Below, piece after piece: positions 1-64,000 of a DNA stretch of 64,000 nt (position 1 is its first letter; the number at the start of each line of letters is the position of its first letter). A model generated the notes under the pieces. That model saw only the letters and a list, made by a program, of their open reading frames with translations. It was not told where the DNA came from and made no database searches. Source of the stretch: Mucilaginibacter sp. OK268 (GTDB lineage Bacteria; Bacteroidota; Bacteroidia; Sphingobacteriales; Sphingobacteriaceae); NCBI RefSeq assembly GCF_900103125.1, contig NZ_FNJV01000001.1, forward strand, positions 310,001 to 374,000, written 5' to 3'. The position numbers and the translations under genes were made by a program.

Positions 1-559
1 GTTTTTTTAAACCTCTTATTGTGTGCTTCTTGCTGGTATACGTATTGGCCGCGATTGCTAATGTGCTTAATATGCCCCGGTACAATCCGGTAAACTCCTG
101 CCCGAGAGCCAGCTCCTATTCCGCGGAGAAAGGCCATGTCCAGCATTTTCATCTAAACAGGAATAATTCTTTTCGGGCAATAGAAAAGTCCACTCTGGAA
201 AATGAACAGTTGAAGCAGCGCCTGCTGCCGGTTTGTCTGTTCCTGATCTTTACAAGTTTCTATTCATCCCGGGCCTTATCCAAAATAATTCCGCCCCGAT
301 TTACCATATTTTATAATCTTCAGTACGCTTACCTCTCGAATTGTAATTTCAGGATTTAGATCATACCTCTTCAGTTTTAAAATCTCTTAACAGGGTTATC
401 CGTCCCGGCTAATCCCTGCAAACGCGACTGTTATTTCAGGCATTTTTTTCGAATATCCATTTTCGGGAGGTTCATGATGACCATTGCCGTTTTATCTGAA
501 TTACTATTGTCACATCCGGGCATGTTCAACGGATGTACCTATTTAACGAATTTTTGATT
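1..559. other. Intergenic/left edge, no supported gene
   Basis: The only long frame here (21-359, plus strand) has no recognisable domain, is rich in Ser/Asn/Arg and has no good ribosome binding site, so I treat it as chance. The segment presumably holds the promoter of the TPR gene that follows. Confidence 0.4.
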
Positions 560-2260
560 ATGAAACTTAAAACTATTTTAAGCCTTTTTGGCTGTTTATC
601 TATAATTACTCCTGTCTTAGCGCAAACTACGGCTGATGCCCTTAAAGCAATTGATGCGGAACAATACCAGAAAGCCAAAGCGCAATTGCAGCAGCTGATC
701 ATAACTACTCCCGCTAAGGACGAAAACTATTTTCATTTGGGTTGGGTTTATGTACTGCAGGACTACCCGGATTCGGCAAAGGCCGTATTTAGTAAGGGTA
801 TTGCCGCAGACCCTAAGTCGGCGTTGAATTATGTTGGTTTAGGCATCGTAGCGAAATTAGACAAAGACGACATCAGCATGTTAACTAATTTTGAAAAGGC
901 TACTACATTGGCTGGTAAAGACGACAAACCCTACGTTTATATAGCCCAAGCATATCTGTTAAAACCGGATCCTAAAGTTGATCTGGCGCTGAACACCCTA
1001 ACCAAAGCTGCTAAATCCGGTGCAAAAGATCCCGAATACTTTTTAACGATGGGCGATATTTATCACGCCAAACTGGATAACAACAATGCCTATTCCAATT
1101 ACTCGCAGGCACAGTTACTTGACCCGAAATCGGCAAGGACCAATGTGGTTATCGGCTCTCTGTGGAAACAGGCTAATAATTTTGATGATGCCACACAAAA
1201 ATTTAAAGATGCTTTGGCAATCAATCCGAATTATGGACCAGCCTACAGGGAATTGGCAGAGACTGATTTGAGGTGGGCACTTACTGATCCCAAAATGGCA
1301 TCGGTAAAAGTGAAAGAAGGTGCCGATTACTATAAAAAATATCTTGACCTGACGGATCGTTCAGCGGAATCCGAAATGCGCTATGCCGATTTCCTGATCC
1401 AGGCCGGAGATTATACAGCGCTGGAACAGGTAGCGAATGACCTTGCTAAATCCAGTAAATCAAATCTGCGTATTTATAGATACCTGGGGTACGCAGGGTA
1501 CGAAAATAAAAATTACCAGGCCGGTCTGGATGCACTCCAAAAGTTCGTCAAAGAAGCGGACGCCAAACGCATCATTCCGCGGGATTATTTATACCTGGGG
1601 CGGCTACAGTTAAAAACAAACCAGGATTCATTGGGCATTCTAAACTTAAATAAAGCGATAGCCCTGGATAGCACATTTGAGGAAGCCTATAATGATATTG
1701 CGGGTTCCTTATACGCAAAAAAGAAATATGTAGAAGCTGGCGACGCCTATAAAAAATATATAGAACATAGCCATCATGTGAAGCTTACTGAATATTTCCG
1801 TGAGGGAATGAGCTATTATTACGGGTATAGCAACCAGTATTACAATTCAGCTGATAATAAAGGCGGGACAAAGCCAGATTCATCTTTACTGGCCAAAGCC
1901 GATTCAGCCTTTAGTTATATTCAGCAAAAAACAGTTGCAAAGCCCGTAGGCGATGTGTTGCTGTACCGGGCAAGGATCAAAGACCTGGAAGAAAAAGACC
2001 GGAATAATATAGAGGGGCTTGCTAAACCTTTATATGAGCAATACATTACGCTGGAAACAGTAACCCCACCAACAGACGAAAGGACGAAGAAAAACCTGGG
2101 CGAAGCTTATGCCTATTTAGGGTCCTATTACGCCTATAAAGAGAAAGACGACAATAAGGCTACTGAGAACTTCAAAAAGGCGAGCGAAATCTATCCTGAT
2201 AACAAACAGGCCAAGGCCTACTTAGCCAAAAAAGAGGCTTCTGATAGTAAGAGTAAATAG
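560..2260 (+). CDS. Secreted tetratricopeptide-repeat protein
   Basis: A longer frame opens at 533, but the start at 560 (MKLKTILSLFGC...) gives a clean signal peptide ending near PVLAQ, so I place the start there. The mature protein is a solenoid of TPR units over almost its whole length, with repeated patterns such as A..YP.....A.A.F.KGI..DP.SA and A.INPNYGPAYRELAE. It is therefore probably a periplasmic or outer-membrane-associated scaffold with no catalytic motif. A receiver-domain protein and a ClC channel follow on the same strand after 60 bp, so the three may be co-transcribed. Its binding partner is unknown. Confidence 0.85.
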   Translation: MKLKTILSLFGCLSIITPVLAQTTADALKAIDAEQYQKAKAQLQQLIITTPAKDENYFHLGWVYVLQDYPDSAKAVFSKGIAADPKSALNYVGLGIVAKLDKDDISMLTNFEKATTLAGKDDKPYVYIAQAYLLKPDPKVDLALNTLTKAAKSGAKDPEYFLTMGDIYHAKLDNNNAYSNYSQAQLLDPKSARTNVVIGSLWKQANNFDDATQKFKDALAINPNYGPAYRELAETDLRWALTDPKMASVKVKEGADYYKKYLDLTDRSAESEMRYADFLIQAGDYTALEQVANDLAKSSKSNLRIYRYLGYAGYENKNYQAGLDALQKFVKEADAKRIIPRDYLYLGRLQLKTNQDSLGILNLNKAIALDSTFEEAYNDIAGSLYAKKKYVEAGDAYKKYIEHSHHVKLTEYFREGMSYYYGYSNQYYNSADNKGGTKPDSSLLAKADSAFSYIQQKTVAKPVGDVLLYRARIKDLEEKDRNNIEGLAKPLYEQYITLETVTPPTDERTKKNLGEAYAYLGSYYAYKEKDDNKATENFKKASEIYPDNKQAKAYLAKKEASDSKSK

Positions 2261-2321
2261 ATTACATTATTGTTGCGGCAGGTCCGAAATAAACCGGTCT
2301 GCTGCATTTAAAACCAACAAC

Positions 2322-2720
2322 ATGCCTGCTCATGACCACAAAATACTAATCGTCGATGATGACCCGGATATACTGGAGCTGTTAACTTACATCCTCGCAG
2401 CAGAGGGATATCAAGTTGTAAGCTCTACCAATGGTAAGGAAACCGATTCGCTACACGAGATTTTACCTGATTTGGTATTGCTCGACCTGCGGATGAATGG
2501 TGCTGCACAAGCTGGGGCGAAAATTTGTTTAAAGCTCAAAACCCAGGCGAATACCAAAAGCCTGCCGGTTATATTAATTTCAGCCGAACCGGATATAGAA
2601 TCCATAGCAAAATATTGTTATGCAGATGATTATATTAGTAAACCATTTAACATACATGACTTTTTATCAAAGGTCAGGACAAATCTCTATGATCGAAAAA
2701 GCAACGGAGGCACACCTTGA
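2322..2720 (+). CDS. Single-domain response regulator (receiver only)
   Basis: 132 residues comprising one CheY-like receiver and nothing else. The acidic pocket is D12/D13, the phospho-acceptor is D55 in LVLLDLRMNG, the switch Ser is S87 in VILISAEP, and the conserved Lys is K107 in YISKPFN. There is no output domain, so it must act by protein contact or as a phosphate sink. Its stop codon overlaps the TTG start of the ClC gene (TTGA, 2717-2720), which argues for translational coupling. No histidine kinase lies nearby; the cognate kinase must be elsewhere. Confidence 0.9.
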   Translation: MPAHDHKILIVDDDPDILELLTYILAAEGYQVVSSTNGKETDSLHEILPDLVLLDLRMNGAAQAGAKICLKLKTQANTKSLPVILISAEPDIESIAKYCYADDYISKPFNIHDFLSKVRTNLYDRKSNGGTP

Positions 2721-4561
2721 GTAAATACAGCAGGTTAAGACATTTACACGATTTTTTAAAATTTCAGCGGGATTTTAAAGCAACCAGCGTTCGCAGGTTC
2801 AAAAGCTATGAGATTATTTTGCTTTGGGTCCGCAATTACATTTCCCACAGCCATTTTTTGATTTTATCGGGTATTCTCGTTGGCTGCACCGCTGGTTTGG
2901 CGGGTGTGATTTTAAAAATGCTGGTGCGTTACATACATACCCTGATTACCTCCAAATTCCAATTTGAGCAGCAGGTCTTTTTTTACCTGGTATTCCCATT
3001 ATTAGGGATCGTGCTGACGACGTTGGTCGTCCTTTATATTTACCGTGGAAATGACCGCAAAGGTATTCCGGCGATCTTATATGAGATCGCCCAAAACTCC
3101 AGCATGGTTTCGCCGGTAAAAATGTATTCCCAGATCGTGCAGAGCGCGATAACCGTGGGGCTGGGCGGTTCTGCGGGCCTGGAAAGCCCGATTGCAGTAA
3201 CAGGATCAGCTATTGGATCGAACTTTGCAAGAACCTACAAACTGGATTATAAAGACCGGACATTGCTACTGGCGGCTGGCGCTACAGCAGGTATCGCGTC
3301 CGCTTTTAACGCGCCTATAGCCGGGATGATGTTCGCTTTTGAGATCCTGCTTACCGGCGTTGTATTTACCGACTTTATTCCGTTGGTTCTGGCAGCGGTT
3401 TGCGGTAGCCTCATATCGAGGATCATTCTTAATGAGGAAGCTTTATTTCAATTCCAGCTGCGGCATGCATTTAACTATCGAAACATCCCCTTTTATTTAT
3501 TATTGGGCATACTTTGCGGTCTCTATGCCCGCTATTTTGTTGTCGTATCGCAATGGGTAGAGCACCAGTTCAAACATATGAAAAGGAGCAGGATCCAGAA
3601 GGCTATGATAGCAGGAGCCATTCTTTCGTTAATGTGCGTCTTATTTCCGCCGCTGTTCGGGGAAGGTTATACTACAATTAAAGGACTGGCAACCGGTCAA
3701 ATCGAATCCATCGTTGCTGTTAGCTTTTTCAAATATTTCACGTTTCACGAATGGTTCATTTTATTGTTCCTCGGACTGGTTTGCCTTTTGAAGGCATTCG
3801 CCACCTCGATCACTATTTATGGCGGCGGGAATGGCGGTAATTTTGCACCGGCATTATTTGCCGGGGGAACAGTTGGTTACTTTATGGCGCTGCTATGTAC
3901 ACAATTGGGTATTCCTAACGTACCGACCACGAACCTGGTCATCGTAGGAATGGCCGGGGTGATGAGCGGTGTTTTATATGCGCCGCTAACGGCCATATTC
4001 CTTATCGCGGAGTCGAGTACGGGTTATGATCTTTTCATTCCTTTAATGATCGTTTCGGTAATATCTTTTCTAATTGCAAAGCGTTTTTCCGCAATTTCTC
4101 CCGACCTGAAACAGTTGGCTGCAGATGGGAAAATATTTACCAGAGAACATGACCAGAACCTGCTTTTGCTGCTGCACACCGCTGATCTGATAGATAAGGA
4201 TGTTCAGGAGATCGATATCCACGCTTCATTCCATGAACTCATTGAGCTGGTTCGCACGGGCAAAAAGAATTTCATAGCAGTGATCAACAAAGATCATTTG
4301 CTGGAAGGTATTGTCAGGCTTGACGATATCCGGCCGGTGATGTTTAACAAGGATCGCTACCATGAGCTGAGCATTCAAAGCGTCATGACTACCCCGCCGG
4401 TACTTATAGACCTGAACGACGAGGTGCGGGAAATTATCAAAAAATTCGACGAGACCAATACCTGGAATTTGCCGGTTGTTGAAAACGGCAGATTCGTTGG
4501 ATATATTTCCAAATCCGGAATTCTTAATCGCTACCGGCAATTACTGAAAGCGTATTCGTAA
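2717..4561 (+). CDS. ClC-type chloride channel/antiporter with C-terminal CBS pair
   Basis: 614 residues starting at TTG 2717 within the preceding gene's stop. The membrane domain covers about residues 45-455. The ClC selectivity signature is GSAGLESP at 151-158, so E156 sits at the gating-glutamate position, and a second signature reads GGGNGGNFAPALFAGG. The tail (about 480-610) carries two CBS units (ending ...NTWNLPVVENGRFVGYIS), which bind adenine nucleotides in other family members. It moves chloride or another halide, possibly in exchange for protons. A perfect-looking terminator follows the gene. Pairing with a receiver-only regulator is unusual and may indicate stress-controlled expression. 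Confidence 0.93.
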   Translation: MSKYSRLRHLHDFLKFQRDFKATSVRRFKSYEIILLWVRNYISHSHFLILSGILVGCTAGLAGVILKMLVRYIHTLITSKFQFEQQVFFYLVFPLLGIVLTTLVVLYIYRGNDRKGIPAILYEIAQNSSMVSPVKMYSQIVQSAITVGLGGSAGLESPIAVTGSAIGSNFARTYKLDYKDRTLLLAAGATAGIASAFNAPIAGMMFAFEILLTGVVFTDFIPLVLAAVCGSLISRIILNEEALFQFQLRHAFNYRNIPFYLLLGILCGLYARYFVVVSQWVEHQFKHMKRSRIQKAMIAGAILSLMCVLFPPLFGEGYTTIKGLATGQIESIVAVSFFKYFTFHEWFILLFLGLVCLLKAFATSITIYGGGNGGNFAPALFAGGTVGYFMALLCTQLGIPNVPTTNLVIVGMAGVMSGVLYAPLTAIFLIAESSTGYDLFIPLMIVSVISFLIAKRFSAISPDLKQLAADGKIFTREHDQNLLLLLHTADLIDKDVQEIDIHASFHELIELVRTGKKNFIAVINKDHLLEGIVRLDDIRPVMFNKDRYHELSIQSVMTTPPVLIDLNDEVREIIKKFDETNTWNLPVVENGRFVGYISKSGILNRYRQLLKAYS

Positions 4562-4605
4562 CATTTCATGAATAAAATTCATGAGTTGATGAAAATTCCT
4601 AATAA

Positions 4606-4644
4606 CAAAAAAAGGGCAGGCGTGATAAACGCCTACCCTTTTTT
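4606..4644. terminator. Rho-independent, probably bidirectional terminator
   Basis: Stem AGGGCAGGCG (4613-4622) pairs with CGCCTACCCT (4630-4639) with one mismatch. It is flanked by an A-run on the left and a T-run on the right, so it can end both the ClC transcript and the leftward transcript of the small membrane gene. Confidence 0.85.
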
Positions 4645-4695
4645 ATGAAGCTACAGCGAGGCGATTCCTTAAACGATCCGCAATTTCCACTTCTT

Positions 4696-4938
4696 CTACA
4701 ACAAAGCCCCATTCTTTTTTATGACCGGGCGGGAAGCTACATAAAATACAATGGCAATGCCCATAATTGCCGCCCCAAAAAAGACCGGCAACTTATTTGT
4801 CCAGGTGCCGTCGGGATAGGTGACAATCTCAGTAGAGCCTCCACTGTCAACGGCATTAACGGTATTGCTATAAAAGAAATTAGGAACTATAAATAGCAGC
4901 ATGCTTGCTATTGCTAATACGATACTGAAGTTTTTCAT
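4696..4938 (-). CDS. Small membrane protein, two helices
   Basis: 80 residues. It has an N-terminal hydrophobic segment or signal (FSIVLAIASMLLFIVPNFFY), a short polar extracytoplasmic loop (STEIVTYPDGTWTNK), a second membrane helix (FFGAAIMGIAIVFYVAS) and a Lys-rich tail. I recognise no family. It lies 58 bp downstream of the 546-residue exported protein on the same strand and ends next to the shared terminator, so it is probably the last gene of that unit. Confidence 0.6.
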   Translation of the reverse strand: MKNFSIVLAIASMLLFIVPNFFYSNTVNAVDSGGSTEIVTYPDGTWTNKLPVFFGAAIMGIAIVFYVASRPVIKKNGALL

Positions 4939-4996
4939 GATGATTTTATTTAATGATGAATTTGTCTGTTAATTAAGTGTGCCCGAAAAAGACTGC

Positions 4997-6637
4997 CTAC
5001 TCTTTCCGCACAATCTGGCTGTTCACTTCAATTTCTTTAATCAGGCCCGGCGCATTTACAGAGCTGCTGAACCCTTTGTCCGGATTTGATTGTGATATTC
5101 TGGCAAGATCACTGTTGGTCTGATCCAGTTGCTTAAACAGGTCGTTGATCTGTTTTAAATGCGAATTATAGAATTTGACCTTGTTGTTATAGGTATCGAT
5201 CTTATAGTTATTGGCTATTGCAGATGCCTGCTTGGTGGTATCAGCCGGCAGTAAGGTATAGGGTGAGAGGTTGCTGATCGTCGTTTGTATCGGCACCAGC
5301 GATGGATTCGCATCTTTTGGATCAATCGCCTGCAGACTTAATCGTACAGGATCGGGGTTGTAGGCTACCAGGCTTTTATATTCATCGACGATTGCCGCGA
5401 TGACCTTGTTCTGGTTTGCATAGGTACTGGCAATGATCTTACTCTTGACGTTGTTTTTAAAGCCGTTAAACAATTGGGAAGTGAAGTCGTAGGCCTTGGT
5501 TCGTAAAACCGCTCCCTGGACAGAATAATAATTACTCAATGTCTTGTTCTTGGTATACATTACACCAAGGCTGGTACTGAATACCTGGGCGATATTACCC
5601 AAAGACAAGTCCGTTTCATTGCCAAAGTTATAATACTGTTTTCCGAATATTTCCAGGTCATCTATCCGTTCATAGGACGAAAGAAAATAAAGCCGGTAAC
5701 GCTGGTATTCAACGTCAGGATTATCGATCTGGGCATAGCAATTCTGGAGAAAACCCTGCACGGCTTTATCGTTAAATACCTGGTAGATATTGGCACTGGG
5801 CGTTGGTTTCCATCTTAACAGGGAAAGCCTGGCCTTGAATTCGAGTTCAGCCGTATTGTTAACCCGTAAAGAATCAAACATTTTTGCAACGAAATAAGCG
5901 ACCTGTGCATTGGCCATGCCCCTGTGTTCCGCATTGACCATGGCGTATAGGCTATCCTGGATCGTCAGGTAAGTTTCATTACTGTTCCAGAAAGATGGCT
6001 CTAAGGGTGGAAGCAACAACCGGTTAGTTTTCGTATCTACAAAAATAAACGTGCCCAGGGGATAAATATTCTGAAAGTTATTTTCCAGCATCGACAGGCT
6101 GCTCATAGAAGTCGAATCCATTTTCAGCAGAAAACTAAGAACTTTATTATGTTCCAGCTTTACGCTAAGGCCATCCAGCGACTCGAAATTAGAGCTTTCT
6201 TTCTGAGGGACAATAATAGGGACATAACAAACCCCGTCTTTGTTTTTCTCCAGGGAATTATAGTCCTTTTTGATCATCACTGAAGTATTGTTTTCAGCAT
6301 CCTGTCCATAAAAAGCCACCGTATCTTCCTTATCTACCTTGATATCCTTCAGTTTTTCCTCACCTGGTTTCAGATTCATCAGCGCTTTAATTTTAGCTGA
6401 TCCTGATTTTTTACTGATCTTATAAAATACAGCAACATCGGTTTTTGATGTATTCTTCAGCTTGAATTTAAACCCGTGGGCGAAGGAGCTCCCAGGAAAA
6501 CAAATGAAGGGAATTGCTAGTATAGTAGATGGGATGCTGAACTTCTTCAAGAAAAAAGGAAAGCAGCGGTCCGGTAAATTAACGAGGTGTTTTGCTGAAT
6601 AAGTTGGCCTGAAAATTTGTTGCAAGTATTTAAACAT
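4997..6637 (-). CDS. Exported protein of unknown function
   Basis: 546 residues. A hydrophobic stretch at about residues 36-53 (STILAIPFICFPGSSFAHG) looks like a signal sequence preceded by an overlong N-terminus, so the true start may be internal. After it come a beta-rich part (KLKNTSKTDVAVFYKISKK) and a long alpha-helical, Gln/Asn-rich part. No catalytic motif or known family is apparent. Neighbours are an OmpA-type lipoprotein upstream and a small membrane protein downstream on the same strand, suggesting an envelope role. Confidence 0.7.
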   Translation of the reverse strand: MFKYLQQIFRPTYSAKHLVNLPDRCFPFFLKKFSIPSTILAIPFICFPGSSFAHGFKFKLKNTSKTDVAVFYKISKKSGSAKIKALMNLKPGEEKLKDIKVDKEDTVAFYGQDAENNTSVMIKKDYNSLEKNKDGVCYVPIIVPQKESSNFESLDGLSVKLEHNKVLSFLLKMDSTSMSSLSMLENNFQNIYPLGTFIFVDTKTNRLLLPPLEPSFWNSNETYLTIQDSLYAMVNAEHRGMANAQVAYFVAKMFDSLRVNNTAELEFKARLSLLRWKPTPSANIYQVFNDKAVQGFLQNCYAQIDNPDVEYQRYRLYFLSSYERIDDLEIFGKQYYNFGNETDLSLGNIAQVFSTSLGVMYTKNKTLSNYYSVQGAVLRTKAYDFTSQLFNGFKNNVKSKIIASTYANQNKVIAAIVDEYKSLVAYNPDPVRLSLQAIDPKDANPSLVPIQTTISNLSPYTLLPADTTKQASAIANNYKIDTYNNKVKFYNSHLKQINDLFKQLDQTNSDLARISQSNPDKGFSSSVNAPGLIKEIEVNSQIVRKE

Positions 6638-6751
6638 AGCATTAGCTTTAAAAAAATTAAGAATATCCTCCCGGATATAACCTGTTGGAATCCGCTATTC
6701 AGCCGTTTTTGATGACCTGCCGAATAGCGGGTTTCGTGCCGAAAATATCTT

Positions 6752-7288
6752 TTAATATTTCGTTTTGATTTCGACGCGACGATTCAGCTCCCTTCCGGTC
6801 TCTGTATTATTATCCGCCACGGGATTGCGCGTACCAAATCCTTTGACTTTTAAATTAGCCGGATTTACACCCGAGTTAACCAGGTAGGTTTTAACGGTGT
6901 TCGCCCTGTCTTTTGACAATATCATATTGTGTTCTTCTGTTCCTTCAATGGAGGCATAGCCGTTCAACTGATAGGTAACGGTGGGATTCGCCTTTATGGC
7001 CGATGCTGCCTGATCCAGAGTGGCGTAAGAACCAGTGAGTAAAACACTGGAATTAAAGTCAAACTGAATTTTAACAGCATCTATATTAAGATCTGCTTTT
7101 TTTACAGGTGGCACTGGAGGCTTCGCTTCCGCAACCGGCTTTGGTTTCGGCTGCGCGGCCGGAGCTGTGCTTGCAGTTTGTGTTGGCGGTATGGGTTTCT
7201 GAACTAACTTTTTCGCTTTACATGCTTGTAATGCAATTATTGCGAACAACAGGAGAACGGGCAAGAAGCCTGACTTTATAGATTTCAT
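6752..7288 (-). CDS. OmpA-family peptidoglycan-associated lipoprotein
   Basis: 178 residues. It has a lipoprotein signal with lipobox LQAC (Cys23), a Pro/Lys/Ala-rich linker (about 30-65) and a C-terminal OmpA domain of about 110 residues. The peptidoglycan-binding region is visible as NGYASIEGTEEHNMILSKDR, then VKGFGTRNPVADNNTETGR, then the family-typical ending NRRVEI. It should sit in the outer membrane and bind cell-wall diaminopimelate. A Pal/OmpA assignment is secure; the exact paralogue is not. Confidence 0.9.
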   Translation of the reverse strand: MKSIKSGFLPVLLLFAIIALQACKAKKLVQKPIPPTQTASTAPAAQPKPKPVAEAKPPVPPVKKADLNIDAVKIQFDFNSSVLLTGSYATLDQAASAIKANPTVTYQLNGYASIEGTEEHNMILSKDRANTVKTYLVNSGVNPANLKVKGFGTRNPVADNNTETGRELNRRVEIKTKY

Positions 7289-7422
7289 GAGTGATTTTTC
7301 TTTTGGTAATGAAGATTTGAGTTTACAGTAAAAGACATGCCGGTTCCATTGACCTTGGGTCAGGAAAAAGCAGCGGCAGACGGCAAAGAAGCCATCAGCT
7401 CAAAATCAATGTTGATACCGCA

Positions 7423-7800
7423 TCAAATTCTCAAAATACAAAAAGAAAGATAGGAGTGCTGCGAGTCGGTTAATATGGACCGGAAGGACGTTATGGATCG
7501 CTTTTCCATACGAAAGAAGCGATACCCGAAGAATGCGATGAGGAAAAAAACTGGGACTGACTTGATAAAATTCAGCAAGTCATCGTCTATGACAGATTTC
7601 TCGCCAATATTAATAAAACCAAGTGCGTCGTGATGAACTTGTATGGTTTGTCTTCTTACTCCATGTACGGGCAGCATTGCAGCAGTTGCAGTGTTGTAAT
7701 TAGGGATAAAAAACAAATTGGTTAAGACGTAAAAAAGGTATATAAGCAGAAAAAACACTACCCAATCCTTAAAAAGCCTGTCAGACCTATACGTGTTCAT
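7423..7800 (-). CDS. Small two-helix membrane protein, hypothetical
   Basis: 125 residues. Hydrophobic helix at about 12-32 (WVVFFLLIYLFYVLTNLFFI), a polar middle portion, and a second helix at about 84-98 (VPVFFLIAFFGYRFF) followed by basic residues. No family recognised. It shares strand with the OmpA lipoprotein. Coding status is supported only by its hydrophobicity pattern and context. Confidence 0.45.
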   Translation of the reverse strand: MNTYRSDRLFKDWVVFFLLIYLFYVLTNLFFIPNYNTATAAMLPVHGVRRQTIQVHHDALGFINIGEKSVIDDDLLNFIKSVPVFFLIAFFGYRFFRMEKRSITSFRSILTDSQHSYLSFCILRI

Positions 7801-8176
7801 TTGTTTTGGACAAGTTAATACAAGAGTTATTGAAACTATATATACGACCCTTGGATTGAAGCTGATCTATCATCGCCCGAACTTCTTCAGGTTACGGATT
7901 TTGAATATTACAGCCGATTCAATTTAATATAAACTACGAATTGAGATTATAATTGTTTAAAGAGGCACAAAAACTTGATTCATGATCAGCAAGTTTCAGA
8001 CTGCGCTTTTGAAACTACTCTTGGAATAAAGAAACAGGATTACCAATTGAGCCCTTCAGGATCATTTGAAGTGATTATCGAGCATAACCTATAAAATGTG
8101 CAATTGCGGCTTAGCTTTTTTACCAACAAAGAACACACCGGTCCATATTCATTGCTTAAGCAACCAAGAGCGCGAA

Positions 8177-8256
8177 CCGGGTAAGATGTCAAGGCCGGGC
8201 CGCCGCTGAATAACAGACACAAGGTCCGCTCTGTATAGCCTTTACATCTTACCCGG
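8177..8256. repeat. 19-bp inverted repeat, 18/19 matching
   Basis: CCGGGTAAGATGTCAAGGC at 8177-8195 is matched by its near-perfect reverse complement GCCTTTACATCTTACCCGG at 8238-8256, with 42 bp between. There is no T-run on either side, so a simple terminator is unlikely. A mobile-element end, attachment site or structured RNA element is possible. Confidence 0.7.
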
Positions 8257-8820
8257 TGGCGGGCTATATTCGCGGTAGTGGTGAATATGGGAATTAAAGT
8301 ACAAGCCGGATGCTTTGCTTTGGATCTTCGCCATTCAGATTTTCCGGTAGTGCCCACTTAAAACAAGTATGGTTTCACCATTCACGGTGACAAACCCTAT
8401 AAGCTGTAGTTATAAATTACTTGTTATACTTTTAGTATATCCCGGCTAAGCCCTCGAAATTTATTGTATAAACAAGAAGGATTGAGGAACTAAAATATTC
8501 TGAAGAATCAGGGGGTATATTAGGGTGGTACTTTTCCGGGCAATTTTTTCGCAAAACGCTATATTAAATAGCAAATACGGCCTTTTTACAGGCATTTTCA
8601 TCAATAATAGGAATAAAAAGAGCGAAAAACTTGAAGTTTCCAGCCAAAAGGGTATACTACCCTTTTACCACTGTTTTGGCATATATAAATTTTTTACTTT
8701 GCCATGTACGATGACATAATCATCGCATGATGCAGTTGCATATTGTCCATCGACCTTTTGCTAATAAAAACTGATTGGTAATATAAATCAACTTAATTGT
8801 TAAGGTAAATACCTTTCGGG

Positions 8821-8899
8821 TGTGATTTTATCACATCGTTTGGTGATTTAAATCACATCATTTTGTGAAATTCTCACACTCATTTAGTGATTTATTCTC
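8821..8899. promoter_or_regulatory. Phased array of CRP/FNR-like operator dyads
   Basis: Three clear dyads: TGTGATTTTATCACA (8821-8835), GTGATTTAAATCAC (8843-8856) and TGTGAAATTCTCACA (8864-8878), with a fourth degraded copy GTGATTTATTCTC (8887-8899). Centres fall at about 8828, 8849.5, 8871 and 8893, so spacing is about 21-22 bp, two helical turns. They lie about 110-190 bp upstream of a Crp/Fnr-family gene, suggesting autoregulation. Confidence 0.7.
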
Positions 8900-9011
8900 T
8901 TGATAGGATGCCAGTATGGACATATATTTAAGTGGATGAAATATAACTTGTATTTGCCTCAGAACTCCAAAGACAGGGGGCGGTAATATAAATGACTAAG
9001 AACATAGGAAT

Positions 9012-9644
9012 ATGGGAACAGATAAGTATGAGAAAATTAAGAATGTACTTCGCCGAAAGATCATCCCGATACTTATCCAGGTAAATGGCTCGTTTCCAGA
9101 TTCTTTCGAAACTGCGTTTATAGAAAACAGCAGGATTTTCAAAGGGGTCAAAGATCAGTATATAGAGGAAAGCGGAGAGGCCGAAGACGGGCACCTGATC
9201 TATTTTGAAAGCGGTATTGCCCGTTGTTATTATTATGATGCCATCGCGGATAAATATATTATTACCAGGATCACCAGGAAAGATGATGTGGTGATTGATA
9301 TAAATGCATACCTATACGGAACCCCCAGGGCGGAAAATATTCAAATGCTGGAAACAGGCAACCTGATCACCATTCCTTATTCCAGCTTGAAATTACTTTT
9401 AGCGCAGTACCCGGAGATGTACCCGGTTATCGTCCATTTCCAGGCAGAAAGGGAAAAACAACATTTAGCATACCATCGGCTTTTAAGATCAACTGCCGAC
9501 GAAAGGGTAAAGATCTTTTTAGATGACAATCCAGGGATAGCCACCCGGATCAATAATGAACTTATCGCCAGCCATCTTGATCTATACAGAAGTACGTTCA
9601 GCGCCTCTTACGCCAAATACCGGGCGTCAAGAGATGGGAAATAA
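9012..9644 (+). CDS. Crp/Fnr-family transcriptional regulator
   Basis: 210 residues. The N-terminal two thirds resemble the cyclic-nucleotide-binding beta roll typical of Bacteroidetes Crp-like proteins (HLIYFESGIARCYYYDAIAD, then RKDDVVIDINAYLYGTPRAE, then NLITIPYSSLKLLLAQYP). A helical dimerisation segment with the family-typical LLRSTADERVKIFL follows. The C-terminal helix-turn-helix region (ITATHL-type, here NNELIASHLDLYRSTFSASY) is present. There are no Cys residues for an Fe-S cluster. The phased TGTGA dyads upstream are the obvious candidate target. A small hairpin (AGGGTAA/TTACCCT, 9646-9661) follows the stop. Confidence 0.85.
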   Translation: MGTDKYEKIKNVLRRKIIPILIQVNGSFPDSFETAFIENSRIFKGVKDQYIEESGEAEDGHLIYFESGIARCYYYDAIADKYIITRITRKDDVVIDINAYLYGTPRAENIQMLETGNLITIPYSSLKLLLAQYPEMYPVIVHFQAEREKQHLAYHRLLRSTADERVKIFLDDNPGIATRINNELIASHLDLYRSTFSASYAKYRASRDGK

Positions 9645-9959
9645 CAGGGTAAAGTTACCCTTAACGTCCTCGAAATTTACCTGCGTCTTCAACTGCTCCC
9701 ACTTCAACCTCGCCATTTAATTTAATATTTTCTCCCATCAAACACCGCTCCCCGGCGTCGCTAAGACAACATTTAATGGTCGTATAATCAACATTTTTTT
9801 GTCGTTCAACCGACACACGGATTTTGTGCAGCCGACACTGAGCATCTTCCTTTTGATATAGCTTCGGTTATACAAATCCTATAGATCAATAAAGGCTATA
9901 ATAGCCGATTAACGATTGGGCATAAGGAGAGCCGCGAAGATTCAGCTGACCCATTTGCT

Positions 9960-10210
9960 TTCAGCTTTATGATTTATAGCATAGTGGTAGTGTCAGCTGG
10001 CTGGATGAGCCTGGGGAATACCGGTTTCATAGCGCCCTTTCCGGGCGGATAAGCATCAAGAACTAAAGTGACAGCCCCCAAGGAGATTTGCTGTCATTCG
10101 TGTAAAAACCGGCGGTATTGGTAAGTGAACTCCGGGTCAGATGCAAGGAACGCCAGCACGGCGATAAGTGCATTGAGCTATATGGGCAGGGTGTGCCGAG
10201 GTTGTACAGT
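9960..10210 (+). ncRNA. Possible group II intron RNA relic
   Basis: The stretch reads like fragments of group II intron domain I (a GCGCCCTTTCCGGGCGGATAAGC hairpin region, then AAGGAGATTTGCTGTCA, then CCGAGGTTGTACAGTTAACA). No reverse transcriptase frame follows and no domain V is obvious, so if real it is a truncated, ORF-less relic. This rests on remembered resemblance only. The rest of 9645-10622 holds nothing else I can support apart from a small hairpin near 10500-10535. Confidence 0.25.
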
Positions 10211-10622
10211 TAACAGGAGTGACAGAAAAAAGGCAAGGCTTATGAAAACATTAAATGCATCAAAAATCAGGAACACTGTGGAGGCACTGACCTCCAAGGC
10301 AATCCTTGTCATTAGGACGTTGCTATGCATCCGTTTTGTAACGCCAAAAATGTCGGCATCTTTCCATATCTATTTTATCAAGATGCTGAATCTTTTTAAC
10401 TGTGCTCATGCCCGAAAGAGATTGCTAACCCGAGTTGTTCACCACAGAAAGTTTGCCTTATTCACGCCTGGCAACGAACAAGGAAGTTTTAAATGAAAAA
10501 GACCCGTCTGTAGCAGAAGAGTCTTTCTCGGGGTGCTTACCTTACCGGCAAACATTTATTAATCGCATTATAAATATAAAGTTTTTGGAGCCCTTTTTTG
10601 CTACTATAAAAAGTTCATACCT

Positions 10623-10976
10623 GTGAAAAAAATCACGTTAAAAAATAAAAAAGTATGGCTGGGAGCTATACTTTCATTTGCTTTCGTTGCAATTATAGGC
10701 GTAGCTTTTGCTTTTACACCAGACGTAAAAAAAGCAATTCCGGTTAATACAAAAAAGATAGCAGGACTGTATTGGTATCACGTAGATGCAAGTACCAATG
10801 AAACGACTGCGGCCTACTCTTACAACGACACTAAAGCAAATGTTATTAATGCCCAAAGTTGTAAGGACAATGCCAATCAGCCTATTTGTTTGTTTGGATC
10901 TACAAACGCTTCATTGCCGGTAGGAACAAATGTCGGATCGCCGGCTTCGGATAACAGGATACTGCAAAAGAATTAA
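10623..10976 (+). CDS. Small exported protein (DUF6520-like)
   Basis: 117 residues from a GTG start at 10623. A basic N-terminus and a single hydrophobic segment (WLGAILSFAFVAIIGVAFAF) form a signal peptide, followed by a short Asn/Ser/Thr-rich mature part with two Cys (AQSCKDNANQPICLFG). This layout resembles the small Bacteroidetes proteins grouped as DUF6520, which often occur near SusC/TonB systems; membership is inferred from layout. A strong terminator follows. Confidence 0.65.
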   Translation: MKKITLKNKKVWLGAILSFAFVAIIGVAFAFTPDVKKAIPVNTKKIAGLYWYHVDASTNETTAAYSYNDTKANVINAQSCKDNANQPICLFGSTNASLPVGTNVGSPASDNRILQKN

Positions 10977-11005
10977 GATACAGTTTCCGGTATATTTTTA
11001 CAGAC

Positions 11006-11041
11006 AGCGGAGTTGGCCTATTGCCGATTCCGCTTTTTTTT
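11006..11041 (+). terminator. Rho-independent terminator
   Basis: Stem AGCGGAGTTGGC (11006-11017) pairs, with G-T wobbles, with TTGCCGATTCCGCT ending near 11034, followed by eight T. It ends the small exported gene on the plus strand. Confidence 0.85.
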
Positions 11042-11052
11042 GTACCAAAGTC

Positions 11053-12354
11053 TTAATTTTCTTTTAGAGAAAGAACAGTTAAATCAACATCTTTTTCCAC
11101 CAGATCCAGGTCATAAACTTTTAAGGCATTACGCAGATTTGCTAAAACAATCCTGTCTAATACATCTGCTTTGAATTGAATATCGATATTGCCAGTGTAT
11201 CCCGTTTGATCTATAAAAGGTTGTTTAATTCCATATTCTATCAATCCCGTCAGCCTTTTCGAGAATTTAGTAAACGGCTGATTGATTAAAGAACGCGTTG
11301 GGCCATAGTCTTTACCAATCCTGTCTGCGTGGAAAAACGAATCGATGGGCTTATGCCCACGTGTTTTTATTTTATCTGTATTGCTTGTCCTGACCAGGAC
11401 ATGGCATCTTACCGGTCTTTTTTCAATACCGGCGTTTAAGTGAAAAGCGCGGTTTAAATCCTCCTTCATTAATTCATAAAGATTATACGGTTTGTCATTG
11501 GGAACAGAAGATTGGTACCAATAAATATTATCTCTCAACCATACCTGTTCATCATAATCGTTTAGATTTTTAGGCTCAAAGTATTTAGTGGAATCTTTTG
11601 TCTGAATAACAGTTCTGCCTGGCCTAAAAAACCCATACTTCCCATTTGTTAACCCTTCCCACGCCCTTTGATACAAAAATATGATGGTTCCACCATCTGA
11701 AAGACTCTGACCTATTTCGGATGCCCCTAACTTAACGCCTAAATCTTTGCCCCTATAAATGTAGGAGGAATATAACATATCATTGCTCCAGCGTTTATCA
11801 AATAAGGATTCAACGTAATTATTCTTTACAGCTTCAGGGACTTTCATTGTTTTATTGGAAAGGACGGCCTCAATATTTGGCTGTGTAACAGGTACATCAT
11901 CCAACAGCATCTTTCCATCTTTTCCTATCCAAACTATGTAAGGATTACCCCGGTGAGGGAAGACCTTTTGCAGTATGGTATCGCCGGTGATAAATGGTAA
12001 TGAAGGCAGGTAAACTTTTGGATGGTTTTTGAAAAACCGCCCGATAGAATCTCTGTCTAAGGGATTAACGGGAATTATCTGAATTTCACTACTGAACATT
12101 TTCTGCAGAGAATCCAGTTTTGGAAATTCCTCAATGCATGGAATACAAAATACGCCCCAAAAATCAAGTATGACCAGCTTACCGCGCAAATCCGATAATT
12201 TGATTTCTGCATTGCTGCTGTTAAATATGTTTTTGAATGTAAGATCGGGCACTTCGTCACCTACTGTTAACGGTTTATTTTGTGCTTTCAGACGGGTGCT
12301 ATTTAATAAAACGATCAGGGTTACCAAATGTAACAGGACAATTGACTTTCTCAT
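11053..12354 (-). CDS. TlpA-like thioredoxin-fold protein with long C-terminal extension
   Basis: 433 residues. A signal peptide ends near LKAQ. The AhpC/TSA-TlpA thioredoxin fold covers about 30-170: VGDEVPDLTF, then KLVILDFWGVFCIPC with the redox pair C70-x-x-C73, then a GNPYIVWIGKDGKML strand region. The remaining about 260 residues are an extension of unknown role, common in Bacteroidetes thioredoxin-like proteins. It is the last gene of the susC-susD unit (25 bp behind susD), so it probably works in the periplasm with that uptake system, for example keeping a cargo or binding protein reduced. Confidence 0.85.
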   Translation of the reverse strand: MRKSIVLLHLVTLIVLLNSTRLKAQNKPLTVGDEVPDLTFKNIFNSSNAEIKLSDLRGKLVILDFWGVFCIPCIEEFPKLDSLQKMFSSEIQIIPVNPLDRDSIGRFFKNHPKVYLPSLPFITGDTILQKVFPHRGNPYIVWIGKDGKMLLDDVPVTQPNIEAVLSNKTMKVPEAVKNNYVESLFDKRWSNDMLYSSYIYRGKDLGVKLGASEIGQSLSDGGTIIFLYQRAWEGLTNGKYGFFRPGRTVIQTKDSTKYFEPKNLNDYDEQVWLRDNIYWYQSSVPNDKPYNLYELMKEDLNRAFHLNAGIEKRPVRCHVLVRTSNTDKIKTRGHKPIDSFFHADRIGKDYGPTRSLINQPFTKFSKRLTGLIEYGIKQPFIDQTGYTGNIDIQFKADVLDRIVLANLRNALKVYDLDLVEKDVDLTVLSLKEN

Positions 12355-12378
12355 GGTGTTGAACTTTGGCAGATGCTA

Positions 12379-13755
12379 TTAATAACCGGTGTTTTGTACC
12401 AGTTTAACATTGTAGGTTAGCTGATCTAAAGGAAGGGGTAATAAGGCAGCATAAGGCTTCCAGTCAGGCTTTTCAGCCCCAAGGACTCCATCGATGGTTC
12501 CCCATCTTTTTAAATCAAACCAGCGGTTACCCCACTCGGTAAAAAGCTCTAAACGCCTTTCCTTTTGTATCTCCAATAGGCAATTCGCCTGTGACATGGA
12601 AGTAGGATAGGCGGACAGACCAGCCCTGGTATGAATCATATTCAGGTCATTGATCGCTCCCGGTAAATTGGTGTTTTGCTGAGCCCTTGCTTCTGCCCGG
12701 ATCAAATATTGTTCAGCAAACCTGAAAACCACATTGTATTCTGTAATAGAAGTTGTGCTGCTGTTTTTAAATTTATTGGGGTAATAATAAGTTGTACCAC
12801 CAATGGTGTTACTACCCAGCCAATTTGTTTTGCGCTTATCATTGGCATCAAACAAATTGAGTAAATAGGAATTTATTGCGAATGTCGGCTCGACATCAGA
12901 TGATTCGGGGATAAAAGCGCTGGCTTCAGACGAATTTGCGGCATTGTTTGCCGGTGCGATCTCCCAAATGGTTTCCCCGCTGTTGATCAGGAAAACAGCA
13001 TTTAGATCAGGTAGAATACTATAAGTATTTGAATTGATGATAACTGAAGACTGCGCCTCCGCATTAGCCCAATCTTTTTTAAATAAATATATCCGTGCCA
13101 GTAATGCAGTGGCCGTTAGTTTATTGGGCCTTAGCCTACCTATGCTTGGATATGAATTAGTAAGCAGCCCTTGTGCATCGGTCAGGTCGATAATCATCTG
13201 CTGATAAACCTGTGAAGTCGGCGCTCTTTCGGCAGTAGCATTTTGCGCATAATCAGGTGAGGTAATCAATGGAACATCGCCATACAGGTTAACTAAATAA
13301 AAATACATCAGCGCCCTGACCACTTTCATTTCCCCTTTTAACTGATCGTTAACCGATGAAGTAAGACCGTTGCTTTTGTCCAGTCCCTGCAGAATGGCAT
13401 TAGTGCGGTATATGGTGTTATAGGCTGTAGACCAGAAATCACTGATATTCCCATCGTTTGACAGGATGTTATTACTGTAATACGGATCGTAAGTCGAGCT
13501 TGATGAGGTATTGTAGATCTCATCGGCAGTAAGCCCCGTGTAAATACCGATTCCCCCATTGGCAAAAGATGGGTTACCGGAGCGCATCTGGACATAAACG
13601 CCACTTACTGCAGAGAGCGCAGTATTGTCATTTGAAAAAATTGCATCTGTAGCAATTAGCTGTGCTGAGGGAGCAATGTCGACAAACTTTTTACAGGCTG
13701 ATATATTCATGCCCAGCAATAAAATGAGCAGCAGCTTTTTATATAGGATTTTCAT
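12379..13755 (-). CDS. SusD/RagB-family nutrient-binding lipoprotein
   Basis: 458 residues with a lipoprotein signal and Cys21 (NISAC). It has the SusD fold: N-terminal TPR-like helices (YNTIYRTNAILQGLDK, then ALMYFYLVNLYGDVPL) and the RagB C-terminal ending with ERRLELFTEWGNRWFDLKRW. It sits on the outer surface and feeds substrate to the TonB-dependent SusC partner immediately upstream (10 bp gap). No hydrolase or sensor in the operon reveals the substrate. Confidence 0.95.
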   Translation of the reverse strand: MKILYKKLLLILLLGMNISACKKFVDIAPSAQLIATDAIFSNDNTALSAVSGVYVQMRSGNPSFANGGIGIYTGLTADEIYNTSSSSTYDPYYSNNILSNDGNISDFWSTAYNTIYRTNAILQGLDKSNGLTSSVNDQLKGEMKVVRALMYFYLVNLYGDVPLITSPDYAQNATAERAPTSQVYQQMIIDLTDAQGLLTNSYPSIGRLRPNKLTATALLARIYLFKKDWANAEAQSSVIINSNTYSILPDLNAVFLINSGETIWEIAPANNAANSSEASAFIPESSDVEPTFAINSYLLNLFDANDKRKTNWLGSNTIGGTTYYYPNKFKNSSTTSITEYNVVFRFAEQYLIRAEARAQQNTNLPGAINDLNMIHTRAGLSAYPTSMSQANCLLEIQKERRLELFTEWGNRWFDLKRWGTIDGVLGAEKPDWKPYAALLPLPLDQLTYNVKLVQNTGY

Positions 13756-13765
13756 GTTGTAATGT

Positions 13766-16700
13766 TTAAAGGGTTAGTTGAATACCTGCGGTAATTGTTC
13801 TTAATGGAGGTAGTACAAAAAGGCTTTGGTTTTCAGGGTCGGCTCCGATGTAATTGGTCATCGTTAAAAGATTCTGTCCCTGGAAATAAACCCTGCAATT
13901 AACCAAATGAAGCTTTTTCAGTAAGGGTTGCGGAATGCTATAAGACAGCGCCACGTTTTTAAGGCGTATATAAGAGGCATCAGAATAAATAGCGTTTGAA
14001 CTTCGCAGGTAAAGATTGGAAGCTGTTAATGCAGGGCCGCCTGCACTGGTAAACTTTTGTATGTCGGCGATATCTCCGGGATTTTGCCAGCGGGATAAGA
14101 CGATTACAGGTTGATTATAATATTTATATCCCGGAACGGTTCCGGCAAGGTTCGACAGGTAATTAACGCCGTTTTGTTTTTTAAACTCGAAAAATATATC
14201 CAGCTGGAAATTTTGATAACTGACACTGTTCTGAAATCCACCATAAAATTTAGGGTCGGTGTTAACAAGAGTGTTCCTGTCTGCCTGATTATACTTTCCA
14301 TCATTATTAACGTCCTGGAACTGATAAACGCCGGTTTGCGGATCAACTCCTAAATAGTGATAAACCAACCTGCTCGATACGGACTGGCCAATAATATAGG
14401 TACCGGCATAGGTTGAACTTTCCAATCCAGGAAATGCAAGTAGCTGATTTTTAGGCATGGTTAAATTAAATGAACTATTCCAGGTAAAGGCGTGTGAACT
14501 GATGTTTTTACTGCTTAACTGAAACTCCCAGCCTTTATTGACAATAGTGGCATTGAGATTCTCTAATATGGATGTAAAACCGGTTTGTGTCGGTAAAGTA
14601 TAGTTAACAAGCTGGTTCTTTGAAAGCGATCTGAAATAAGCGGCAGACAATAATATCCGGTTATTTAAAAAACCTAAATCCAATGCAAGCTCAGCCTTTT
14701 TATTTTTCTCCCACTTAAAAGACGGATTATAGAGCGAAGTCGGGTTTAAACTGCTTACGTTTTGATAAGTGTCGGACACCGGTGTCCAGGTATCCAGGTA
14801 TTGATAATCGCCGATCTGATCATTACCTGTGATGCCATAGCTTCCCCTGAGTTTCCCGAAACTGATGATGTTACTAAGCTTGTTTTTTATAAATTTTTCT
14901 TCCGAAAAAATCCAGGCGGCTCCTAACGCCGCAAAATTGCTGAACCTGCTTTGTGGACCAAATCTGCTCGAACCATCTCTTCTGCCACTTATATTTACGA
15001 TATATTTATCCTGTAAATTAAAATTGATTCTCCCATAGACTCCTTCATACCGGTACTGGCTATAAGTATTGTTACTCTGTGTAGTACCTGCCGCTGCAAT
15101 GGAATTTAACAGCAGATCATTATTGTAATTTGTGGCGGCTACGGTCAGGCCGTTGCTTGATTGATCTTGCCATGTTCCCCCGATCAGGACATCCAATTTT
15201 CCAATACCGAGCGTTTTTGTGTACTGGGCTTGTGGTTCAATTATCCAGCTTTGGAATGTCCGGTTTGCAAAATTACTATAAGGTAGTTGCAACGAATAGG
15301 GATTAATAGATGTGCTTGGAAAAGTAGCGACCTCATTACTGTTTACCAAGTTATACCCCATGCTTACTTTTAGGAGAAGATCAGGTATGATATGATATCC
15401 GATCATTAAATTGCTATTCAGGTTGTTAAACTTTCCTGTGTAATTCTGATACTGAAACGCAAGCGGATTGGGGTTCAGGATACCGAGGCTCGAATAAGCC
15501 TTGCCTCCTTCTGCCCAGTTTAACTTCCCGTCAGGCGTATACAATTGCAGCATTGGGTTCGAGTTGATATAGCTGCTCAGGTCAGTCGTTGTGAGATTGT
15601 TTTTATTGGTGGCATAACCTGCGGTGAATGCAATGTTCAATTTATTATCAGTTGAGTGATGATTTAGGCTCAAGTGAAGAGAGCCTCGCGTATCGCCTAA
15701 ATCAGTTGGGAACACGGTTGTTTCGTGATGATAGCCCCCTCCGATAATAAATTGTGTATTAACATTCCCTCCAGATAAGGAAAGCTGTGCATCAGTCGTA
15801 TGAGCAGTACCTCCGATCAATAGTTTTTTAAAGTCAGTATACCTGCTGGTATCCCAAAGCAGCAGGTCAGGCGCATTGGTTGTCGTTGGAGTAAGCCCGC
15901 TATTTTTGAATCCTTCCCTTCGCATTTGCAAATACTGCTGTGTATTCAGCACGTCCATTGTTCGTGACACTTTGCTCACACCGGAATAGGTGTTGAGGTT
16001 CACTTTAACAGATCCCGGCTTACCTTTTTTTGTGGTTATTAAAATTACTCCGTTAGCGCCCCTGCTGCCGTAGATAGCGGTTGCATCGGCATCCTTTAAT
16101 ACCTCGATACTTTCTATATCAGATGGATTAATTAATTGGAAAGGGCTCATACCAGTGCCGCTTGAAGAAGAACCAGCCGCAGATGAAATCTGGTTTAACG
16201 CAGAATTGCCGGTTACAAAGGGAACACCGTCAACAATGTAAAAAGGTTCTGAACCTTGTAAAAGGGAGCTTTGTCCGCGAATCTGAACCTTAAATCCAGC
16301 TCCGCTAACCCCGCTGCTTTGCGTGACAGATAATCCGGGTACGCGTCCTTCCAATGCGGCCAAGGGGTTGGATACAGGTTGTTTTTCAATGTCGGCAGCT
16401 TTGACAGAAGATACATCACCAGTACTTAGTCTTTTCGTTGTAGTTCCGTAAGCAATGATTTGTACTTCATCCAATTCCCCAGTATTGTTCTTTAAACGGA
16501 TGATGAATTGTTGTTTCTGAAGTTCGGATAAGCGTATTTCTATTGGTTGATAGCCTATAAAGCTAATTACGAGTATGTCATTTGCAGAAACAGGTCCAAT
16601 CGTAAAGGTTCCGTCTACGGCTGTATTTACGGCAATAGGGCTTCCCTTTAGTTTGACTGTTGCACCGGGAAGCGAAATGCCTTGCTCATCAGTGATTTTT

Positions 16701-16801
16701 CCGTTGATGGTTTGACCAGGTGGTTTGTTTGTGGTTTGCCCTGCTGCCCTGAAAAAAAGGCAAAGCGCGGCCAGCACTATAAAAAGTATAGTTTTTTTCA
16801 T
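13766..16801 (-). CDS. SusC/RagA-family TonB-linked outer-membrane transporter
   Basis: 1011 residues. A signal peptide is followed by a carboxypeptidase-D regulatory-like domain (about 30-110), a TonB-box-like strand (DEVQIIAYGT), and a plug domain ending with the family hallmark IESIEVLKDADATAIYGSRG. The rest is a 22-strand type beta barrel ending in an aromatic/hydrophobic strand (TITAGIQLTL). It imports oligomeric substrates using TonB energy. First gene of a susC-susD-thioredoxin unit. No anti-sigma STN domain is present at the N-terminus, so it is not of the FecA-type sensing class. Confidence 0.95.
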   Translation of the reverse strand: MKKTILFIVLAALCLFFRAAGQTTNKPPGQTINGKITDEQGISLPGATVKLKGSPIAVNTAVDGTFTIGPVSANDILVISFIGYQPIEIRLSELQKQQFIIRLKNNTGELDEVQIIAYGTTTKRLSTGDVSSVKAADIEKQPVSNPLAALEGRVPGLSVTQSSGVSGAGFKVQIRGQSSLLQGSEPFYIVDGVPFVTGNSALNQISSAAGSSSSGTGMSPFQLINPSDIESIEVLKDADATAIYGSRGANGVILITTKKGKPGSVKVNLNTYSGVSKVSRTMDVLNTQQYLQMRREGFKNSGLTPTTTNAPDLLLWDTSRYTDFKKLLIGGTAHTTDAQLSLSGGNVNTQFIIGGGYHHETTVFPTDLGDTRGSLHLSLNHHSTDNKLNIAFTAGYATNKNNLTTTDLSSYINSNPMLQLYTPDGKLNWAEGGKAYSSLGILNPNPLAFQYQNYTGKFNNLNSNLMIGYHIIPDLLLKVSMGYNLVNSNEVATFPSTSINPYSLQLPYSNFANRTFQSWIIEPQAQYTKTLGIGKLDVLIGGTWQDQSSNGLTVAATNYNNDLLLNSIAAAGTTQSNNTYSQYRYEGVYGRINFNLQDKYIVNISGRRDGSSRFGPQSRFSNFAALGAAWIFSEEKFIKNKLSNIISFGKLRGSYGITGNDQIGDYQYLDTWTPVSDTYQNVSSLNPTSLYNPSFKWEKNKKAELALDLGFLNNRILLSAAYFRSLSKNQLVNYTLPTQTGFTSILENLNATIVNKGWEFQLSSKNISSHAFTWNSSFNLTMPKNQLLAFPGLESSTYAGTYIIGQSVSSRLVYHYLGVDPQTGVYQFQDVNNDGKYNQADRNTLVNTDPKFYGGFQNSVSYQNFQLDIFFEFKKQNGVNYLSNLAGTVPGYKYYNQPVIVLSRWQNPGDIADIQKFTSAGGPALTASNLYLRSSNAIYSDASYIRLKNVALSYSIPQPLLKKLHLVNCRVYFQGQNLLTMTNYIGADPENQSLFVLPPLRTITAGIQLTL

Positions 16802-17107
16802 GAAATTTCTTTAGTTGAGTTGATTAAAAAAGATTAGTCAGATAAGACTATGAAAAGGAAAACGGCAACCCGAAATTGACTATTAACTATTAAGCTGATC
16901 TTAGATTGCCGTTTGTCCTGACAATTCATTCTGGGCAGCAGATAATGTTTTTTATCGGGTTTTGTAAAGAATAAGATATGGCTTTACCGATAGCAAGGGC
17001 GACATGTGCGCGATTACAGCTTTCATGAAAGTGCTTATTTCTGTGCGGTTTCATCCTTCATTTAAATTAAATTTTAGATGAGCCTTAATGATGCAGAAAA
17101 TAATAAA

Positions 17108-17270
17108 AGTGGGTTCTACATACCGCAACTCCATTCAGTTCTCAAGCCTTATGTTGACACGGATTTACAGCAGAACCCACTCTTATTTTTAGATATGCGA
17201 ATGTAGCATATCAAGATAAGATATGGGTAACTTCTGCTGCCTTGCGCCAACGGCTTGAGATAGGAGTTGC
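17108..17270. other. Highly structured inverted-repeat region
   Basis: Stem 1: AGTGGGTTCT (17108-17117) with AGAACCCACT (17172-17181). Stem 2: GCAACTCC plus CTCAAGCC (17125-17132, 17141-17148) with GGCTTGAG plus GGAGTTGC (17252-17259, 17263-17270). Hairpin: GATATGC/GCATATC (about 17192-17212). Stems 1 and 2 interlock, so they form a pseudoknot or are alternative folds. It may be an ncRNA or the left attachment region of the mobile element. The remainder of 16802-17449 holds only presumed promoters of susC and the XRE gene. Confidence 0.6.
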
Positions 17271-17449
17271 AAGACTCTTTAGTTACTTCTAATAGAAGCG
17301 GATAATACTTTATTTCATATAAATATGAATTTCTTCATAAACAAATATAAACACGTAAATTAAGAATGTCAAATTTTATTTTCCGAATCGACAAATAATA
17401 CTATTCACGCTAATGATTGCACTTGTTTCTTTTTTGAAAAGATTTGTGA

Positions 17450-17836
17450 ATGCAGAAGAAAGCTAATACAGTTGGTGAGTTTGTGAAGGAAATTGCCGAA
17501 AGCCAAAATCTAAAACCGTCAGATTTGGGTGCGAGGATTAATACTTCTAAACAAAATATATCTGATATTTATAAGCGTAATACCATCGATTCAGAACTAT
17601 TGTTAACTCTTAGTAAGGCATTGAACTATAATCTTTTTTCCTATTATGATGACAAAGAGCCGATAGTTGGATTTCGAAATGCAGAAACACACGAATGGCA
17701 AGTTAAAATTGACAACTTAACTTATGCCCTTTCTTTAAAGAAGGACCTACTAAATGAGAAAGAAAAACTGATAAAAGCTCAAGAAAAATTGATAACTGAG
17801 TTGGAAAAAAAAGCTAAATCAAGGAGTAATATTTAA
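17450..17836 (+). CDS. XRE-family helix-turn-helix regulator with coiled-coil tail
   Basis: 128 residues. The N-terminal 65 residues are an XRE HTH domain (FVKEIAESQNLKPSDLGARI, then NTSKQNISDIYKR as the recognition helix). The C-terminal part is a Lys/Glu-rich heptad coiled coil (KKDLLNEKEKLIKAQEKLI) for dimerisation. It converges with the mobilization operon (stop to stop 40 bp) and is probably the first gene inside the integrated element, acting as its repressor. Low GC compared with the susC operon. Confidence 0.85.
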   Translation: MQKKANTVGEFVKEIAESQNLKPSDLGARINTSKQNISDIYKRNTIDSELLLTLSKALNYNLFSYYDDKEPIVGFRNAETHEWQVKIDNLTYALSLKKDLLNEKEKLIKAQEKLITELEKKAKSRSNI

Positions 17837-17876
17837 TTTTCTCGTCGAATCAAAACTTCTTTAAGCCAATAATGCA

Positions 17877-18827
17877 TTACCTTGTATTGGTCCTCGCTTG
17901 CCTTTTTCTATGACGATTTCTCCCATGTATAGCCTCATCATCCACATCATCTTTGATGTCGACGTGGATAGGGCCGATAAAGTCGTAAAAAGATTGATCT
18001 ATGATGGGGGAATATGGATGAATGCGGAGGGCTAATTCCATATCGGGCTGATCTTCGGCAAGGCTGATGCCTGAATGTTTGGCTTCCTCTTCCTGAGCCC
18101 ATGTCCCTATCTGTATCCGTTCAGCCAGGCTGCCGTTTTTCTGTGCATTGGCATAGGCCATTGTATCTTTAAGTTGTCTGTCAAACTCAAATAATTCGTC
18201 AAACAGGGTTTCTCCACATTGTTTAAAAGCCACCCGATCAAACTGTCCCATCTTTTTAGAATGGTCTTCATTCTTTCCCCTTGATGTATTCATCGGGCTA
18301 AGCTTGATTTTGTTTGTCGCATCTTTCCTGCTGACAATGACCTGTACATGCATCTGCTCGCCCTCCTTGCGATCTCCCCGTTTTTTAATACCCTGCTTGA
18401 CGTCTGGGTCGTTGTGAGTATAGTAACGGTAGTTTTCCAGCTTCCCAAACCATATCAGATCTTCATGGCTGTTAATGCTCTCCCGTTTAAAATTCTGTGC
18501 GTAGGCATCCATAACCCTGACAGCAAACCCTTTCATTTGGTCTTTGGCACCACCCTCGCCGTATTGCTCCTTTAAAAAGGCAATCTCTTTTTGGCTGGGG
18601 CTAATATTAAGCAGGAAGAATTTTGCGTCATCCTTGCCCAGCTTGGCGATATTGTTGTCTATTGCCCGCATAGCCACGTATGGATCTATTCTGACTTGCT
18701 GCCCATTGAACCAATACTCGGGTTCATCATTATTATATATCCGGTTCTCTTTTTCCAGGTAATGAACCAATCCGCTGCTGCTGCCCTTGTTAGCCGCTTC
18801 TTTACTGTCGGTAATATTGATAAACAT
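17877..18827 (-). CDS. Mobilization protein, DUF5712 (BtgB/MobB-like relaxase)
   Basis: 316 residues. The N-terminus SGLVHYLEKENR, then YWFNGQQV, and the middle block EQMHVQVIVSRKDATNKIKLSP match the DUF5712 family that accompanies BfmA/BtgA proteins on Bacteroidetes mobilizable elements. The MHVQV strand with a second acidic/His-rich region is the likely relaxase-like centre. It should nick or process oriT DNA for transfer by a helper conjugation machine. It is preceded by the bfmA-like gene with a 12-bp gap, a clear operon. No transfer (tra) genes are in the element, so it is mobilizable rather than self-transmissible. Confidence 0.85.
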   Translation of the reverse strand: MFINITDSKEAANKGSSSGLVHYLEKENRIYNNDEPEYWFNGQQVRIDPYVAMRAIDNNIAKLGKDDAKFFLLNISPSQKEIAFLKEQYGEGGAKDQMKGFAVRVMDAYAQNFKRESINSHEDLIWFGKLENYRYYTHNDPDVKQGIKKRGDRKEGEQMHVQVIVSRKDATNKIKLSPMNTSRGKNEDHSKKMGQFDRVAFKQCGETLFDELFEFDRQLKDTMAYANAQKNGSLAERIQIGTWAQEEEAKHSGISLAEDQPDMELALRIHPYSPIIDQSFYDFIGPIHVDIKDDVDDEAIHGRNRHRKRQARTNTR

Positions 18828-18839
18828 AATGTCGATTCG

Positions 18840-19391
18840 TTATAATAATCTGATCTGCTCTTTCGTAATAGCGATCAGTTCATCTTTTTCCCTGCCTGAT
18901 GTCATCATACCGAAAGCCTCCCTGGATCTGATATAACCATCCAGGATAAACAGGAACTGCTCTTTCAGGGTTTCCTTACTTTGCATAGCCTTCAAGATCG
19001 CATCCATTACGCGGGCTACTTCCCCGAACGCTTTGGCGTGGCTTTGCAGGTTGTTTAACACATCCACATTATGCTTCAGCACTTCAGAATTAAAGCGGTC
19101 GATGATCTTTCCCTGTGATCGGGAAACCCTGTCCATTTCTGTTTTGATGGGAATAAGCAGCATAGTTTCCTGTGCCCTAATAAAACCGATGTACTGCTGA
19201 TGGTTCTTCATCAGCGCATTTTTTAAGAGTTCATCATTCAGGTCTATAGGATCTTTCTTGCTTTTATAGAAGTAATCCACCATCTGAATAAAAAGCAAAC
19301 GCTTTGTGCGGCCCAGTTTAAGGGCGATCTTTTCAAACTTCTGGTCAACGGAAACCGGGTATCTTACTGATCTTACATTAATATCTTCCAT
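18840..19391 (-). CDS. BfmA/BtgA-family mobilization protein
   Basis: 183 residues. The N-terminus RYPVSVDQKFEKIALKLGRT resembles a ribbon-helix-helix type DNA-binding segment, followed by long helices (RAQETMLLIPIKTEMDRVSR). This is the arrangement of BfmA/BtgA accessory mobilization proteins, which bind oriT and assist the DUF5712 partner encoded immediately downstream. The run of perfect hairpins directly upstream (19451-19610) is the likely binding region. Confidence 0.8.
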   Translation of the reverse strand: MEDINVRSVRYPVSVDQKFEKIALKLGRTKRLLFIQMVDYFYKSKKDPIDLNDELLKNALMKNHQQYIGFIRAQETMLLIPIKTEMDRVSRSQGKIIDRFNSEVLKHNVDVLNNLQSHAKAFGEVARVMDAILKAMQSKETLKEQFLFILDGYIRSREAFGMMTSGREKDELIAITKEQIRLL

Positions 19392-19450
19392 CGTTTAATT
19401 TTTAACGAGGCATTAGACTGTATAACAGGATATGCCTTTAAATACCTATA

Positions 19451-19610
19451 CAGGATACCGCCGGGTATCCTGTTTTCTTCTTTTTTGCCGGCAAAAACGC
19501 GGTAAAGTATCCCCGGAGGATACGCAAAACCCCATTTGCAGCGCAAATGGCAAGCAAAGTAGGGCTCTGCCCAACTTCCGCTTGCTCCTTTTCTTCCATG
19601 AAGAAAAGGA
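19451..19610. other. Hairpin cluster, candidate oriT
   Basis: Five dyads within 160 bp: CAGGATACC/GGTATCCTG (19451-19472), the 16-bp perfect palindrome TTTTTGCCGGCAAAAA (19482-19497), GTATCC/GGATAC (19507-19523), CCATTTGC/GCAAATGG (19532-19550), and TCCTTTTCTTC/GAAGAAAAGGA (19586-19610). They lie right upstream of the mobilization operon, where oriT is expected. No gene is supported in 19392-19887. Confidence 0.6.
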
Positions 19611-19887
19611 CGTTTTGACTGTCGCATACGGCAAATCGCTACTACAGGAGGGTTGATAGAGTTAATGCTGCTAAACTTCAATAACGGACTTGAACAATTA
19701 CTCTGCATAAAATTATTTGATTTGCGCATACAGGTTATTGCATTAGGGACATCTCCGTTTTTAAAGTCTCTTGGAAATAGTCTTTCGCTATTGGGAGCGA
19801 AGTATTCGTTGTGTGGGTTCATTTCGTATCTGGGTATCAACACATCTAACGATCTTTAGATCAACTGATCTTACGATCTTGCTATCC

Positions 19888-20226
19888 TTAAATCAAGTGA
19901 TCAGCAGACCTATTATCATACTTATCCTCTGGCCAATCAACCAGGCTGCCTTTTACTGGGTGATAAGATGGGTAATAACGGATGTACCCAAACGTTTCCA
20001 GTTCCTTTATACATTTATGATAGGTAGCGGTAGATGCGATCCGGCTATAGGACATTAGCAACTGTCGGCTAACCGGAAACGGATTACAATACTCATTCCG
20101 TTGCCAGCAGACAAACAAAGCTGCATACATGCTTACGTGGGTAGCAAGCAGGTGCGGATTCGCACCCATTTGCCTTACCCGCTCAGCATAAGCCGCCATT
20201 TCTTTTGTTTTAACGATGGGTTTCAA
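19888..20226 (-). CDS. Winged-helix-like protein of mobilizable element
   Basis: 112 residues. The segment NPFPVSRQLLMSYSRIASTATYHKCIKELETFGYI reads as a helix-turn-helix/winged-helix domain with a following wing (IRYYPSYHPVKGS). Its first codon overlaps the stop of the excisionase-like gene upstream by 4 bp, so the two are co-translated. Proteins of this layout occur in Bacteroidetes mobile elements, possibly controlling replication or excision; the exact role is not known. Confidence 0.7.
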   Translation of the reverse strand: MKPIVKTKEMAAYAERVRQMGANPHLLATHVSMYAALFVCWQRNEYCNPFPVSRQLLMSYSRIASTATYHKCIKELETFGYIRYYPSYHPVKGSLVDWPEDKYDNRSADHLI

Positions 20227-20489
20227 TGTTTTCCCCCTTCCAGTACTTTATGAATATCTTCCAGTTTGTAATACATCATGCCGCCAATCTTGGTATAGCT
20301 AAGCGTACCGTTGATACGCAGGTTTTGTAAAGTACCGGGGGAGATGTTCAATAGCTTTCTCACATCTTTGCTTTTTAACCATTGCTTGCTTTGTCCTTTC
20401 CCCGGCTGAAGAATAATTTCTATTTTTTCAATGAGCCTTTTCTCGAATGCTTCCAGATCCCCTTTTGTAATTAATTCATTTGATGTCAT
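20223..20489 (-). CDS. Excisionase/HTH_17-type DNA-binding protein
   Basis: 88 residues. A short N-terminal coiled region precedes a MerR-like/helix_turn_helix_17 domain (WLKSKDVRKLLNISPGTLQN, then LSYTKIGGMMYYKLEDIHKVLE). This is the standard form of excision or regulatory proteins of Bacteroidetes conjugative and mobilizable elements. Overlaps the following gene (ATGA). Divergent from the plus-strand gene at 20783, with an AT-rich 290-bp shared promoter region. Confidence 0.85.
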   Translation of the reverse strand: MTSNELITKGDLEAFEKRLIEKIEIILQPGKGQSKQWLKSKDVRKLLNISPGTLQNLRINGTLSYTKIGGMMYYKLEDIHKVLEGGKH

Positions 20490-20782
20490 TGTATTAAATT
20501 AATAGTAATCATATGTCTCGCCACTCGCTACTTTATGGGAATGGCTACCCCTAATCCGCAATTAATTGAATTGCAGTCGCTTTCGCATAAATCAAATATA
20601 AAATATTGTTTTGATAAAATAAAATATGTCAAAACAAATGATTAATTTTAACCTGTTCAATCAGAAAGCACCTTCATTTGGTTTGCTTATTTTTGATTAA
20701 GCTTGATAAATAATCATCGGTTAGTTAGAAGCAGTGAACACCGAAAACAGCCAAATAGCATCAAAAAATATTTGTTAAAAAA

Positions 20783-21490
20783 GTGAATAAAATCAGTTAC
20801 AAAACCTACTTAAATGACCGTCTGAAGCAGGTTGACTTTCACGGACAGCTTACATATCCTTTATATGTGCAGGTAACTTTTGAGCGGAAGACCATATTTT
20901 TTAAAAGTTATTATTTCGAACTGTTCTCCAAATCCAGGTATGGACTGGAGTTGCCTGATGGGAGTGTTAAAGGGCCTGATATGGAACAGATCATCGAAAA
21001 GGAGAACGAAGTCATTCGTTTTGTAATTGGTAAAATGAAGGACGGATTTTCATTGGAGGCATTTAAAAAAAACTACGCTTATCTCAGCAAGGATCTTTGT
21101 GATGTGACTGAATTCGATTTTATCACTTTCCTGTACCTATTCTTTGATAACAAGGAAATGCCACACATGGCGGAATTAATAAAATGGGGTGCTCTTCAAT
21201 TGGTAACTTATGATCTGATCATGGATTTTAAAAAAGTGCTTAAAAAGGCTTTGTATAATGAGCTTATCGAGCAAGCATTTGAAAAGGCACCACCTTATCT
21301 GCAATTATATAGCTTTATGATGGATACCAAAAAATGGCCTATGCTTTGCCTTACGGCTATGGAATGGGATAATATGGAAACGATCAAGTCTTTTAAGAAA
21401 TATGTAGAATTGCATTATCCGAAGTTGAAGTCTACAACATTGATTGGACAGGTAAGTGCCTGGCCGAATTATCGAAGAAAGGTTTTGTAG
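20783..21490 (+). CDS. Hypothetical protein of the mobile element
   Basis: 235 residues, GTG start at 20783. No family recognised. The N-terminus (ISYKTYLNDRLKQVDFHGQL, then YPLYVQVTFERKTIFFKSYY) resembles the arm-type beta domain seen at the start of Bacteroidetes tyrosine recombinases, but there is no catalytic domain after it; the remainder is helical. It could be a DNA-binding accessory factor. AT-rich. Nothing is supported between its stop and 21788. Confidence 0.65.
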   Translation: MNKISYKTYLNDRLKQVDFHGQLTYPLYVQVTFERKTIFFKSYYFELFSKSRYGLELPDGSVKGPDMEQIIEKENEVIRFVIGKMKDGFSLEAFKKNYAYLSKDLCDVTEFDFITFLYLFFDNKEMPHMAELIKWGALQLVTYDLIMDFKKVLKKALYNELIEQAFEKAPPYLQLYSFMMDTKKWPMLCLTAMEWDNMETIKSFKKYVELHYPKLKSTTLIGQVSAWPNYRRKVL

Positions 21491-21788
21491 ATTTTCAAAG
21501 AAAAAATCACGAACCAAATGATGTTGTTCGAACTTGATATATAACGGGTACCGATGCAGGATAATAAATAGTTATCCATCATTGAGTTATCGGGAAAAGC
21601 TATTTATTTATCGGAGCCAACACCACCAATGCTCACCAACTTATTATCTTGGGCCTCTGTCGGATAATCCGTCAGCAAGTCAATAAGAAAACACGGGCTG
21701 ACACCTGCATCAACAAAAAAGAGCAGCCGCAGGTGCCGGAAGTGGGTATTGCAAAAGGTTTTGCCGATCGTGTCCATACGTTGTTTTT

Positions 21789-22499
21789 TTATTCAAATAA
21801 GCCGATCGCCGCAAGACGCTCGTTGATCAGCTGGTAATACTGCCAAGCCTGGCCATGTTTCTGATCCTGCCCGGCAATTTCCAGGTAGAAGTTAAGTGCC
21901 TGCCTGCACAGCTCTGTTTTAATAGCAATATTGTAGGTCATCAGCTTGATTGCAGCTTTTTTGTTGAGCCTTTTAACTGAGGAAATGCCCTTGAACAGGC
22001 CTTTTTCAGTATGCTGCAGCAAGTCAAATAGGACATCTTCCTTAGAGATATGGGCAATTTCATTCAGGTAGCCGTTCATCTCTTTGAAAGATGGGGGCCC
22101 GTTTTGCGCATGAGGCGTTTTGCCGTGCTTATACCGCCCATTGTTGATCTCGTTCAGGCTGACAATGATCTCATAATCCTGCTTGAGGGTTGCTGCCGCC
22201 TTGATATAGCTCCCTTCCATGATAAGGGCGGTGGAAACATCAGCACTCTGCCGGTATACAGCAAAAAGCTGCATTTTCAGAACGGGCTGCTTTCCTTTGA
22301 ACTTGTGGCCTTCGGCCATCGCAGCAGCCAGGTAATCGATCGTGGCATCGCAAAGCTTCATGGGCTGCAGAAGGTCATCGCCTAAATACCTTTGGCTTGC
22401 TGCGGCGCATTGCTGACCCAGCTGCCCGCTGAGCGCCTCCCGCGTATCAAAACGGGAAAGGAATTCATTAATGCTATGGGGATTTTCTGGTGCTGACAT
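21789..22499 (-). CDS. Hypothetical helical protein in defence island
   Basis: 236 residues, all-alpha. The central block (YRQSADVSTALIMEGSYIKA, then AATLKQDYEIIVSLNE) resembles DUF5677-like proteins, which are frequent in defence neighbourhoods, but the match is weak. The 29-bp gap to the upstream nuclease gene on the same strand suggests a two-gene operon, so it may be an accessory or immunity-like partner of that nuclease. Confidence 0.6.
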   Translation of the reverse strand: MSAPENPHSINEFLSRFDTREALSGQLGQQCAAASQRYLGDDLLQPMKLCDATIDYLAAAMAEGHKFKGKQPVLKMQLFAVYRQSADVSTALIMEGSYIKAAATLKQDYEIIVSLNEINNGRYKHGKTPHAQNGPPSFKEMNGYLNEIAHISKEDVLFDLLQHTEKGLFKGISSVKRLNKKAAIKLMTYNIAIKTELCRQALNFYLEIAGQDQKHGQAWQYYQLINERLAAIGLFE

Positions 22500-22528
22500 G
22501 TGATAAAGATAATCTTAATCCAAACTGT

Positions 22529-24175
22529 TTATCCCTGCAGAATGAATTTCGGTGACCGGTTTTTGTCATAACAATAGTATTCCAGCTTGTACGCCAGCGA
22601 ATCTTGCAGGTGCTTTAGAAAAGCAAGTTCTAAAGCATTCAACCAGGATGGCGAAACCACCACCAGTATCTTGACCTTCAGGGTGCCCGCATGTGCTGCA
22701 TAATCCAGCAGCTGGGCGATCGCATCACGGATATTGCGGCGGCCCGATGCCGAAGTTTTAATTTCGTAGATACTAATGGATTTTTTGCGATCCAACGTAA
22801 CAACGTCGGCGATATTACCGTGAAAACGCATGATCTCGATGGACAGGTTATCCCTGCTCACGCTGTAGCCGGGCAACAGGTGCTGCTCCAGGCATTCAAC
22901 GATCTCTGTATGTAATTTCTCAACCGTGATCGAAGCATCGCGGTTCTTTTTGTTATAAACCGAGGTTTGAGTGGCCTTCCCCGCAATAAATTCCGTCGAA
23001 TCACCGGGCAGCTCTTCTTCAAAAACATCCGCAAAATCGCCCTCGAACTCATAGGGCTGGAAACGCTTGAAAGTTTTCAGGTCAAATTCAGGCTGGTAGA
23101 CCGGTTCATCGGGAAAATCAACATCCTGAAGTTTAAAGCGGGCGACCGCGGTAAAAGGATGGTCGTCCATGCCCTTGCGGTCCCCATTGATCTGCAAGAT
23201 CTCCTCGATCATATCCGCCCGGAAACGATCGATCACCGGTTTGATGATCTCCTGCGCAGCCGGATCATGTTTGATAATTTCCAGGTTGCGTATCGTACCA
23301 ACATGATAAACCAGGTTAGCTGTTTTCTCTTTCCTGACCGTATAGAAATGAACTTCCGCAAAGGCATCCGTTCCGGCCTTCGCATGCTGGATACCACGGA
23401 TATAACCATACTGGTAACCCCCAACATTGTACCGGTTATTCAGCAGCCATTCCTCATGCCCGAATCCATACTGATTCTCAAAGGGAATGTTCTTCTTGCC
23501 CTGATTACTTTTCTTCCAGCGGTGCGGGCTGGGCAGTTCCCAATTATTTTCATTGGAGGTCAGTCGGGTGAAGATGCGGATCACCGGTAAGGGCTTTTTT
23601 TGCAGAACCACGTATTCATAAATGGGCAAAAGGCGGTCAAATGCCGCCAGGATCTTTTGCAGGTCCTGGTCGTTTAAAGCCGTTAAAGACTTGTTGATGA
23701 TACCACCCAAACAAATAAAATTACCGTGCAGGAACCAGTCGCCGTTCAGCGGCTGCGCCGCCTGGTTAACGGAGCGATTGCCATGGCGATAATACCATTG
23801 CTTGAACCCTTTAAACCATGCCGGATGAACGGCTAGACATTGGTTAAACCTTTGCTGAAATGGTTTCAGATCGTGTACGGGGTTGGTCAGGCTCCGGCTG
23901 GGTTCCAGCGAGAAACAAAGACCGTAACGCGTCACTATCCGGTTATTCACCCACTCCTCACCAACATTGAACTGCATCTCATCCCTGCCGCCATGGTGAA
24001 AGAAATATTTATCATCCTTATCGAAGATAGTGGTCCTCGTGAACAGGTCCGCAGGCAACTGCTTTTTATGCAGGTACTGCTTTCGGAGTTCGGGCAGGCG
24101 GGCAATTGCATGGTTGCCGCTGCGGGCTTTGCGGTTTAATGTGTCGGCTAACTGTGCAAGGGTCATGGAAGGCAT
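22529..24175 (-). CDS. PD-(D/E)XK nuclease-domain protein, predicted defence
   Basis: 548 residues. The C-terminal about 120 residues form a restriction-type nuclease: D457 in NIADVVTLD, E471-x-K473 in ISIYEIKTSA, and Q488 in DAIAQLLDYA, the full PD-(D/E)XK/Mrr-like set, followed by the strand VKILVVVSPSW. The N-terminal about 400 residues are unknown, with notable aromatic motifs (FGHEEWLLNNRYNVGGYQYG, then YIRGIQ) that could form a DNA- or modified-base-recognition module. That layout suits a modification-dependent restriction enzyme. Start chosen at 24175; MTLAQLADTLN three codons in is an alternative. Confidence 0.75.
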   Translation of the reverse strand: MPSMTLAQLADTLNRKARSGNHAIARLPELRKQYLHKKQLPADLFTRTTIFDKDDKYFFHHGGRDEMQFNVGEEWVNNRIVTRYGLCFSLEPSRSLTNPVHDLKPFQQRFNQCLAVHPAWFKGFKQWYYRHGNRSVNQAAQPLNGDWFLHGNFICLGGIINKSLTALNDQDLQKILAAFDRLLPIYEYVVLQKKPLPVIRIFTRLTSNENNWELPSPHRWKKSNQGKKNIPFENQYGFGHEEWLLNNRYNVGGYQYGYIRGIQHAKAGTDAFAEVHFYTVRKEKTANLVYHVGTIRNLEIIKHDPAAQEIIKPVIDRFRADMIEEILQINGDRKGMDDHPFTAVARFKLQDVDFPDEPVYQPEFDLKTFKRFQPYEFEGDFADVFEEELPGDSTEFIAGKATQTSVYNKKNRDASITVEKLHTEIVECLEQHLLPGYSVSRDNLSIEIMRFHGNIADVVTLDRKKSISIYEIKTSASGRRNIRDAIAQLLDYAAHAGTLKVKILVVVSPSWLNALELAFLKHLQDSLAYKLEYYCYDKNRSPKFILQG

Positions 24176-24307
24176 CGGTTTTAGTAGGCTAATATACCAA
24201 TAAGGATATTAAACCGGCGGGCGACGAATGCTCCTGGCTAACCGAAATTAATTCGAAATTGCTGGCAGAATGCCACGAAACCATCAGGAAATATTAGTTT
24301 TGCGGCA

Positions 24308-24412
24308 ATGGCAACCATCGTTGCTCTAGTAACCATAGTTTACTATGCGTTATGTATTTTCCTGACATTGAGGAAAATGCGCCGCAAGGCTAAGAGAAGG
24401 AAGAAAAGGTAG
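24308..24412 (+). CDS. 34-residue membrane microprotein, tentative
   Basis: Reads MATIVALVTIVYYALCIFLT and then a polybasic tail with about ten Arg/Lys. One membrane helix plus a cationic tail is the layout of type I toxin and regulatory microproteins. It sits alone in the gap 24176-24611 between two defence-island genes. There is no clear ribosome binding site, and coding is not demonstrated. Confidence 0.3.
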   Translation: MATIVALVTIVYYALCIFLTLRKMRRKAKRRKKR

Positions 24413-24611
24413 GCGCAAGCCCCCTCTGTAGTAATGAACAGTTAATCGCCAGATACACCAAACTGCCGTATATGGAAAGTTTTTGAGGGGCATTGCGCAA
24501 GATGGATGCCCTATTTTTTTGCCTGGATATTTTGTGCAAAATATGTGGATAGAATTATCGACTGTTAAATAACGGACAGTAAAAAGAACTTTCTAATCCG
24601 TAACTTGCGGT

Positions 24612-25268
24612 ATGAACCCGAGGAATTACGAAACCATACCACTGCCGCCTTTCGCTTTTGCCGATGTGGTCAACCGCAAAGCCAAACAGTTTTCCGATCA
24701 TCGCCTTCGCGGCCCCTTATTTACCGTCCATGATCTTGGCGATAAGGTGCAAAGCGAACTTTGGGGGCTTAACAGTGATGGCGACCGCATCCAGTTCCTG
24801 GGTTACCTGGTCAATCATGTGGTGGAAAAGATCGAAGAACATGAAAAGACCTGTCACGAGGCACATTGCCGGGTCCGGCTCGATGGTGAAGTATTCCTTT
24901 ATTTTCTGTACGGGAAACTGGAAGAAAACGGATTGAAGATAGCCGGCGACCTGTTCACCAGCACAGAGATCGTTGAAAACGATCAAACGATCAGGGAAAT
25001 CGGTTTCAAACTGGACGAACTTAAAAATGGCGATCATATCATCTATGACGATATTCAGATGCTCCATGAAATCATGATCGCATTAAAAACAGATATAGCC
25101 GAATTGAAGAACTTATATGTACTCGGAAAAAAGAAGTGGTATCAGCAGGTCTATGGTATCGTTTTCGAGAATCTGGCAAATAAAGGCATGGATGAATTGA
25201 TGAAAGAGCTGGCGCCTTTACTCAGCCGGTTAGGACACGAAATAGTCATCAAATATTTGCAGGGTTAG
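24612..25268 (+). CDS. Hypothetical protein
   Basis: 218 residues, soluble, helical. No recognised family. It has a charged middle segment (LVNHVVEKIEEHEKTCHEAH) and a C-terminal helix bundle (NKGMDELMKELAPLLSRLGH). It is the only plus-strand gene between two minus-strand nuclease-like genes and converges on the 489-residue protein (20 bp between stops). Confidence 0.6.
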   Translation: MNPRNYETIPLPPFAFADVVNRKAKQFSDHRLRGPLFTVHDLGDKVQSELWGLNSDGDRIQFLGYLVNHVVEKIEEHEKTCHEAHCRVRLDGEVFLYFLYGKLEENGLKIAGDLFTSTEIVENDQTIREIGFKLDELKNGDHIIYDDIQMLHEIMIALKTDIAELKNLYVLGKKKWYQQVYGIVFENLANKGMDELMKELAPLLSRLGHEIVIKYLQG

Positions 25269-25287
25269 TGAAGATAACTAACATAAA

Positions 25288-26757
25288 CTAAAAAGGTGGC
25301 TCATCATCGATTGAATAATCGCGCGCATCGCCTAAAACATCGTCGGCAATATTCCTTTTTTTCCTGATCTGCTGTTTCCTGGATAACCTGTCGCCTTTGC
25401 GTTCATCAACCGCATACATGACAGAATGGCCCTGTGCAATGGCATCTTCGACAAATGCGGCAATCTTTTTAGAAGCCTCATCGCAGGTTCCGATCAGGCC
25501 AGCCTGGACCAGGTCTACAAAGGTTTCTTTGCTGAGGTAACGTTTTCCAAGCGTATGATAGCCAAACTGCCTGCCGCCAGCTCGTCCAAGCGTCGAATCG
25601 TCAGTAAGCAATAACTCCCATTGGTCGAGCGGAATATACATACCCGGTGCAACAGAGTCATCGTCCCACTTCATCTCGAATTTTTTGCAAAGCTTGAAGA
25701 AAAGCGCACAATCGGAAAAACGGTAAGCAGTTAACCCAGATCCTTTTGTTTGGGCCGCTATATTTGTTTTCAACGACTTCAATCTTTTCAATTCCTCGTC
25801 GTGCGAGCCCTGGTTCGGGTTAAAATACAGGCCGGTATGTTCTTCGCTCCGCTGGTCCATCATTTTATACTGTACCATGACAAAGGATTCATATTTGCGG
25901 TGGAAATAGATCAGGTCTATACCCATGGCTTTTTCCAGCGGTTTACGGTTTGCGTTGATTACTGTCAGTTTCTCGCCATCCTCGCTTTCGAATTCAACCA
26001 GTCCGGTAATATGGTCGCCTGAAACCGTATCAAATCCCGGAAATGAACGCAGATCATAATTGATCACATCATCTTCGTAAACGGCAAATTCCTTTAAGCC
26101 GCTTAAAAAAGAGTTTCCCAGGCCTTCTCCGTTCAGTGACCAGCTTCTGAAAACAGCCGAACGGTCGACACCGAATATATCCAGCGTCAAGCCAAGTGCG
26201 TCTTTCTCCACGGCTGCATCCTGTTCGCGGCTAGCAATCCGACGCGGAACCGGACGGTGCATCGTCTCATATAGGTCATCTATTGCCTTCGATAATTCCG
26301 GCATTAACAATTTAAGGGCTCTGTAAAGGTGCTCACCCAGCTTAGGCGAAAATTGCCGGTAGTTATCATTAAAGTATGCGGCGGCCCTTGTTTTTTGGTT
26401 TTCAGGCAGGAACTGAATAAGTTCAGCCGGGATTACCTTTTCGAGCGCAAGGCATTTCAATCCTTTTACCCTTGCCTGGGCGGTGGCAACCCTGCCTTGC
26501 TTTTTCAGAATACACAAATAAGTTACCGGTTCATCATACCGCCCAACATTCAGGCAAAGCAAGGCCAGCCCTTTACTGGCTATCTTCTGAGGCGCGGATT
26601 GAACAACGTTCGTGAAAGTTCCGTATACCTCAATATTTTCCCGGATAGATTCAGCCAGCCGGTCATCGGCAATATGCAATACAGCTGAGATTTCGCCCTT
26701 AACTTTCATATAAGCTTTAATGATAGGATATAAAGATAAAGAATTGCAAGCGATCAT
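25288..26757 (-). CDS. Nuclease-like protein of unknown family, predicted defence
   Basis: 489 residues; an internal start at 26709 (MKVKGEIS) is equally likely. The middle portion carries a PD-(D/E)XK-like pattern: E275 and D281 in NANRKPLEKAMGIDLIYF, then Q296-x-K298 in SFVMVQYKMM. The (Q/E)xK form is known from several nuclease superfamily branches. The C-terminus is strongly charged with basic runs (RLSRKQQIRKKR), fitting nucleic-acid binding. No family name can be given. Neighbours are all defence-type genes. Confidence 0.65.
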   Translation of the reverse strand: MIACNSLSLYPIIKAYMKVKGEISAVLHIADDRLAESIRENIEVYGTFTNVVQSAPQKIASKGLALLCLNVGRYDEPVTYLCILKKQGRVATAQARVKGLKCLALEKVIPAELIQFLPENQKTRAAAYFNDNYRQFSPKLGEHLYRALKLLMPELSKAIDDLYETMHRPVPRRIASREQDAAVEKDALGLTLDIFGVDRSAVFRSWSLNGEGLGNSFLSGLKEFAVYEDDVINYDLRSFPGFDTVSGDHITGLVEFESEDGEKLTVINANRKPLEKAMGIDLIYFHRKYESFVMVQYKMMDQRSEEHTGLYFNPNQGSHDEELKRLKSLKTNIAAQTKGSGLTAYRFSDCALFFKLCKKFEMKWDDDSVAPGMYIPLDQWELLLTDDSTLGRAGGRQFGYHTLGKRYLSKETFVDLVQAGLIGTCDEASKKIAAFVEDAIAQGHSVMYAVDERKGDRLSRKQQIRKKRNIADDVLGDARDYSIDDEPPF

Positions 26758-27071
26758 AATTTGCCGATGGATTCATGGAGGTCTCCGACCTTTTTCCCTG
26801 CTGAAAAAAATATCTTCAGCGGACAAAGTTTGCCTGGTAATAGCTAATCAAGGGTTATTGAAAAGAAGTTCAAAGTAGTATCGTGTATACACCAAAAGTG
26901 CACGAAAATTTTAGATCAGAAAAAATCATCGGGTATTTTGAGCTCACACTATATCGGCGGTCAGCTTAACAGCAGCTGAATGCTGTAGATAGCTTCCTAT
27001 CGATTTAATACTATCTTTGTTTGAGACTGCGATATGCATTTTTTCAGCATTCGTTAAACCTTATTTCCCTC

Positions 27072-27250
27072 GTGATCACAATTAATCTAATCCCCGCCAG
27101 TTATGGCGATACTTTACTCGTCTCTGTTTATCCTGCTGACAAGACCCGGCACAAGATTTTCCTCCTCATTGATTGCGGATTGGGCTACTAGGCAAATATT
27201 CTACCGGCTATACAGGATCTAAAGATGGATGTTCCGGTATGCTTGACCGT
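27072..27250 (+). pseudogene. Remnant of an MBL-fold hydrolase
   Basis: From GTG 27072 the frame reads VITINLIPASYGDTLLVSVY, then HKIFLLIDCGLGY, and hits TAG at 27189, after which ANILPAIQDLKMD continues in frame. This is the N-terminal strand-turn pattern (LPA..GD.LL, LIDGG) of metallo-beta-lactamase-fold hydrolases; the HxHxDH part is missing. The rest of 26758-27487 contains no gene I can support. Confidence 0.4.
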
Positions 27251-27487
27251 ACTGTTCCTGCTTTTTAGACCAACGAGTCATGTTAATGAATATCAAACTT
27301 CAATTATCTAGTTCAGAAAGATTGCTTGGTCAAAGTGTAACGGAACGCCGTGAGCTCTGTTGCGAACTCGTTCCAATTGCAGAGCCGGAAAGGCGATTTG
27401 AAGGTTATTCCTACTCATCCTGATCTACAACTTTAAAAAGAATGGGTTCAGCGAGTTAATAGACAATCGACAGTGAATATGGAAAGT

Positions 27488-28543
27488 TTATCGAAGATTA
27501 TTTAGGATCTCCAGCATTTTACCTTTGAACCAAGCCGACTTAGTTAGCGCTGTCTTATCAAGATTGAATGTAGCTAAAAAGGTTTTATCAAAACTCTTTT
27601 TATTCTCGTTATCTTTTTTACCCGCCATATCAAAATAGCGATAGAAAACCTCTAAGTCGTCACTTTCCAATGCTTTGATAATTTCAGTCTCTGGCCTTTT
27701 GTCCATCACCGCCTTATTATCATCATTTAAATCAAAATAGGCGCTCCTAGATATTTTGTAATCCTGAACGATGGTCATCAGCTTTGCTTTTTTCTGGCTG
27801 ACCAACTCGGCGATATACGCCTCCCTGTCAAATCCCGCCAACACCTCGGCTATGTTATCGGGGTGGTACAGATAGTTTTCAAAGCAGTAGTAATTCAGGA
27901 TAAAATAATTGGGATACTTCGTTTGTAAGCTAGATATCTCTTTATGTGTTAAAAAATCGCGGTCCCGTATCGCATATTTATCCTGCTCATTTTTTGCCGA
28001 TAGGTAAACTGCCCTGGAATCCGCCAGGCCACGAAACTCTATATTGGACAATGCCATCAGGTTATAGTGAAATGCGTTGGATCCTTCGCAATACACGATC
28101 TTTTTATGTTCGGCCTTTGACTTTTTCAATCGCTGGATTACCCGTTTTAAATGAGTTTCCCAAACTGCCGAAGAACCATCATATTTGATTGCAGCGATAT
28201 CCGCAAAACTCTCCCGGACATTTAGCTGCAGGTCATCATATTCCGTTAGGGCAATGATGGCATCAGGCTGCTTATAATCGTCATCGATTTCCAACTCCTC
28301 CAAAATATTCTGGCCGCCCCCGGGATCAGGGTCGCCTTCACCAGTTCTTAGCGGCAGCAACATATCGAGGATCAGCAGATCGAATTTTTCCTGCAAAAGG
28401 TAATTCTGCGCGGAAATTTGATCGGCAGCAACGACCGTTCTGTTAAGTGTAGCGCCATTGATCATGTCTTTGATCTTGCCAACTTTTATATCATCATCAT
28501 CCACGATCAAAATCGTGAGCGTCAGTTCCATGGCAGTGCTCAT
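27488..28543 (-). CDS. Receiver-DUF4435 (TOPRIM-like) fusion, Detocs-like effector
   Basis: 351 residues. Residues 8-140 are a CheY receiver: acidic D15-D18, phospho-acceptor D60 (LLILDMLLP), T100, K120. Residues about 145-300 match the DUF4435/OLD-TOPRIM pattern: E153 in IVYCEGSNAF, the DxD pair D194/D196 in AIRDRDF, and E222 in YYCFENYLYH, preceded by a Rossmann-like strand. So phosphorylation probably gates a metal-dependent nuclease. It is the third gene of a kinase - receiver - receiver-effector operon and overlaps the second by 4 bp (ATGA). In Detocs anti-phage systems the third protein (DtcC) is likewise receiver plus effector, most often an ATP-cleaving PNP-like domain; here the effector is different. 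The toxic output is inferred. Confidence 0.75.
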   Translation of the reverse strand: MSTAMELTLTILIVDDDDIKVGKIKDMINGATLNRTVVAADQISAQNYLLQEKFDLLILDMLLPLRTGEGDPDPGGGQNILEELEIDDDYKQPDAIIALTEYDDLQLNVRESFADIAAIKYDGSSAVWETHLKRVIQRLKKSKAEHKKIVYCEGSNAFHYNLMALSNIEFRGLADSRAVYLSAKNEQDKYAIRDRDFLTHKEISSLQTKYPNYFILNYYCFENYLYHPDNIAEVLAGFDREAYIAELVSQKKAKLMTIVQDYKISRSAYFDLNDDNKAVMDKRPETEIIKALESDDLEVFYRYFDMAGKKDNENKKSFDKTFLATFNLDKTALTKSAWFKGKMLEILNNLR

Positions 28544-28989
28544 ACAGTCGGAAAATTAGCTTTGATCAGATCCGATAGTTCTTTCCGCCACTTTTCCTCC
28601 TTGCTGACAAAATATACGGTATCCAGGTAGAAAGGTCCGAACTCTTCCCGCAGTTCATGCTTTAGCGTTTGCAATGTTTTGCCATCTCCATAAACGTCGT
28701 AGCCCGTGATCACGATTACCTTTGTTTCCACATCATTCATATCCATCTCATTCAGGATCAGCCGTCCCGCATAGGTTTCGAAGCTGCCCCCGGATTCACC
28801 GGCAACTTTTTCGTAAATATGCATGCTCATATCCAAAAGAATAAGATCATATGCCGCCGACATGATCTCCACCAGTCCTGTCTGGTAAGACTTTTTCCAG
28901 GTGATCGTGGCCCGCGGTGTTAGCCCATTCAAAAAATTTTCGAGGTGCTGATATTTTAGCTCATCATCCTCAACTATTAGTATTTTCAT
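28540..28989 (-). CDS. Single-domain response regulator, Detocs DtcB-like
   Basis: 149 residues, one receiver with a long beta3-alpha3 insertion (about 56-76, EKVAGESGGSFETYAGR). Conserved positions: E7/D8/D9, phospho-acceptor D53 (LILLDMSMH), T95 (VIVITGYD), K130 (YFVSKEEK). No output domain. In Detocs, DtcB is a stand-alone receiver proposed to buffer phosphate and prevent accidental effector activation; position and form fit that role. It overlaps the upstream kinase-like gene by 20 bp and the downstream effector by 4 bp. Confidence 0.75.
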   Translation of the reverse strand: MKILIVEDDELKYQHLENFLNGLTPRATITWKKSYQTGLVEIMSAAYDLILLDMSMHIYEKVAGESGGSFETYAGRLILNEMDMNDVETKVIVITGYDVYGDGKTLQTLKHELREEFGPFYLDTVYFVSKEEKWRKELSDLIKANFPTV

Positions 28990-31900
28990 ATTTTAATCCC
29001 AGGCATTCAAAAGATACCATAAATTTAAGCCGGTGCCCATCCAGCGAGAAATCAAACTTACTGAGTCTGCGGTCCAGGTCATACCGTAATATTTTCTTGA
29101 TTTTGGAGAAACCGGTTCCTTCCTCCTTACTGATATTGCCATCCGATAGCGTCCAGTTGGATTTGATCTTTTCGAGTTTTTCCAACAATTCCTGCTGATC
29201 TATGGATTCCGAAATATTATTTTCGAAAACAAAATACAATCTCTCATCCGCCTCCGATATTGACATACTCGGCGCCATGGCCTCTATTTTCAGATCAGAC
29301 CGCTTGATCATGTTCTCCAGAAAATTACGGATAACATCGATGATATGCTGGTGGTATTCGCCCTTAACGGCAATGGAGGTTTGTATATTTGAATCGATCA
29401 CGAAATTATAGCTCGGGTTAATATTGCTAGTAATTTCCACGCTTGTTTCTGCCAGCATCCGCAACTCGTATTCACCGTCATAACTGCTTTCCGAACGGTT
29501 GAACCATTTGATCACATTGCTGAGCAAGGTGAGGATCTCTGTTTGTGAAAAAGTTACGTTGCTCTTTAGCTCGTACAGATCATTGAAACGGGATAGGTTC
29601 TCAAGCGCCTGATCCAGGTCACTGATCAAATTCACAAATATCGGTTTGATCTCCTGATCGATCTTATACCTGATCACGGTCAGGCAATCTTCCGTTTTGA
29701 CCCAAAGCTCGTTAAAACACATATCAATGAATTCCTCGTAACGGTCCACCTTAGAAATAAACAGCGCCAGCAATTCGGTATCGTCCTCGTAGGAATAATC
29801 AAAAAGGGCAAAAGGCTTGTCCATTCGCCGCTCGGTTTGGGACTGTATCCATTCCTCTTTCAGCGTGGTCGAAATTTCGTCTACCTTTCTTGAAAAGTCG
29901 GCCAGTAGTTCCTGAATTCTTTCGTTACGTTCGCCAGTCAGGCCCAGGCGTTCCTGCCAGTAGTCGTTGTTCCCATACTCACCATCCGTTTGCGCCGTCA
30001 CTAGATTCAGCCTTTCAAACACGCTCCTGATATGGTTTGGCAGAGTTCCATGCCGGATTCTGGTACTCAAATATGCATCAAGCCCGTATTCGTTGTTGGA
30101 GACAAAGTTATCTCTAACCTCCAAAAACATGGTCCTGAAAGAATTATAGACCGGATTATTGTTGAACTTGATCCTTCCTTTACTATCATAATTGACGTAA
30201 AGTACTTTCGCTGTCTGCTTATACTCTTTCTGCTCGGTGAACTTTTGAAGGTCAACTGTTCTATAGAAATATTCCCGGGTTAAATAAGCCTCAGATGTAG
30301 CCGTATTTAGTTTAGTGACTTCTGCCTTTAACTCAGGCCGTAGGAAACTTGCCTTGATCTTTTCGTCATTCACGTAGACCTTGCCCTCATCAATCCGGCC
30401 GATAACCTTACTGATCGCATTTTTTTGTGTCATCAAAGCGATCTCCTGGTTATAACGGACGATATTGTCGCTATCGATCAGCGCCAAACGCTGACAGATA
30501 CGGATACGCTCTTCGTTGACCTTATAAGAACTCTCCATATATTTGGACAGCTGCATGATATCCGGCACACAAACATCACGCAAAAAGTAAACTAACTTAT
30601 CTTTTTCAATATTCGTCTCTATCTGTAAAAACTCACTTGGCAAGGTACAGTTATTGGCCTTCAGGAACAGCTCGTAAGCTTGCTTCACCCGGATCTTTTC
30701 ATTGCTATTGACATTGAAAAATATAGGTAATTCGATCAGCTTCTGCGTGATGCGAATATTTTTAAACTTCCCTTTGATAATCAGGATAACCAAGTTGTTG
30801 ACGTCCATACGCTTCACCCAATGAGGATTGATCAGGTAGGCCTCAACAAAAATGATCAGGGCGTTGGTGTAATCATCAATACTGACAAAAGCAAAGAACA
30901 AGTTGCTCAATACCTCGTAAGAAGCAATGATCGATAAATGATGATTCTTGCTTAGATCTTCGTAAATGGCAATGACATCCTCAAAACGCTTCAGTTGCAA
31001 AAGGCTCCTGCATTCGTACAATTTACTTTTAATGTAAGGGACACTGGTAAATTCATGCGCCTCCCTCGCGTTATAATTGCGATAGAACTGATCATACAAC
31101 CGAACAGTTGCGCTTTCACGATATTGCCTCGACAGCAATTCCATAAACCCCTGCAGCCGTAAAGGCTGACCCAGTAGATTATTGTATAGGCCAGGATTTA
31201 AAAACTTTGAATTGAGGCGCTTTAAAAAGCTATAGTCAATATCCGTAGCCCAATCCAACTGCTCGGCGATCAAGGCGTAAAAATGAAGCCCGATAGGCGA
31301 ATTATTAAACACATAAGAGAGCTTGATGAGATCGATCAGCCCGTTATCGATATTGTCATTCTTGCTATAAATATCATAATAGGTCCTAGCAACCATATTG
31401 GCGATACTGTCGTGCTCCGTTATAGGAACCAATTCCAGGTTCTCTTCCACCAGGGATTTCGCATAGATCTCGTAAAGCTCCAGCACGTTACTTTGTTTAC
31501 CGGATAAATAATCCCTTGCCAAATCCTTGGCAGCCCTGTAATTTCCTATTGTATATTCATCAATGATGCTCAGGACTTCATCGTCAAAATTCATCTGGTC
31601 CGAATGTCCCAGCAGCGACAACACCTGGCGGATAACCACATCGTTGACGCTTGCAGCCAACTTTGCAAAAGCCTCTGCGATAAATGTGTCATGATCACTA
31701 TTCGCCATCAGCACATGCTGGGCAATGCGCAGCACCATTACATAACGGTCGACTATGCTTGCCGTTGTTTCGGTGTATAGAATGTCCGAGTAATTACTAT
31801 ATCTGCGCAGTGAAAAGTAATTTACTTTGAAACGTAGGTAATTCCGGTAACGTTCAGAAAGCCCATACTGGCTTTTGACCTGCATATCCTCCCAGGTGTC

Positions 31901-32500
31901 GCAATAATCGTTGAACTGAAAAAAAGAATATTTCGCTTCCGTTTTAACGCTGTAAAAGTCACCGATGATCTGGGTCATATTGGCGTTCTTCTCATCAACG
32001 TATAAATTACGGGTGTCCCAGTTCCTGGAAGTACCGAACTGGTACTCATCGAGGATCAGGCGGTGTTCTAAAGACCAGTAAGAGATACAGATTTCCCGCT
32101 CGATCCGGTCCAGCAGGCTTCGGCCAGATTCAAAATTACCCAACAGCAGGTTGTGCTCAAAATCCTGTTTCAATTCAACAAAAAGATTGATCAGGTCCGA
32201 TGCACGCAGGATAGCGGCAATCTCCCAGCTCATTTCCTTTTCCAGGGAATCTGAATTATATAAAGGTCTGTCAGCGTTCAATTCCTTGTAAGCCTTCGGC
32301 GCATAGTTGCTACCCAATAAGGCCAACTTAACCAGGCCTCTGAACTGGGAGTTCTCCCGTTCGAACCTTTCCAGAATCTTCATCAAAGAACTAAAATCGC
32401 CAGCATACAATTTCAAAGACTCGATCAGGGAGCGTTTATTGGTTTTGCCATTAAAGAAATTTGTTTTAAAGACAGCATAATTCATATACAATAATACCAT
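28970..32500 (-). CDS. Large helical-repeat sensor with GHKL ATPase domain, Detocs DtcA-like
   Basis: 1176 residues (start at 32485, MNYAVFKTN, also possible). About the first 850 residues are alpha-helical TPR-like repeats with no membrane segment, suiting a cytoplasmic sensor. The C-terminus is a histidine-kinase-type ATPase: N-box IIDVIRNFLENMIKRS (N1059) and G2-box EEGTGFSKIKKIL (1126-1138). The helical hairpin before it (VNLISDLDQALENLSRF) lacks an obvious phospho-acceptor His, and the usual DxGxG G1-box reads FENNISES, so either the His lies elsewhere or signalling is unconventional. It heads a three-gene overlapping operon with two receiver proteins, the layout of the Detocs defence system. 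Confidence 0.7.
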   Translation of the reverse strand: MVLLYMNYAVFKTNFFNGKTNKRSLIESLKLYAGDFSSLMKILERFERENSQFRGLVKLALLGSNYAPKAYKELNADRPLYNSDSLEKEMSWEIAAILRASDLINLFVELKQDFEHNLLLGNFESGRSLLDRIEREICISYWSLEHRLILDEYQFGTSRNWDTRNLYVDEKNANMTQIIGDFYSVKTEAKYSFFQFNDYCDTWEDMQVKSQYGLSERYRNYLRFKVNYFSLRRYSNYSDILYTETTASIVDRYVMVLRIAQHVLMANSDHDTFIAEAFAKLAASVNDVVIRQVLSLLGHSDQMNFDDEVLSIIDEYTIGNYRAAKDLARDYLSGKQSNVLELYEIYAKSLVEENLELVPITEHDSIANMVARTYYDIYSKNDNIDNGLIDLIKLSYVFNNSPIGLHFYALIAEQLDWATDIDYSFLKRLNSKFLNPGLYNNLLGQPLRLQGFMELLSRQYRESATVRLYDQFYRNYNAREAHEFTSVPYIKSKLYECRSLLQLKRFEDVIAIYEDLSKNHHLSIIASYEVLSNLFFAFVSIDDYTNALIIFVEAYLINPHWVKRMDVNNLVILIIKGKFKNIRITQKLIELPIFFNVNSNEKIRVKQAYELFLKANNCTLPSEFLQIETNIEKDKLVYFLRDVCVPDIMQLSKYMESSYKVNEERIRICQRLALIDSDNIVRYNQEIALMTQKNAISKVIGRIDEGKVYVNDEKIKASFLRPELKAEVTKLNTATSEAYLTREYFYRTVDLQKFTEQKEYKQTAKVLYVNYDSKGRIKFNNNPVYNSFRTMFLEVRDNFVSNNEYGLDAYLSTRIRHGTLPNHIRSVFERLNLVTAQTDGEYGNNDYWQERLGLTGERNERIQELLADFSRKVDEISTTLKEEWIQSQTERRMDKPFALFDYSYEDDTELLALFISKVDRYEEFIDMCFNELWVKTEDCLTVIRYKIDQEIKPIFVNLISDLDQALENLSRFNDLYELKSNVTFSQTEILTLLSNVIKWFNRSESSYDGEYELRMLAETSVEITSNINPSYNFVIDSNIQTSIAVKGEYHQHIIDVIRNFLENMIKRSDLKIEAMAPSMSISEADERLYFVFENNISESIDQQELLEKLEKIKSNWTLSDGNISKEEGTGFSKIKKILRYDLDRRLSKFDFSLDGHRLKFMVSFECLGLKYENTNS

Positions 32501-32916
32501 TTTAATATATCAAAATACGAAAAGCCGATTTTCATGGACAAATGGAACAAATTTAATGTAAGTACCATTTTACTGAAATAAGGCAGTTTTTGGACAACAC
32601 TAATGGAACGAACTGGCCTTTAGTTGTGAAGGGGAAGAAAAAAATGGTAAGCTTAAAAGTATTCCTATCAACGTACACAAACACCAGGTTTACCTACCTC
32701 CATGATAGGCTTGAAACAAATTTATGGGTGTAACCTTCAATCATATAAAAACCTAGACATAATATAGTTCCACTTTATGCATTATACGATCAATAAAGGA
32801 TAACTGAACATTATCAAATACACATATCGACTTATTCATTTGCTATAGCTCGCCAGGATATCTAAAACCAAACTATGTTATAGTTTTTAAATTAAATCTG
32901 CATATCACAGCTGTCA
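32501..32916. other. AT-rich intergenic spacer
   Basis: 416 bp between two minus-strand defence operons. No frame with protein-like content, no strong hairpin and no repeat seen. It probably holds the promoter of the three-gene phosphorelay operon near its left edge. Confidence 0.5.
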
Positions 32917-35111
32917 CTAAAATGCATTCCTTATTTTCTTTATTTCATAATTAATAAGCCCGCGACTTTTTAAAGCTTCGTCCGTCAAATTGTTGCATTG
33001 ATTGATAAGAACTTCTGAACTTAGCTCTTCGTTGAGAAATCGCCTTAGCTTATTAATGGCAGAGACAGGAATATCATACTCCATCAAAGCTGCGAGGCTG
33101 GGTGGTAAAAACGTATGCTCTAATGAGCTGGCAAAAAAACTATAATTTCCAAAAGGTATATTATGTTTTTTTAAAACATATTCCTGTAAATCGGAAATCA
33201 CGGAAATCCATTTTGGTAACTTGTAATCAAACCAATGCCTCACAATGTTCAGTATAAAAAAGGCCATTGAGTTGATCCTTGTTTGCTGATCAGGGTAGCG
33301 TTCAATATAGAAGGGGGCATTGATGATGTCGTTTATCAATGCTGAAACAGATTTTAGCTGACTGTATTTTATGGTTAAAACCGCTAAGTGTGCTGCACTC
33401 CGAATATCAGCTTTGTTTTCGCCTGGCTTTAGAAGATTATTCCAAGCCAAATCAATTACAGCCAAAATTTGATCATAAGTTGGATAGGCAGTCCAGTTTA
33501 ACAAATACTGGTACTGGTAGATATTGGCTTCGATCAGTGCAATAATGTTTAACTGACCATCAATATTAATACTGGAATTTTTCCTTAATACTTTTTTTAA
33601 ATCTTCATCCAAATTATTAAAGGCATCCAATTTATGTTTTACATTTTTGTCCACGTCTGCATCATCCAATGCAATCAATATCTCCAACGGCGCATTTTCC
33701 TGGTCAAACAACGGAATATCTACAAATAACTCCATTTGGTCCGGCTGTTTTTCAAAGCGGATTACATTTCCGATAAAATGTTTATTCATCCGCCCAGAAC
33801 GCCCCGCTATATTTTTATAGTCGAAAAAATCGATCTGCTTTGTCCCTTTTTCTTTATCGAAAAGAACAACATTTTTTGCTGAAGTGTTGACCCCCTCAAT
33901 TAGAGTCGATGTACAGAAAAGCCATCTGATTGAGCCGTTGTTAAAAGCATCTACAATGGAACTTCCCAGGTGCCGTGGCAGGGCGCCATGGTGAAATGCC
34001 ACACGAGATTTAATAGCATCAATAAGAGACCACCTCGGATTGATATTTTGCGCGATCCATTCCAGGATGTCCTGGGTTTCCGCCGGGTTATCAATCCCTA
34101 AATTAATCTGATTGTCTTTCTGAATAGCTATAAACTCAATTCCTAGGGTTGTCGCTTTATTAGGTGAGGAACAGTAGATCAGTGTTTGATCATTTAATCC
34201 GGACAAGAAATTGAATAAACCTGCTTTTTTTTGCTGCTTTTTTTCAGTCGCTTTAACTTTACCTGTAATTTCCAGGCTTTTCTCATCTACAGCGACAGTT
34301 GAAAACTCCGTTGGGAACCAGGTCAGATCAAACTTCTCCTTAAAAGAAACAGGAATATTTTGATCATTGGACCAAGCAAGTAAAACTTGTTTGTGAATTT
34401 AAGTAACCTGTTAAATGCCTGATTGAGCGCAATTGCCCTGTCATCGTCTCTGTTCAGACTTAATTTATAAAACTCATCGATCACAAAGAAATCCACGGTT
34501 TCAAAATGCTCGTATTCAACAACCCGCTCGCCCGTGAACAGAAAAATATTGTTTTTTTGCTCGTCCGGGCTTTGGTTGGTAGAAACGATAATCTTATAAA
34601 ATTCCCGATATTTCAATAATTTTTTACGCGTTTCATCCAACAGAGCCAGCGTTGGTTGAATGATCACAATCTGCTTATAGAGCCGACTGGCCACAATTTC
34701 CTCAATCAACAGGCTCTTGCCAAAACTGGTAGGTGCACTTACCACAACCGATTTTTTACTCTGAAGTACTACCGACAAATATTGTTGCTCTTCGTGTAAA
34801 AAAATATCATCCATAAAAGGAGATTTATGATACTCATATCGGAGCAGCGCACTTGTAGACAAATTTTGTGTATCTAAATAAGGATAAAGACCTGCCGCTT
34901 CCGTCAGGTCATTCCAAATGGGTTTGGTATTCTCCTGCAGCCTGGACCAGGCATCCCGTACACGGATGACAATATCACGGCCGTCTCTTTCGTGTTCCTT
35001 GCTTCTTAATAATTGGGAGCAATATTTTGAAAGACTGAAGCTATCGTCGTAATCAATAAACTGCGATTCAGATATGAATTTAATGGCTTCAGGAGTGGTT
35101 TGAAAGGTCAT
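32917..35111 (-). pseudogene. hamB: Hachiman helicase HamB, split by a one-base frameshift
   Basis: The two frames 34323-35111 and 32917-34206 form one superfamily 2 helicase of roughly 735 residues. N-part: Walker A SAPTSFGKS (125-133), motif Ia IQPTLALLDE, motif II VIDEFYK (211-214 DEFY), then LLGP. The frame breaks at about 34366-34369: inserting one base restores GP-N-DQNIPVSFKEKFDLTWF and reads without stops into SGLNDQTLIYCSS of the C-part. That part has TSTLIEGVNTSAKNVV and motif VI IAGRSGRM. It follows hamA with a 4-bp overlap. In Hachiman, HamB surveys DNA and releases HamA to degrade it. The shift is either a real inactivation or a sequencing error in a short homopolymer. Confidence 0.85.
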
Positions 35112-35950
35112 ATCTTTTGCATTAATTTTAGCCTTGCGTCCAATTCTGTGTTTAGCGCATCCTTGTCAGGTACCGGTAAAAGCATTAAAACAATCTCAAC
35201 ATTAACGGAGCCTTTCAACCTGACAAATTCATTATTGAGCTGATTCCACTCAGTAATAAAATCAGAAATACATTGCGGCGTATTGTCATTGTGACCATCA
35301 AATACGCTGCTGTTGTAAGTGCATACCATTGGTATAACGATACTGGAAAATATGACATCAAGCCGTTGGTGTTTATCCATCAAAGCCCGCCAATGCTCAA
35401 TATCGGGAATGTTATTAGGCAGCTTTTTTGAGATTAAACTAAACTCACGACGTAAATAGTCCCCGTTTACGTGTTTGGTAATATCACCAGCCAAATCTCT
35501 GATACCACCGCTCCCGGATTTATATAATTTAGATTCGCCCAGCCATAACTTTTTTTCATCACCATTGATGCTGATTTGAACACCGTCAAAACCATGCGCA
35601 GGTACATTGTGAGAATCTTTAAAATAGATTTTAGATATTAAAGGTACGGTATTATGAAAATCTCGTAGCAGCAAGTGTAAGATCAGTTCACCAAATTCGC
35701 CTCTGGTTTGGTATTTTTCTGTCAGATAAACGGTCTCCGCGGCCTCTTTAAGGCGTTCTATGATTTCGGTGAGGGGGACTTGTTCCCCGCAATGATAGCC
35801 CAAGGCAAATTCTGGAATGACATTTCTGATGACATCTACTAAGGGCACAAAACGGAATTTGTTTTGGTCAAAACCGACATAGTACGCTTTAAGCGTAGCG
35901 TCAGAAATCTTTTCTTCAAGAACTAAATCAGATTTAAACGGCCGAAGCAT
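35108..35950 (-). CDS. hamA: Hachiman effector nuclease HamA (DUF1837)
   Basis: 280 residues. DUF1837 features in order: RGEFGEL (E85/E88), GFDGV (D122), LWLGESKLY (E139-x-K141), forming a PD-(D/E)XK site, then a family-typical IRDLAGDITKH helix. Length fits HamA. In Hachiman systems HamA is held by the HamB helicase and cleaves DNA once released, causing abortive defence. It is directly upstream of hamB with a 4-bp overlap. The preceding 209 bp (35951-36159) are AT-rich and probably carry the promoter. Confidence 0.9.
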   Translation of the reverse strand: MLRPFKSDLVLEEKISDATLKAYYVGFDQNKFRFVPLVDVIRNVIPEFALGYHCGEQVPLTEIIERLKEAAETVYLTEKYQTRGEFGELILHLLLRDFHNTVPLISKIYFKDSHNVPAHGFDGVQISINGDEKKLWLGESKLYKSGSGGIRDLAGDITKHVNGDYLRREFSLISKKLPNNIPDIEHWRALMDKHQRLDVIFSSIVIPMVCTYNSSVFDGHNDNTPQCISDFITEWNQLNNEFVRLKGSVNVEIVLMLLPVPDKDALNTELDARLKLMQKI

Positions 35951-36159
35951 TGGTATTACGATATGTGACAGAAGGTTTATTAAGCATACTCTTTTTTAGA
36001 ATATTTTATAAATATATATAATAAACATCAAAGTCCATATTTTCAGCACACTACGGCTTTTTTACACTCAGCGTCAATATCAAATAAAAAATAAGTTCTC
36101 AATAAAGCCGATAGCCAAAAAAAGTGTTGATTAAAACGCTGTCGACAATTTTCTAATTT

Positions 36160-38790
36160 TTAGCTATCACTAACGGCTACACGACTTCCCGTAAGGGCTT
36201 TCAATCGTGTCTTTTTCCGCAAACCTATTACCAGGTCCAGCGCCAGGCCATGATCTACCGCTAACAGCTGGCGGACACGCCCCAGTTCCTGGTAGTGGCC
36301 GTCCGTTTCCATTTGCTTAATTTTTACTTCTGTATTCAGGGAGAACAGCGCTAATAGTGTCGCTGCATACGCCAGGTAGCTCCAGCTTTCATTTGCCAAA
36401 GCCAGCAATGCGCGGGCTTCATCGGATGCGTCCGCCGCGTTTGCTGCTTTTGCCAGATTTTTCAGCTTCTTACCCAGCAATCCTGCCGCCGTTTCCAGTT
36501 CAGTTGTTGTATAGTTGCCGGGCTTCATGCCGTATAAGGCTGCCAGCACCGCTTCCGCGCCCGGCACCTGTCTTAATTGACGCAAAGCCTGTAGCATCGC
36601 ACGGATCTTCGCATCCACTTCATCTGTCACCAGCCTCTGCACGATTACCGGCAACTGACGGTCGTTTACCGCCAGTTCCAGGATATTCCGGAAATAACGG
36701 ATTACATCCCGCGGTAAACCGCCCGCGAGGCAGAAAGCCAGCGAAAAGAATGGCATCGGCTTGCCCACTATACGGCGCTGAAGTAATAATTGTGTAGCGG
36801 TCAGGTTCAGGTAATCCACGTAAACAATACTGTCAAAAGAACTGTCGAACACATCCCGGAACGGCATACCCCGTCGCTCAAAACTGTTCATCGCATTTTC
36901 GGATACCGAGATCAGGTAAAACACCCGCGGGATACCGAAGACCGATTTGATCTCATTCAGGAATAATTTGGCATCCTCTTCAGAAGCCATTTTATCCAGC
37001 TCATCAATCCCGATGATTACCTGATAGTCTGCCGTGCACTGTACAAGGAACTCCGTAAAAGCCGCTATAATCTCCGGGTTGCTCAGCTGCTTTTCTGCGA
37101 GGGTCATAGCCCTCGATAGACTGCCTTCTAAGGCCACCGGCAATTTCAGGCTTCCCGACCAGCCTGTTGTATAGCTTTGCTGAAATTTCAGCTTTTTGAG
37201 CCAGCGGAGTGCAGATTCAGGCAGTTCCGGGGAACGATTTCGTAGCGCCTCCCGCCTCCGCTTGACCTGGTCAGTCCGTAGCATCGCCCGGATGACTGAG
37301 AAAAAAACCATAATTCCGCTGCGGTCACGCTTACCAAAAACAAGAAAAATAAATCCCATGCCGATTAACAGCAATGCTATATTAAAAAGAGTGACGGGCG
37401 CAGCATCGCTTTTGCTGACCTGGTAGGTATAAAAACCAAGAAAGGATGTGGTCGAATCCGGCCGCGCGACAGATGCAGTGTCCACTGCGGCTTTCATTTT
37501 AACTTTATTTGTATCACTACCCGCAAGCCGCTTTTTAAGATTATTCGCTACCGTAGGTTTCACCTGTATACTGTCCGCTTTGCCTTTTACCTGTGCCTTC
37601 GATTTAAGCACGGAGTCGGCCATTGCCGCTTGCCGTTTTCCGATGGTGGTATGTAGCTCCTGGTGCCATCTGTACAAGGTTACTGACATGATCAGCAAGA
37701 GTAGTCCTGTCAGGATAGACAAAACCGGCAGGTAGCTCCAGATCCAAAGTCGTGAGGAACGGAAAGGCTGTTCCTGATTGCGCCGCATTTCATCCTCAAA
37801 GATGTCCGCCGGCATCCGGTCCGTATCCTTCAGCACACTCAGACAAACTGCAGAGAACAGGTACAGAATAAACTCCCGCGGATCATACTTTACCGGCGCC
37901 AACACCATAGTCGCCAGTACCTTTTTTTCCTTTAACTGGCTAACCGCCCGGTTAGGCCCGCAATAAGTCTGGATTAATGTGCTCTTGCCCGCTCCGCGTG
38001 GACCCGCGATACCTATACTGCCTCCGGGCATATTGTCAAACAGGAAATCCAGTTTTTGCTTCGCCTGGGAATCGATTGTTTGACTCACATCGATCACCTC
38101 GGCCAGACCTTTACCTTCGATATGGGCGAGCGATAAAGCATAAGACGGCGTAATCCGCTCATTTATCATTGCCCGAATCATTTCCAAGACTCCCTTATCT
38201 CGCAGGTTGGCATCCGCCAGCGTAGTCAGATCGGCATGCTTAGTTTGCCAGGACAAATAGTCATTATATCCATCGGGCCCGGTCATTCGCTGTAAAAAAC
38301 GTCCGTTCCACTGTTTGATGACTAGGTAGACCATCCATTGGAAAGCACGGTAGAAGAAGACCAGGACACTAAATAAAATCAGACCTGCAAACCAGCTCCG
38401 AAGAGCAGAATAGTCCCAGCGGAAGGTATCCTCACCGCCCGGTAAATATCTGGTTAGCCAAACAATAATCGGGAACAGTACGAAGGTTACTACTAAAGAC
38501 ATAAAAAGCGGGATCAGCTTTAGCCGGTAGGCTTTCACATAGCGCACTTTCGGTTCACATAGATATTTGTCATTGGCCGTTTCGAACTGGGCGATCCTCT
38601 GCTCTAGTTTGTCCAGCTCCAGCAGATCGCTTGTAGCCGTTTCCCAGATCTTGTCCGCAGCATCTAGCAGCGCCCGGCGAATGTCGCCCAGCGAGAGCTG
38701 GCCTTCCGCCATCCCCCTGGAGATGGCCGGGTCCTGCAAGCAGTCTTCGGCCAGTTTCGCTAAACGCTTGTCATCTTTGTAAGGTTCCAT
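36160..38790 (-). CDS. Membrane KAP-like P-loop NTPase
   Basis: 876 residues. Two membrane helices at about 91-113 and 131-157, Walker A GPRGAGKST at 263-271, two more helices at about 350-372 and 470-491 separated by a charged Lys-rich loop, then Walker B VIIGIDELDKM near 600. The sensor-type segment (VFYLISVSENAMNSFERR, then VFDSSFDSIVYV) and helical C-terminal lid (LAGGLPRDVIRYFRN) follow. Insertion of membrane segments between Walker A and B is the hallmark of the KAP family, several of which occur in phage-defence loci. It is notably more GC-rich than the Hachiman genes beside it, suggesting a separate origin. A defence role is inferred from position only. Confidence 0.75.
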   Translation of the reverse strand: MEPYKDDKRLAKLAEDCLQDPAISRGMAEGQLSLGDIRRALLDAADKIWETATSDLLELDKLEQRIAQFETANDKYLCEPKVRYVKAYRLKLIPLFMSLVVTFVLFPIIVWLTRYLPGGEDTFRWDYSALRSWFAGLILFSVLVFFYRAFQWMVYLVIKQWNGRFLQRMTGPDGYNDYLSWQTKHADLTTLADANLRDKGVLEMIRAMINERITPSYALSLAHIEGKGLAEVIDVSQTIDSQAKQKLDFLFDNMPGGSIGIAGPRGAGKSTLIQTYCGPNRAVSQLKEKKVLATMVLAPVKYDPREFILYLFSAVCLSVLKDTDRMPADIFEDEMRRNQEQPFRSSRLWIWSYLPVLSILTGLLLLIMSVTLYRWHQELHTTIGKRQAAMADSVLKSKAQVKGKADSIQVKPTVANNLKKRLAGSDTNKVKMKAAVDTASVARPDSTTSFLGFYTYQVSKSDAAPVTLFNIALLLIGMGFIFLVFGKRDRSGIMVFFSVIRAMLRTDQVKRRREALRNRSPELPESALRWLKKLKFQQSYTTGWSGSLKLPVALEGSLSRAMTLAEKQLSNPEIIAAFTEFLVQCTADYQVIIGIDELDKMASEEDAKLFLNEIKSVFGIPRVFYLISVSENAMNSFERRGMPFRDVFDSSFDSIVYVDYLNLTATQLLLQRRIVGKPMPFFSLAFCLAGGLPRDVIRYFRNILELAVNDRQLPVIVQRLVTDEVDAKIRAMLQALRQLRQVPGAEAVLAALYGMKPGNYTTTELETAAGLLGKKLKNLAKAANAADASDEARALLALANESWSYLAYAATLLALFSLNTEVKIKQMETDGHYQELGRVRQLLAVDHGLALDLVIGLRKKTRLKALTGSRVAVSDS

Positions 38791-38928
38791 TATAAAAGGA
38801 TAAGGTCTTTAAAAGTAAGCATTTGCCCAACAAAAAAAAGAAGACCTAGCTAATGGGATCAGACAGGTTGATAAGCAAACTCAGCCTGTTTTTAATGTGC
38901 TCACTTTCTTATCCACGATATTTGATGG

Positions 38929-39324
38929 TCATATCTTATCGGGCTTAAAACCAGTCTTTCTTCGTTGTAGTGGTTCACTCTTTTTGTCAATTAGTTCATC
39001 AAGATAACGAAATACTATTTCCATATTTTTATCTTGACTGTTGACCTTGGATTTAATTTTTTTGATTTCGAGTAATACCCTTCGCCCTCCGCTCCCTTTC
39101 TTTGACATCACAATTTGTGATGTCAAAGATGAATATTCATTTTCCGAAAGCTGAAACATGAAGTCAGGCGGGAATCGTTTTAGATTTCTATTTACTGATT
39201 GATTTAAAACACGCGTTTCAATATTGTATAATTCCGCCAAATCGCTTGCCAGCATTGTTTTATGCCCACGGATATAATAGATTTTATTCCTGATGAAATC
39301 ATCAGGAATAAATTGATTTTCCAT
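38929..39324 (-). CDS. ORF6N-domain protein, apparently internally deleted
   Basis: 131 residues. The N-terminal ORF6N DNA-binding domain is clear (YIRGHKTMLASDLAELYNIE, then NRNLKRFPPDFMFQLSENEY, then SKKGSGGRR). In full-length relatives of 170-300 residues this continues with a PYVFTEQGVAMLSSVL block; here it jumps from GGRR directly to LLEIKKIKSKVNSQDKNMEI, the usual C-terminal helix region. An in-frame loss of about 40-50 residues is likely. Such proteins are common passengers of phage and mobile elements. It is next to the integrase. Confidence 0.75.
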   Translation of the reverse strand: MENQFIPDDFIRNKIYYIRGHKTMLASDLAELYNIETRVLNQSVNRNLKRFPPDFMFQLSENEYSSLTSQIVMSKKGSGGRRVLLEIKKIKSKVNSQDKNMEIVFRYLDELIDKKSEPLQRRKTGFKPDKI

Positions 39325-39355
39325 TTTTTTAGATTGAAAGGATAAGATGAGAATA

Positions 39356-39392
39356 AGCTCTATAAGGTGCTATTTTGCCACCTTATAGAGCT
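39356..39392. terminator. 14-bp perfect hairpin after the integrase gene
   Basis: AGCTCTATAAGGTG (39356-39369) and its exact reverse complement (39379-39392) with a 9-nt loop, lying 8 bp beyond the integrase stop. There is no strong T-run on the minus strand, so it may be a transcript-stabilising hairpin as much as a terminator. Confidence 0.6.
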
Positions 39393-39399
39393 GTAACTA

Positions 39400-40620
39400 T
39401 TAAACGGTTAGATATTTCTGTTTAAGAGCTGCCATATCCTGGCTCACTTTTAAGTCAAGGATTTTAGCATAGTGCTGGGTGGTCTTGATATTGGTATGCC
39501 CTAACATTTTGCTGACCGTTTCTATCGGTACGCTATTGGAAAGGGTAACTGTTGTGGCAAACGTGTGCCTCGCCAGGTGGAACGTCAAATGTTTAAGAAC
39601 ATCCGATAGGTCAGCTATTTCTTTAAGGTAAGCATTCATTTTTTGATTGCTCAATACAGGCAATAGCAGTCCTTTATTTTCACATTGGGGATGATCCTGA
39701 TAACGGTTTAATATCGTTAAGGCTACAGGGAGCAGTGGTATGCGGGAAGATGTGTCCGTTTTTTGGCGACTGGTAAATATCCACTGCTCACCATCCATGC
39801 CGATGCCGATCTCGCTGCGTTTTAGCTTCTTTACATCAGCATAAGACAAACCGGTGTAACAGCAAAAAACAAAAATATCTCTTACTTGCTTCAGGCGCTC
39901 AATCGTAATCTTTGGGGATGTCGTAATATTATCAAGTTCCTGCTGTGTAAGAAAAGTGCGTTCTTTTGCCTTAGCAGTGGATTTAAAATTGATGAATGGA
40001 TTTTGCTTTAGCCAGCCATTAGCAATACAGTGATTAGCTATTTTTTTAAGATGCTTAATGTATTTGGCGGCAGATACCCCGGTAATTTTACAATCTGCTT
40101 TCAGGTAAAACTCAAATCCTGTAATAAAGGCGTAGTTTAATTGGCTAATCTCTATATCTGTTTTGCCATATTTTTTTTGCAGGAAGCCAGTAAGGTGTTT
40201 TTCAGAGGTATTATATCCTTTTAATGTATTCGCTTCAAACCCATTACCAATCAATGCCTTTACTTTAGCATTATGTTCAGCAAACAGTTGCATCAGATAG
40301 CGGCTCTTTTCTGTTTTTCCTGTGAATTGGTTCTGCAGGCTTTCAGTGGTGATGCGCTGGTTTGCATCAATCAGCACCTGGTGCGCATTTCTAACTTTGG
40401 TTAGCAGGCTGTCCAGATAATTATTAAGCGATTTGATCTCTTCTTTTGCGCCGATGGCCCGACCCGCATGGCTGTTCCATTTGGCCGGATCACATTCACG
40501 TCCGGCAGACATTTCTACGCGTTTACCATTTACGGTAATGCGCATGTAGACGGCCATAGGGCCGCATTTGTAGTTCTTTTGCTTTCTCAGGTAAAAAAGC
40601 AGGTGGAAATTACTTTTCAT
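39400..40620 (-). CDS. Tyrosine recombinase (integrase), IntDOT-like
   Basis: 406 residues. Arm-binding N-terminal domain (about 1-95), SAM-like core-binding domain (about 105-210) and catalytic domain. Active-site residues: S259 at the first-Arg position (CCYTGLSYADV; IntDOT of CTnDOT also has Ser here), K287, H348-x-x-R351 in FHLARHTFATT, H375 in LGHTNIKTTQHY and nucleophile Y384. It should integrate and excise the 23-kb element carrying the mobilization and defence genes. The repeats and tRNA fragment immediately upstream (40655-40895) are the likely attachment region. Confidence 0.95.
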   Translation of the reverse strand: MKSNFHLLFYLRKQKNYKCGPMAVYMRITVNGKRVEMSAGRECDPAKWNSHAGRAIGAKEEIKSLNNYLDSLLTKVRNAHQVLIDANQRITTESLQNQFTGKTEKSRYLMQLFAEHNAKVKALIGNGFEANTLKGYNTSEKHLTGFLQKKYGKTDIEISQLNYAFITGFEFYLKADCKITGVSAAKYIKHLKKIANHCIANGWLKQNPFINFKSTAKAKERTFLTQQELDNITTSPKITIERLKQVRDIFVFCCYTGLSYADVKKLKRSEIGIGMDGEQWIFTSRQKTDTSSRIPLLPVALTILNRYQDHPQCENKGLLLPVLSNQKMNAYLKEIADLSDVLKHLTFHLARHTFATTVTLSNSVPIETVSKMLGHTNIKTTQHYAKILDLKVSQDMAALKQKYLTV

Positions 40621-40654
40621 AATTACAAGCTTAAAAGTGAAACAAAAGTAAGTT

Positions 40655-40795
40655 TGTAGCCTGCTATTATCAAGATGTTTAATGATTGAACATCTTGATA
40701 ATCAATTAATTATAAGCAATTCGGTGCGTAGCAATTTTCCATTTAGGTACGCACCGAATTTGCGTCTTTTTCGTTGCAATTGGGTGCATAAAATG
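40655..40795. repeat. Integrase-side inverted and direct repeats
   Basis: ATTATCAAGATGTT (40666-40679) pairs perfectly with AACATCTTGATAAT (40689-40702). AATTCGGTGCGTA (40718-40730) pairs perfectly with TACGCACCGAATT (40748-40760), and a third, direct copy GCAATTGGGTGCATA lies near 40775-40790. Multiple copies of short motifs beside an integrase gene are typical of arm-type binding sites. Confidence 0.6.
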
Positions 40796-40810
40796 GTGTT
40801 TTGATATAAA

Positions 40811-40846
40811 CAAAAAAACCTGCAATCATTTGATTTGCAGGTTTTT
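40811..40846 (-). terminator. Terminator hairpin next to tRNA fragment
   Basis: AAAACCTGCAA (40815-40825) and TTGCAGGTTTT (40835-40845) with a 9-nt loop, flanked by A and T runs, so it works in both directions. Read on the minus strand it lies just downstream of the tRNA 3'-end fragment, as a tRNA terminator would. Confidence 0.8.
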
Positions 40847-40869
40847 AGCATCTTTCGATATTGTTTTTA

Positions 40870-40895
40870 GTAGCCCGTAGGGGAATCGAATCCCG
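40870..40895 (-). other. tRNA 3'-end fragment, candidate att core
   Basis: On the minus strand this reads GGGATTCGATTCCCCTACGGG then CTAC: a T-loop (TTCGATT), 3' T-stem and acceptor strand of a tRNA. The 5' T-stem is degraded and no other tRNA arms are present, so it is not a gene. Position beside the integrase fits the duplicated tRNA end left by tRNA-targeted integration. Confidence 0.6.
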
Positions 40896-40896
40896 T

Positions 40897-40965
40897 TTAT
40901 GAAATTTTTAATTCGTTCAATAACTTCAATTGTTCGACCAAATGGTTCGAATTATGTCCAGTTTG
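40897..40965 (-). repeat. 69-bp gene-tail block, copy A
   Basis: Minus strand encodes QTGHNSNHLVEQLKLLNEL, KIS and stop (TAA), 22 residues. The same tail occurs at 47054, 48841 and 54248 with exactly the same length. Upstream of it (higher coordinates) the frame soon meets a stop, so no gene remains. Copy A directly abuts the tRNA fragment. Confidence 0.85.
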
Positions 40966-41300
40966 GGGAACGTTTTCGAAACAATTCAAAAATTATTTAT
41001 GCGGTTTAGTCTCTAGTGCTATGTTAGATTTGATAGTCCGATGGGAAGAGTGGCAAAGCAAAAAGGAATCGATCAACTACTTATTTCGTGGTTTCAAGGG
41101 GGCACCCGGGTAGATCCGGTAGCTTAATTATTAGCAGCGGCTTTAGTAGACAGCTAATTTGTACTTCAGTAAGGCATAATTAGACAAAGCCCTTATGATT
41201 TAAATTTACAGCACATCATTATTAAACTGAACTACTATTTAAATGAATTCAGTCACTTTAATTGCAACTTTATCATCGGGTACAGGTCTAATTAATCAAA
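40966..41300. other. Intergenic, promoter of sigma-factor gene
   Basis: No gene seen. It begins with the palindrome GTTTTCGAAAC just beside repeat copy A. The AT-rich right part presumably carries the promoter of the ECF sigma operon. Confidence 0.4.
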
Positions 41301-41912
41301 GTGGAACATCATTTGGAAAATCATGCGGCAGATAAACAACTGGTTGAGCTGGTATTGGCCGGTAACCGCTATGCTTTCGGTAAGATCATCAAAAATACCG
41401 AAGGGCTGGTGGCGATGATTGTTTTTAAAATGATCACTAACAGGGATGACCGCAAGGACCTGGTACAGGATATTTACCTCAAAGCATTTCATGGGCTGCC
41501 CGGCTTCCGGTTTAAGTCCAAACTATCCACCTGGATCGGGCAGATCGCTTACCATACCTGTTTGCATTATCTGGAGAAAAAAAAGCTGCTGCTATTGGAC
41601 CAAATCGGTAACCGTGAAGAATCAGATAATCTGACTTTGGAAGGGCTCAGCAGCCGCAATTTAAGCATTTTCGAAAATGAAATCGAAACAAGGCTGAACA
41701 AAAAGGAATTAAACAATATTCTGGAGAAAGAGATCGATAAGCTCCCGCCGGTTTATCGCACGTTACTTAGCCTATACCGGGAAGAACTGAGCAACGAGGA
41801 AATGGTGCAGATCACGGGCTTACCCGAAGGTACAATAAAAAGCTACCTGTTCCGTGCGCGGAAAACATTAAAAGAAAATATATTGGCCAATTACAAAAAG
41901 GAGGACTTATGA
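41301..41912 (+). CDS. ECF-type RNA polymerase sigma factor
   Basis: 203 residues, GTG start. Region 2 (DLVQDIYLKAFHGLPGFRFK, then LSTWIGQIAYHTCLHYLEKK) and region 4 (LPPVYRTLLSLYREELSNEE, then LPEGTIKSYLFRARKTLKEN) are both complete. It directs polymerase to a small regulon and is probably held inactive by the membrane protein encoded next, whose ATG overlaps its stop (ATGA) behind a strong AGGAGG site. Likely autoregulated together with the peptidase genes downstream. Confidence 0.93.
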   Translation: MEHHLENHAADKQLVELVLAGNRYAFGKIIKNTEGLVAMIVFKMITNRDDRKDLVQDIYLKAFHGLPGFRFKSKLSTWIGQIAYHTCLHYLEKKKLLLLDQIGNREESDNLTLEGLSSRNLSIFENEIETRLNKKELNNILEKEIDKLPPVYRTLLSLYREELSNEEMVQITGLPEGTIKSYLFRARKTLKENILANYKKEDL

Positions 41913-42352
41913 ATAAGGTTCATTTGAGCGAGGAAGAAATTCAGCAATACGCGCTGGGGAAGGGAAATTTAAATACGATAGAACATATCGGCTCCTGCGT
42001 ATCCTGTGAAGCAAAAGCGGCCAATTACCGGCTGATCTTCTCAGAAATGGACGAGTTGCCCCAGCCGGCTTTTGACTTTGATGTGGCAAGCCTTGTACTG
42101 GCGCAGCTGCCCCAGCCTGAAACCACCGTTGCCGGGGATGAGCGCTGGTTTTATCTGCTCATTTTTGCCGCACTGGCTTCGATCGGCATCCCGGTTTATG
42201 TCTACCGGCTGTACTTTTTTAAAATGTTCAAGGGTATTTTGCCGGAGGCTATGTACCTGGTTGTTCTGATCATCCTGTTTATACTCGTTTTCCAGGGCAT
42301 CGAAATATTCCGAAAGTACCAGAAACAGCTAAATATCTTAAATTATAAATAA
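41909..42352 (+). CDS. Anti-sigma factor-like membrane protein
   Basis: 147 residues. The N-terminus has EEEIQQYALG and a zinc-type anti-sigma signature H-x3-C-x2-C (HIGSCVSCE), then a linker and two membrane helices (WFYLLIFAALASIGIPVYVY, then LPEAMYLVVLIILFILVF). Overlap with the sigma gene shows translational coupling. It should bind the sigma factor at the membrane until an envelope signal releases it. Confidence 0.85.
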   Translation: MNKVHLSEEEIQQYALGKGNLNTIEHIGSCVSCEAKAANYRLIFSEMDELPQPAFDFDVASLVLAQLPQPETTVAGDERWFYLLIFAALASIGIPVYVYRLYFFKMFKGILPEAMYLVVLIILFILVFQGIEIFRKYQKQLNILNYK

Positions 42353-42411
42353 ACTGCAACTTTAAAAGTAGCTGCCGCTCTAATACCCTATAAACAGCAT
42401 TAGAAAACAAC

Positions 42412-42846
42412 ATGAAAAAACTCATCATCACCATAGGCACTCTGGCAGGAACATGGACCACCGCCGCCGCCCAAAATTCAAACGCTGCTGAAGATACCTT
42501 CAAATATGATGCGCTTCACCTGTCCAGCACCATTCTGACCATTGTAGTATTTGGCGTAATGATACTCACCTTTATCAGATGGCTGCTGGACTTTCGGCTT
42601 AAAAGCAAGCTGATCGAAAAAGGCGCGCCGGACCATGTAGTATCGCAGCTTTTACAACCTATTACCAGCGACAATAAAAATGTAACCATTAAGTGGTTTG
42701 CCCTGTTAATGGGCTTAGGTACGGGTCTCTCCTTTGTAGATTATTACCAGCCCTTAGGCATCCATTCCCTGGCGATCATGTCCTTCAGCCTTGCAGCCAG
42801 TTTCCTGGGCTATTATTTTTATATCAACCGCCGGGAAAAACCATAA
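42412..42846 (+). CDS. DUF6249-like membrane protein
   Basis: 144 residues. Signal-like N-terminus ending at AAAQ, then three membrane helices (LSSTILTIVVFGVMILTFIR, then WFALLMGLGTGLSFV, then LAIMSFSLAASFLGYYFYI) with a basic loop including KSKLIEKGAPDHVVSQLLQP. This matches the small DUF6249 proteins that accompany sigma/anti-sigma pairs in Bacteroidetes. Function unknown; the context suggests sensing or modulating the same pathway. Confidence 0.75.
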   Translation: MKKLIITIGTLAGTWTTAAAQNSNAAEDTFKYDALHLSSTILTIVVFGVMILTFIRWLLDFRLKSKLIEKGAPDHVVSQLLQPITSDNKNVTIKWFALLMGLGTGLSFVDYYQPLGIHSLAIMSFSLAASFLGYYFYINRREKP

Positions 42847-42932
42847 GTAGTTCGTAAAATATTGAAACAATCTTTTTGAAAAATACTGCCCTGAAAACGG
42901 GCCTGGAAAAATACTGCCTTAATTAACCTTAA

Positions 42933-45443
42933 ATGTATATGAAACCAATTAAACGATATACCATCAAACCCATTTGCATACTGCTTTCTGTATGCTACCT
43001 GATCCTCCTTACCGGGTTGTTTTCCCGGGTTTCGGCCCAGGACCTCAAATCTGCCTTCCCGGTAAAAGGTTACAGGGAAACCGCTGCCAAAGTCAATGAC
43101 CTGGTGCATACCAAACTCAACGTGCGTTTTGACTATAAAAAGCGCTATTTATACGGCAGGGAATGGCTTACCCTGCATCCTCATTTTTATCCGACCGACA
43201 CCCTTCGTCTGGATGCCAAAGGGATGGATATTCATACGCTGGCGATCCTGAAAAATGGTAAAAATATACCCTTGCATTTTTCTTATGACAGTCTGAGCTT
43301 AAATATCAAACTGGATAAGGTTTACGATCCATTCGAAAATTACACGCTGTATATCGCTTATACGGCGAAGCCCGAAGAATTGAAGGGAAGGCGAAATAAC
43401 GAACACGGCTTGTATTTTGTTAACCCGGACGGTACCGAAAAGGATAAGCCAACGCAAGTCTGGACACTGGGCGAACCGGAAAACAATTCTTGCTGGTTCC
43501 CAACGATCGACAAGCCGAATCAAAAAACCACCCAAGAGATCAGCATGACCGTTCCCGGCAAATATGTGACCTTATCCAACGGCCGCCTGGCATCGCAGAA
43601 GAATAACGCTGACGGTACCCGTACCGATACCTGGAAGATGGAGCTGCCCCATTCACCCTACCTTTTCATGATGGCAGTAGGTGATTTTAAGATCATTAAG
43701 GATAGCTGGCACGGAAAGGAAGTTAGCTACTACCTGGAGCCGAAATACGCCCCCTACGCGAAAGATAATTTCGGAGTTATACCAGAAGCCATTGATTTTT
43801 TCGCCAAAACTTTAGGGGTGGACTTTCCCTGGAACAAATATGCAGAGGTGTCCGTCCGTGATTATGTAGGCGGGGCGATGGAAAACACCACTGCAGCTAT
43901 ATTCGGTAACGTTTCTACCAGAAGAGAACTGGCCGATAGTTATTACAATTCGGGCATGGAACATGAGCTGTTCCACCAGTGGTTTGGCGACTATGTGACC
44001 TGTGAAAGCTGGAGCAATATTACCCTCAATGAATCCTTTGCTGATTTTGGGGAACTGATCTGGCTGGAGCACAAATACGGCAAGGATGCAGCGGATGCAC
44101 ATCTCCAAAACGGGTTGCAGAACTACGTGGACCGGCAGGATGCCCGTACCAAAAATCTGGTCACTTTTTATTATACAAATCCCAAAGACCCATTTGGCAT
44201 TACGTATTCTAAAGGCGGGCGCATTTTAAATATGCTGCGCAACTACCTGGGCGATGCGGCATTTTATAAGGGCCTGCACCTTTACCTGGCCACCTACGCC
44301 TTTAAAAACGCCGAAGTACCACAATTGAGAATGGCGCTGGAAGAAGCCAGCGGCCTCGACCTGAACTGGTTCTTTAACCAATGGTATTATGGCGCGGGCC
44401 ATCCGGTACTGGATATCCGCTACCAATGGGACGAGGCGGCAAAAACGCAAAAGGTTTTCGTGCAGCAAACCCAGGATGGGACCGCTTTTACTTTACCCAT
44501 CGCAGTGGATGTGTATGTTAATGGCGTAAAAGAACGACATAAGATCTGGCTCCGCAGTCATTCAGATACCTTAGTGTTTAAAACGTCCTCAAAACCCGAC
44601 CTGGTTAATGTTGATGCGGATAAAATGCTGGTTGCAGAGAAGACCGATCATAAGACCCTGGCAGAGTTGGTCTACCAATATTTCCATGCGCCGCTTTACC
44701 TGGACCGCTATGAAGCCATGAACCTTGCAGAAAAGAACGCAGATGGCCCGGAGGCGCAGCGCGTGCTGATAGCTGCTTTAAAAGACCCTTTCTCAGGCTT
44801 GCGCCGCAAAGCGATCTGGGCACTTAATCAAAACAAGGAAGATATCCGTAATATGAACGCCACGCTGCGGGATGCCGCTTTGCCTTTGCTGGTAAATATT
44901 ACCCGGACAGACCCGAACAATTTAGTGCAGGCAGATGCGATCAATACGCTCTCAGTATTGAAGGACCCGGCCTACCTGAACCTGTTCAGGCAAAGGCTCA
45001 ACAGTCCATCATATTCGGTATCCGGAGCCGCTCTTAACGGGATCATCCGCATAGATCCGGCATTGGGCTTGAGTTTAGCCAAACAATTTGAAAACGACAA
45101 CGAGGGGCAACTGAGCCAGGCGATCATCAGCGTGTATGCGGATCAGGGCGGGGATGCTCAATGGCCCTTTGTTTACCAGCGTTATCATGAAGCCGAAATA
45201 CAGAACCAGATCCACGTGTCTAAAGCATTTTCGGGGATGATAGGCCACCTAACCAGGCCGGAAGCCGTTTTACAAGGTATTGAGGAACTCAAACAAGTGG
45301 CTATCCGGTACAAGGGCGATGGCGTGGCCCCTTTCATGATCAAGATGCTGGACAGCATCAAAGACCAGCGTACCCGGCTCAACGATGCTGCCGGTGCTAA
45401 AGCATCCGCGGATGCCATTCAGCAAATCAATGATGCCAAATAA
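42933..45443 (+). CDS. M1-family zinc metallopeptidase (aminopeptidase N-like)
   Basis: 836 residues; start at 42933 or the in-frame ATG at 42939. Signal peptide ends near RVSAQ. N-terminal saddle domain, then the exopeptidase motif GAMEN (314-318), zinc site HELFH (344-348) with third ligand E367 in NESFADFG. The C-terminal third is HEAT-like helical repeats. It is a periplasmic or secreted aminopeptidase that trims peptides. It probably belongs to the sigma-factor operon upstream (86-bp gap) and ends exactly where the S41 peptidase frame opens. Confidence 0.93.
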   Translation: MYMKPIKRYTIKPICILLSVCYLILLTGLFSRVSAQDLKSAFPVKGYRETAAKVNDLVHTKLNVRFDYKKRYLYGREWLTLHPHFYPTDTLRLDAKGMDIHTLAILKNGKNIPLHFSYDSLSLNIKLDKVYDPFENYTLYIAYTAKPEELKGRRNNEHGLYFVNPDGTEKDKPTQVWTLGEPENNSCWFPTIDKPNQKTTQEISMTVPGKYVTLSNGRLASQKNNADGTRTDTWKMELPHSPYLFMMAVGDFKIIKDSWHGKEVSYYLEPKYAPYAKDNFGVIPEAIDFFAKTLGVDFPWNKYAEVSVRDYVGGAMENTTAAIFGNVSTRRELADSYYNSGMEHELFHQWFGDYVTCESWSNITLNESFADFGELIWLEHKYGKDAADAHLQNGLQNYVDRQDARTKNLVTFYYTNPKDPFGITYSKGGRILNMLRNYLGDAAFYKGLHLYLATYAFKNAEVPQLRMALEEASGLDLNWFFNQWYYGAGHPVLDIRYQWDEAAKTQKVFVQQTQDGTAFTLPIAVDVYVNGVKERHKIWLRSHSDTLVFKTSSKPDLVNVDADKMLVAEKTDHKTLAELVYQYFHAPLYLDRYEAMNLAEKNADGPEAQRVLIAALKDPFSGLRRKAIWALNQNKEDIRNMNATLRDAALPLLVNITRTDPNNLVQADAINTLSVLKDPAYLNLFRQRLNSPSYSVSGAALNGIIRIDPALGLSLAKQFENDNEGQLSQAIISVYADQGGDAQWPFVYQRYHEAEIQNQIHVSKAFSGMIGHLTRPEAVLQGIEELKQVAIRYKGDGVAPFMIKMLDSIKDQRTRLNDAAGAKASADAIQQINDAK

Positions 45444-45469
45444 TGATATTTACATTAAATACGAATGCG

Positions 45470-46837
45470 ATGAAACTCCTGTCAAAACCAATAATACTAA
45501 TACTTTTTCTATTATTTATCCTTTTTAGAACTGCTTTTGCGCAATCTGTAAATGATATTTCAAAACAGATTGCGCCCGAATTGCTGCAACAGGATTTCAC
45601 CGCGTTGCGCGACACACTGCAAAAAATACATGCCGGGCTATACCGCTATAAAAGCAAAGCGGAAATGGACAGGCTGTTTGACCGCTATTTCAAAGAGCTG
45701 GACCATCCGATGAACGAAGTGGCTTATTTCGCGATCATCAGCCAGCTGATCAGCGGGATAGAGGACGGACATACCGAATGCTTTCTGCCAAAGGACTTTA
45801 TCAACCAGTTCATAACTCAGGTCAAGCTGTTCCCGATCCAGCCCAGGTTCATTGGCAACAACGCCTATGTGCCCTGCAATACCAGGGAGTTACCGGCAGG
45901 GACAGAGATCATATCTATTGATCATCGAAGCATTGGCACAATCAGGAAGCGGCTATTTGAACACTTATCATCCGATGGCCGTATCCAGACAGAAAAATAT
46001 GTCAAGGTCAATGACGGCCATGATCCCTTTGCCTATTTGTATAACGTGGTTTATGGAATTAAGGAAAATTTTGAAATAAAATATAAAACAGTCGGAGGTG
46101 CCACGGCGGTAAAAACCATTGCAGCGGATTATTTTAAAAACATGGAATGCCCTCCTCCTGGGAGGGTTATACCCAATCGTTACCTGGAGTTGGCTTATCA
46201 GCCAGGTAATGTTGCTGTGATGACCATCCGGACCTTTGCTAATGAATACCTGGTTCAGACCAAAGAAAACCTCGCTGACTTTTTAGCCGCATCATTTAAG
46301 GAGCTGGAGAATAAAAAGATTGGCAGCCTGATCATTGACCTGCGGGAAAATGGCGGCGGTGACGACAGCAACGGGGCTTTGCTTTACAGTTACCTGACGG
46401 ATCACCCGTTTGCCTATTATGCCTCCCTGAGTTCAACTACGAAAGCCATAAAGGACCATCCCGACCTGGTGGAATTACAACAACCGCATAAGGGTAATTA
46501 TAAGGGAAAGGTCGTTTTCCTTACCAGTGGTAAAAGCTTTTCCGGCGCAGCTGAATTTTCATCCATTGCCAGATCAAATAATCGGGGTGTTTTTGTCGGT
46601 GAGGAAACCGGGGGCGGCTATTACGGAAATACCTCGGGAAATAAAATAACATTCTTCCTGCCGAACACCCAAATCAAGGTAAATATCCCCGTATTTAAAT
46701 ATGTCATGGCAGTAAAAAAAACCAAACATAAAGACAGGGGAACTATTCCTGATTATTTGATCGTACAGTCTATGAATGATATTATTCAACACCAGGATGT
46801 CCAAATGAATTTCGCGATAGAAATAGCACAGCAATAA
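45470..46837 (+). CDS. S41-family (C-terminal processing type) serine peptidase
   Basis: About 455 residues from the start at 45470 (MKLLSKPIILILFLLF), which gives a proper signal peptide ending at AFAQ; an earlier ATG at 45443 exists. The tail-protease core is visible: strand IGSLIIDLRENGGGDDSNG, catalytic Ser in VVFLTSGKSFSGAAEFS, then VFVGEETGGGYYGNTSG. The N-terminal helical part follows the TSP pattern and no clear PDZ is seen. Follows the M1 peptidase closely, so the operon appears dedicated to peptide breakdown. Confidence 0.9.
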   Translation: MKLLSKPIILILFLLFILFRTAFAQSVNDISKQIAPELLQQDFTALRDTLQKIHAGLYRYKSKAEMDRLFDRYFKELDHPMNEVAYFAIISQLISGIEDGHTECFLPKDFINQFITQVKLFPIQPRFIGNNAYVPCNTRELPAGTEIISIDHRSIGTIRKRLFEHLSSDGRIQTEKYVKVNDGHDPFAYLYNVVYGIKENFEIKYKTVGGATAVKTIAADYFKNMECPPPGRVIPNRYLELAYQPGNVAVMTIRTFANEYLVQTKENLADFLAASFKELENKKIGSLIIDLRENGGGDDSNGALLYSYLTDHPFAYYASLSSTTKAIKDHPDLVELQQPHKGNYKGKVVFLTSGKSFSGAAEFSSIARSNNRGVFVGEETGGGYYGNTSGNKITFFLPNTQIKVNIPVFKYVMAVKKTKHKDRGTIPDYLIVQSMNDIIQHQDVQMNFAIEIAQQ

Positions 46838-47053
46838 GAATTTACCTTAAACAAAAAGACTTATATCCCATTTCGGCTATTTACATAAAAGAAAAAGCAA
46901 TTCTCAACTTATAAAGCTCAATTAGGAGTGCCATTTTAATCGTCTATACGAAAATCATCTCTGCAACCTAACCCAATTAATTAAAGAAAAAGCAGGCTTT
47001 TTTCATGCTTATGATATAGGCTATAGGTGGTCAATAGAGAAATGGAGCCCTTT

Positions 47054-47122
47054 TTATGCAACTTGTAGTTTGTTCAATAACACCAGTTGCTCCACCAAAT
47101 GGTTCGAATTATGTCCAGTCTG
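47054..47122 (-). repeat. 69-bp gene-tail block, copy B
   Basis: Encodes QTGHNSNHLVEQLVLLNKL, QVA and stop on the minus strand, starting 12 bp beyond the stop of the serine hydrolase gene and on the same strand. Differences from the other copies are mostly at third codon positions. The rest of 46838-47133 holds nothing else. Confidence 0.85.
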
Positions 47123-47133
47123 GGGATGAAAAT

Positions 47134-48621
47134 CTAATTTGAAGTAAGTTTCCTTATTTGTTCTGCAGCATTTTTATTATTTGGATTTAGCTGGATTGAT
47201 TTTTTATAATTGGTGAGTGCCTCGGGTTTATTACCGGCTATCTCCAATACTTCTGCATAGCTATCATAGGCATTAGCACTGCCCGGATAGAGGATCGTAT
47301 TCAATTTAAAGATATTAAGTGCTTCGGAAGTTTTCTTTTGATTCAACAACTGGTATCCCCAGGTGTTAAGTGAATTTTCTTCCAACCGGAAAGAAGTATC
47401 TCGTTTTTTTAAATAAGAAGCAACAGAAACAGCCTTATCAAAACCTTTTGTTAATAATTGGGCTCTTAATTTTTTAAGGTTCGGAGCTAAGCCAAAACCA
47501 TTTGCCTCATGCATATCGGGGATATAGTACCCGGCGATTTCGTCGATGAACTGATCAGGGTTACCACCCATTAGATTGGTCAATACAACAATGGAAAGAT
47601 CATCTTTTAGGTAAACAAACAGTGCAGACCTGCCGCCGCCTACCGGGCCTACAGCAGGATGCTCATCCCTGGTAACTGTTGGCCATCCCAAAGCATAACC
47701 ATTGGTTAGTCCGTTAAATCCGCCTATTTTTCCATTATTCAGGATCGCCGGTTTCCACAGGGTTTCAATACTTGCTTTGTCCTTCAATAGCTTACCCTCT
47801 TTTAATGCAATAATCCAAGTAGCCATATCCCCAGCTGTAGACAATATACCAGCTGCGGTTCTAAAAAACAAAGGAAATTGGATATATGCTGTACCAGGCG
47901 TTTTGTTCATCGTAAATTGACCATCAACCATTTTGGTCATCCTATAAGCACCTGCAGTATTTGGAATGACGTCATAAGAGTCTCCGAACCGGGTTAAAGG
48001 CATGCCAGCCACTTTGAATTGTCTTTCTTCAATGAATTGAGTGAAATGCATGCCGCTTAATTTATTGATGATTTGGCCAAGCAATACATAACCTGTTTGG
48101 TTATAACTGAATTTTTCACCTCTATTAAATTCCATTGGCAAGGCTTTTACCTGTTTCAATGCAAGTTTTTCTATTCCATGTCCAAGTACCATTTCATCTT
48201 CGTCAAGTATATCGGGCAATCCGGAAGTATGCGTCAACACCTGTTGTAAAGTAATTTTTTGCCATGCAACAGGCAAGCTATCCAGGTACATGGATATAGG
48301 GTCTGTGATTTTGAGTTTTCCTTCCTCGGCCAATTGCATAATAGCCACACCTGTGAAGGCTTTTGTGATAGAGTTTATAGAAAAGATACTTTTATCGGTA
48401 GCAGCAATATTATATTCAAGATTAGCTGTACCATATGTTGTTGTTTTAATGATCTTGTTATTGTGTATTATAGCAAGTTGCAATGCAGGGATATGTTTCT
48501 GATGCATCTTTTGTTTAATAAACACATCAATGCTGTCGGATGTAAGGTTTTGTGCTTGCGAAGAAATTGGTGTGAGAAAAGCTGCAACTAAAAGGATTTT
48601 GATAGTATTTGTAAAGTTCAT
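47134..48621 (-). CDS. Serine hydrolase (class C beta-lactamase fold) with TPR tail
   Basis: 495 residues. Signal peptide ending at SSQAQ. Catalytic S84-x-x-K87 (SINSITKAFTG), second motif FSYNQTGY (Tyr general base), and a C-terminal HPAVGPVGGGRSAL segment near the third motif. The last about 100 residues are TPR-like (LNIFKLNTILYPGSANAYDS, then YKKSIQLNPNNKNA). Typically acts as an esterase or D-aminopeptidase rather than a resistance enzyme. It stands alone between repeat copies B and C. Confidence 0.9.
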   Translation of the reverse strand: MNFTNTIKILLVAAFLTPISSQAQNLTSDSIDVFIKQKMHQKHIPALQLAIIHNNKIIKTTTYGTANLEYNIAATDKSIFSINSITKAFTGVAIMQLAEEGKLKITDPISMYLDSLPVAWQKITLQQVLTHTSGLPDILDEDEMVLGHGIEKLALKQVKALPMEFNRGEKFSYNQTGYVLLGQIINKLSGMHFTQFIEERQFKVAGMPLTRFGDSYDVIPNTAGAYRMTKMVDGQFTMNKTPGTAYIQFPLFFRTAAGILSTAGDMATWIIALKEGKLLKDKASIETLWKPAILNNGKIGGFNGLTNGYALGWPTVTRDEHPAVGPVGGGRSALFVYLKDDLSIVVLTNLMGGNPDQFIDEIAGYYIPDMHEANGFGLAPNLKKLRAQLLTKGFDKAVSVASYLKKRDTSFRLEENSLNTWGYQLLNQKKTSEALNIFKLNTILYPGSANAYDSYAEVLEIAGNKPEALTNYKKSIQLNPNNKNAAEQIRKLTSN

Positions 48622-48840
48622 AAATATAAAGTATGCTTGTAAGATATCCGATTTTGCCCTATGTTACACCACGAAATAAGATTTTATTTTGGAATAGTGA
48701 ATGGGTTTTTATGAACAAAAATCACGAAAATAATCTATGTTCAGCTAGATCTCGATGTTTTCACCGAATTATAAGAAAACAAAAAGCCGCTCAACTTTCG
48801 CAAAGAATCTTCGTAGGTCACACCGGAATTGACTACTGTC

Positions 48841-48909
48841 CTAAGCAATCTGTAATCCGTTCAAAATCATCAGTTGTTCAATCAAATGGTTCGAGTTATG
48901 TCCAGTCTG
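48841..48909 (-). repeat. 69-bp gene-tail block, copy C
   Basis: Encodes QTGHNSNHLIEQLMILNGL, QIA and stop (TAG) on the minus strand, with the same 22-residue length as the other copies. A perfect 32-bp palindrome begins 8 bp beyond its 5' side. Confidence 0.85.
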
Positions 48910-48916
48910 GGGAGCG

Positions 48917-48948
48917 AAATGGCTTTTACGATATCGTAAAAGCCATTT
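48917..48948 (+). terminator. Perfect 32-bp palindrome followed by T-run
   Basis: AAATGGCTTTTACGAT (48917-48932) is followed immediately by its exact reverse complement, then TT and an AT-rich stretch. It can act as a terminator on the plus strand, though no plus-strand gene precedes it. Elsewhere in 48622-49297 there is a second strong hairpin (GGAGGGCACAT/ATGTGCCCTCC, 49196-49218) and no supported gene. Confidence 0.6.
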
Positions 48949-49297
48949 TTAATTTTATCCCATTTTTAAACCTGCGTTTAAGTGAAATAGGGGCACATTT
49001 TGGTTCAAGCCCATTCTCCTTACGGGCAGTGGGCAAATATATTAACGATTTTTTTATTTTAATTTACTGTTTTACAGGTAATTATTTGATTTTTTATAGT
49101 AGTTGATTTTCTGGAAGAAATTTAATGAGGACATTGCATTGCTATCCGCCCGATGCTAAACCCTGGTCCTGGCGGGAAATACTGGTCAAAGAGCCGGAGG
49201 GCACATCATGTGCCCTCCCTGTAGTTATGCTTTAGATACTTGCTATCCTGTTTAAATGCCAAATACAGTTGCCATGCTAATTTTTAGTCTTACCCAT

Positions 49298-49843
49298 TTA
49301 ATATTGATCGTAAAATACCAAACTTGCCTTCGCCAGGGTATTTTTATAAATCGTAAATCCGACGCCAGGAGGAAGGGTGCTTGCATTTAATCCCAGTTTA
49401 TCGGTTTTAAGTGCATACACCGTTATAATATATTGGTGTATGCCTGTATTAGCAGGCGGGCAAGGCCCACCATACCCGCCAACACCAAAGTCGGTGAGAG
49501 ATTGTATTGCACCTTTTGGAGCCAGGTTTGCCGAAATCTTTCCGGCATTTGTAACAAGCTCATTAACGTTAGCGGGAATATCGAACATAATCCAATGCCA
49601 CCAACCACTTCCGGTCGGCGCATCACTATCGTACATCGTAATAGCAAAGCTTTTAGTACCTGCCGGAGCGTTTGTCCATGAAAGCTGCGGAGATTGATTT
49701 TGACCGGTACAGCCGGCTCCATTCAGTCTTTCTTTCATGGTAGCCTGCCCCTGCAGGTCTTTACTATAAAGCGTAAATGTCTTCTGGGCAAAACCTGTAG
49801 CTGTGATTAGCAGGAAACAGATGATTAAACTTGTTCTTTTCAT
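49298..49843 (-). CDS. YbhB/YbcL-type (PEBP/Raf kinase inhibitor-like) exported protein
   Basis: 181 residues with a signal peptide ending at GFAQ. PEBP signatures: NQSPQLSWTNAPAGTKSFAI, YDSDAPTGSGWWHWIMFDIP, GGYGGPCPPANTGIHQYIIT. The bacterial family binds anionic or phosphorylated ligands; its physiological role is unsettled. Last gene of a leftward run behind an alpha/beta hydrolase (70-bp gap). Confidence 0.92.
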   Translation of the reverse strand: MKRTSLIICFLLITATGFAQKTFTLYSKDLQGQATMKERLNGAGCTGQNQSPQLSWTNAPAGTKSFAITMYDSDAPTGSGWWHWIMFDIPANVNELVTNAGKISANLAPKGAIQSLTDFGVGGYGGPCPPANTGIHQYIITVYALKTDKLGLNASTLPPGVGFTIYKNTLAKASLVFYDQY

Positions 49844-49913
49844 TTTATTTGTTTCAAAATTGTTAATACGATCCGGCTTCTTAATCGCAGGGCACCGACT
49901 GTCTTCAGGTGTT

Positions 49914-50975
49914 TTATTTTAAATTGGTTTTAAAGAAAGCTTCCAGCTTATCAAAAGGAATCAAATCTGTCCGGTCGTAAAGGTCAACGTGTCCGGCATT
50001 TGGAATTACAACCAATTCCTTCGGCTCCGCAGCCCTTTTATATGCATCAAAACTAAATTCCCTTGAATGGGCATTTGAACCGGTAATAAAAAGCATTGGG
50101 CGCGGCGAAATGGTTTCAATATCATCAAAAGGATAAAAATTCATAAATTTTACTTCCGCAGAATTGGTCCGGTTCTCTGTTTCCATCAGGGTATGTCCCT
50201 TGGGGATATGAATACCACGCTTTGTTCTGTAAAAGTCAAAGAACTCCTTGCGTATTGTATCAGCGTCCGCAGGTAATTTTTCCGGCAGATAATTCATATA
50301 ATTGGGTTTCCCGCCCAAGAAATCAGCATAACGGTGCTCTGCAGCCGCAGCCAGGAATTGCCTGCGCTGTTCAAGTGTTTGCGACTTGTTCAACCCATTG
50401 CGGGTAACAGCACCCATATCATACATACTCACGGTTGCAATTGCTTTCAGCCTCGGATCGATTTTAGCCGCACTCACCACAAAACTTCCGCTACCGCAAA
50501 TTCCGATAATGCCGATGCGCTCTTTGTCAATAAATGAACGTGTACCCAAAAAGTCGACCGCAGCACTGAAGTCCTCGGCATACACATCCGGCAAGACCGC
50601 ATTAATCGGTTTACCCTCACTTTCTCCCCAAAAGGACAGATCTATGGCCAGTGTAATAAATCCACGGTCTGCCAGTGTAGAGGCGTACACATCCGCACCC
50701 TGTTCTTTAACAGCGCCCATTGGATGACCTACGATGATAGCGGGTTGCTTTTGCTTCTGATCGAGATTTTTAGGAATAAAAAAGTGGCCTATAACCTCCA
50801 TCTGATACTGGTTTAAAAAAGAAACCCGGTATAAATTTACCTTATCGCTTACCTTAAAGGTAGTAAAGCCTGTTGCTGAGATCTGTTCCATTTTCAATTT
50901 GTTTTTTTGTGTTTGTGCCTGTATATGTCCTGTCATCATCATTGAGAACAGCACTATTCCTGCTAAGTATTTCAT
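49914..50975 (-). CDS. Alpha/beta hydrolase, dienelactone hydrolase-like, exported
   Basis: 353 residues with a signal peptide ending at IQAQ. Hydrolase core: oxyanion region PAIIVGHPMGAVKEQG, nucleophile elbow IGICGSGSF in which Cys occupies the nucleophile position as in dienelactone hydrolases (the nearby Ser is an alternative), and a late His in IPNAGHVDLYDR. Substrate unknown. 25 bp downstream of the MFS gene and probably in the same operon under the AraC regulator. Confidence 0.88.
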   Translation of the reverse strand: MKYLAGIVLFSMMMTGHIQAQTQKNKLKMEQISATGFTTFKVSDKVNLYRVSFLNQYQMEVIGHFFIPKNLDQKQKQPAIIVGHPMGAVKEQGADVYASTLADRGFITLAIDLSFWGESEGKPINAVLPDVYAEDFSAAVDFLGTRSFIDKERIGIIGICGSGSFVVSAAKIDPRLKAIATVSMYDMGAVTRNGLNKSQTLEQRRQFLAAAAEHRYADFLGGKPNYMNYLPEKLPADADTIRKEFFDFYRTKRGIHIPKGHTLMETENRTNSAEVKFMNFYPFDDIETISPRPMLFITGSNAHSREFSFDAYKRAAEPKELVVIPNAGHVDLYDRTDLIPFDKLEAFFKTNLK

Positions 50976-51000
50976 TGGTCTATGTGTTTAATTATTTATA

Positions 51001-52236
51001 TTATTTGTTTTCTCTTTTCTTAAAGGCCAGCATAGCGGCCAGGGCAGCGACGAACGTAAAAACAGCGCTGGCAAGGAAAACGCCTTTAACGCCGGTGTGA
51101 TCCATCATGATTCCGCCTGATGCCGCACCCGTGGTTATAGCAAGTTGAATAATCGCGATTTGCAAGCCGCCGCCGCTTTCAGTTTCATCCGGTACCGCAC
51201 GTGTCAGCCACGCCGTCCAGCCTACCTGGATTACTCCCAAAAACATTCCCCAAAATGCAGTCAATAAAAAAGCGACCGGGATGATGTTCCCGAATATTGG
51301 CAGAAGAACAGCTACGCCGCACATTAAAAATGGCATAAGGATCAGAGAGCGTTGTAAGCTCCACTCAAAAAGGTATTTCGATAGTACTGTTCCAATAAGA
51401 TTCGCGACACCGAACCCTAGGAGCAAAACGGAAAGCTGGTCATTAGCAACCCCAGTAACTTTCTCCAGGAACGGACGGAGATAAGTAAATAACGATGCAT
51501 AGCCGATGAACATGAAGAACGTCCCCAGCATACCTCCTTTGACAGCGGGGCGCTTCAGCAGTTTTAACACGGAACCTAAACCGGGCGGGTTTTGTGTTGG
51601 CATCGAAGGCAGCGTTGCCGCCTGCCAGACCAGCGCACCTACACTTAGTCCTGATACAATGAAAAAAACGTTTCGCCAACCGAGCAGCGTTCCCAAATAG
51701 CTTCCCAATGGTGCCGCCGCTACTGTGGCAACAGATACTGCCCCAAATATGATGGAGAGTGCTCCGGGAACCAATTTAGGTGGTACCAGGCGCATAGCTG
51801 TCGCTGCGGCCATACCCCAGAATCCGCCGAGCCCGATGCCTAATAAAATTCGGCCAGCCAGCAAAAATGTAAAATTCGGTGAGAGCGCTACCAGGAGGTT
51901 GGATAAGACCTGCAACACGCAAAATGCTAACAGTACCCATCGCCTGTCCGTTTTTTTAGTTAACACGCCCGTAAACAGGCTTGAGGCCATGGCAACTATT
52001 GCCGTTACCGATATTGCCTGACCGGCTGTTCCCTCGCTTATATTTAGGCTTTTAGCCATTGGGGTCAGCAAACTGACTGGCAAGAACTCCGAAATGATCA
52101 GACAAGCTACACCCAGAGAAATAGCGTACACTGCATTCCAGGATGGTTGGAGATCTGCAACAGACGTATCAAATTTTAATTCCGGACTTTCCTTTCCTGC
52201 GATGTTCATAGCATCTGATTTGTTTTTCAGATGCAA
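51001..52236 (-). CDS. MFS efflux transporter, NepI-like
   Basis: 411 residues; the start at 52209 (MNIAGKESPEL) is equally plausible. Twelve membrane helices. The sequence tracks the purine-ribonucleoside efflux pump NepI closely from SEFLPVSLLTPMAKSLNISE through GRILLGIGLGGFWGMAAATA and MRLVPPKLVPGAL to LGSYLGTLLGWRNVFFI. It exports small molecules with proton exchange. The AraC regulator lies 57 bp upstream on the same strand and probably controls it. Confidence 0.9.
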   Translation of the reverse strand: MHLKNKSDAMNIAGKESPELKFDTSVADLQPSWNAVYAISLGVACLIISEFLPVSLLTPMAKSLNISEGTAGQAISVTAIVAMASSLFTGVLTKKTDRRWVLLAFCVLQVLSNLLVALSPNFTFLLAGRILLGIGLGGFWGMAAATAMRLVPPKLVPGALSIIFGAVSVATVAAAPLGSYLGTLLGWRNVFFIVSGLSVGALVWQAATLPSMPTQNPPGLGSVLKLLKRPAVKGGMLGTFFMFIGYASLFTYLRPFLEKVTGVANDQLSVLLLGFGVANLIGTVLSKYLFEWSLQRSLILMPFLMCGVAVLLPIFGNIIPVAFLLTAFWGMFLGVIQVGWTAWLTRAVPDETESGGGLQIAIIQLAITTGAASGGIMMDHTGVKGVFLASAVFTFVAALAAMLAFKKRENK

Positions 52237-52293
52237 AAGTACTGCAGGTGCTGCCGCCCAAGTTAAAAGATTTCAAACCAATACTTAAGAATT

Positions 52294-53172
52294 TCAAATC
52301 TCGGACGCCCTGAAATTGCGGGGATTCGTGCCTGCTAATTTTTTAAAGAAGTTGTTGAAGTAAGAAGGATAATCAAAGCCGAGGGCATAGGCGATGTCAG
52401 AAATGTTCCAATCGGTATGCTGCAGCATGGCCTTGGCCTCATGAAGTACCCGTTCGGATATGTGCGCTGTCGTTGACTTCCCGGTAATTTCATTAACTGA
52501 CCGGTTGAGATAGTTGACATGGACATTTAGGTTCCTGGCATAATCCTGTGCGGTCTTCAATTGCAGGGGACGGTCAGCCGTTTCTATCGGAAACTGACGT
52601 TCAAGCAATTCAAGAAAAACCGATGTGATGCGGGACGCCGCATTTTTATGCTGATCAAAGTTCTCTGAAGGCTGTAATTTAAGTGCCTCATGTATGATAA
52701 GATTGATATAATTACGGATCAGGTCATCTTTGTAAACATAATCTGTGCGTTGTTCTTCAATCATTTTCAGAAAGATGGTATTTAAAAAATCCCGCTGCTG
52801 ATGATTAATTTTTAAGACCGGCGTACCACCAATCTTAAAAAACGGAGATTGTTGTAAGCTTTCGGAGCGCTCAGAAAGCTTTAAAAAATCTTCAGAAAAA
52901 AGACATGTATAACCGACATAAGTGGTTGAAAGCGTCTCCCAGGAATAAGGAATATGGGGATTGCCAAAAAACAACACCGTGTCATTGGCTTCAAAGCTTC
53001 TGTCAGCATAATGAATAATACTTTTGCCGGTCGTTAAGCAAATTTTATAAAAGTCTTTCCGGCTGTAAATGCGTGTGGCGTTACTGTCTTCCTCAATTTT
53101 GAATATATTAAAGCCTTTTAGTTTAAGTTCCTTGTTAAATTCCGAAACTGCGCGAGGCGTTTGATCTTTCAT
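52294..53172 (-). CDS. AraC-family transcriptional regulator
   Basis: About 292 residues from the start at 53172 (MKDQTPRAVSEF); a frame extends to 53193. N-terminal cupin-like ligand domain (YADRSFEANDTVLFFGNPHI) and C-terminal double HTH (LNVHVNYLNRSVNEITGKST, then DWNISDIAYALGFDYPSYFN, then NFFKKLAGTNPRNFR). It is upstream of, and in line with, the NepI-like transporter, hydrolase and PEBP genes, so it likely activates this set in response to a small molecule. Confidence 0.93.
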   Translation of the reverse strand: MKDQTPRAVSEFNKELKLKGFNIFKIEEDSNATRIYSRKDFYKICLTTGKSIIHYADRSFEANDTVLFFGNPHIPYSWETLSTTYVGYTCLFSEDFLKLSERSESLQQSPFFKIGGTPVLKINHQQRDFLNTIFLKMIEEQRTDYVYKDDLIRNYINLIIHEALKLQPSENFDQHKNAASRITSVFLELLERQFPIETADRPLQLKTAQDYARNLNVHVNYLNRSVNEITGKSTTAHISERVLHEAKAMLQHTDWNISDIAYALGFDYPSYFNNFFKKLAGTNPRNFRASEI

Positions 53173-53265
53173 GCACAAAATTATAAAATTCAAACCTGGA
53201 TGTCAAGCAACTTATGCTGAACATTTAGAACTGTGTAGGCGATTAAGGATTTGATGCGCAAGAAA

Positions 53266-53418
53266 CTATTTCTGGATTGAACAATCCATACCTTCGTTAG
53301 GGGTGTATTTTATGTTTTTGTTTTTTTCTGCCGTTTCTTTTCCCCATTCAGCGATGGATTTAAGTAAAGGAATAAGAGATTTGCCAAAATCTGTCAATTC
53401 ATAATCTACTTTCAACCG
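53266..53418 (-). pseudogene. HxlR-family regulator, C-terminal remnant
   Basis: Minus strand reads RLKVDYELTDFGKSLIPLLK, then SIAEWGKETAEKN, and stops at 53266. This is the winged-helix end of an HxlR regulator (VEYSLTE.GKSL pattern); its N-terminal half is missing. It is broken exactly where a plus-strand SDR remnant begins. Confidence 0.8.
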
Positions 53419-53656
53419 TGTAAATATTGTTAGCCCTGGGCCAACAGATACCCCTAACTATTCTAAACTTGGTTTCCCTGAAGAAGCGGTAGGTCAATTT
53501 AAAGCGCACTATGCTTCCAGCACCGCCGTAAAGAGAATGGGAAGTGCTGACGAAATTGCCAAAGTAGTTATATTCTTAGCTTCCGAAGATGCAAGTTTTA
53601 TTACAGGATGCGAACTGATTGCCGACGGCGGTTTTATAAATTATGCGCTGAAATAA
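53417..53656 (+). pseudogene. Short-chain dehydrogenase (SDR), C-terminal remnant
   Basis: 80 codons reading RVNIVSPGPTDTPNYSKLGF, then VKRMGSADEIAKVVIFLASE, then FITGCELIADGGFIN, the standard SDR C-terminal end. The Rossmann and active-site (YxxxK) portions are absent and there is no start. It overlaps the broken end of the HxlR remnant by 2 bp, so one deletion removed the front halves of a divergent HxlR-SDR pair. Confidence 0.85.
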
Positions 53657-53682
53657 TCAGCACTAACAAATCAAAGCAAACC

Positions 53683-53706
53683 TAAAAGCGGCGACTTCCG
53701 CTTTTA
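53683..53706 (+). terminator. Hairpin after the SDR remnant
   Basis: TAAAAGCGG (53683-53691) and CCGCTTTTA (53698-53706), 6-nt loop. A surviving terminator of the lost SDR gene; the following T-run is weak. Confidence 0.65.
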
Positions 53707-53811
53707 GAGCTTTTCGCTCTACAAAATAAAATAGTGATTTAAAGAAATCATACGATCAATATTAATTTAGAATAAGAGTTCAGTGTTCTCATCAATCAGC
53801 ATTCGGCTACT

Positions 53812-54042
53812 TTGTGTCAGATCTTTCATTTTTTTAAATTTTTATCTTTGGACGGAAAGTCCGGGGAAGGCGGCAACAAAATAGAGATACGTGTGGCCAC
53901 CGGCCAGTTAAACAGCTTTATAGGAAAGGCAAAAAGCGGGGATCAACGATACCTGCAGTTTAAAGCCAGTGATGACCAGGTGATGTCGGCAGGGCTAATC
54001 GGACCTGTAACAATTAGACCCGCTATTAATGTAAAACGATGA
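53812..54042 (+). pseudogene. C-terminal fragment of a larger unknown protein
   Basis: The protein-like part begins near 53845 and reads GGNKIEIRVATGQLNSFIGK, then RYLQFKASDDQVMSAGLIGP, then VTIRPAI. It is beta-strand-rich and ends with a basic tail, as in the last domain of secreted glycosidases, but I cannot name the family. There is no ribosome binding site and no plausible N-terminus, and it sits among other gene remnants. Confidence 0.45.
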
Positions 54043-54247
54043 AGATTGTAGCGGAAGTCAATTTATTATTGTGCTCTTTACAGCTCGGCTTAGGCGGCTT
54101 ATGATGTTTACATGAGGTATTAATATCATTTTCCATGCCTCATGTCATTCGCCGGATTAAAAACTTCTCAGTTTATCATCTAAAAAATCTTAATTGCCAA
54201 TAGTTTTAAGTCATCCAAAAAGCAATGCAATATCCTTGTCGAATCTC

Positions 54248-54316
54248 TTAAGCAACTTTTAGTTCGTTCAATAACTTTAGCTGGTGAATCAAGTGGTTCG
54301 AATTATGTCCAGTCTG
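54248..54316 (-). repeat. 69-bp gene-tail block, copy D
   Basis: Encodes QTGHNSNHLIHQLKLLNEL, KVA and stop on the minus strand. It is the most diverged copy at its 5' flank (the Pro codon before QTGH is lost) but has an identical reading length. It lies in an otherwise empty stretch. Confidence 0.85.
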
Positions 54317-54420
54317 GAGCCAGAATGGGCAAGCACCAAAAAACGGTCGTTTGGTCTTCTTTTTTACCTTTTATTTCGCTGTTATCAAGTAGATACAAGA
54401 GTATAATTCACTTGTAAAAG

Positions 54421-54473
54421 CGGTTCGATGTTGCAATTCTTCGAAAGTGAATTTTTGGGGGTACATCGAACCG
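54421..54473. repeat. 11-bp perfect inverted repeat
   Basis: CGGTTCGATGT (54421-54431) and ACATCGAACCG (54463-54473), 31 bp apart, about 40 bp upstream of the next gene. Possibly an operator or a protein-binding loop site. Confidence 0.5.
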
Positions 54474-54513
54474 ATTAATTGCCTCTTGTTATAACTTTCT
54501 GATTTTTAATAGA

Positions 54514-55116
54514 TTGTATTTGATTTTGGTTAACGTGCTCATCGCCGGTCTAAGTAGCGGTTCAATATTCGCAGTTGCCGCAAACAATGATTTCACTCAC
54601 ACGAATTTGTTCATAGGTATAAACGGTTTTGCACAGTTTTCGTTCCTGGATAACCGCGAAAATTTGCCTATTGACTTAGATGTTAATTTCAATGAAATGA
54701 CTGATTTCTATTCCCATTATACGGAAGTTAAAAGAAATTATGTATATCAACAAACCAATTATGTGTATGTGTGCCTAAGCCGAGTAACTGGAAAACTGTT
54801 TTTAGTTAGGGAAGGTGATTTTAAGAAAACCTCAGACATTAACTCCCAAGGGGCGATGTTGAACTTCTACAGAACTATTGAAAAATATTGGACTGTTTAT
54901 TTATCGGATAGGTTAGAAAGTGATTTGCAAAGAGATGCTCATATATTATTTTCACTTTATTCTCACGAAAAAAACATTTTCCAAAAGTACATTAAAGTAG
55001 TTATCGGTTTTATTACATTTATTAAGCCAACTGGACGGGAGTTTACTTACAAATTTAATGATATAAAAAAAATGTATTCAAAAGAAGGTGAATTACGAAT
55101 TCAACATAAATTTTGA
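54514..55116 (+). CDS. Hypothetical protein, AT-rich
   Basis: 200 residues from a TTG start; the real start may differ. No family recognised. The N-terminal hydrophobic stretch (LILVNVLIAGLSSGSIFAVA) could be a signal or membrane anchor, followed by a Tyr/Phe/Asn-rich soluble part. Base composition is clearly more AT-rich than surrounding genes, and it is flanked by repeat copy D and gene remnants, so it is probably acquired. Confidence 0.45.
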   Translation: MYLILVNVLIAGLSSGSIFAVAANNDFTHTNLFIGINGFAQFSFLDNRENLPIDLDVNFNEMTDFYSHYTEVKRNYVYQQTNYVYVCLSRVTGKLFLVREGDFKKTSDINSQGAMLNFYRTIEKYWTVYLSDRLESDLQRDAHILFSLYSHEKNIFQKYIKVVIGFITFIKPTGREFTYKFNDIKKMYSKEGELRIQHKF

Positions 55117-55425
55117 AACAACTATGTTTTTCTTCAAATCGGGAAACGAAGATGTTATACCAATGGTAAACCTGTGTAATAGATTCTTTTTTTTTAAAGC
55201 AATTGAAATTTTGTTAGGCTATTCAATTTAGTTAGTAATGAGCTTGCCATTAATGAAGACGGCGGAAATAAAAGACCTATCCTGAGCATGATCACAAAAG
55301 AAAAATTATTAATAAATCTTCATACTTTAAAGGGACGTATAGCCCGAAAGCCCGCGGTTTATACCACAGATTTTCCAAAGACAATGAAAGAGGGCTTATA
55401 TAGATTTAATCAAACAATAATTGCC

Positions 55426-56436
55426 ATGAGAATATTCCAGACCATTTTTTTTCTGCTGATCTTCGTATCTCCTTTAATCGCCAATTGCCAAATGGCCCCT
55501 CTGATAACACCGCGTATGCGTGTAATCATAGACAATGATTTTGGCGGTGATCCGGACGGTCTTTTCCAATTAACACACCTGCTGTTGTCGCCATCGGTTG
55601 AGATAAGGGCTATTATCGGTACGCACCTAAATGCCCGCGATGGTTTCGACCCTTCTAAAACACAGGCGGATAACGCTGCAAAAAAAGCGCATGAATTATT
55701 GTCGGTGATGAAAATGGATGGGAAGATCCCGCTTATAGCCGGATCCAATACCGGCATGCCAAACGACAGCACGCCGGTAAAAAGCGATGCCGTTGATTTT
55801 ATTCTAAAGGAAGCATTACGCACCGATACCAAGTTGCCATTATATGTGTTATGCGGCGCCGGGCTTACCGAAATTGCTTCGGCGGCATTAACCAAACCGG
55901 AAATTGCTGAAAAGCTAACACTAATATGGATCGGCGGCGCTGAGTACAGCGGTCTTGCCTTACCTCCACCCAATGGTTCGGCAGTAGAGTATAACCTGAA
56001 TATCGATATTTTTGCCGCAAGAGCTTTATTTAACCGCAGCCAGGTAAATTTATGGCAGGTGCCGCGAAATGTTTACCGGCAAGCATTAATATCTTATGCG
56101 GAATTGGCAACGCGGATCAAACCAAATGGAGAGATCGGCAAGTACCTTTTCAACACCCTTGAGAATTTGATAGGAAGACTGCAAAAATACAAGTTTAATA
56201 TCGGCGAAACCTATGTGCTGGGGGATAGCCCGTTGGTTTTGCTAACCGCTCTTCAATCATCGTTCGAGGCCGATCCGTCATCAAGTGATTACATGAACAA
56301 TCCTTGCCCCATCATTACGAGCTCAGGTGTTTACCAATCAAATCCCAGCGGAAGAAAAATTAGGGTATATCAGCATATCGACACCCGGTTAATGTTCGGC
56401 GATTTTTTTTCGAAACTGGAATTGTTTAAAAACTGA
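55426..56436 (+). CDS. Exported nucleoside hydrolase-like protein (IUNH superfamily)
   Basis: About 336 residues from the start at 55426 (MRIFQTIFFLLIFVSPLIAN), which gives a signal peptide; a longer frame opens at 55288. The calcium-binding N-terminus of inosine-uridine hydrolases is present in variant form (VIIDNDFGGDPDGLFQLTHL instead of DTDPGxDDA). Further on are PLYVLCGAGLTEIASAALTK and LIWIGGAEYSG. Members like this near polysaccharide loci act on sugars or nucleosides outside the cytoplasm; the exact substrate is unknown. Upstream lies AT-rich DNA with no other gene. Confidence 0.8.
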   Translation: MRIFQTIFFLLIFVSPLIANCQMAPLITPRMRVIIDNDFGGDPDGLFQLTHLLLSPSVEIRAIIGTHLNARDGFDPSKTQADNAAKKAHELLSVMKMDGKIPLIAGSNTGMPNDSTPVKSDAVDFILKEALRTDTKLPLYVLCGAGLTEIASAALTKPEIAEKLTLIWIGGAEYSGLALPPPNGSAVEYNLNIDIFAARALFNRSQVNLWQVPRNVYRQALISYAELATRIKPNGEIGKYLFNTLENLIGRLQKYKFNIGETYVLGDSPLVLLTALQSSFEADPSSSDYMNNPCPIITSSGVYQSNPSGRKIRVYQHIDTRLMFGDFFSKLELFKN

Positions 56437-56700
56437 GACATATAAAAATGAATTTTTTGAGAACGCTGTCGAACTGAAGTCTGTTTAACATGACGATAGT
56501 CTCTGAGTGGACATTCCGAAGCCCTTGATCACCATGTATGGAAATAACGAACCATTTGTTCTGCAACACTTTGATCATATTAATTCATTGATCAATAATT
56601 GTAATTCTCTAAAAGTGATAATACAAATCGGTGCTTCACATTGCACGGAATCGCCTGGTCAAGCCTCCCAGAATATCCAGACAAAGCTGGAAAGAGCATA

Positions 56701-56943
56701 ACGGATTGTTTTTTGAGCACGAAGGTAGCCACGCTGTAAGATTGGGTGACTGGAAATTAGTATCGCAACGACCTGAGAATAAATGGAATCAGTACTGACC
56801 GCTCCAAATTAAATGACTTGAGCGCCAAATATCCTCAAAAAGTAGCTGAACTCGAAGCAATGTACAGCGCCTGGGCCACCCGGGTAGGTATGGTGGAATT
56901 TGATAAATTATCAAAATCAAAGGTGAATAATTTAATAAGGTAG
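56701..56943 (+). pseudogene. Arylsulfatase, C-terminal remnant
   Basis: Reads GLFFEHEGSHAVRLGDWKLV, then stops near 56795; after a shift in frame it resumes as DRSKLNDLSAKYPQKVAELE, then MYSAWATRVGMVEF, and ends at TAG 56941. This is the standard last 80 residues of a type I sulfatase; the catalytic CxPSR half is gone. It suggests that a larger polysaccharide locus once stood beside the pectin operon. Confidence 0.8.
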
Positions 56944-57191
56944 TAAGTAAGTCAAGTGTCAATACTAACCATACCCAAGTTAAAAGAGAATGCTTTTTCG
57001 CAGCGGATCAGCTTCGGGCGAAAGCAGGCAGAACGATGGTGGGTATGTGTAATGGAAAGGGCATAGCAAGTTTTTGCAGAAGTGGGGGTAAGAGCGGCGA
57101 AGCGGGGCAAAATAATTGCAGCCCGTGGTTCAGTCCGGTTTGCAGGCAAAGGCTTGAGCGCAAAGAAGCCTTTCTGCTGCAAGCCTTTTTG

Positions 57192-57217
57192 GTTACATTT
57201 TTGGCAAAAAAAGTAAC
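57192..57217. repeat. GTTAC...GTAAC hairpin, REP-like
   Basis: GTTACATTTTTGG then CAAAAAAAGTAAC forms a long hairpin typical of intergenic repeats in Sphingobacteriaceae. It explains the chance frames that cross this region. The rest of 56437-57369 holds only the sulfatase remnant. Confidence 0.55.
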
Positions 57218-57369
57218 TGGCTCTCGCGCGGCCAAGAGCGCGACGAAGTAAGTTCATTGACCAAAGATAGTTACCTGCACGTCTTGGACTGCTTTGTTCC
57301 TCGATATGTCATTTTAATCCTGATTTAAAATAGAAACTCGGTGCGGCTTTCAGACCGCTCAAAATTTGC

Positions 57370-57393
57370 GCAAACGTTTCTGGGAACGTTTGC
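57370..57393. promoter_or_regulatory. LacI-type operator-like dyad
   Basis: GCAAACGTT (57370-57378) and AACGTTTGC (57385-57393) form an inverted repeat, and each half contains an AACGTT core as in LacI/CcpA-type operators. It lies 114 bp upstream of the pectinase operon, whose genes are usually controlled by a LacI-family regulator of uronate use. No such regulator is in the window. Confidence 0.55.
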
Positions 57394-57506
57394 ACGTTTT
57401 TAGTTAGCCAAATCCTTTTTTTTTTTGCTGTCAGCCACTAATCTTGTTTAGGATTTAACGGTCCTTCCAATTATAAGGCGAGAAATAGCTGTGTTAAAAT
57501 AAAAAC

Positions 57507-59162
57507 ATGTCGGTAATAAAAATAAGGTTTGGGATAGCGGTTTTGCTTTTGGCAGGTTGCTTTACATCGCGGGCGCAGGTTCAGCAATATTCCTGGCAGC
57601 ATTTGCCGCAGGCAGGTAAGCCCGTGTTTAAAAAGGATACCATCAATATTTTAAAATATGGAGCTAAGGCAGATGGCCTTACGCTAAATACAACCAGCAT
57701 CAACAAAGCAATTGCCGCATGTAGTGCAAAGGGCGGCGGTGTGGTGCTCATTCCGCAGGGTTTGTGGTTAACTGGTCCGCTGGTTATGAAAAGCAATGTA
57801 AACCTGCATGTAAGCCGTGCAGCGCTGTTGCAGTTTACTAACGATAAAAGCCAGTATAAACTGGTTGAAGGCAATTATGAAGGCCATGTCGCGGTGCGTA
57901 ATGAATCGCCGGTATCCGGTACTAATCTTACAAATATTGCTATTACCGGTGAGGGGATCATTGACGGGCACGGCGAGGCCTGGCGGGCGGTCAGTAAAGA
58001 CAGGCTCACCGCAGCCGAATGGAATAAGCTCGTAGCATCGGGCGGTATAGTGAGCGAAAATGGCAGATCGTGGTATCCATCCCAAAGCTATGTTAAAGGG
58101 CTCAAAACTTCGGGAGCAGGTGTAATAGGTAATGGAAAAACCCTCAGGGACAATGAACCTTTTAAAGACTTTTTCCGGCCTAATATGCTGGTGCTTACCA
58201 ACTGTAAAAAAGTATTGCTGCAGGGTGTTACTTTACAAAATTCGCCCGCCTGGGATATTCACACTTTATTATGCGAAGACCTTACTGTACAGAATGTAAG
58301 GGTTAGAAATCCCTGGAACGCGCAGAATGGTGATGGCATTGATGTGGAATCCTGCCGGAATGTTTTGATTGAAGGGAGCACTTTTGATGCGGGCGATGAT
58401 GGCATCTGCATCAAATCGGGCAGGGACGAAGAGGGCCGTAAACGAGGCAGGCCAACCGAAAATGTAATCGTAAGGGATAATGTGATTTATCGCGCCCATG
58501 GTGGTTTTGTAATAGGCAGTGAAATGTCGGGCGGGGCGCGTAATATTTTCGTGTCTGACTGTACATTCATTGGTACGGATATCGGTTTGCGTTTTAAAAC
58601 CACGCGCGGCCGCGGAGGTATGGTTGAAAATATCTTCATCAAAAATATCAGCATGAGGGATATTGCCCATGAGGCCATTCTTTTTGATATGTACTACAGT
58701 GGTAAATCGCCGGGCGAATCAGATGATGTAAACAATCAGACCGTTGTGGCGGTAACAGAAGCTACACCCTCATTTCGCAAGTTTTATGTGGACAATGTGG
58801 TTTGTAACGGTGCCGAAAAAGCGCTCATGATCAGGGGATTGCCGGAAATGGGGATTAAAGACATCCACATCGAAAACAGCACTTTCAAAACTGTTAAAGG
58901 TGCCGATGTAATAGAGGCACAGAATATTTTCTTAAAAAATATCTGCTTCAAAAGCAAAGAAACCAGTCCGCTCATCAATATTCAAAACAGCAGCAGCGTA
59001 ACTTTTAACCATATTACCTATGGCGATACCAGGCTGCTGTTCAGGATCGCCGGGAAAAAGTCGCAGCAAATTAAATTGCTTGATACGGATGCCTCAAAGG
59101 CAAAAAACAAAGTTGAGTTTGTTTCAGGCGCAGCAGAAAGCACGCTAACCAGTTCAAAATAA
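57507..59162 (+). CDS. GH28 polygalacturonase-type pectinase, exported
   Basis: 551 residues with a signal peptide (a Cys at 18 makes a lipoprotein possible). Right-handed beta-helix with all four GH28 blocks: N274-x4-D279 (NGDGID), D297-D298 (DAGDDGI), the G-H-G block at 331 (RAHGGFVIGSEMSGG) and R362-x-K364 (LRFKT). It cleaves alpha-1,4-galacturonan or rhamnogalacturonan by inversion. First gene of a pectin/galacturonate operon whose later genes take galacturonate onward through the isomerase route. Confidence 0.95.
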   Translation: MSVIKIRFGIAVLLLAGCFTSRAQVQQYSWQHLPQAGKPVFKKDTINILKYGAKADGLTLNTTSINKAIAACSAKGGGVVLIPQGLWLTGPLVMKSNVNLHVSRAALLQFTNDKSQYKLVEGNYEGHVAVRNESPVSGTNLTNIAITGEGIIDGHGEAWRAVSKDRLTAAEWNKLVASGGIVSENGRSWYPSQSYVKGLKTSGAGVIGNGKTLRDNEPFKDFFRPNMLVLTNCKKVLLQGVTLQNSPAWDIHTLLCEDLTVQNVRVRNPWNAQNGDGIDVESCRNVLIEGSTFDAGDDGICIKSGRDEEGRKRGRPTENVIVRDNVIYRAHGGFVIGSEMSGGARNIFVSDCTFIGTDIGLRFKTTRGRGGMVENIFIKNISMRDIAHEAILFDMYYSGKSPGESDDVNNQTVVAVTEATPSFRKFYVDNVVCNGAEKALMIRGLPEMGIKDIHIENSTFKTVKGADVIEAQNIFLKNICFKSKETSPLINIQNSSSVTFNHITYGDTRLLFRIAGKKSQQIKLLDTDASKAKNKVEFVSGAAESTLTSSK

Positions 59163-59252
59163 TGAATGGCGAAACAAAGATTGTGGCTGATTGAAAAAAT
59201 ACATTGAACAGCACCTGTGCCGGGAATGATAACCGGATGTAACATTGATAAA

Positions 59253-61166
59253 ATGAGCTATATGATGAAGAAAATATTGATGCTATGTGCTTTCCTGCCT
59301 GCAGGAATTGGGCTCAGGGCACAAACACAGCCATGGTCGCAGCGGATGGCTAACACCGCTATTCGTATTTGGAAAGATTCGTTGCCGGGAACTAATTGGT
59401 CGTATGATCAGGGGATCGTTTTACAGGGACTGCAAAGCGTTTGGCAGCAATCGGCAAAAGGCGAATATTTTAGTTATATCCAAAAATCAATGGATAGGTA
59501 TGTAGGCACAGACGGAACCATCCGCACTTATAAGGCCAATGATTATACTTTGGATAATATCCTTTCGGGCCGAAGTTTGTTGTTTCTGCACCAGGTATCA
59601 GGTGCCGAAAAGTACTATAAAGCAGCTTCACTACTTCGTAAGCAATTAAATGGGCAGCCCAAAACAGCTGAAGGAGGCTTCTGGCATAAAAAAAGATATC
59701 CCAATCAAATGTGGCTGGATGGCTTATATATGGCCGAACCTTTTTATGCAGAATACGCATCGGTTTACCATGAGGATGTCGATTTTGACCAGGTAGCCGA
59801 TCAGTTTATCTGGATGGAGCAACATGCGCGGGATAGCAAAACAGGGTTGTTGTATCATGCCTGGGATGAAAGTAAAAAGGAGCGCTGGGCAAATCCTCAA
59901 ACTGGCCTGTCGGCAAGTTTATGGGCCCGTGCCAATGGTTGGTATGCCATGGCACTGGTTGATGTGTTACCCTATTTTCCGACCAATCACCCTAAACGTG
60001 CCGCGCTGCTCGCCATTTTGAACCGCCTTGTTGTGGCGATACAAGGTAGCCAGGATAAAAACTCGGGTTTGTGGTACCAGGTGCTTGATAAGGGGGGCAA
60101 AAAAGGTAATTATTTGGAAGCATCCGCATCTTGTATGTTTGTTTATACGCTGGCTAAAGGTGTAAGGGAAGGCTATTTGCCTCGAAAGTATTTACCGGCA
60201 GCCCGGAAATCATATGATGGCATTATCAAAAATTTCATCGAAATAGATGCTGATGGGCAGGTAAACTTTAACGGCACGGCAGGCGCTGTTGGTGTTGGTG
60301 GTGAGCCATACCGCGACGGTAGTTACGAATACTACACCGGCGTAAAAACTGTTACTAACGAAACCAAAGGTGTAGGCGCTTTTATGTTAGCAAGTGTGGA
60401 GATGGAGCGCCTAACTAACCTGAATTTAGGCAAAGGAAAAACCGTGCTTTTGGACAGCTATTTTAATAATGAGCATCACAATGATGTTACCGGCAAAAGT
60501 ATCCCGTTCCATTACAAATGGGAGGAGCAAGATAACAATGGCTTTTCGTTTTTAGGGCAGATCTTTAACAATTACGGTCTGCAAACCAAAACTTTAAATG
60601 AAGCGCCGGATGCGAATAACCTCAAAAAGGCAGCAGCCTATGTTATTGTTGATCCCGATATCCCAAAGGAAAACCCTGATGCTAAATATATTGAAGAACC
60701 GCATGTTAAATCGATTAGCAACTGGGTGAAAAATGGCGGGGTATTGGTTGTATTAAACAACGATACGGGCAATGCCGAGTTTGTGCACCTGAACAAACTG
60801 ATGGCAAAATTTGGTATTAGTTTTAACCTAAATAGTGTTAACAGGGTAGTAGGGCGCAACTTTGAACAAGGGGCAATTAATATTTCCGCCGGCAATTCCA
60901 TCTTTAAAACGGCGCGCAAGGTTTACATCAAGGAGTTGAGTACGTTGCAGCTAACTAATGCCGCTGTTCCACAATTAATCAATGGTAAAGATATCATTGT
61001 AGCTACTGCCAAATATGGCAAGGGCACCGTGTTTGCAGTTGGCGATCCCTGGTTTTATAACGAATATACAGACGGCCGGAAACTGCCTCCCGAATATGAC
61101 AATTTTAAAGCAGCCAACGATTTAGTAAGCTGGTTGGTTAAACAAATCCCTCAAACAAAAAAATAG
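59253..61166 (+). CDS. GH105 unsaturated rhamnogalacturonyl hydrolase with C-terminal DUF4350-like domain
   Basis: About 637 residues. I place the start at 59253 (MSYMMKKILMLCAFLP; ATGs at 59262 and 59265 also fit) because it gives a signal peptide. The (alpha/alpha)6 GH105 domain spans about 20-395: WSYDQGIVLQGLQSVW, the catalytic-region MWLDGLYMAEPFYAEYA, HAWDESKKERWANPQTGLSA, WARANGWYAMALVDVLPYFP. The last about 240 residues (KTVLLDSYFNNEH, then WVKNGGVLVVLNNDTGN, then GKGTVFAVGDPWFYNEYT) resemble the glutamine-amidotransferase-like DUF4350 fold that some GH105 enzymes carry. It removes the unsaturated galacturonyl end left by lyases. Confidence 0.93.
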   Translation: MSYMMKKILMLCAFLPAGIGLRAQTQPWSQRMANTAIRIWKDSLPGTNWSYDQGIVLQGLQSVWQQSAKGEYFSYIQKSMDRYVGTDGTIRTYKANDYTLDNILSGRSLLFLHQVSGAEKYYKAASLLRKQLNGQPKTAEGGFWHKKRYPNQMWLDGLYMAEPFYAEYASVYHEDVDFDQVADQFIWMEQHARDSKTGLLYHAWDESKKERWANPQTGLSASLWARANGWYAMALVDVLPYFPTNHPKRAALLAILNRLVVAIQGSQDKNSGLWYQVLDKGGKKGNYLEASASCMFVYTLAKGVREGYLPRKYLPAARKSYDGIIKNFIEIDADGQVNFNGTAGAVGVGGEPYRDGSYEYYTGVKTVTNETKGVGAFMLASVEMERLTNLNLGKGKTVLLDSYFNNEHHNDVTGKSIPFHYKWEEQDNNGFSFLGQIFNNYGLQTKTLNEAPDANNLKKAAAYVIVDPDIPKENPDAKYIEEPHVKSISNWVKNGGVLVVLNNDTGNAEFVHLNKLMAKFGISFNLNSVNRVVGRNFEQGAINISAGNSIFKTARKVYIKELSTLQLTNAAVPQLINGKDIIVATAKYGKGTVFAVGDPWFYNEYTDGRKLPPEYDNFKAANDLVSWLVKQIPQTKK

Positions 61167-61191
61167 CAACTTCATTACAACCCATAAGCAC

Positions 61192-62685
61192 ATGATATTA
61201 TCACGATATAACCTAAACAAAACAACTGTACCGGCAACTGAATTACCGCCTGCTAATGTATTCGATCTGCCTGAAAAAGTGCTGCAGTTCGGAACGGGGG
61301 TATTACTGCGAGGCCTTCCCGATTACTTTATCGATAAAGCTAATCGTGCCGGGATCTTCAACGGCAGGGTAGCGGTTGTTAAATCTACCGATAAAGGCTC
61401 AACTACTGATTTTGATATGCAGGATGGTTTGTACACCATTTACTCCAAGGGGATTGAAAACGGCGAAGAGGTTAATGAGCAGGTGATCTGTTCGGCAATC
61501 AGCCGCGTGCTTTCTGCTTCAAGCGAGTGGGAGGAGATTTTGGAAATAGCCCGCAGTAAAGATTTACAGGTAGTGATCTCTAACACAACTGAAGTGGGTA
61601 TCCAACTGGTGAAGGAAGATGTGCGCAAACATCCGCCGGCATCATTTCCCGGCAAATTGCTGGCTATATTGTATGAGCGCTATAGGGCATTTGACGGAAG
61701 GCCTGATACCGGTTTGGTGATCATCCCAACCGAGCTGATCATCGATAACGGCAAAAAACTGGAATCCATTGTGCTGGAACTTGCGCATTTGAATAAACTG
61801 GAGCCCACTTTTATGGACTGGCTGGAAAGCAGCAATAGTTTTTGCAATTCGCTGGTGGACAGGATAGTGCCCGGCAGACCAGATCAGCAAATGAGCGACG
61901 CCATGGAAGCCGAGCGCGGTTATACCGATAACCTTAGTATCATGTCTGAAACTTATAGTCTTTGGGTTATCCAGGGCGATGAAAAAATTGCCGAAGTATT
62001 ATCTTTTGCCCAGGCAGATAAAGGCGTGGTAATCACGCCTGATATTGAATTGTTCAGGGAGTTAAAACTCCGGTTGCTTAACGGTACGCATACACTGAGC
62101 TGTGCCGTAGCTTATCTTTCAGGTTTTAAAACGGTAAAGGAAGCAATGGACGATGCCCATTTTACAAAGTTCATTACCCAGCTCATGTTTACCGAGATCA
62201 TGCCGTCCATCCCTTATCAGATTGATGAAGATGTAGCCCGCGATTTTGGTAATAAGGTGCTCGACAGGTTTCGCAATCCGAACATCAGGCACGAATGGTT
62301 AAGCATTTCGGTGCAGTACGCCACTAAAATTAAAATGAGGGTTATTCCGTTATTATTAAACTATTACAAACAAAATAATAGAGCACCTCAATTGATGGCC
62401 CTTGGTTTCGCGGCTTTTATCCGCTTTATGCAAATTACCGAAATTGCCGATGGTAAGTACACCGGAACAGCGTATTCAGAGAATTATGCGGTAACTGATG
62501 ACCAGGCACCCACTTTAAGCAAAGCATGGAACGCTGCCGATGTCGAAACAGCCATAGCCTCTATCCTTAAAAATAAAGGCCTTTGGGATGCCGATCTGAC
62601 AACGTTATCCGGCTTTACGGAAGCGGTGACAGCGCAGTTTAAGCTTATTAACAAACATGGAAAACTGGAAATAAGTGCTATTTAA
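61192..62685 (+). CDS. uxaB: Tagaturonate reductase (altronate oxidoreductase)
   Basis: 497 residues of the mannitol-dehydrogenase/UxaB family: NAD-binding start LPEKVLQFGTGVLLRGLPDY, central SVVLELAHLNKLEP-type helices, NSFCNSLVDRIVPGRPD, and the C-terminal domain with RLLNGTHTLSCAVAYLSGF (conserved Lys/His region) and KIKMRVIPLLLNYY. It reduces tagaturonate to altronate with NADH in the cytoplasm, the second step after galacturonate isomerase (UxaC, not in this window). 25 bp behind the GH105 gene and 12 bp before uxaA. Confidence 0.95.
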   Translation: MILSRYNLNKTTVPATELPPANVFDLPEKVLQFGTGVLLRGLPDYFIDKANRAGIFNGRVAVVKSTDKGSTTDFDMQDGLYTIYSKGIENGEEVNEQVICSAISRVLSASSEWEEILEIARSKDLQVVISNTTEVGIQLVKEDVRKHPPASFPGKLLAILYERYRAFDGRPDTGLVIIPTELIIDNGKKLESIVLELAHLNKLEPTFMDWLESSNSFCNSLVDRIVPGRPDQQMSDAMEAERGYTDNLSIMSETYSLWVIQGDEKIAEVLSFAQADKGVVITPDIELFRELKLRLLNGTHTLSCAVAYLSGFKTVKEAMDDAHFTKFITQLMFTEIMPSIPYQIDEDVARDFGNKVLDRFRNPNIRHEWLSISVQYATKIKMRVIPLLLNYYKQNNRAPQLMALGFAAFIRFMQITEIADGKYTGTAYSENYAVTDDQAPTLSKAWNAADVETAIASILKNKGLWDADLTTLSGFTEAVTAQFKLINKHGKLEISAI

Positions 62686-62697
62686 ACAGGAAGAGAG

Positions 62698-64000
62698 ATG
62701 AAACAGAATATATTAAAAATACATCCTGCCGATAATGTACTGGTAGCATTGACCGATCTACAGGCCGGCGAGCAGGTTACTTACAAAGGTGAAAGTTATA
62801 CAGTAAAGGAACCAGTACCGGCTAAACATAAGTTTGCCATTGTGGAAATCCCTGAAGGGGGCGAGATCATCATGTATGGGGTATTGGTAGGTAAGGCTCA
62901 AAGTCCGATAGCGGTTGGCGGTTTGCTTAGTACTGCCAATGTAAAACACGCGGCAAACAGCTTTTTAACAGGCCAAAGCCATACCGATTGGCACAAGCCG
63001 GATATTAGTAAATGGGAAGGCAAAACATTTAACGGCTATCACCGGGGCGATGGCAGCGTAGGCACCGCAAATTACTGGCTGGTTGTGCCGATGGTGTTTT
63101 GCGAAAATCGTAACATTGAAGTATTGCAGGAAGCTTTGGTTAAACCTTTAGGCTATGGCCGAAAAAAAACATACGAGATCAAGGCACAGGAGTTGATTGG
63201 CAAAATAAAGGCGGGGGCAGAGATAGATGAGGTTTTATATACTGAAATAGGCAGTGATACCGCGCAAAGCGCAGGCAACAAGGTTTTCCCTAACGTTGAC
63301 GGCATTAAGTTTTTAACGCATACAGGTGGTTGCGGCGGTACCCGTCAGGACTCGACTGCGCTTTGCGGTTTGCTGGCTGGTTACATTACGCATCCGAATG
63401 TAGCCGGAGCAACGGTTTTGAGCTTAGGCTGTCAGAATGCCGAGGTGAAAACTTTGCAGGAAGAGATCAACAAACGCTCACCACAGTTTGACAAACCCTT
63501 ATATATTTTAGATCAACAGAAAACGGGCAAGGAGGCCGATTTGATGGAACTGGCGATCAGGCAAACACTTGCTGGCTTGATGCAGGCCAATCAGTATACC
63601 CGTAAACCGGCTGCTTTAAGTAAGCTGACCATTGGGTTGGAGTGCGGCGGTTCAGATGGCTTCTCGGGCATTTCGGCAAACCCAGCTATCGGTTACACTT
63701 CGGATCTACTGGTAGCTTTGGGTGGTTCCGTTATTTTGGCCGAGTTTCCGGAACTATGTGGCGTGGAGCAAAACCTTATTGACCGTTGCCTGGATAAAAC
63801 CAAGGCCGAACGCTTTGCCGACCTGGTACGTACTTATAGTCAACGCGCAGAGGAATCCGGTTCAGGCTTTTACATGAACCCATCGCCGGGCAATATTAAA
63901 GATGGTTTGATCACCGATGCTATCAAATCTGCCGGGGCGGCTAAAAAAGGAGGTACATCGCCGGTGGCCGATGTGTTAGATTATCCCGAAAAAGTAACAC
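62698..64000 (+). CDS. uxaA: Altronate dehydratase, truncated by the window edge
   Basis: Starts at ATG 62698 behind a good AGGAAGAG site and stays open for 434 codons to the end. An N-terminal SAF domain (about 1-100: ILKIHPADNVLVALTDLQAG) is followed by the UxaA core: YHRGDGSVGTANYWLVVPMV, LTHTGGCGGTRQDSTALCGL with conserved Cys, LGCQNAEVKT and IGLECGGSDGFSGISANPAI. It dehydrates altronate to 2-keto-3-deoxygluconate using iron. About 100 residues are missing beyond the window. Completes the galacturonate-to-KDG segment with uxaB. Confidence 0.95.
   Translation, partial: MKQNILKIHPADNVLVALTDLQAGEQVTYKGESYTVKEPVPAKHKFAIVEIPEGGEIIMYGVLVGKAQSPIAVGGLLSTANVKHAANSFLTGQSHTDWHKPDISKWEGKTFNGYHRGDGSVGTANYWLVVPMVFCENRNIEVLQEALVKPLGYGRKKTYEIKAQELIGKIKAGAEIDEVLYTEIGSDTAQSAGNKVFPNVDGIKFLTHTGGCGGTRQDSTALCGLLAGYITHPNVAGATVLSLGCQNAEVKTLQEEINKRSPQFDKPLYILDQQKTGKEADLMELAIRQTLAGLMQANQYTRKPAALSKLTIGLECGGSDGFSGISANPAIGYTSDLLVALGGSVILAEFPELCGVEQNLIDRCLDKTKAERFADLVRTYSQRAEESGSGFYMNPSPGNIKDGLITDAIKSAGAAKKGGTSPVADVLDYPEKVT

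Follow-up and report, generated by a model that had tools for sequence, protein, structure and literature searches.

The regulatory gene at positions 9012–9644 of the window (the whole 64,000-nucleotide stretch of the Mucilaginibacter sp. OK268 genome analysed here) is preceded by a phased array of short palindromes which, judged from the sequence, is most likely an operator, lineage-specific in its letters. The array appears to be a lineage-specific form of a known kind of operator, and its palindromes are probably docking sites for the local regulator or a relative of it. The reading preferred here, with a confidence that stops a little short of even, is an autoregulatory cooperative tandem operator, built of 21.5–22-bp units and lying in the untranslated leader that precedes an accessory gene of the Crp/Fnr type. 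To our knowledge, the DNA targets of the dozens of short Crp/Fnr-like proteins of Bacteroidota are almost all unknown: a gene with a likely operator in several phased copies alongside offers a handle on one such target. If the phase is kept while the letters change, operator and regulator would be evolving together over short distances. The features of the locus are as follows.

8646–8666, no strand assigned: operator-like palindrome AAAAGGGTATACTACCCTTTT, abutting the promoter-like element; also present before other genes in four further Mucilaginibacter genomes
8670–8701, forward strand: promoter-like element of Bacteroidetes type, ACTGTT...TACTTTG, with TACTTTG at 8695–8701
8775–8820, no strand assigned: degenerate upstream units with a 22-bp rhythm, TTGGTAATATAAATCA...
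8821–8835, no strand assigned: dyad 1, TGTGATTTTATCACA, centre 8828
8842–8857, no strand assigned: dyad 2, GGTGATTTAAATCACA, centre 8849.5
8864–8878, no strand assigned: dyad 3, TGTGAAATTCTCACA, centre 8871
8886–8900, no strand assigned: dyad 4, decayed, AGTGATTTATTCTCT, centre 8893
9012–9644, forward strand: Crp/Fnr-fold regulator of 210 amino acids whose nucleotide-binding domain is degenerate and whose C terminus forms a helix-turn-helix, according to the fold model and Foldseek
10623–10976, forward strand: small secreted protein, DUF6520-like by eye, a conserved neighbour
11053–16801, reverse strand: TlpA-like, SusD-like and SusC-like genes, oriented towards the regulator

The dyads have the form GTGA-N5/6-TCAC and follow one another at centre-to-centre steps of 21.5, 21.5 and 22 bp. 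TRF places the array at 8822–8893 with a period of 22 and a score of 77, the top score in the window. Its self-identity at lag 22 is 0.47, a value reached in none of 500 dinucleotide shuffles, and there is a further peak at lag 43. The preliminary description of three strong and one decayed TGTGA/TCACA dyads, phased at about 21.5 bp, is confirmed by the sequence, by TRF and by simulations, with two details amended: the spacers of dyads 1–3 alternate 5/6/5 bp, and a degenerate rhythm reaches further upstream. This 22-bp rhythm probably starts near 8775, since the degenerate copy TTGGTAATATAAATCA located there is 88% like the stretch 8840–8855, at a distance of 65 bp, equal to three units. Within the first three units the dyad arms seem better preserved than the remainder: no differences in 24 pairwise comparisons, against 17 of 43 in the rest (Fisher p = 2e-4, for comparisons that are mutually dependent). 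Arms that stay unchanged while centres and spacers vary count in favour of an operator.

Single dyads are ordinary, because contig C7 (1.27 Mb) contains 20 sites of this form where a first-order Markov model predicts 17. It is their grouping that is exceptional: on C7, pairs and a triple at 20–23.5 bp spacing occur at the array only, and 20 simulated contigs (25 Mb in all) yielded 0 pairs and 0 triples. The locus has inverted repeats in phase, beyond chance, as is expected of an operator array. No similar tandem was found elsewhere in the source genome (G000, 7.16 Mb), nor such dyads upstream of 30 other genes of Crp/Fnr type in that genome, nor a second dyad copy in the promoters of the neighbouring SusC and secreted-protein genes. 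Likewise, 90 other genomes of the genus lack a like tandem, save for one pair in G015 that is at chance level. These results are in keeping with the earlier claim that the array is unusual; a literature search for operator arrays of the Crp/Fnr family in Bacteroidetes gave no relevant match. As the array occurs once in the genome and precedes none of the 30 paralogues, its uniqueness and position would tie it to the 9012–9644 gene.

The genome search for the same dyad that had been proposed as a check was run on C7, 18% of the genome, and gave no excess over the expected count; a regulon of the dyad was rejected for this 18%. Over the whole genome the dyad count is 102 against 58, the latter from a control that is the reversed pattern, of different composition. 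A dyad at 10622 was discarded as the start of a coding sequence, GTGAAAAAAATCAC. Matches to the tandem pattern in G093 and G139, which belong to a different family within the class, were also discarded: they are long 21-bp repeats and the fetched flanks have no Crp/Fnr gene. These repeat arrays, made of GTGATAACATCAC units (L033 1340–1720 and L032 1300–1600), are likely unrelated.

On the basis of its model fold and Foldseek matches, the 9012–9644 product is assigned as a Crp/Fnr-fold protein. The AlphaFold2 model (pLDDT 80.9) displays a nucleotide-binding-like beta roll, a long dimer helix at 134–159 and a C-terminal helix-turn-helix formed by helices 182–188 and 193–208, without wing strands after the recognition helix. 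Foldseek retrieves GlxR, mycobacterial CRP, NtcA and CRP, with E values from 1e-9 to 3e-10. Among the best fold matches is also the cyclic-nucleotide-binding regulatory protein 3dn7 from Cytophaga hutchinsonii (TM by target 0.80), likewise a member of the Bacteroidota, whose solved chain of ~148 residues is 14–16% identical to the local protein. The assignment of the gene behind the array to the Crp/Fnr type, already made in the preliminary description, thus holds by fold and C-terminal helix-turn-helix, with a sequence score below cut-off: cNMP_binding gives E = 0.0012 for the 210-aa protein, under the Pfam cut-off, and no family lies above it. As regards a canonical phosphate-binding cassette, the Pfam score is weak and no G-E-L motif is seen by eye.

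The recognition helix of CRP reads TGTGA via R180, E181 and R185. Of these, R180 has been correlated with G3 of TGTGA and E181 with A6 (PMC1274295). In an alignment to CRP made by eye, R180 corresponds to R193 of the local protein, which is invariant among its relatives and speaks for the operator reading, and E181 and R185 are replaced by S194 and A198. The triad typical of CRP proper is therefore reduced to one of its three base-reading residues and, as only R193 is kept, it is possible, not evident, that the local protein is a TGTGA reader. The residues S194 and A198 in the helix-turn-helix count against an operator for the gene's own product, as does the occurrence of the TGTGA letters in no orthologue.

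The array could instead be an operator for another Crp/Fnr-type protein. At least 33 cNMP-binding-domain matches are present in the genome, and the full R-E-x-x-x-R triad that the local protein lacks is found at one of the 30 other Crp/Fnr-like loci examined, the L153 paralogue on contig C15 (helix SRETLSRL). However, one would expect more targets of a regulator acting in trans, whereas outside the array the dyad is about as frequent as chance predicts on the 18% of the genome counted, and the upstream region of L153 is itself devoid of such a dyad. An operator for such a regulator is unlikely, albeit far from negligible.

The operator reading also has to be viewed against the orthologues of the gene, which is present in 4 of 150 Mucilaginibacter genomes at E <= 1e-20: the source, G072, G473 (M. 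flavidus) and G023 (M. frigoritolerans), the last three encoding proteins 68%, 67% and 66% identical to the local one. These three relatives emerged from an alignment-based scan; a single-protein scan of genome contigs returned none. A sister genus harbours seven copies, 38–45% identical, in six genomes, and no array is visible upstream of these seven orthologues. The preliminary description had staked its claim on conservation of the dyads before orthologues. For the letters this fails, as TGTGA dyads are absent in all three same-genus orthologues; the 22-bp architecture recurs clearly in one of the three, G473, in other letters.

At the orthologous place G473 has an independent phased array: two 21-bp palindromes, TTAATACGGTAATCGTATTAA and TTAATATGGTAATCATGTTAA, with centres 22 bp apart and symmetry at 15 of the 16 positions scored, a level reached in 0 of 300 shuffles, according to a phased-palindrome score that assumes longer arms than those of the source array and is informative for G473, not for the source. 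In the leader of G473 the lag-22 value was reached in 0 of 500 shuffles. The leaders of G473 and G023 are near-identical save for one gap of exactly 22 bp, an exact change by one unit. Between the anchors AATTGTTAAGGTAAAT and TTGATA the source spans 89 bp and G072 44 bp, a difference of two units plus one base. G072 carries a TGTAA-N6-TTACA dyad, TGTAAAGCAGCTTACA, in register with dyad 3: it lies 28 bp from the anchor and dyad 3 28.5 bp, a coincidence seen in 1.4% of shuffles. Taken alone, the leaders of G023 and G072 have no significant 22-bp period, so that the case for recurrence is carried chiefly by G473 and by the copy-number steps.

Copy-number steps are also what neutral slippage would leave behind, if a palindromic unit that binds nothing had been amplified by chance. 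The exact one-unit difference between the close relatives G473 and G023 and the change of sequence between species fit this explanation; furthermore, the spacers are alike as well as the arms, which implies that the units are duplicates of one another. Nevertheless, the arms are unchanged while the rest has diverged, independent phased palindromic arrays occupy the same site in two lineages, and in G072 the change from GTGA/TCAC to GTAA/TTAC is symmetric and in register. Slippage without function is accordingly improbable, if still to be reckoned with. A fast-evolving array, with selection acting on the two-turn phase and the letters drifting together with the recognition helix, would imply switches of Crp/Fnr specificity inside one genus. 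This is a rather doubtful proposal; the recognition helix has Y192, S194 and A198 in this species and S, T and S in relatives.

The position of the array with respect to the promoter bears on its mode of action. The strongest promoter candidate is the stretch 8646–8701: the orthologues retain the block CTACCCTTTTACTACTGTTTTG, which is slightly altered in G072 and the source. ACTGTT and TACTTTG are 19–20 bp apart in the source and at loci L061–L063, and together with AAAAGGGTATACTACCCTTTT they recur in the four other genomes immediately before the other genes. As this conserved promoter-like element precedes the array by ~120 bp, we infer that the array is probably inside the transcribed leader rather than upstream of the promoter. 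Counted from the predicted transcription start near 8708, the array would span roughly +112 to +192 of a ~300-nt leader; there may be another promoter beyond the array. The four genomes with near-identical copies of the palindrome AAAGGGTATACTACCC and the TACTTTG element are G039, G083, G025 and G052, and the copies adjoin MauE-like or lanthipeptide-dehydratase-like genes; the 8646–8701 palindrome and promoter-like element are perhaps the signature of a shared regulon. That the dyads are transcript hairpins, serving attenuation or stability, is very unlikely: the array is downstream of a promoter-like element and its RNA is predicted to fold more stably than shuffled sequence (z = -3.25), but the same would hold for any set of DNA dyads, the leader as a whole does not stand out (z = -1.66), the arms are short and A+T-rich without an Rfam match, and RNA has no need of a fixed two-turn phase.

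According to the autoregulatory operator reading, Crp/Fnr-type dimers would occupy adjacent dyads; as for the binder, we infer that it is most likely the gene's own product. Neighbouring dyads two turns apart would bring the dimers onto one DNA face, and their cooperativity is a conjecture. Located downstream of the start, the bound array would block or tune transcription from the 8646–8701 promoter. A block to initiation or elongation would amount to negative autoregulation, the sign of which is likewise conjectural. Whole units would be gained and lost as the array evolves, which lets the letters turn over while the two-turn phase is kept.

Known operators provide partial parallels. CRP/HcpR-type operators conform to wTGTGAnnnnnnTCACAw, and motif and recognition helix change together (PMC1274295). 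The half-site is the same as that of the array and the spacing nearly the same; in contrast, the array comprises 3–4 phased sites in one leader, its spacer varies (5/6/5) where theirs is fixed at 6, no regulon came to light and the local protein keeps R180 alone of the CRP triad. The HcpR2 operator of Bacteroides and others, GTAACnnnnGTTAC (PMC1274295), has GTAA/TTAC arms that resemble the G072 dyad, but differs in the length of its spacer, in array form and in its target gene; no hcp gene was seen nearby. The Crp homologue of Porphyromonas gingivalis is self-regulated, with reported binding to its own promoter region (PMC12040651); it is a Crp-type protein of the Bacteroidota with autoregulation, as is proposed here. 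No array is described in the passages of that paper drawn on. Its orthology to the local protein was unsupported by the tests made.

The surroundings of the regulator are partly conserved, with neighbour family names assigned by eye except for OmpA and the TlpA-like thioredoxin. In G023, G473 and G072 the neighbours of the regulator are a gene resembling MauE/DoxX, one for a small secreted protein, and TlpA and SusD genes in the opposite orientation (SusC where seen); the source locus is laid out alike but lacks the MauE-like gene. The TlpA/SusD/SusC arrangement is the same in G023, and TlpA and SusD are found at the other orthologue loci. Between the regulator and its neighbour a 104-aa open frame (10182–10496), with a likeness in G473 (L169 5758–6027), may be a small gene or a conserved leader.

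The DNA upstream of the regulator is partly repeated, because a 76% copy of 8198–8548 exists at G000:C7:294007-294353, ~15.6 kb before the window; it is also present in G081, and the copy has no adjoining Crp/Fnr gene in the fetched flanks. A dispersed stem-loop repeat of ~160 nt occupies 8131–8290 (fold z = -5.6, no Rfam match). The region around it has matches in 54 of 91 genomes of the genus, mostly at the stem-loop repeat and often in several copies. Across 13 copies of the repeat, 7 of the 42 predicted pairs have two-sided changes that keep the pair.
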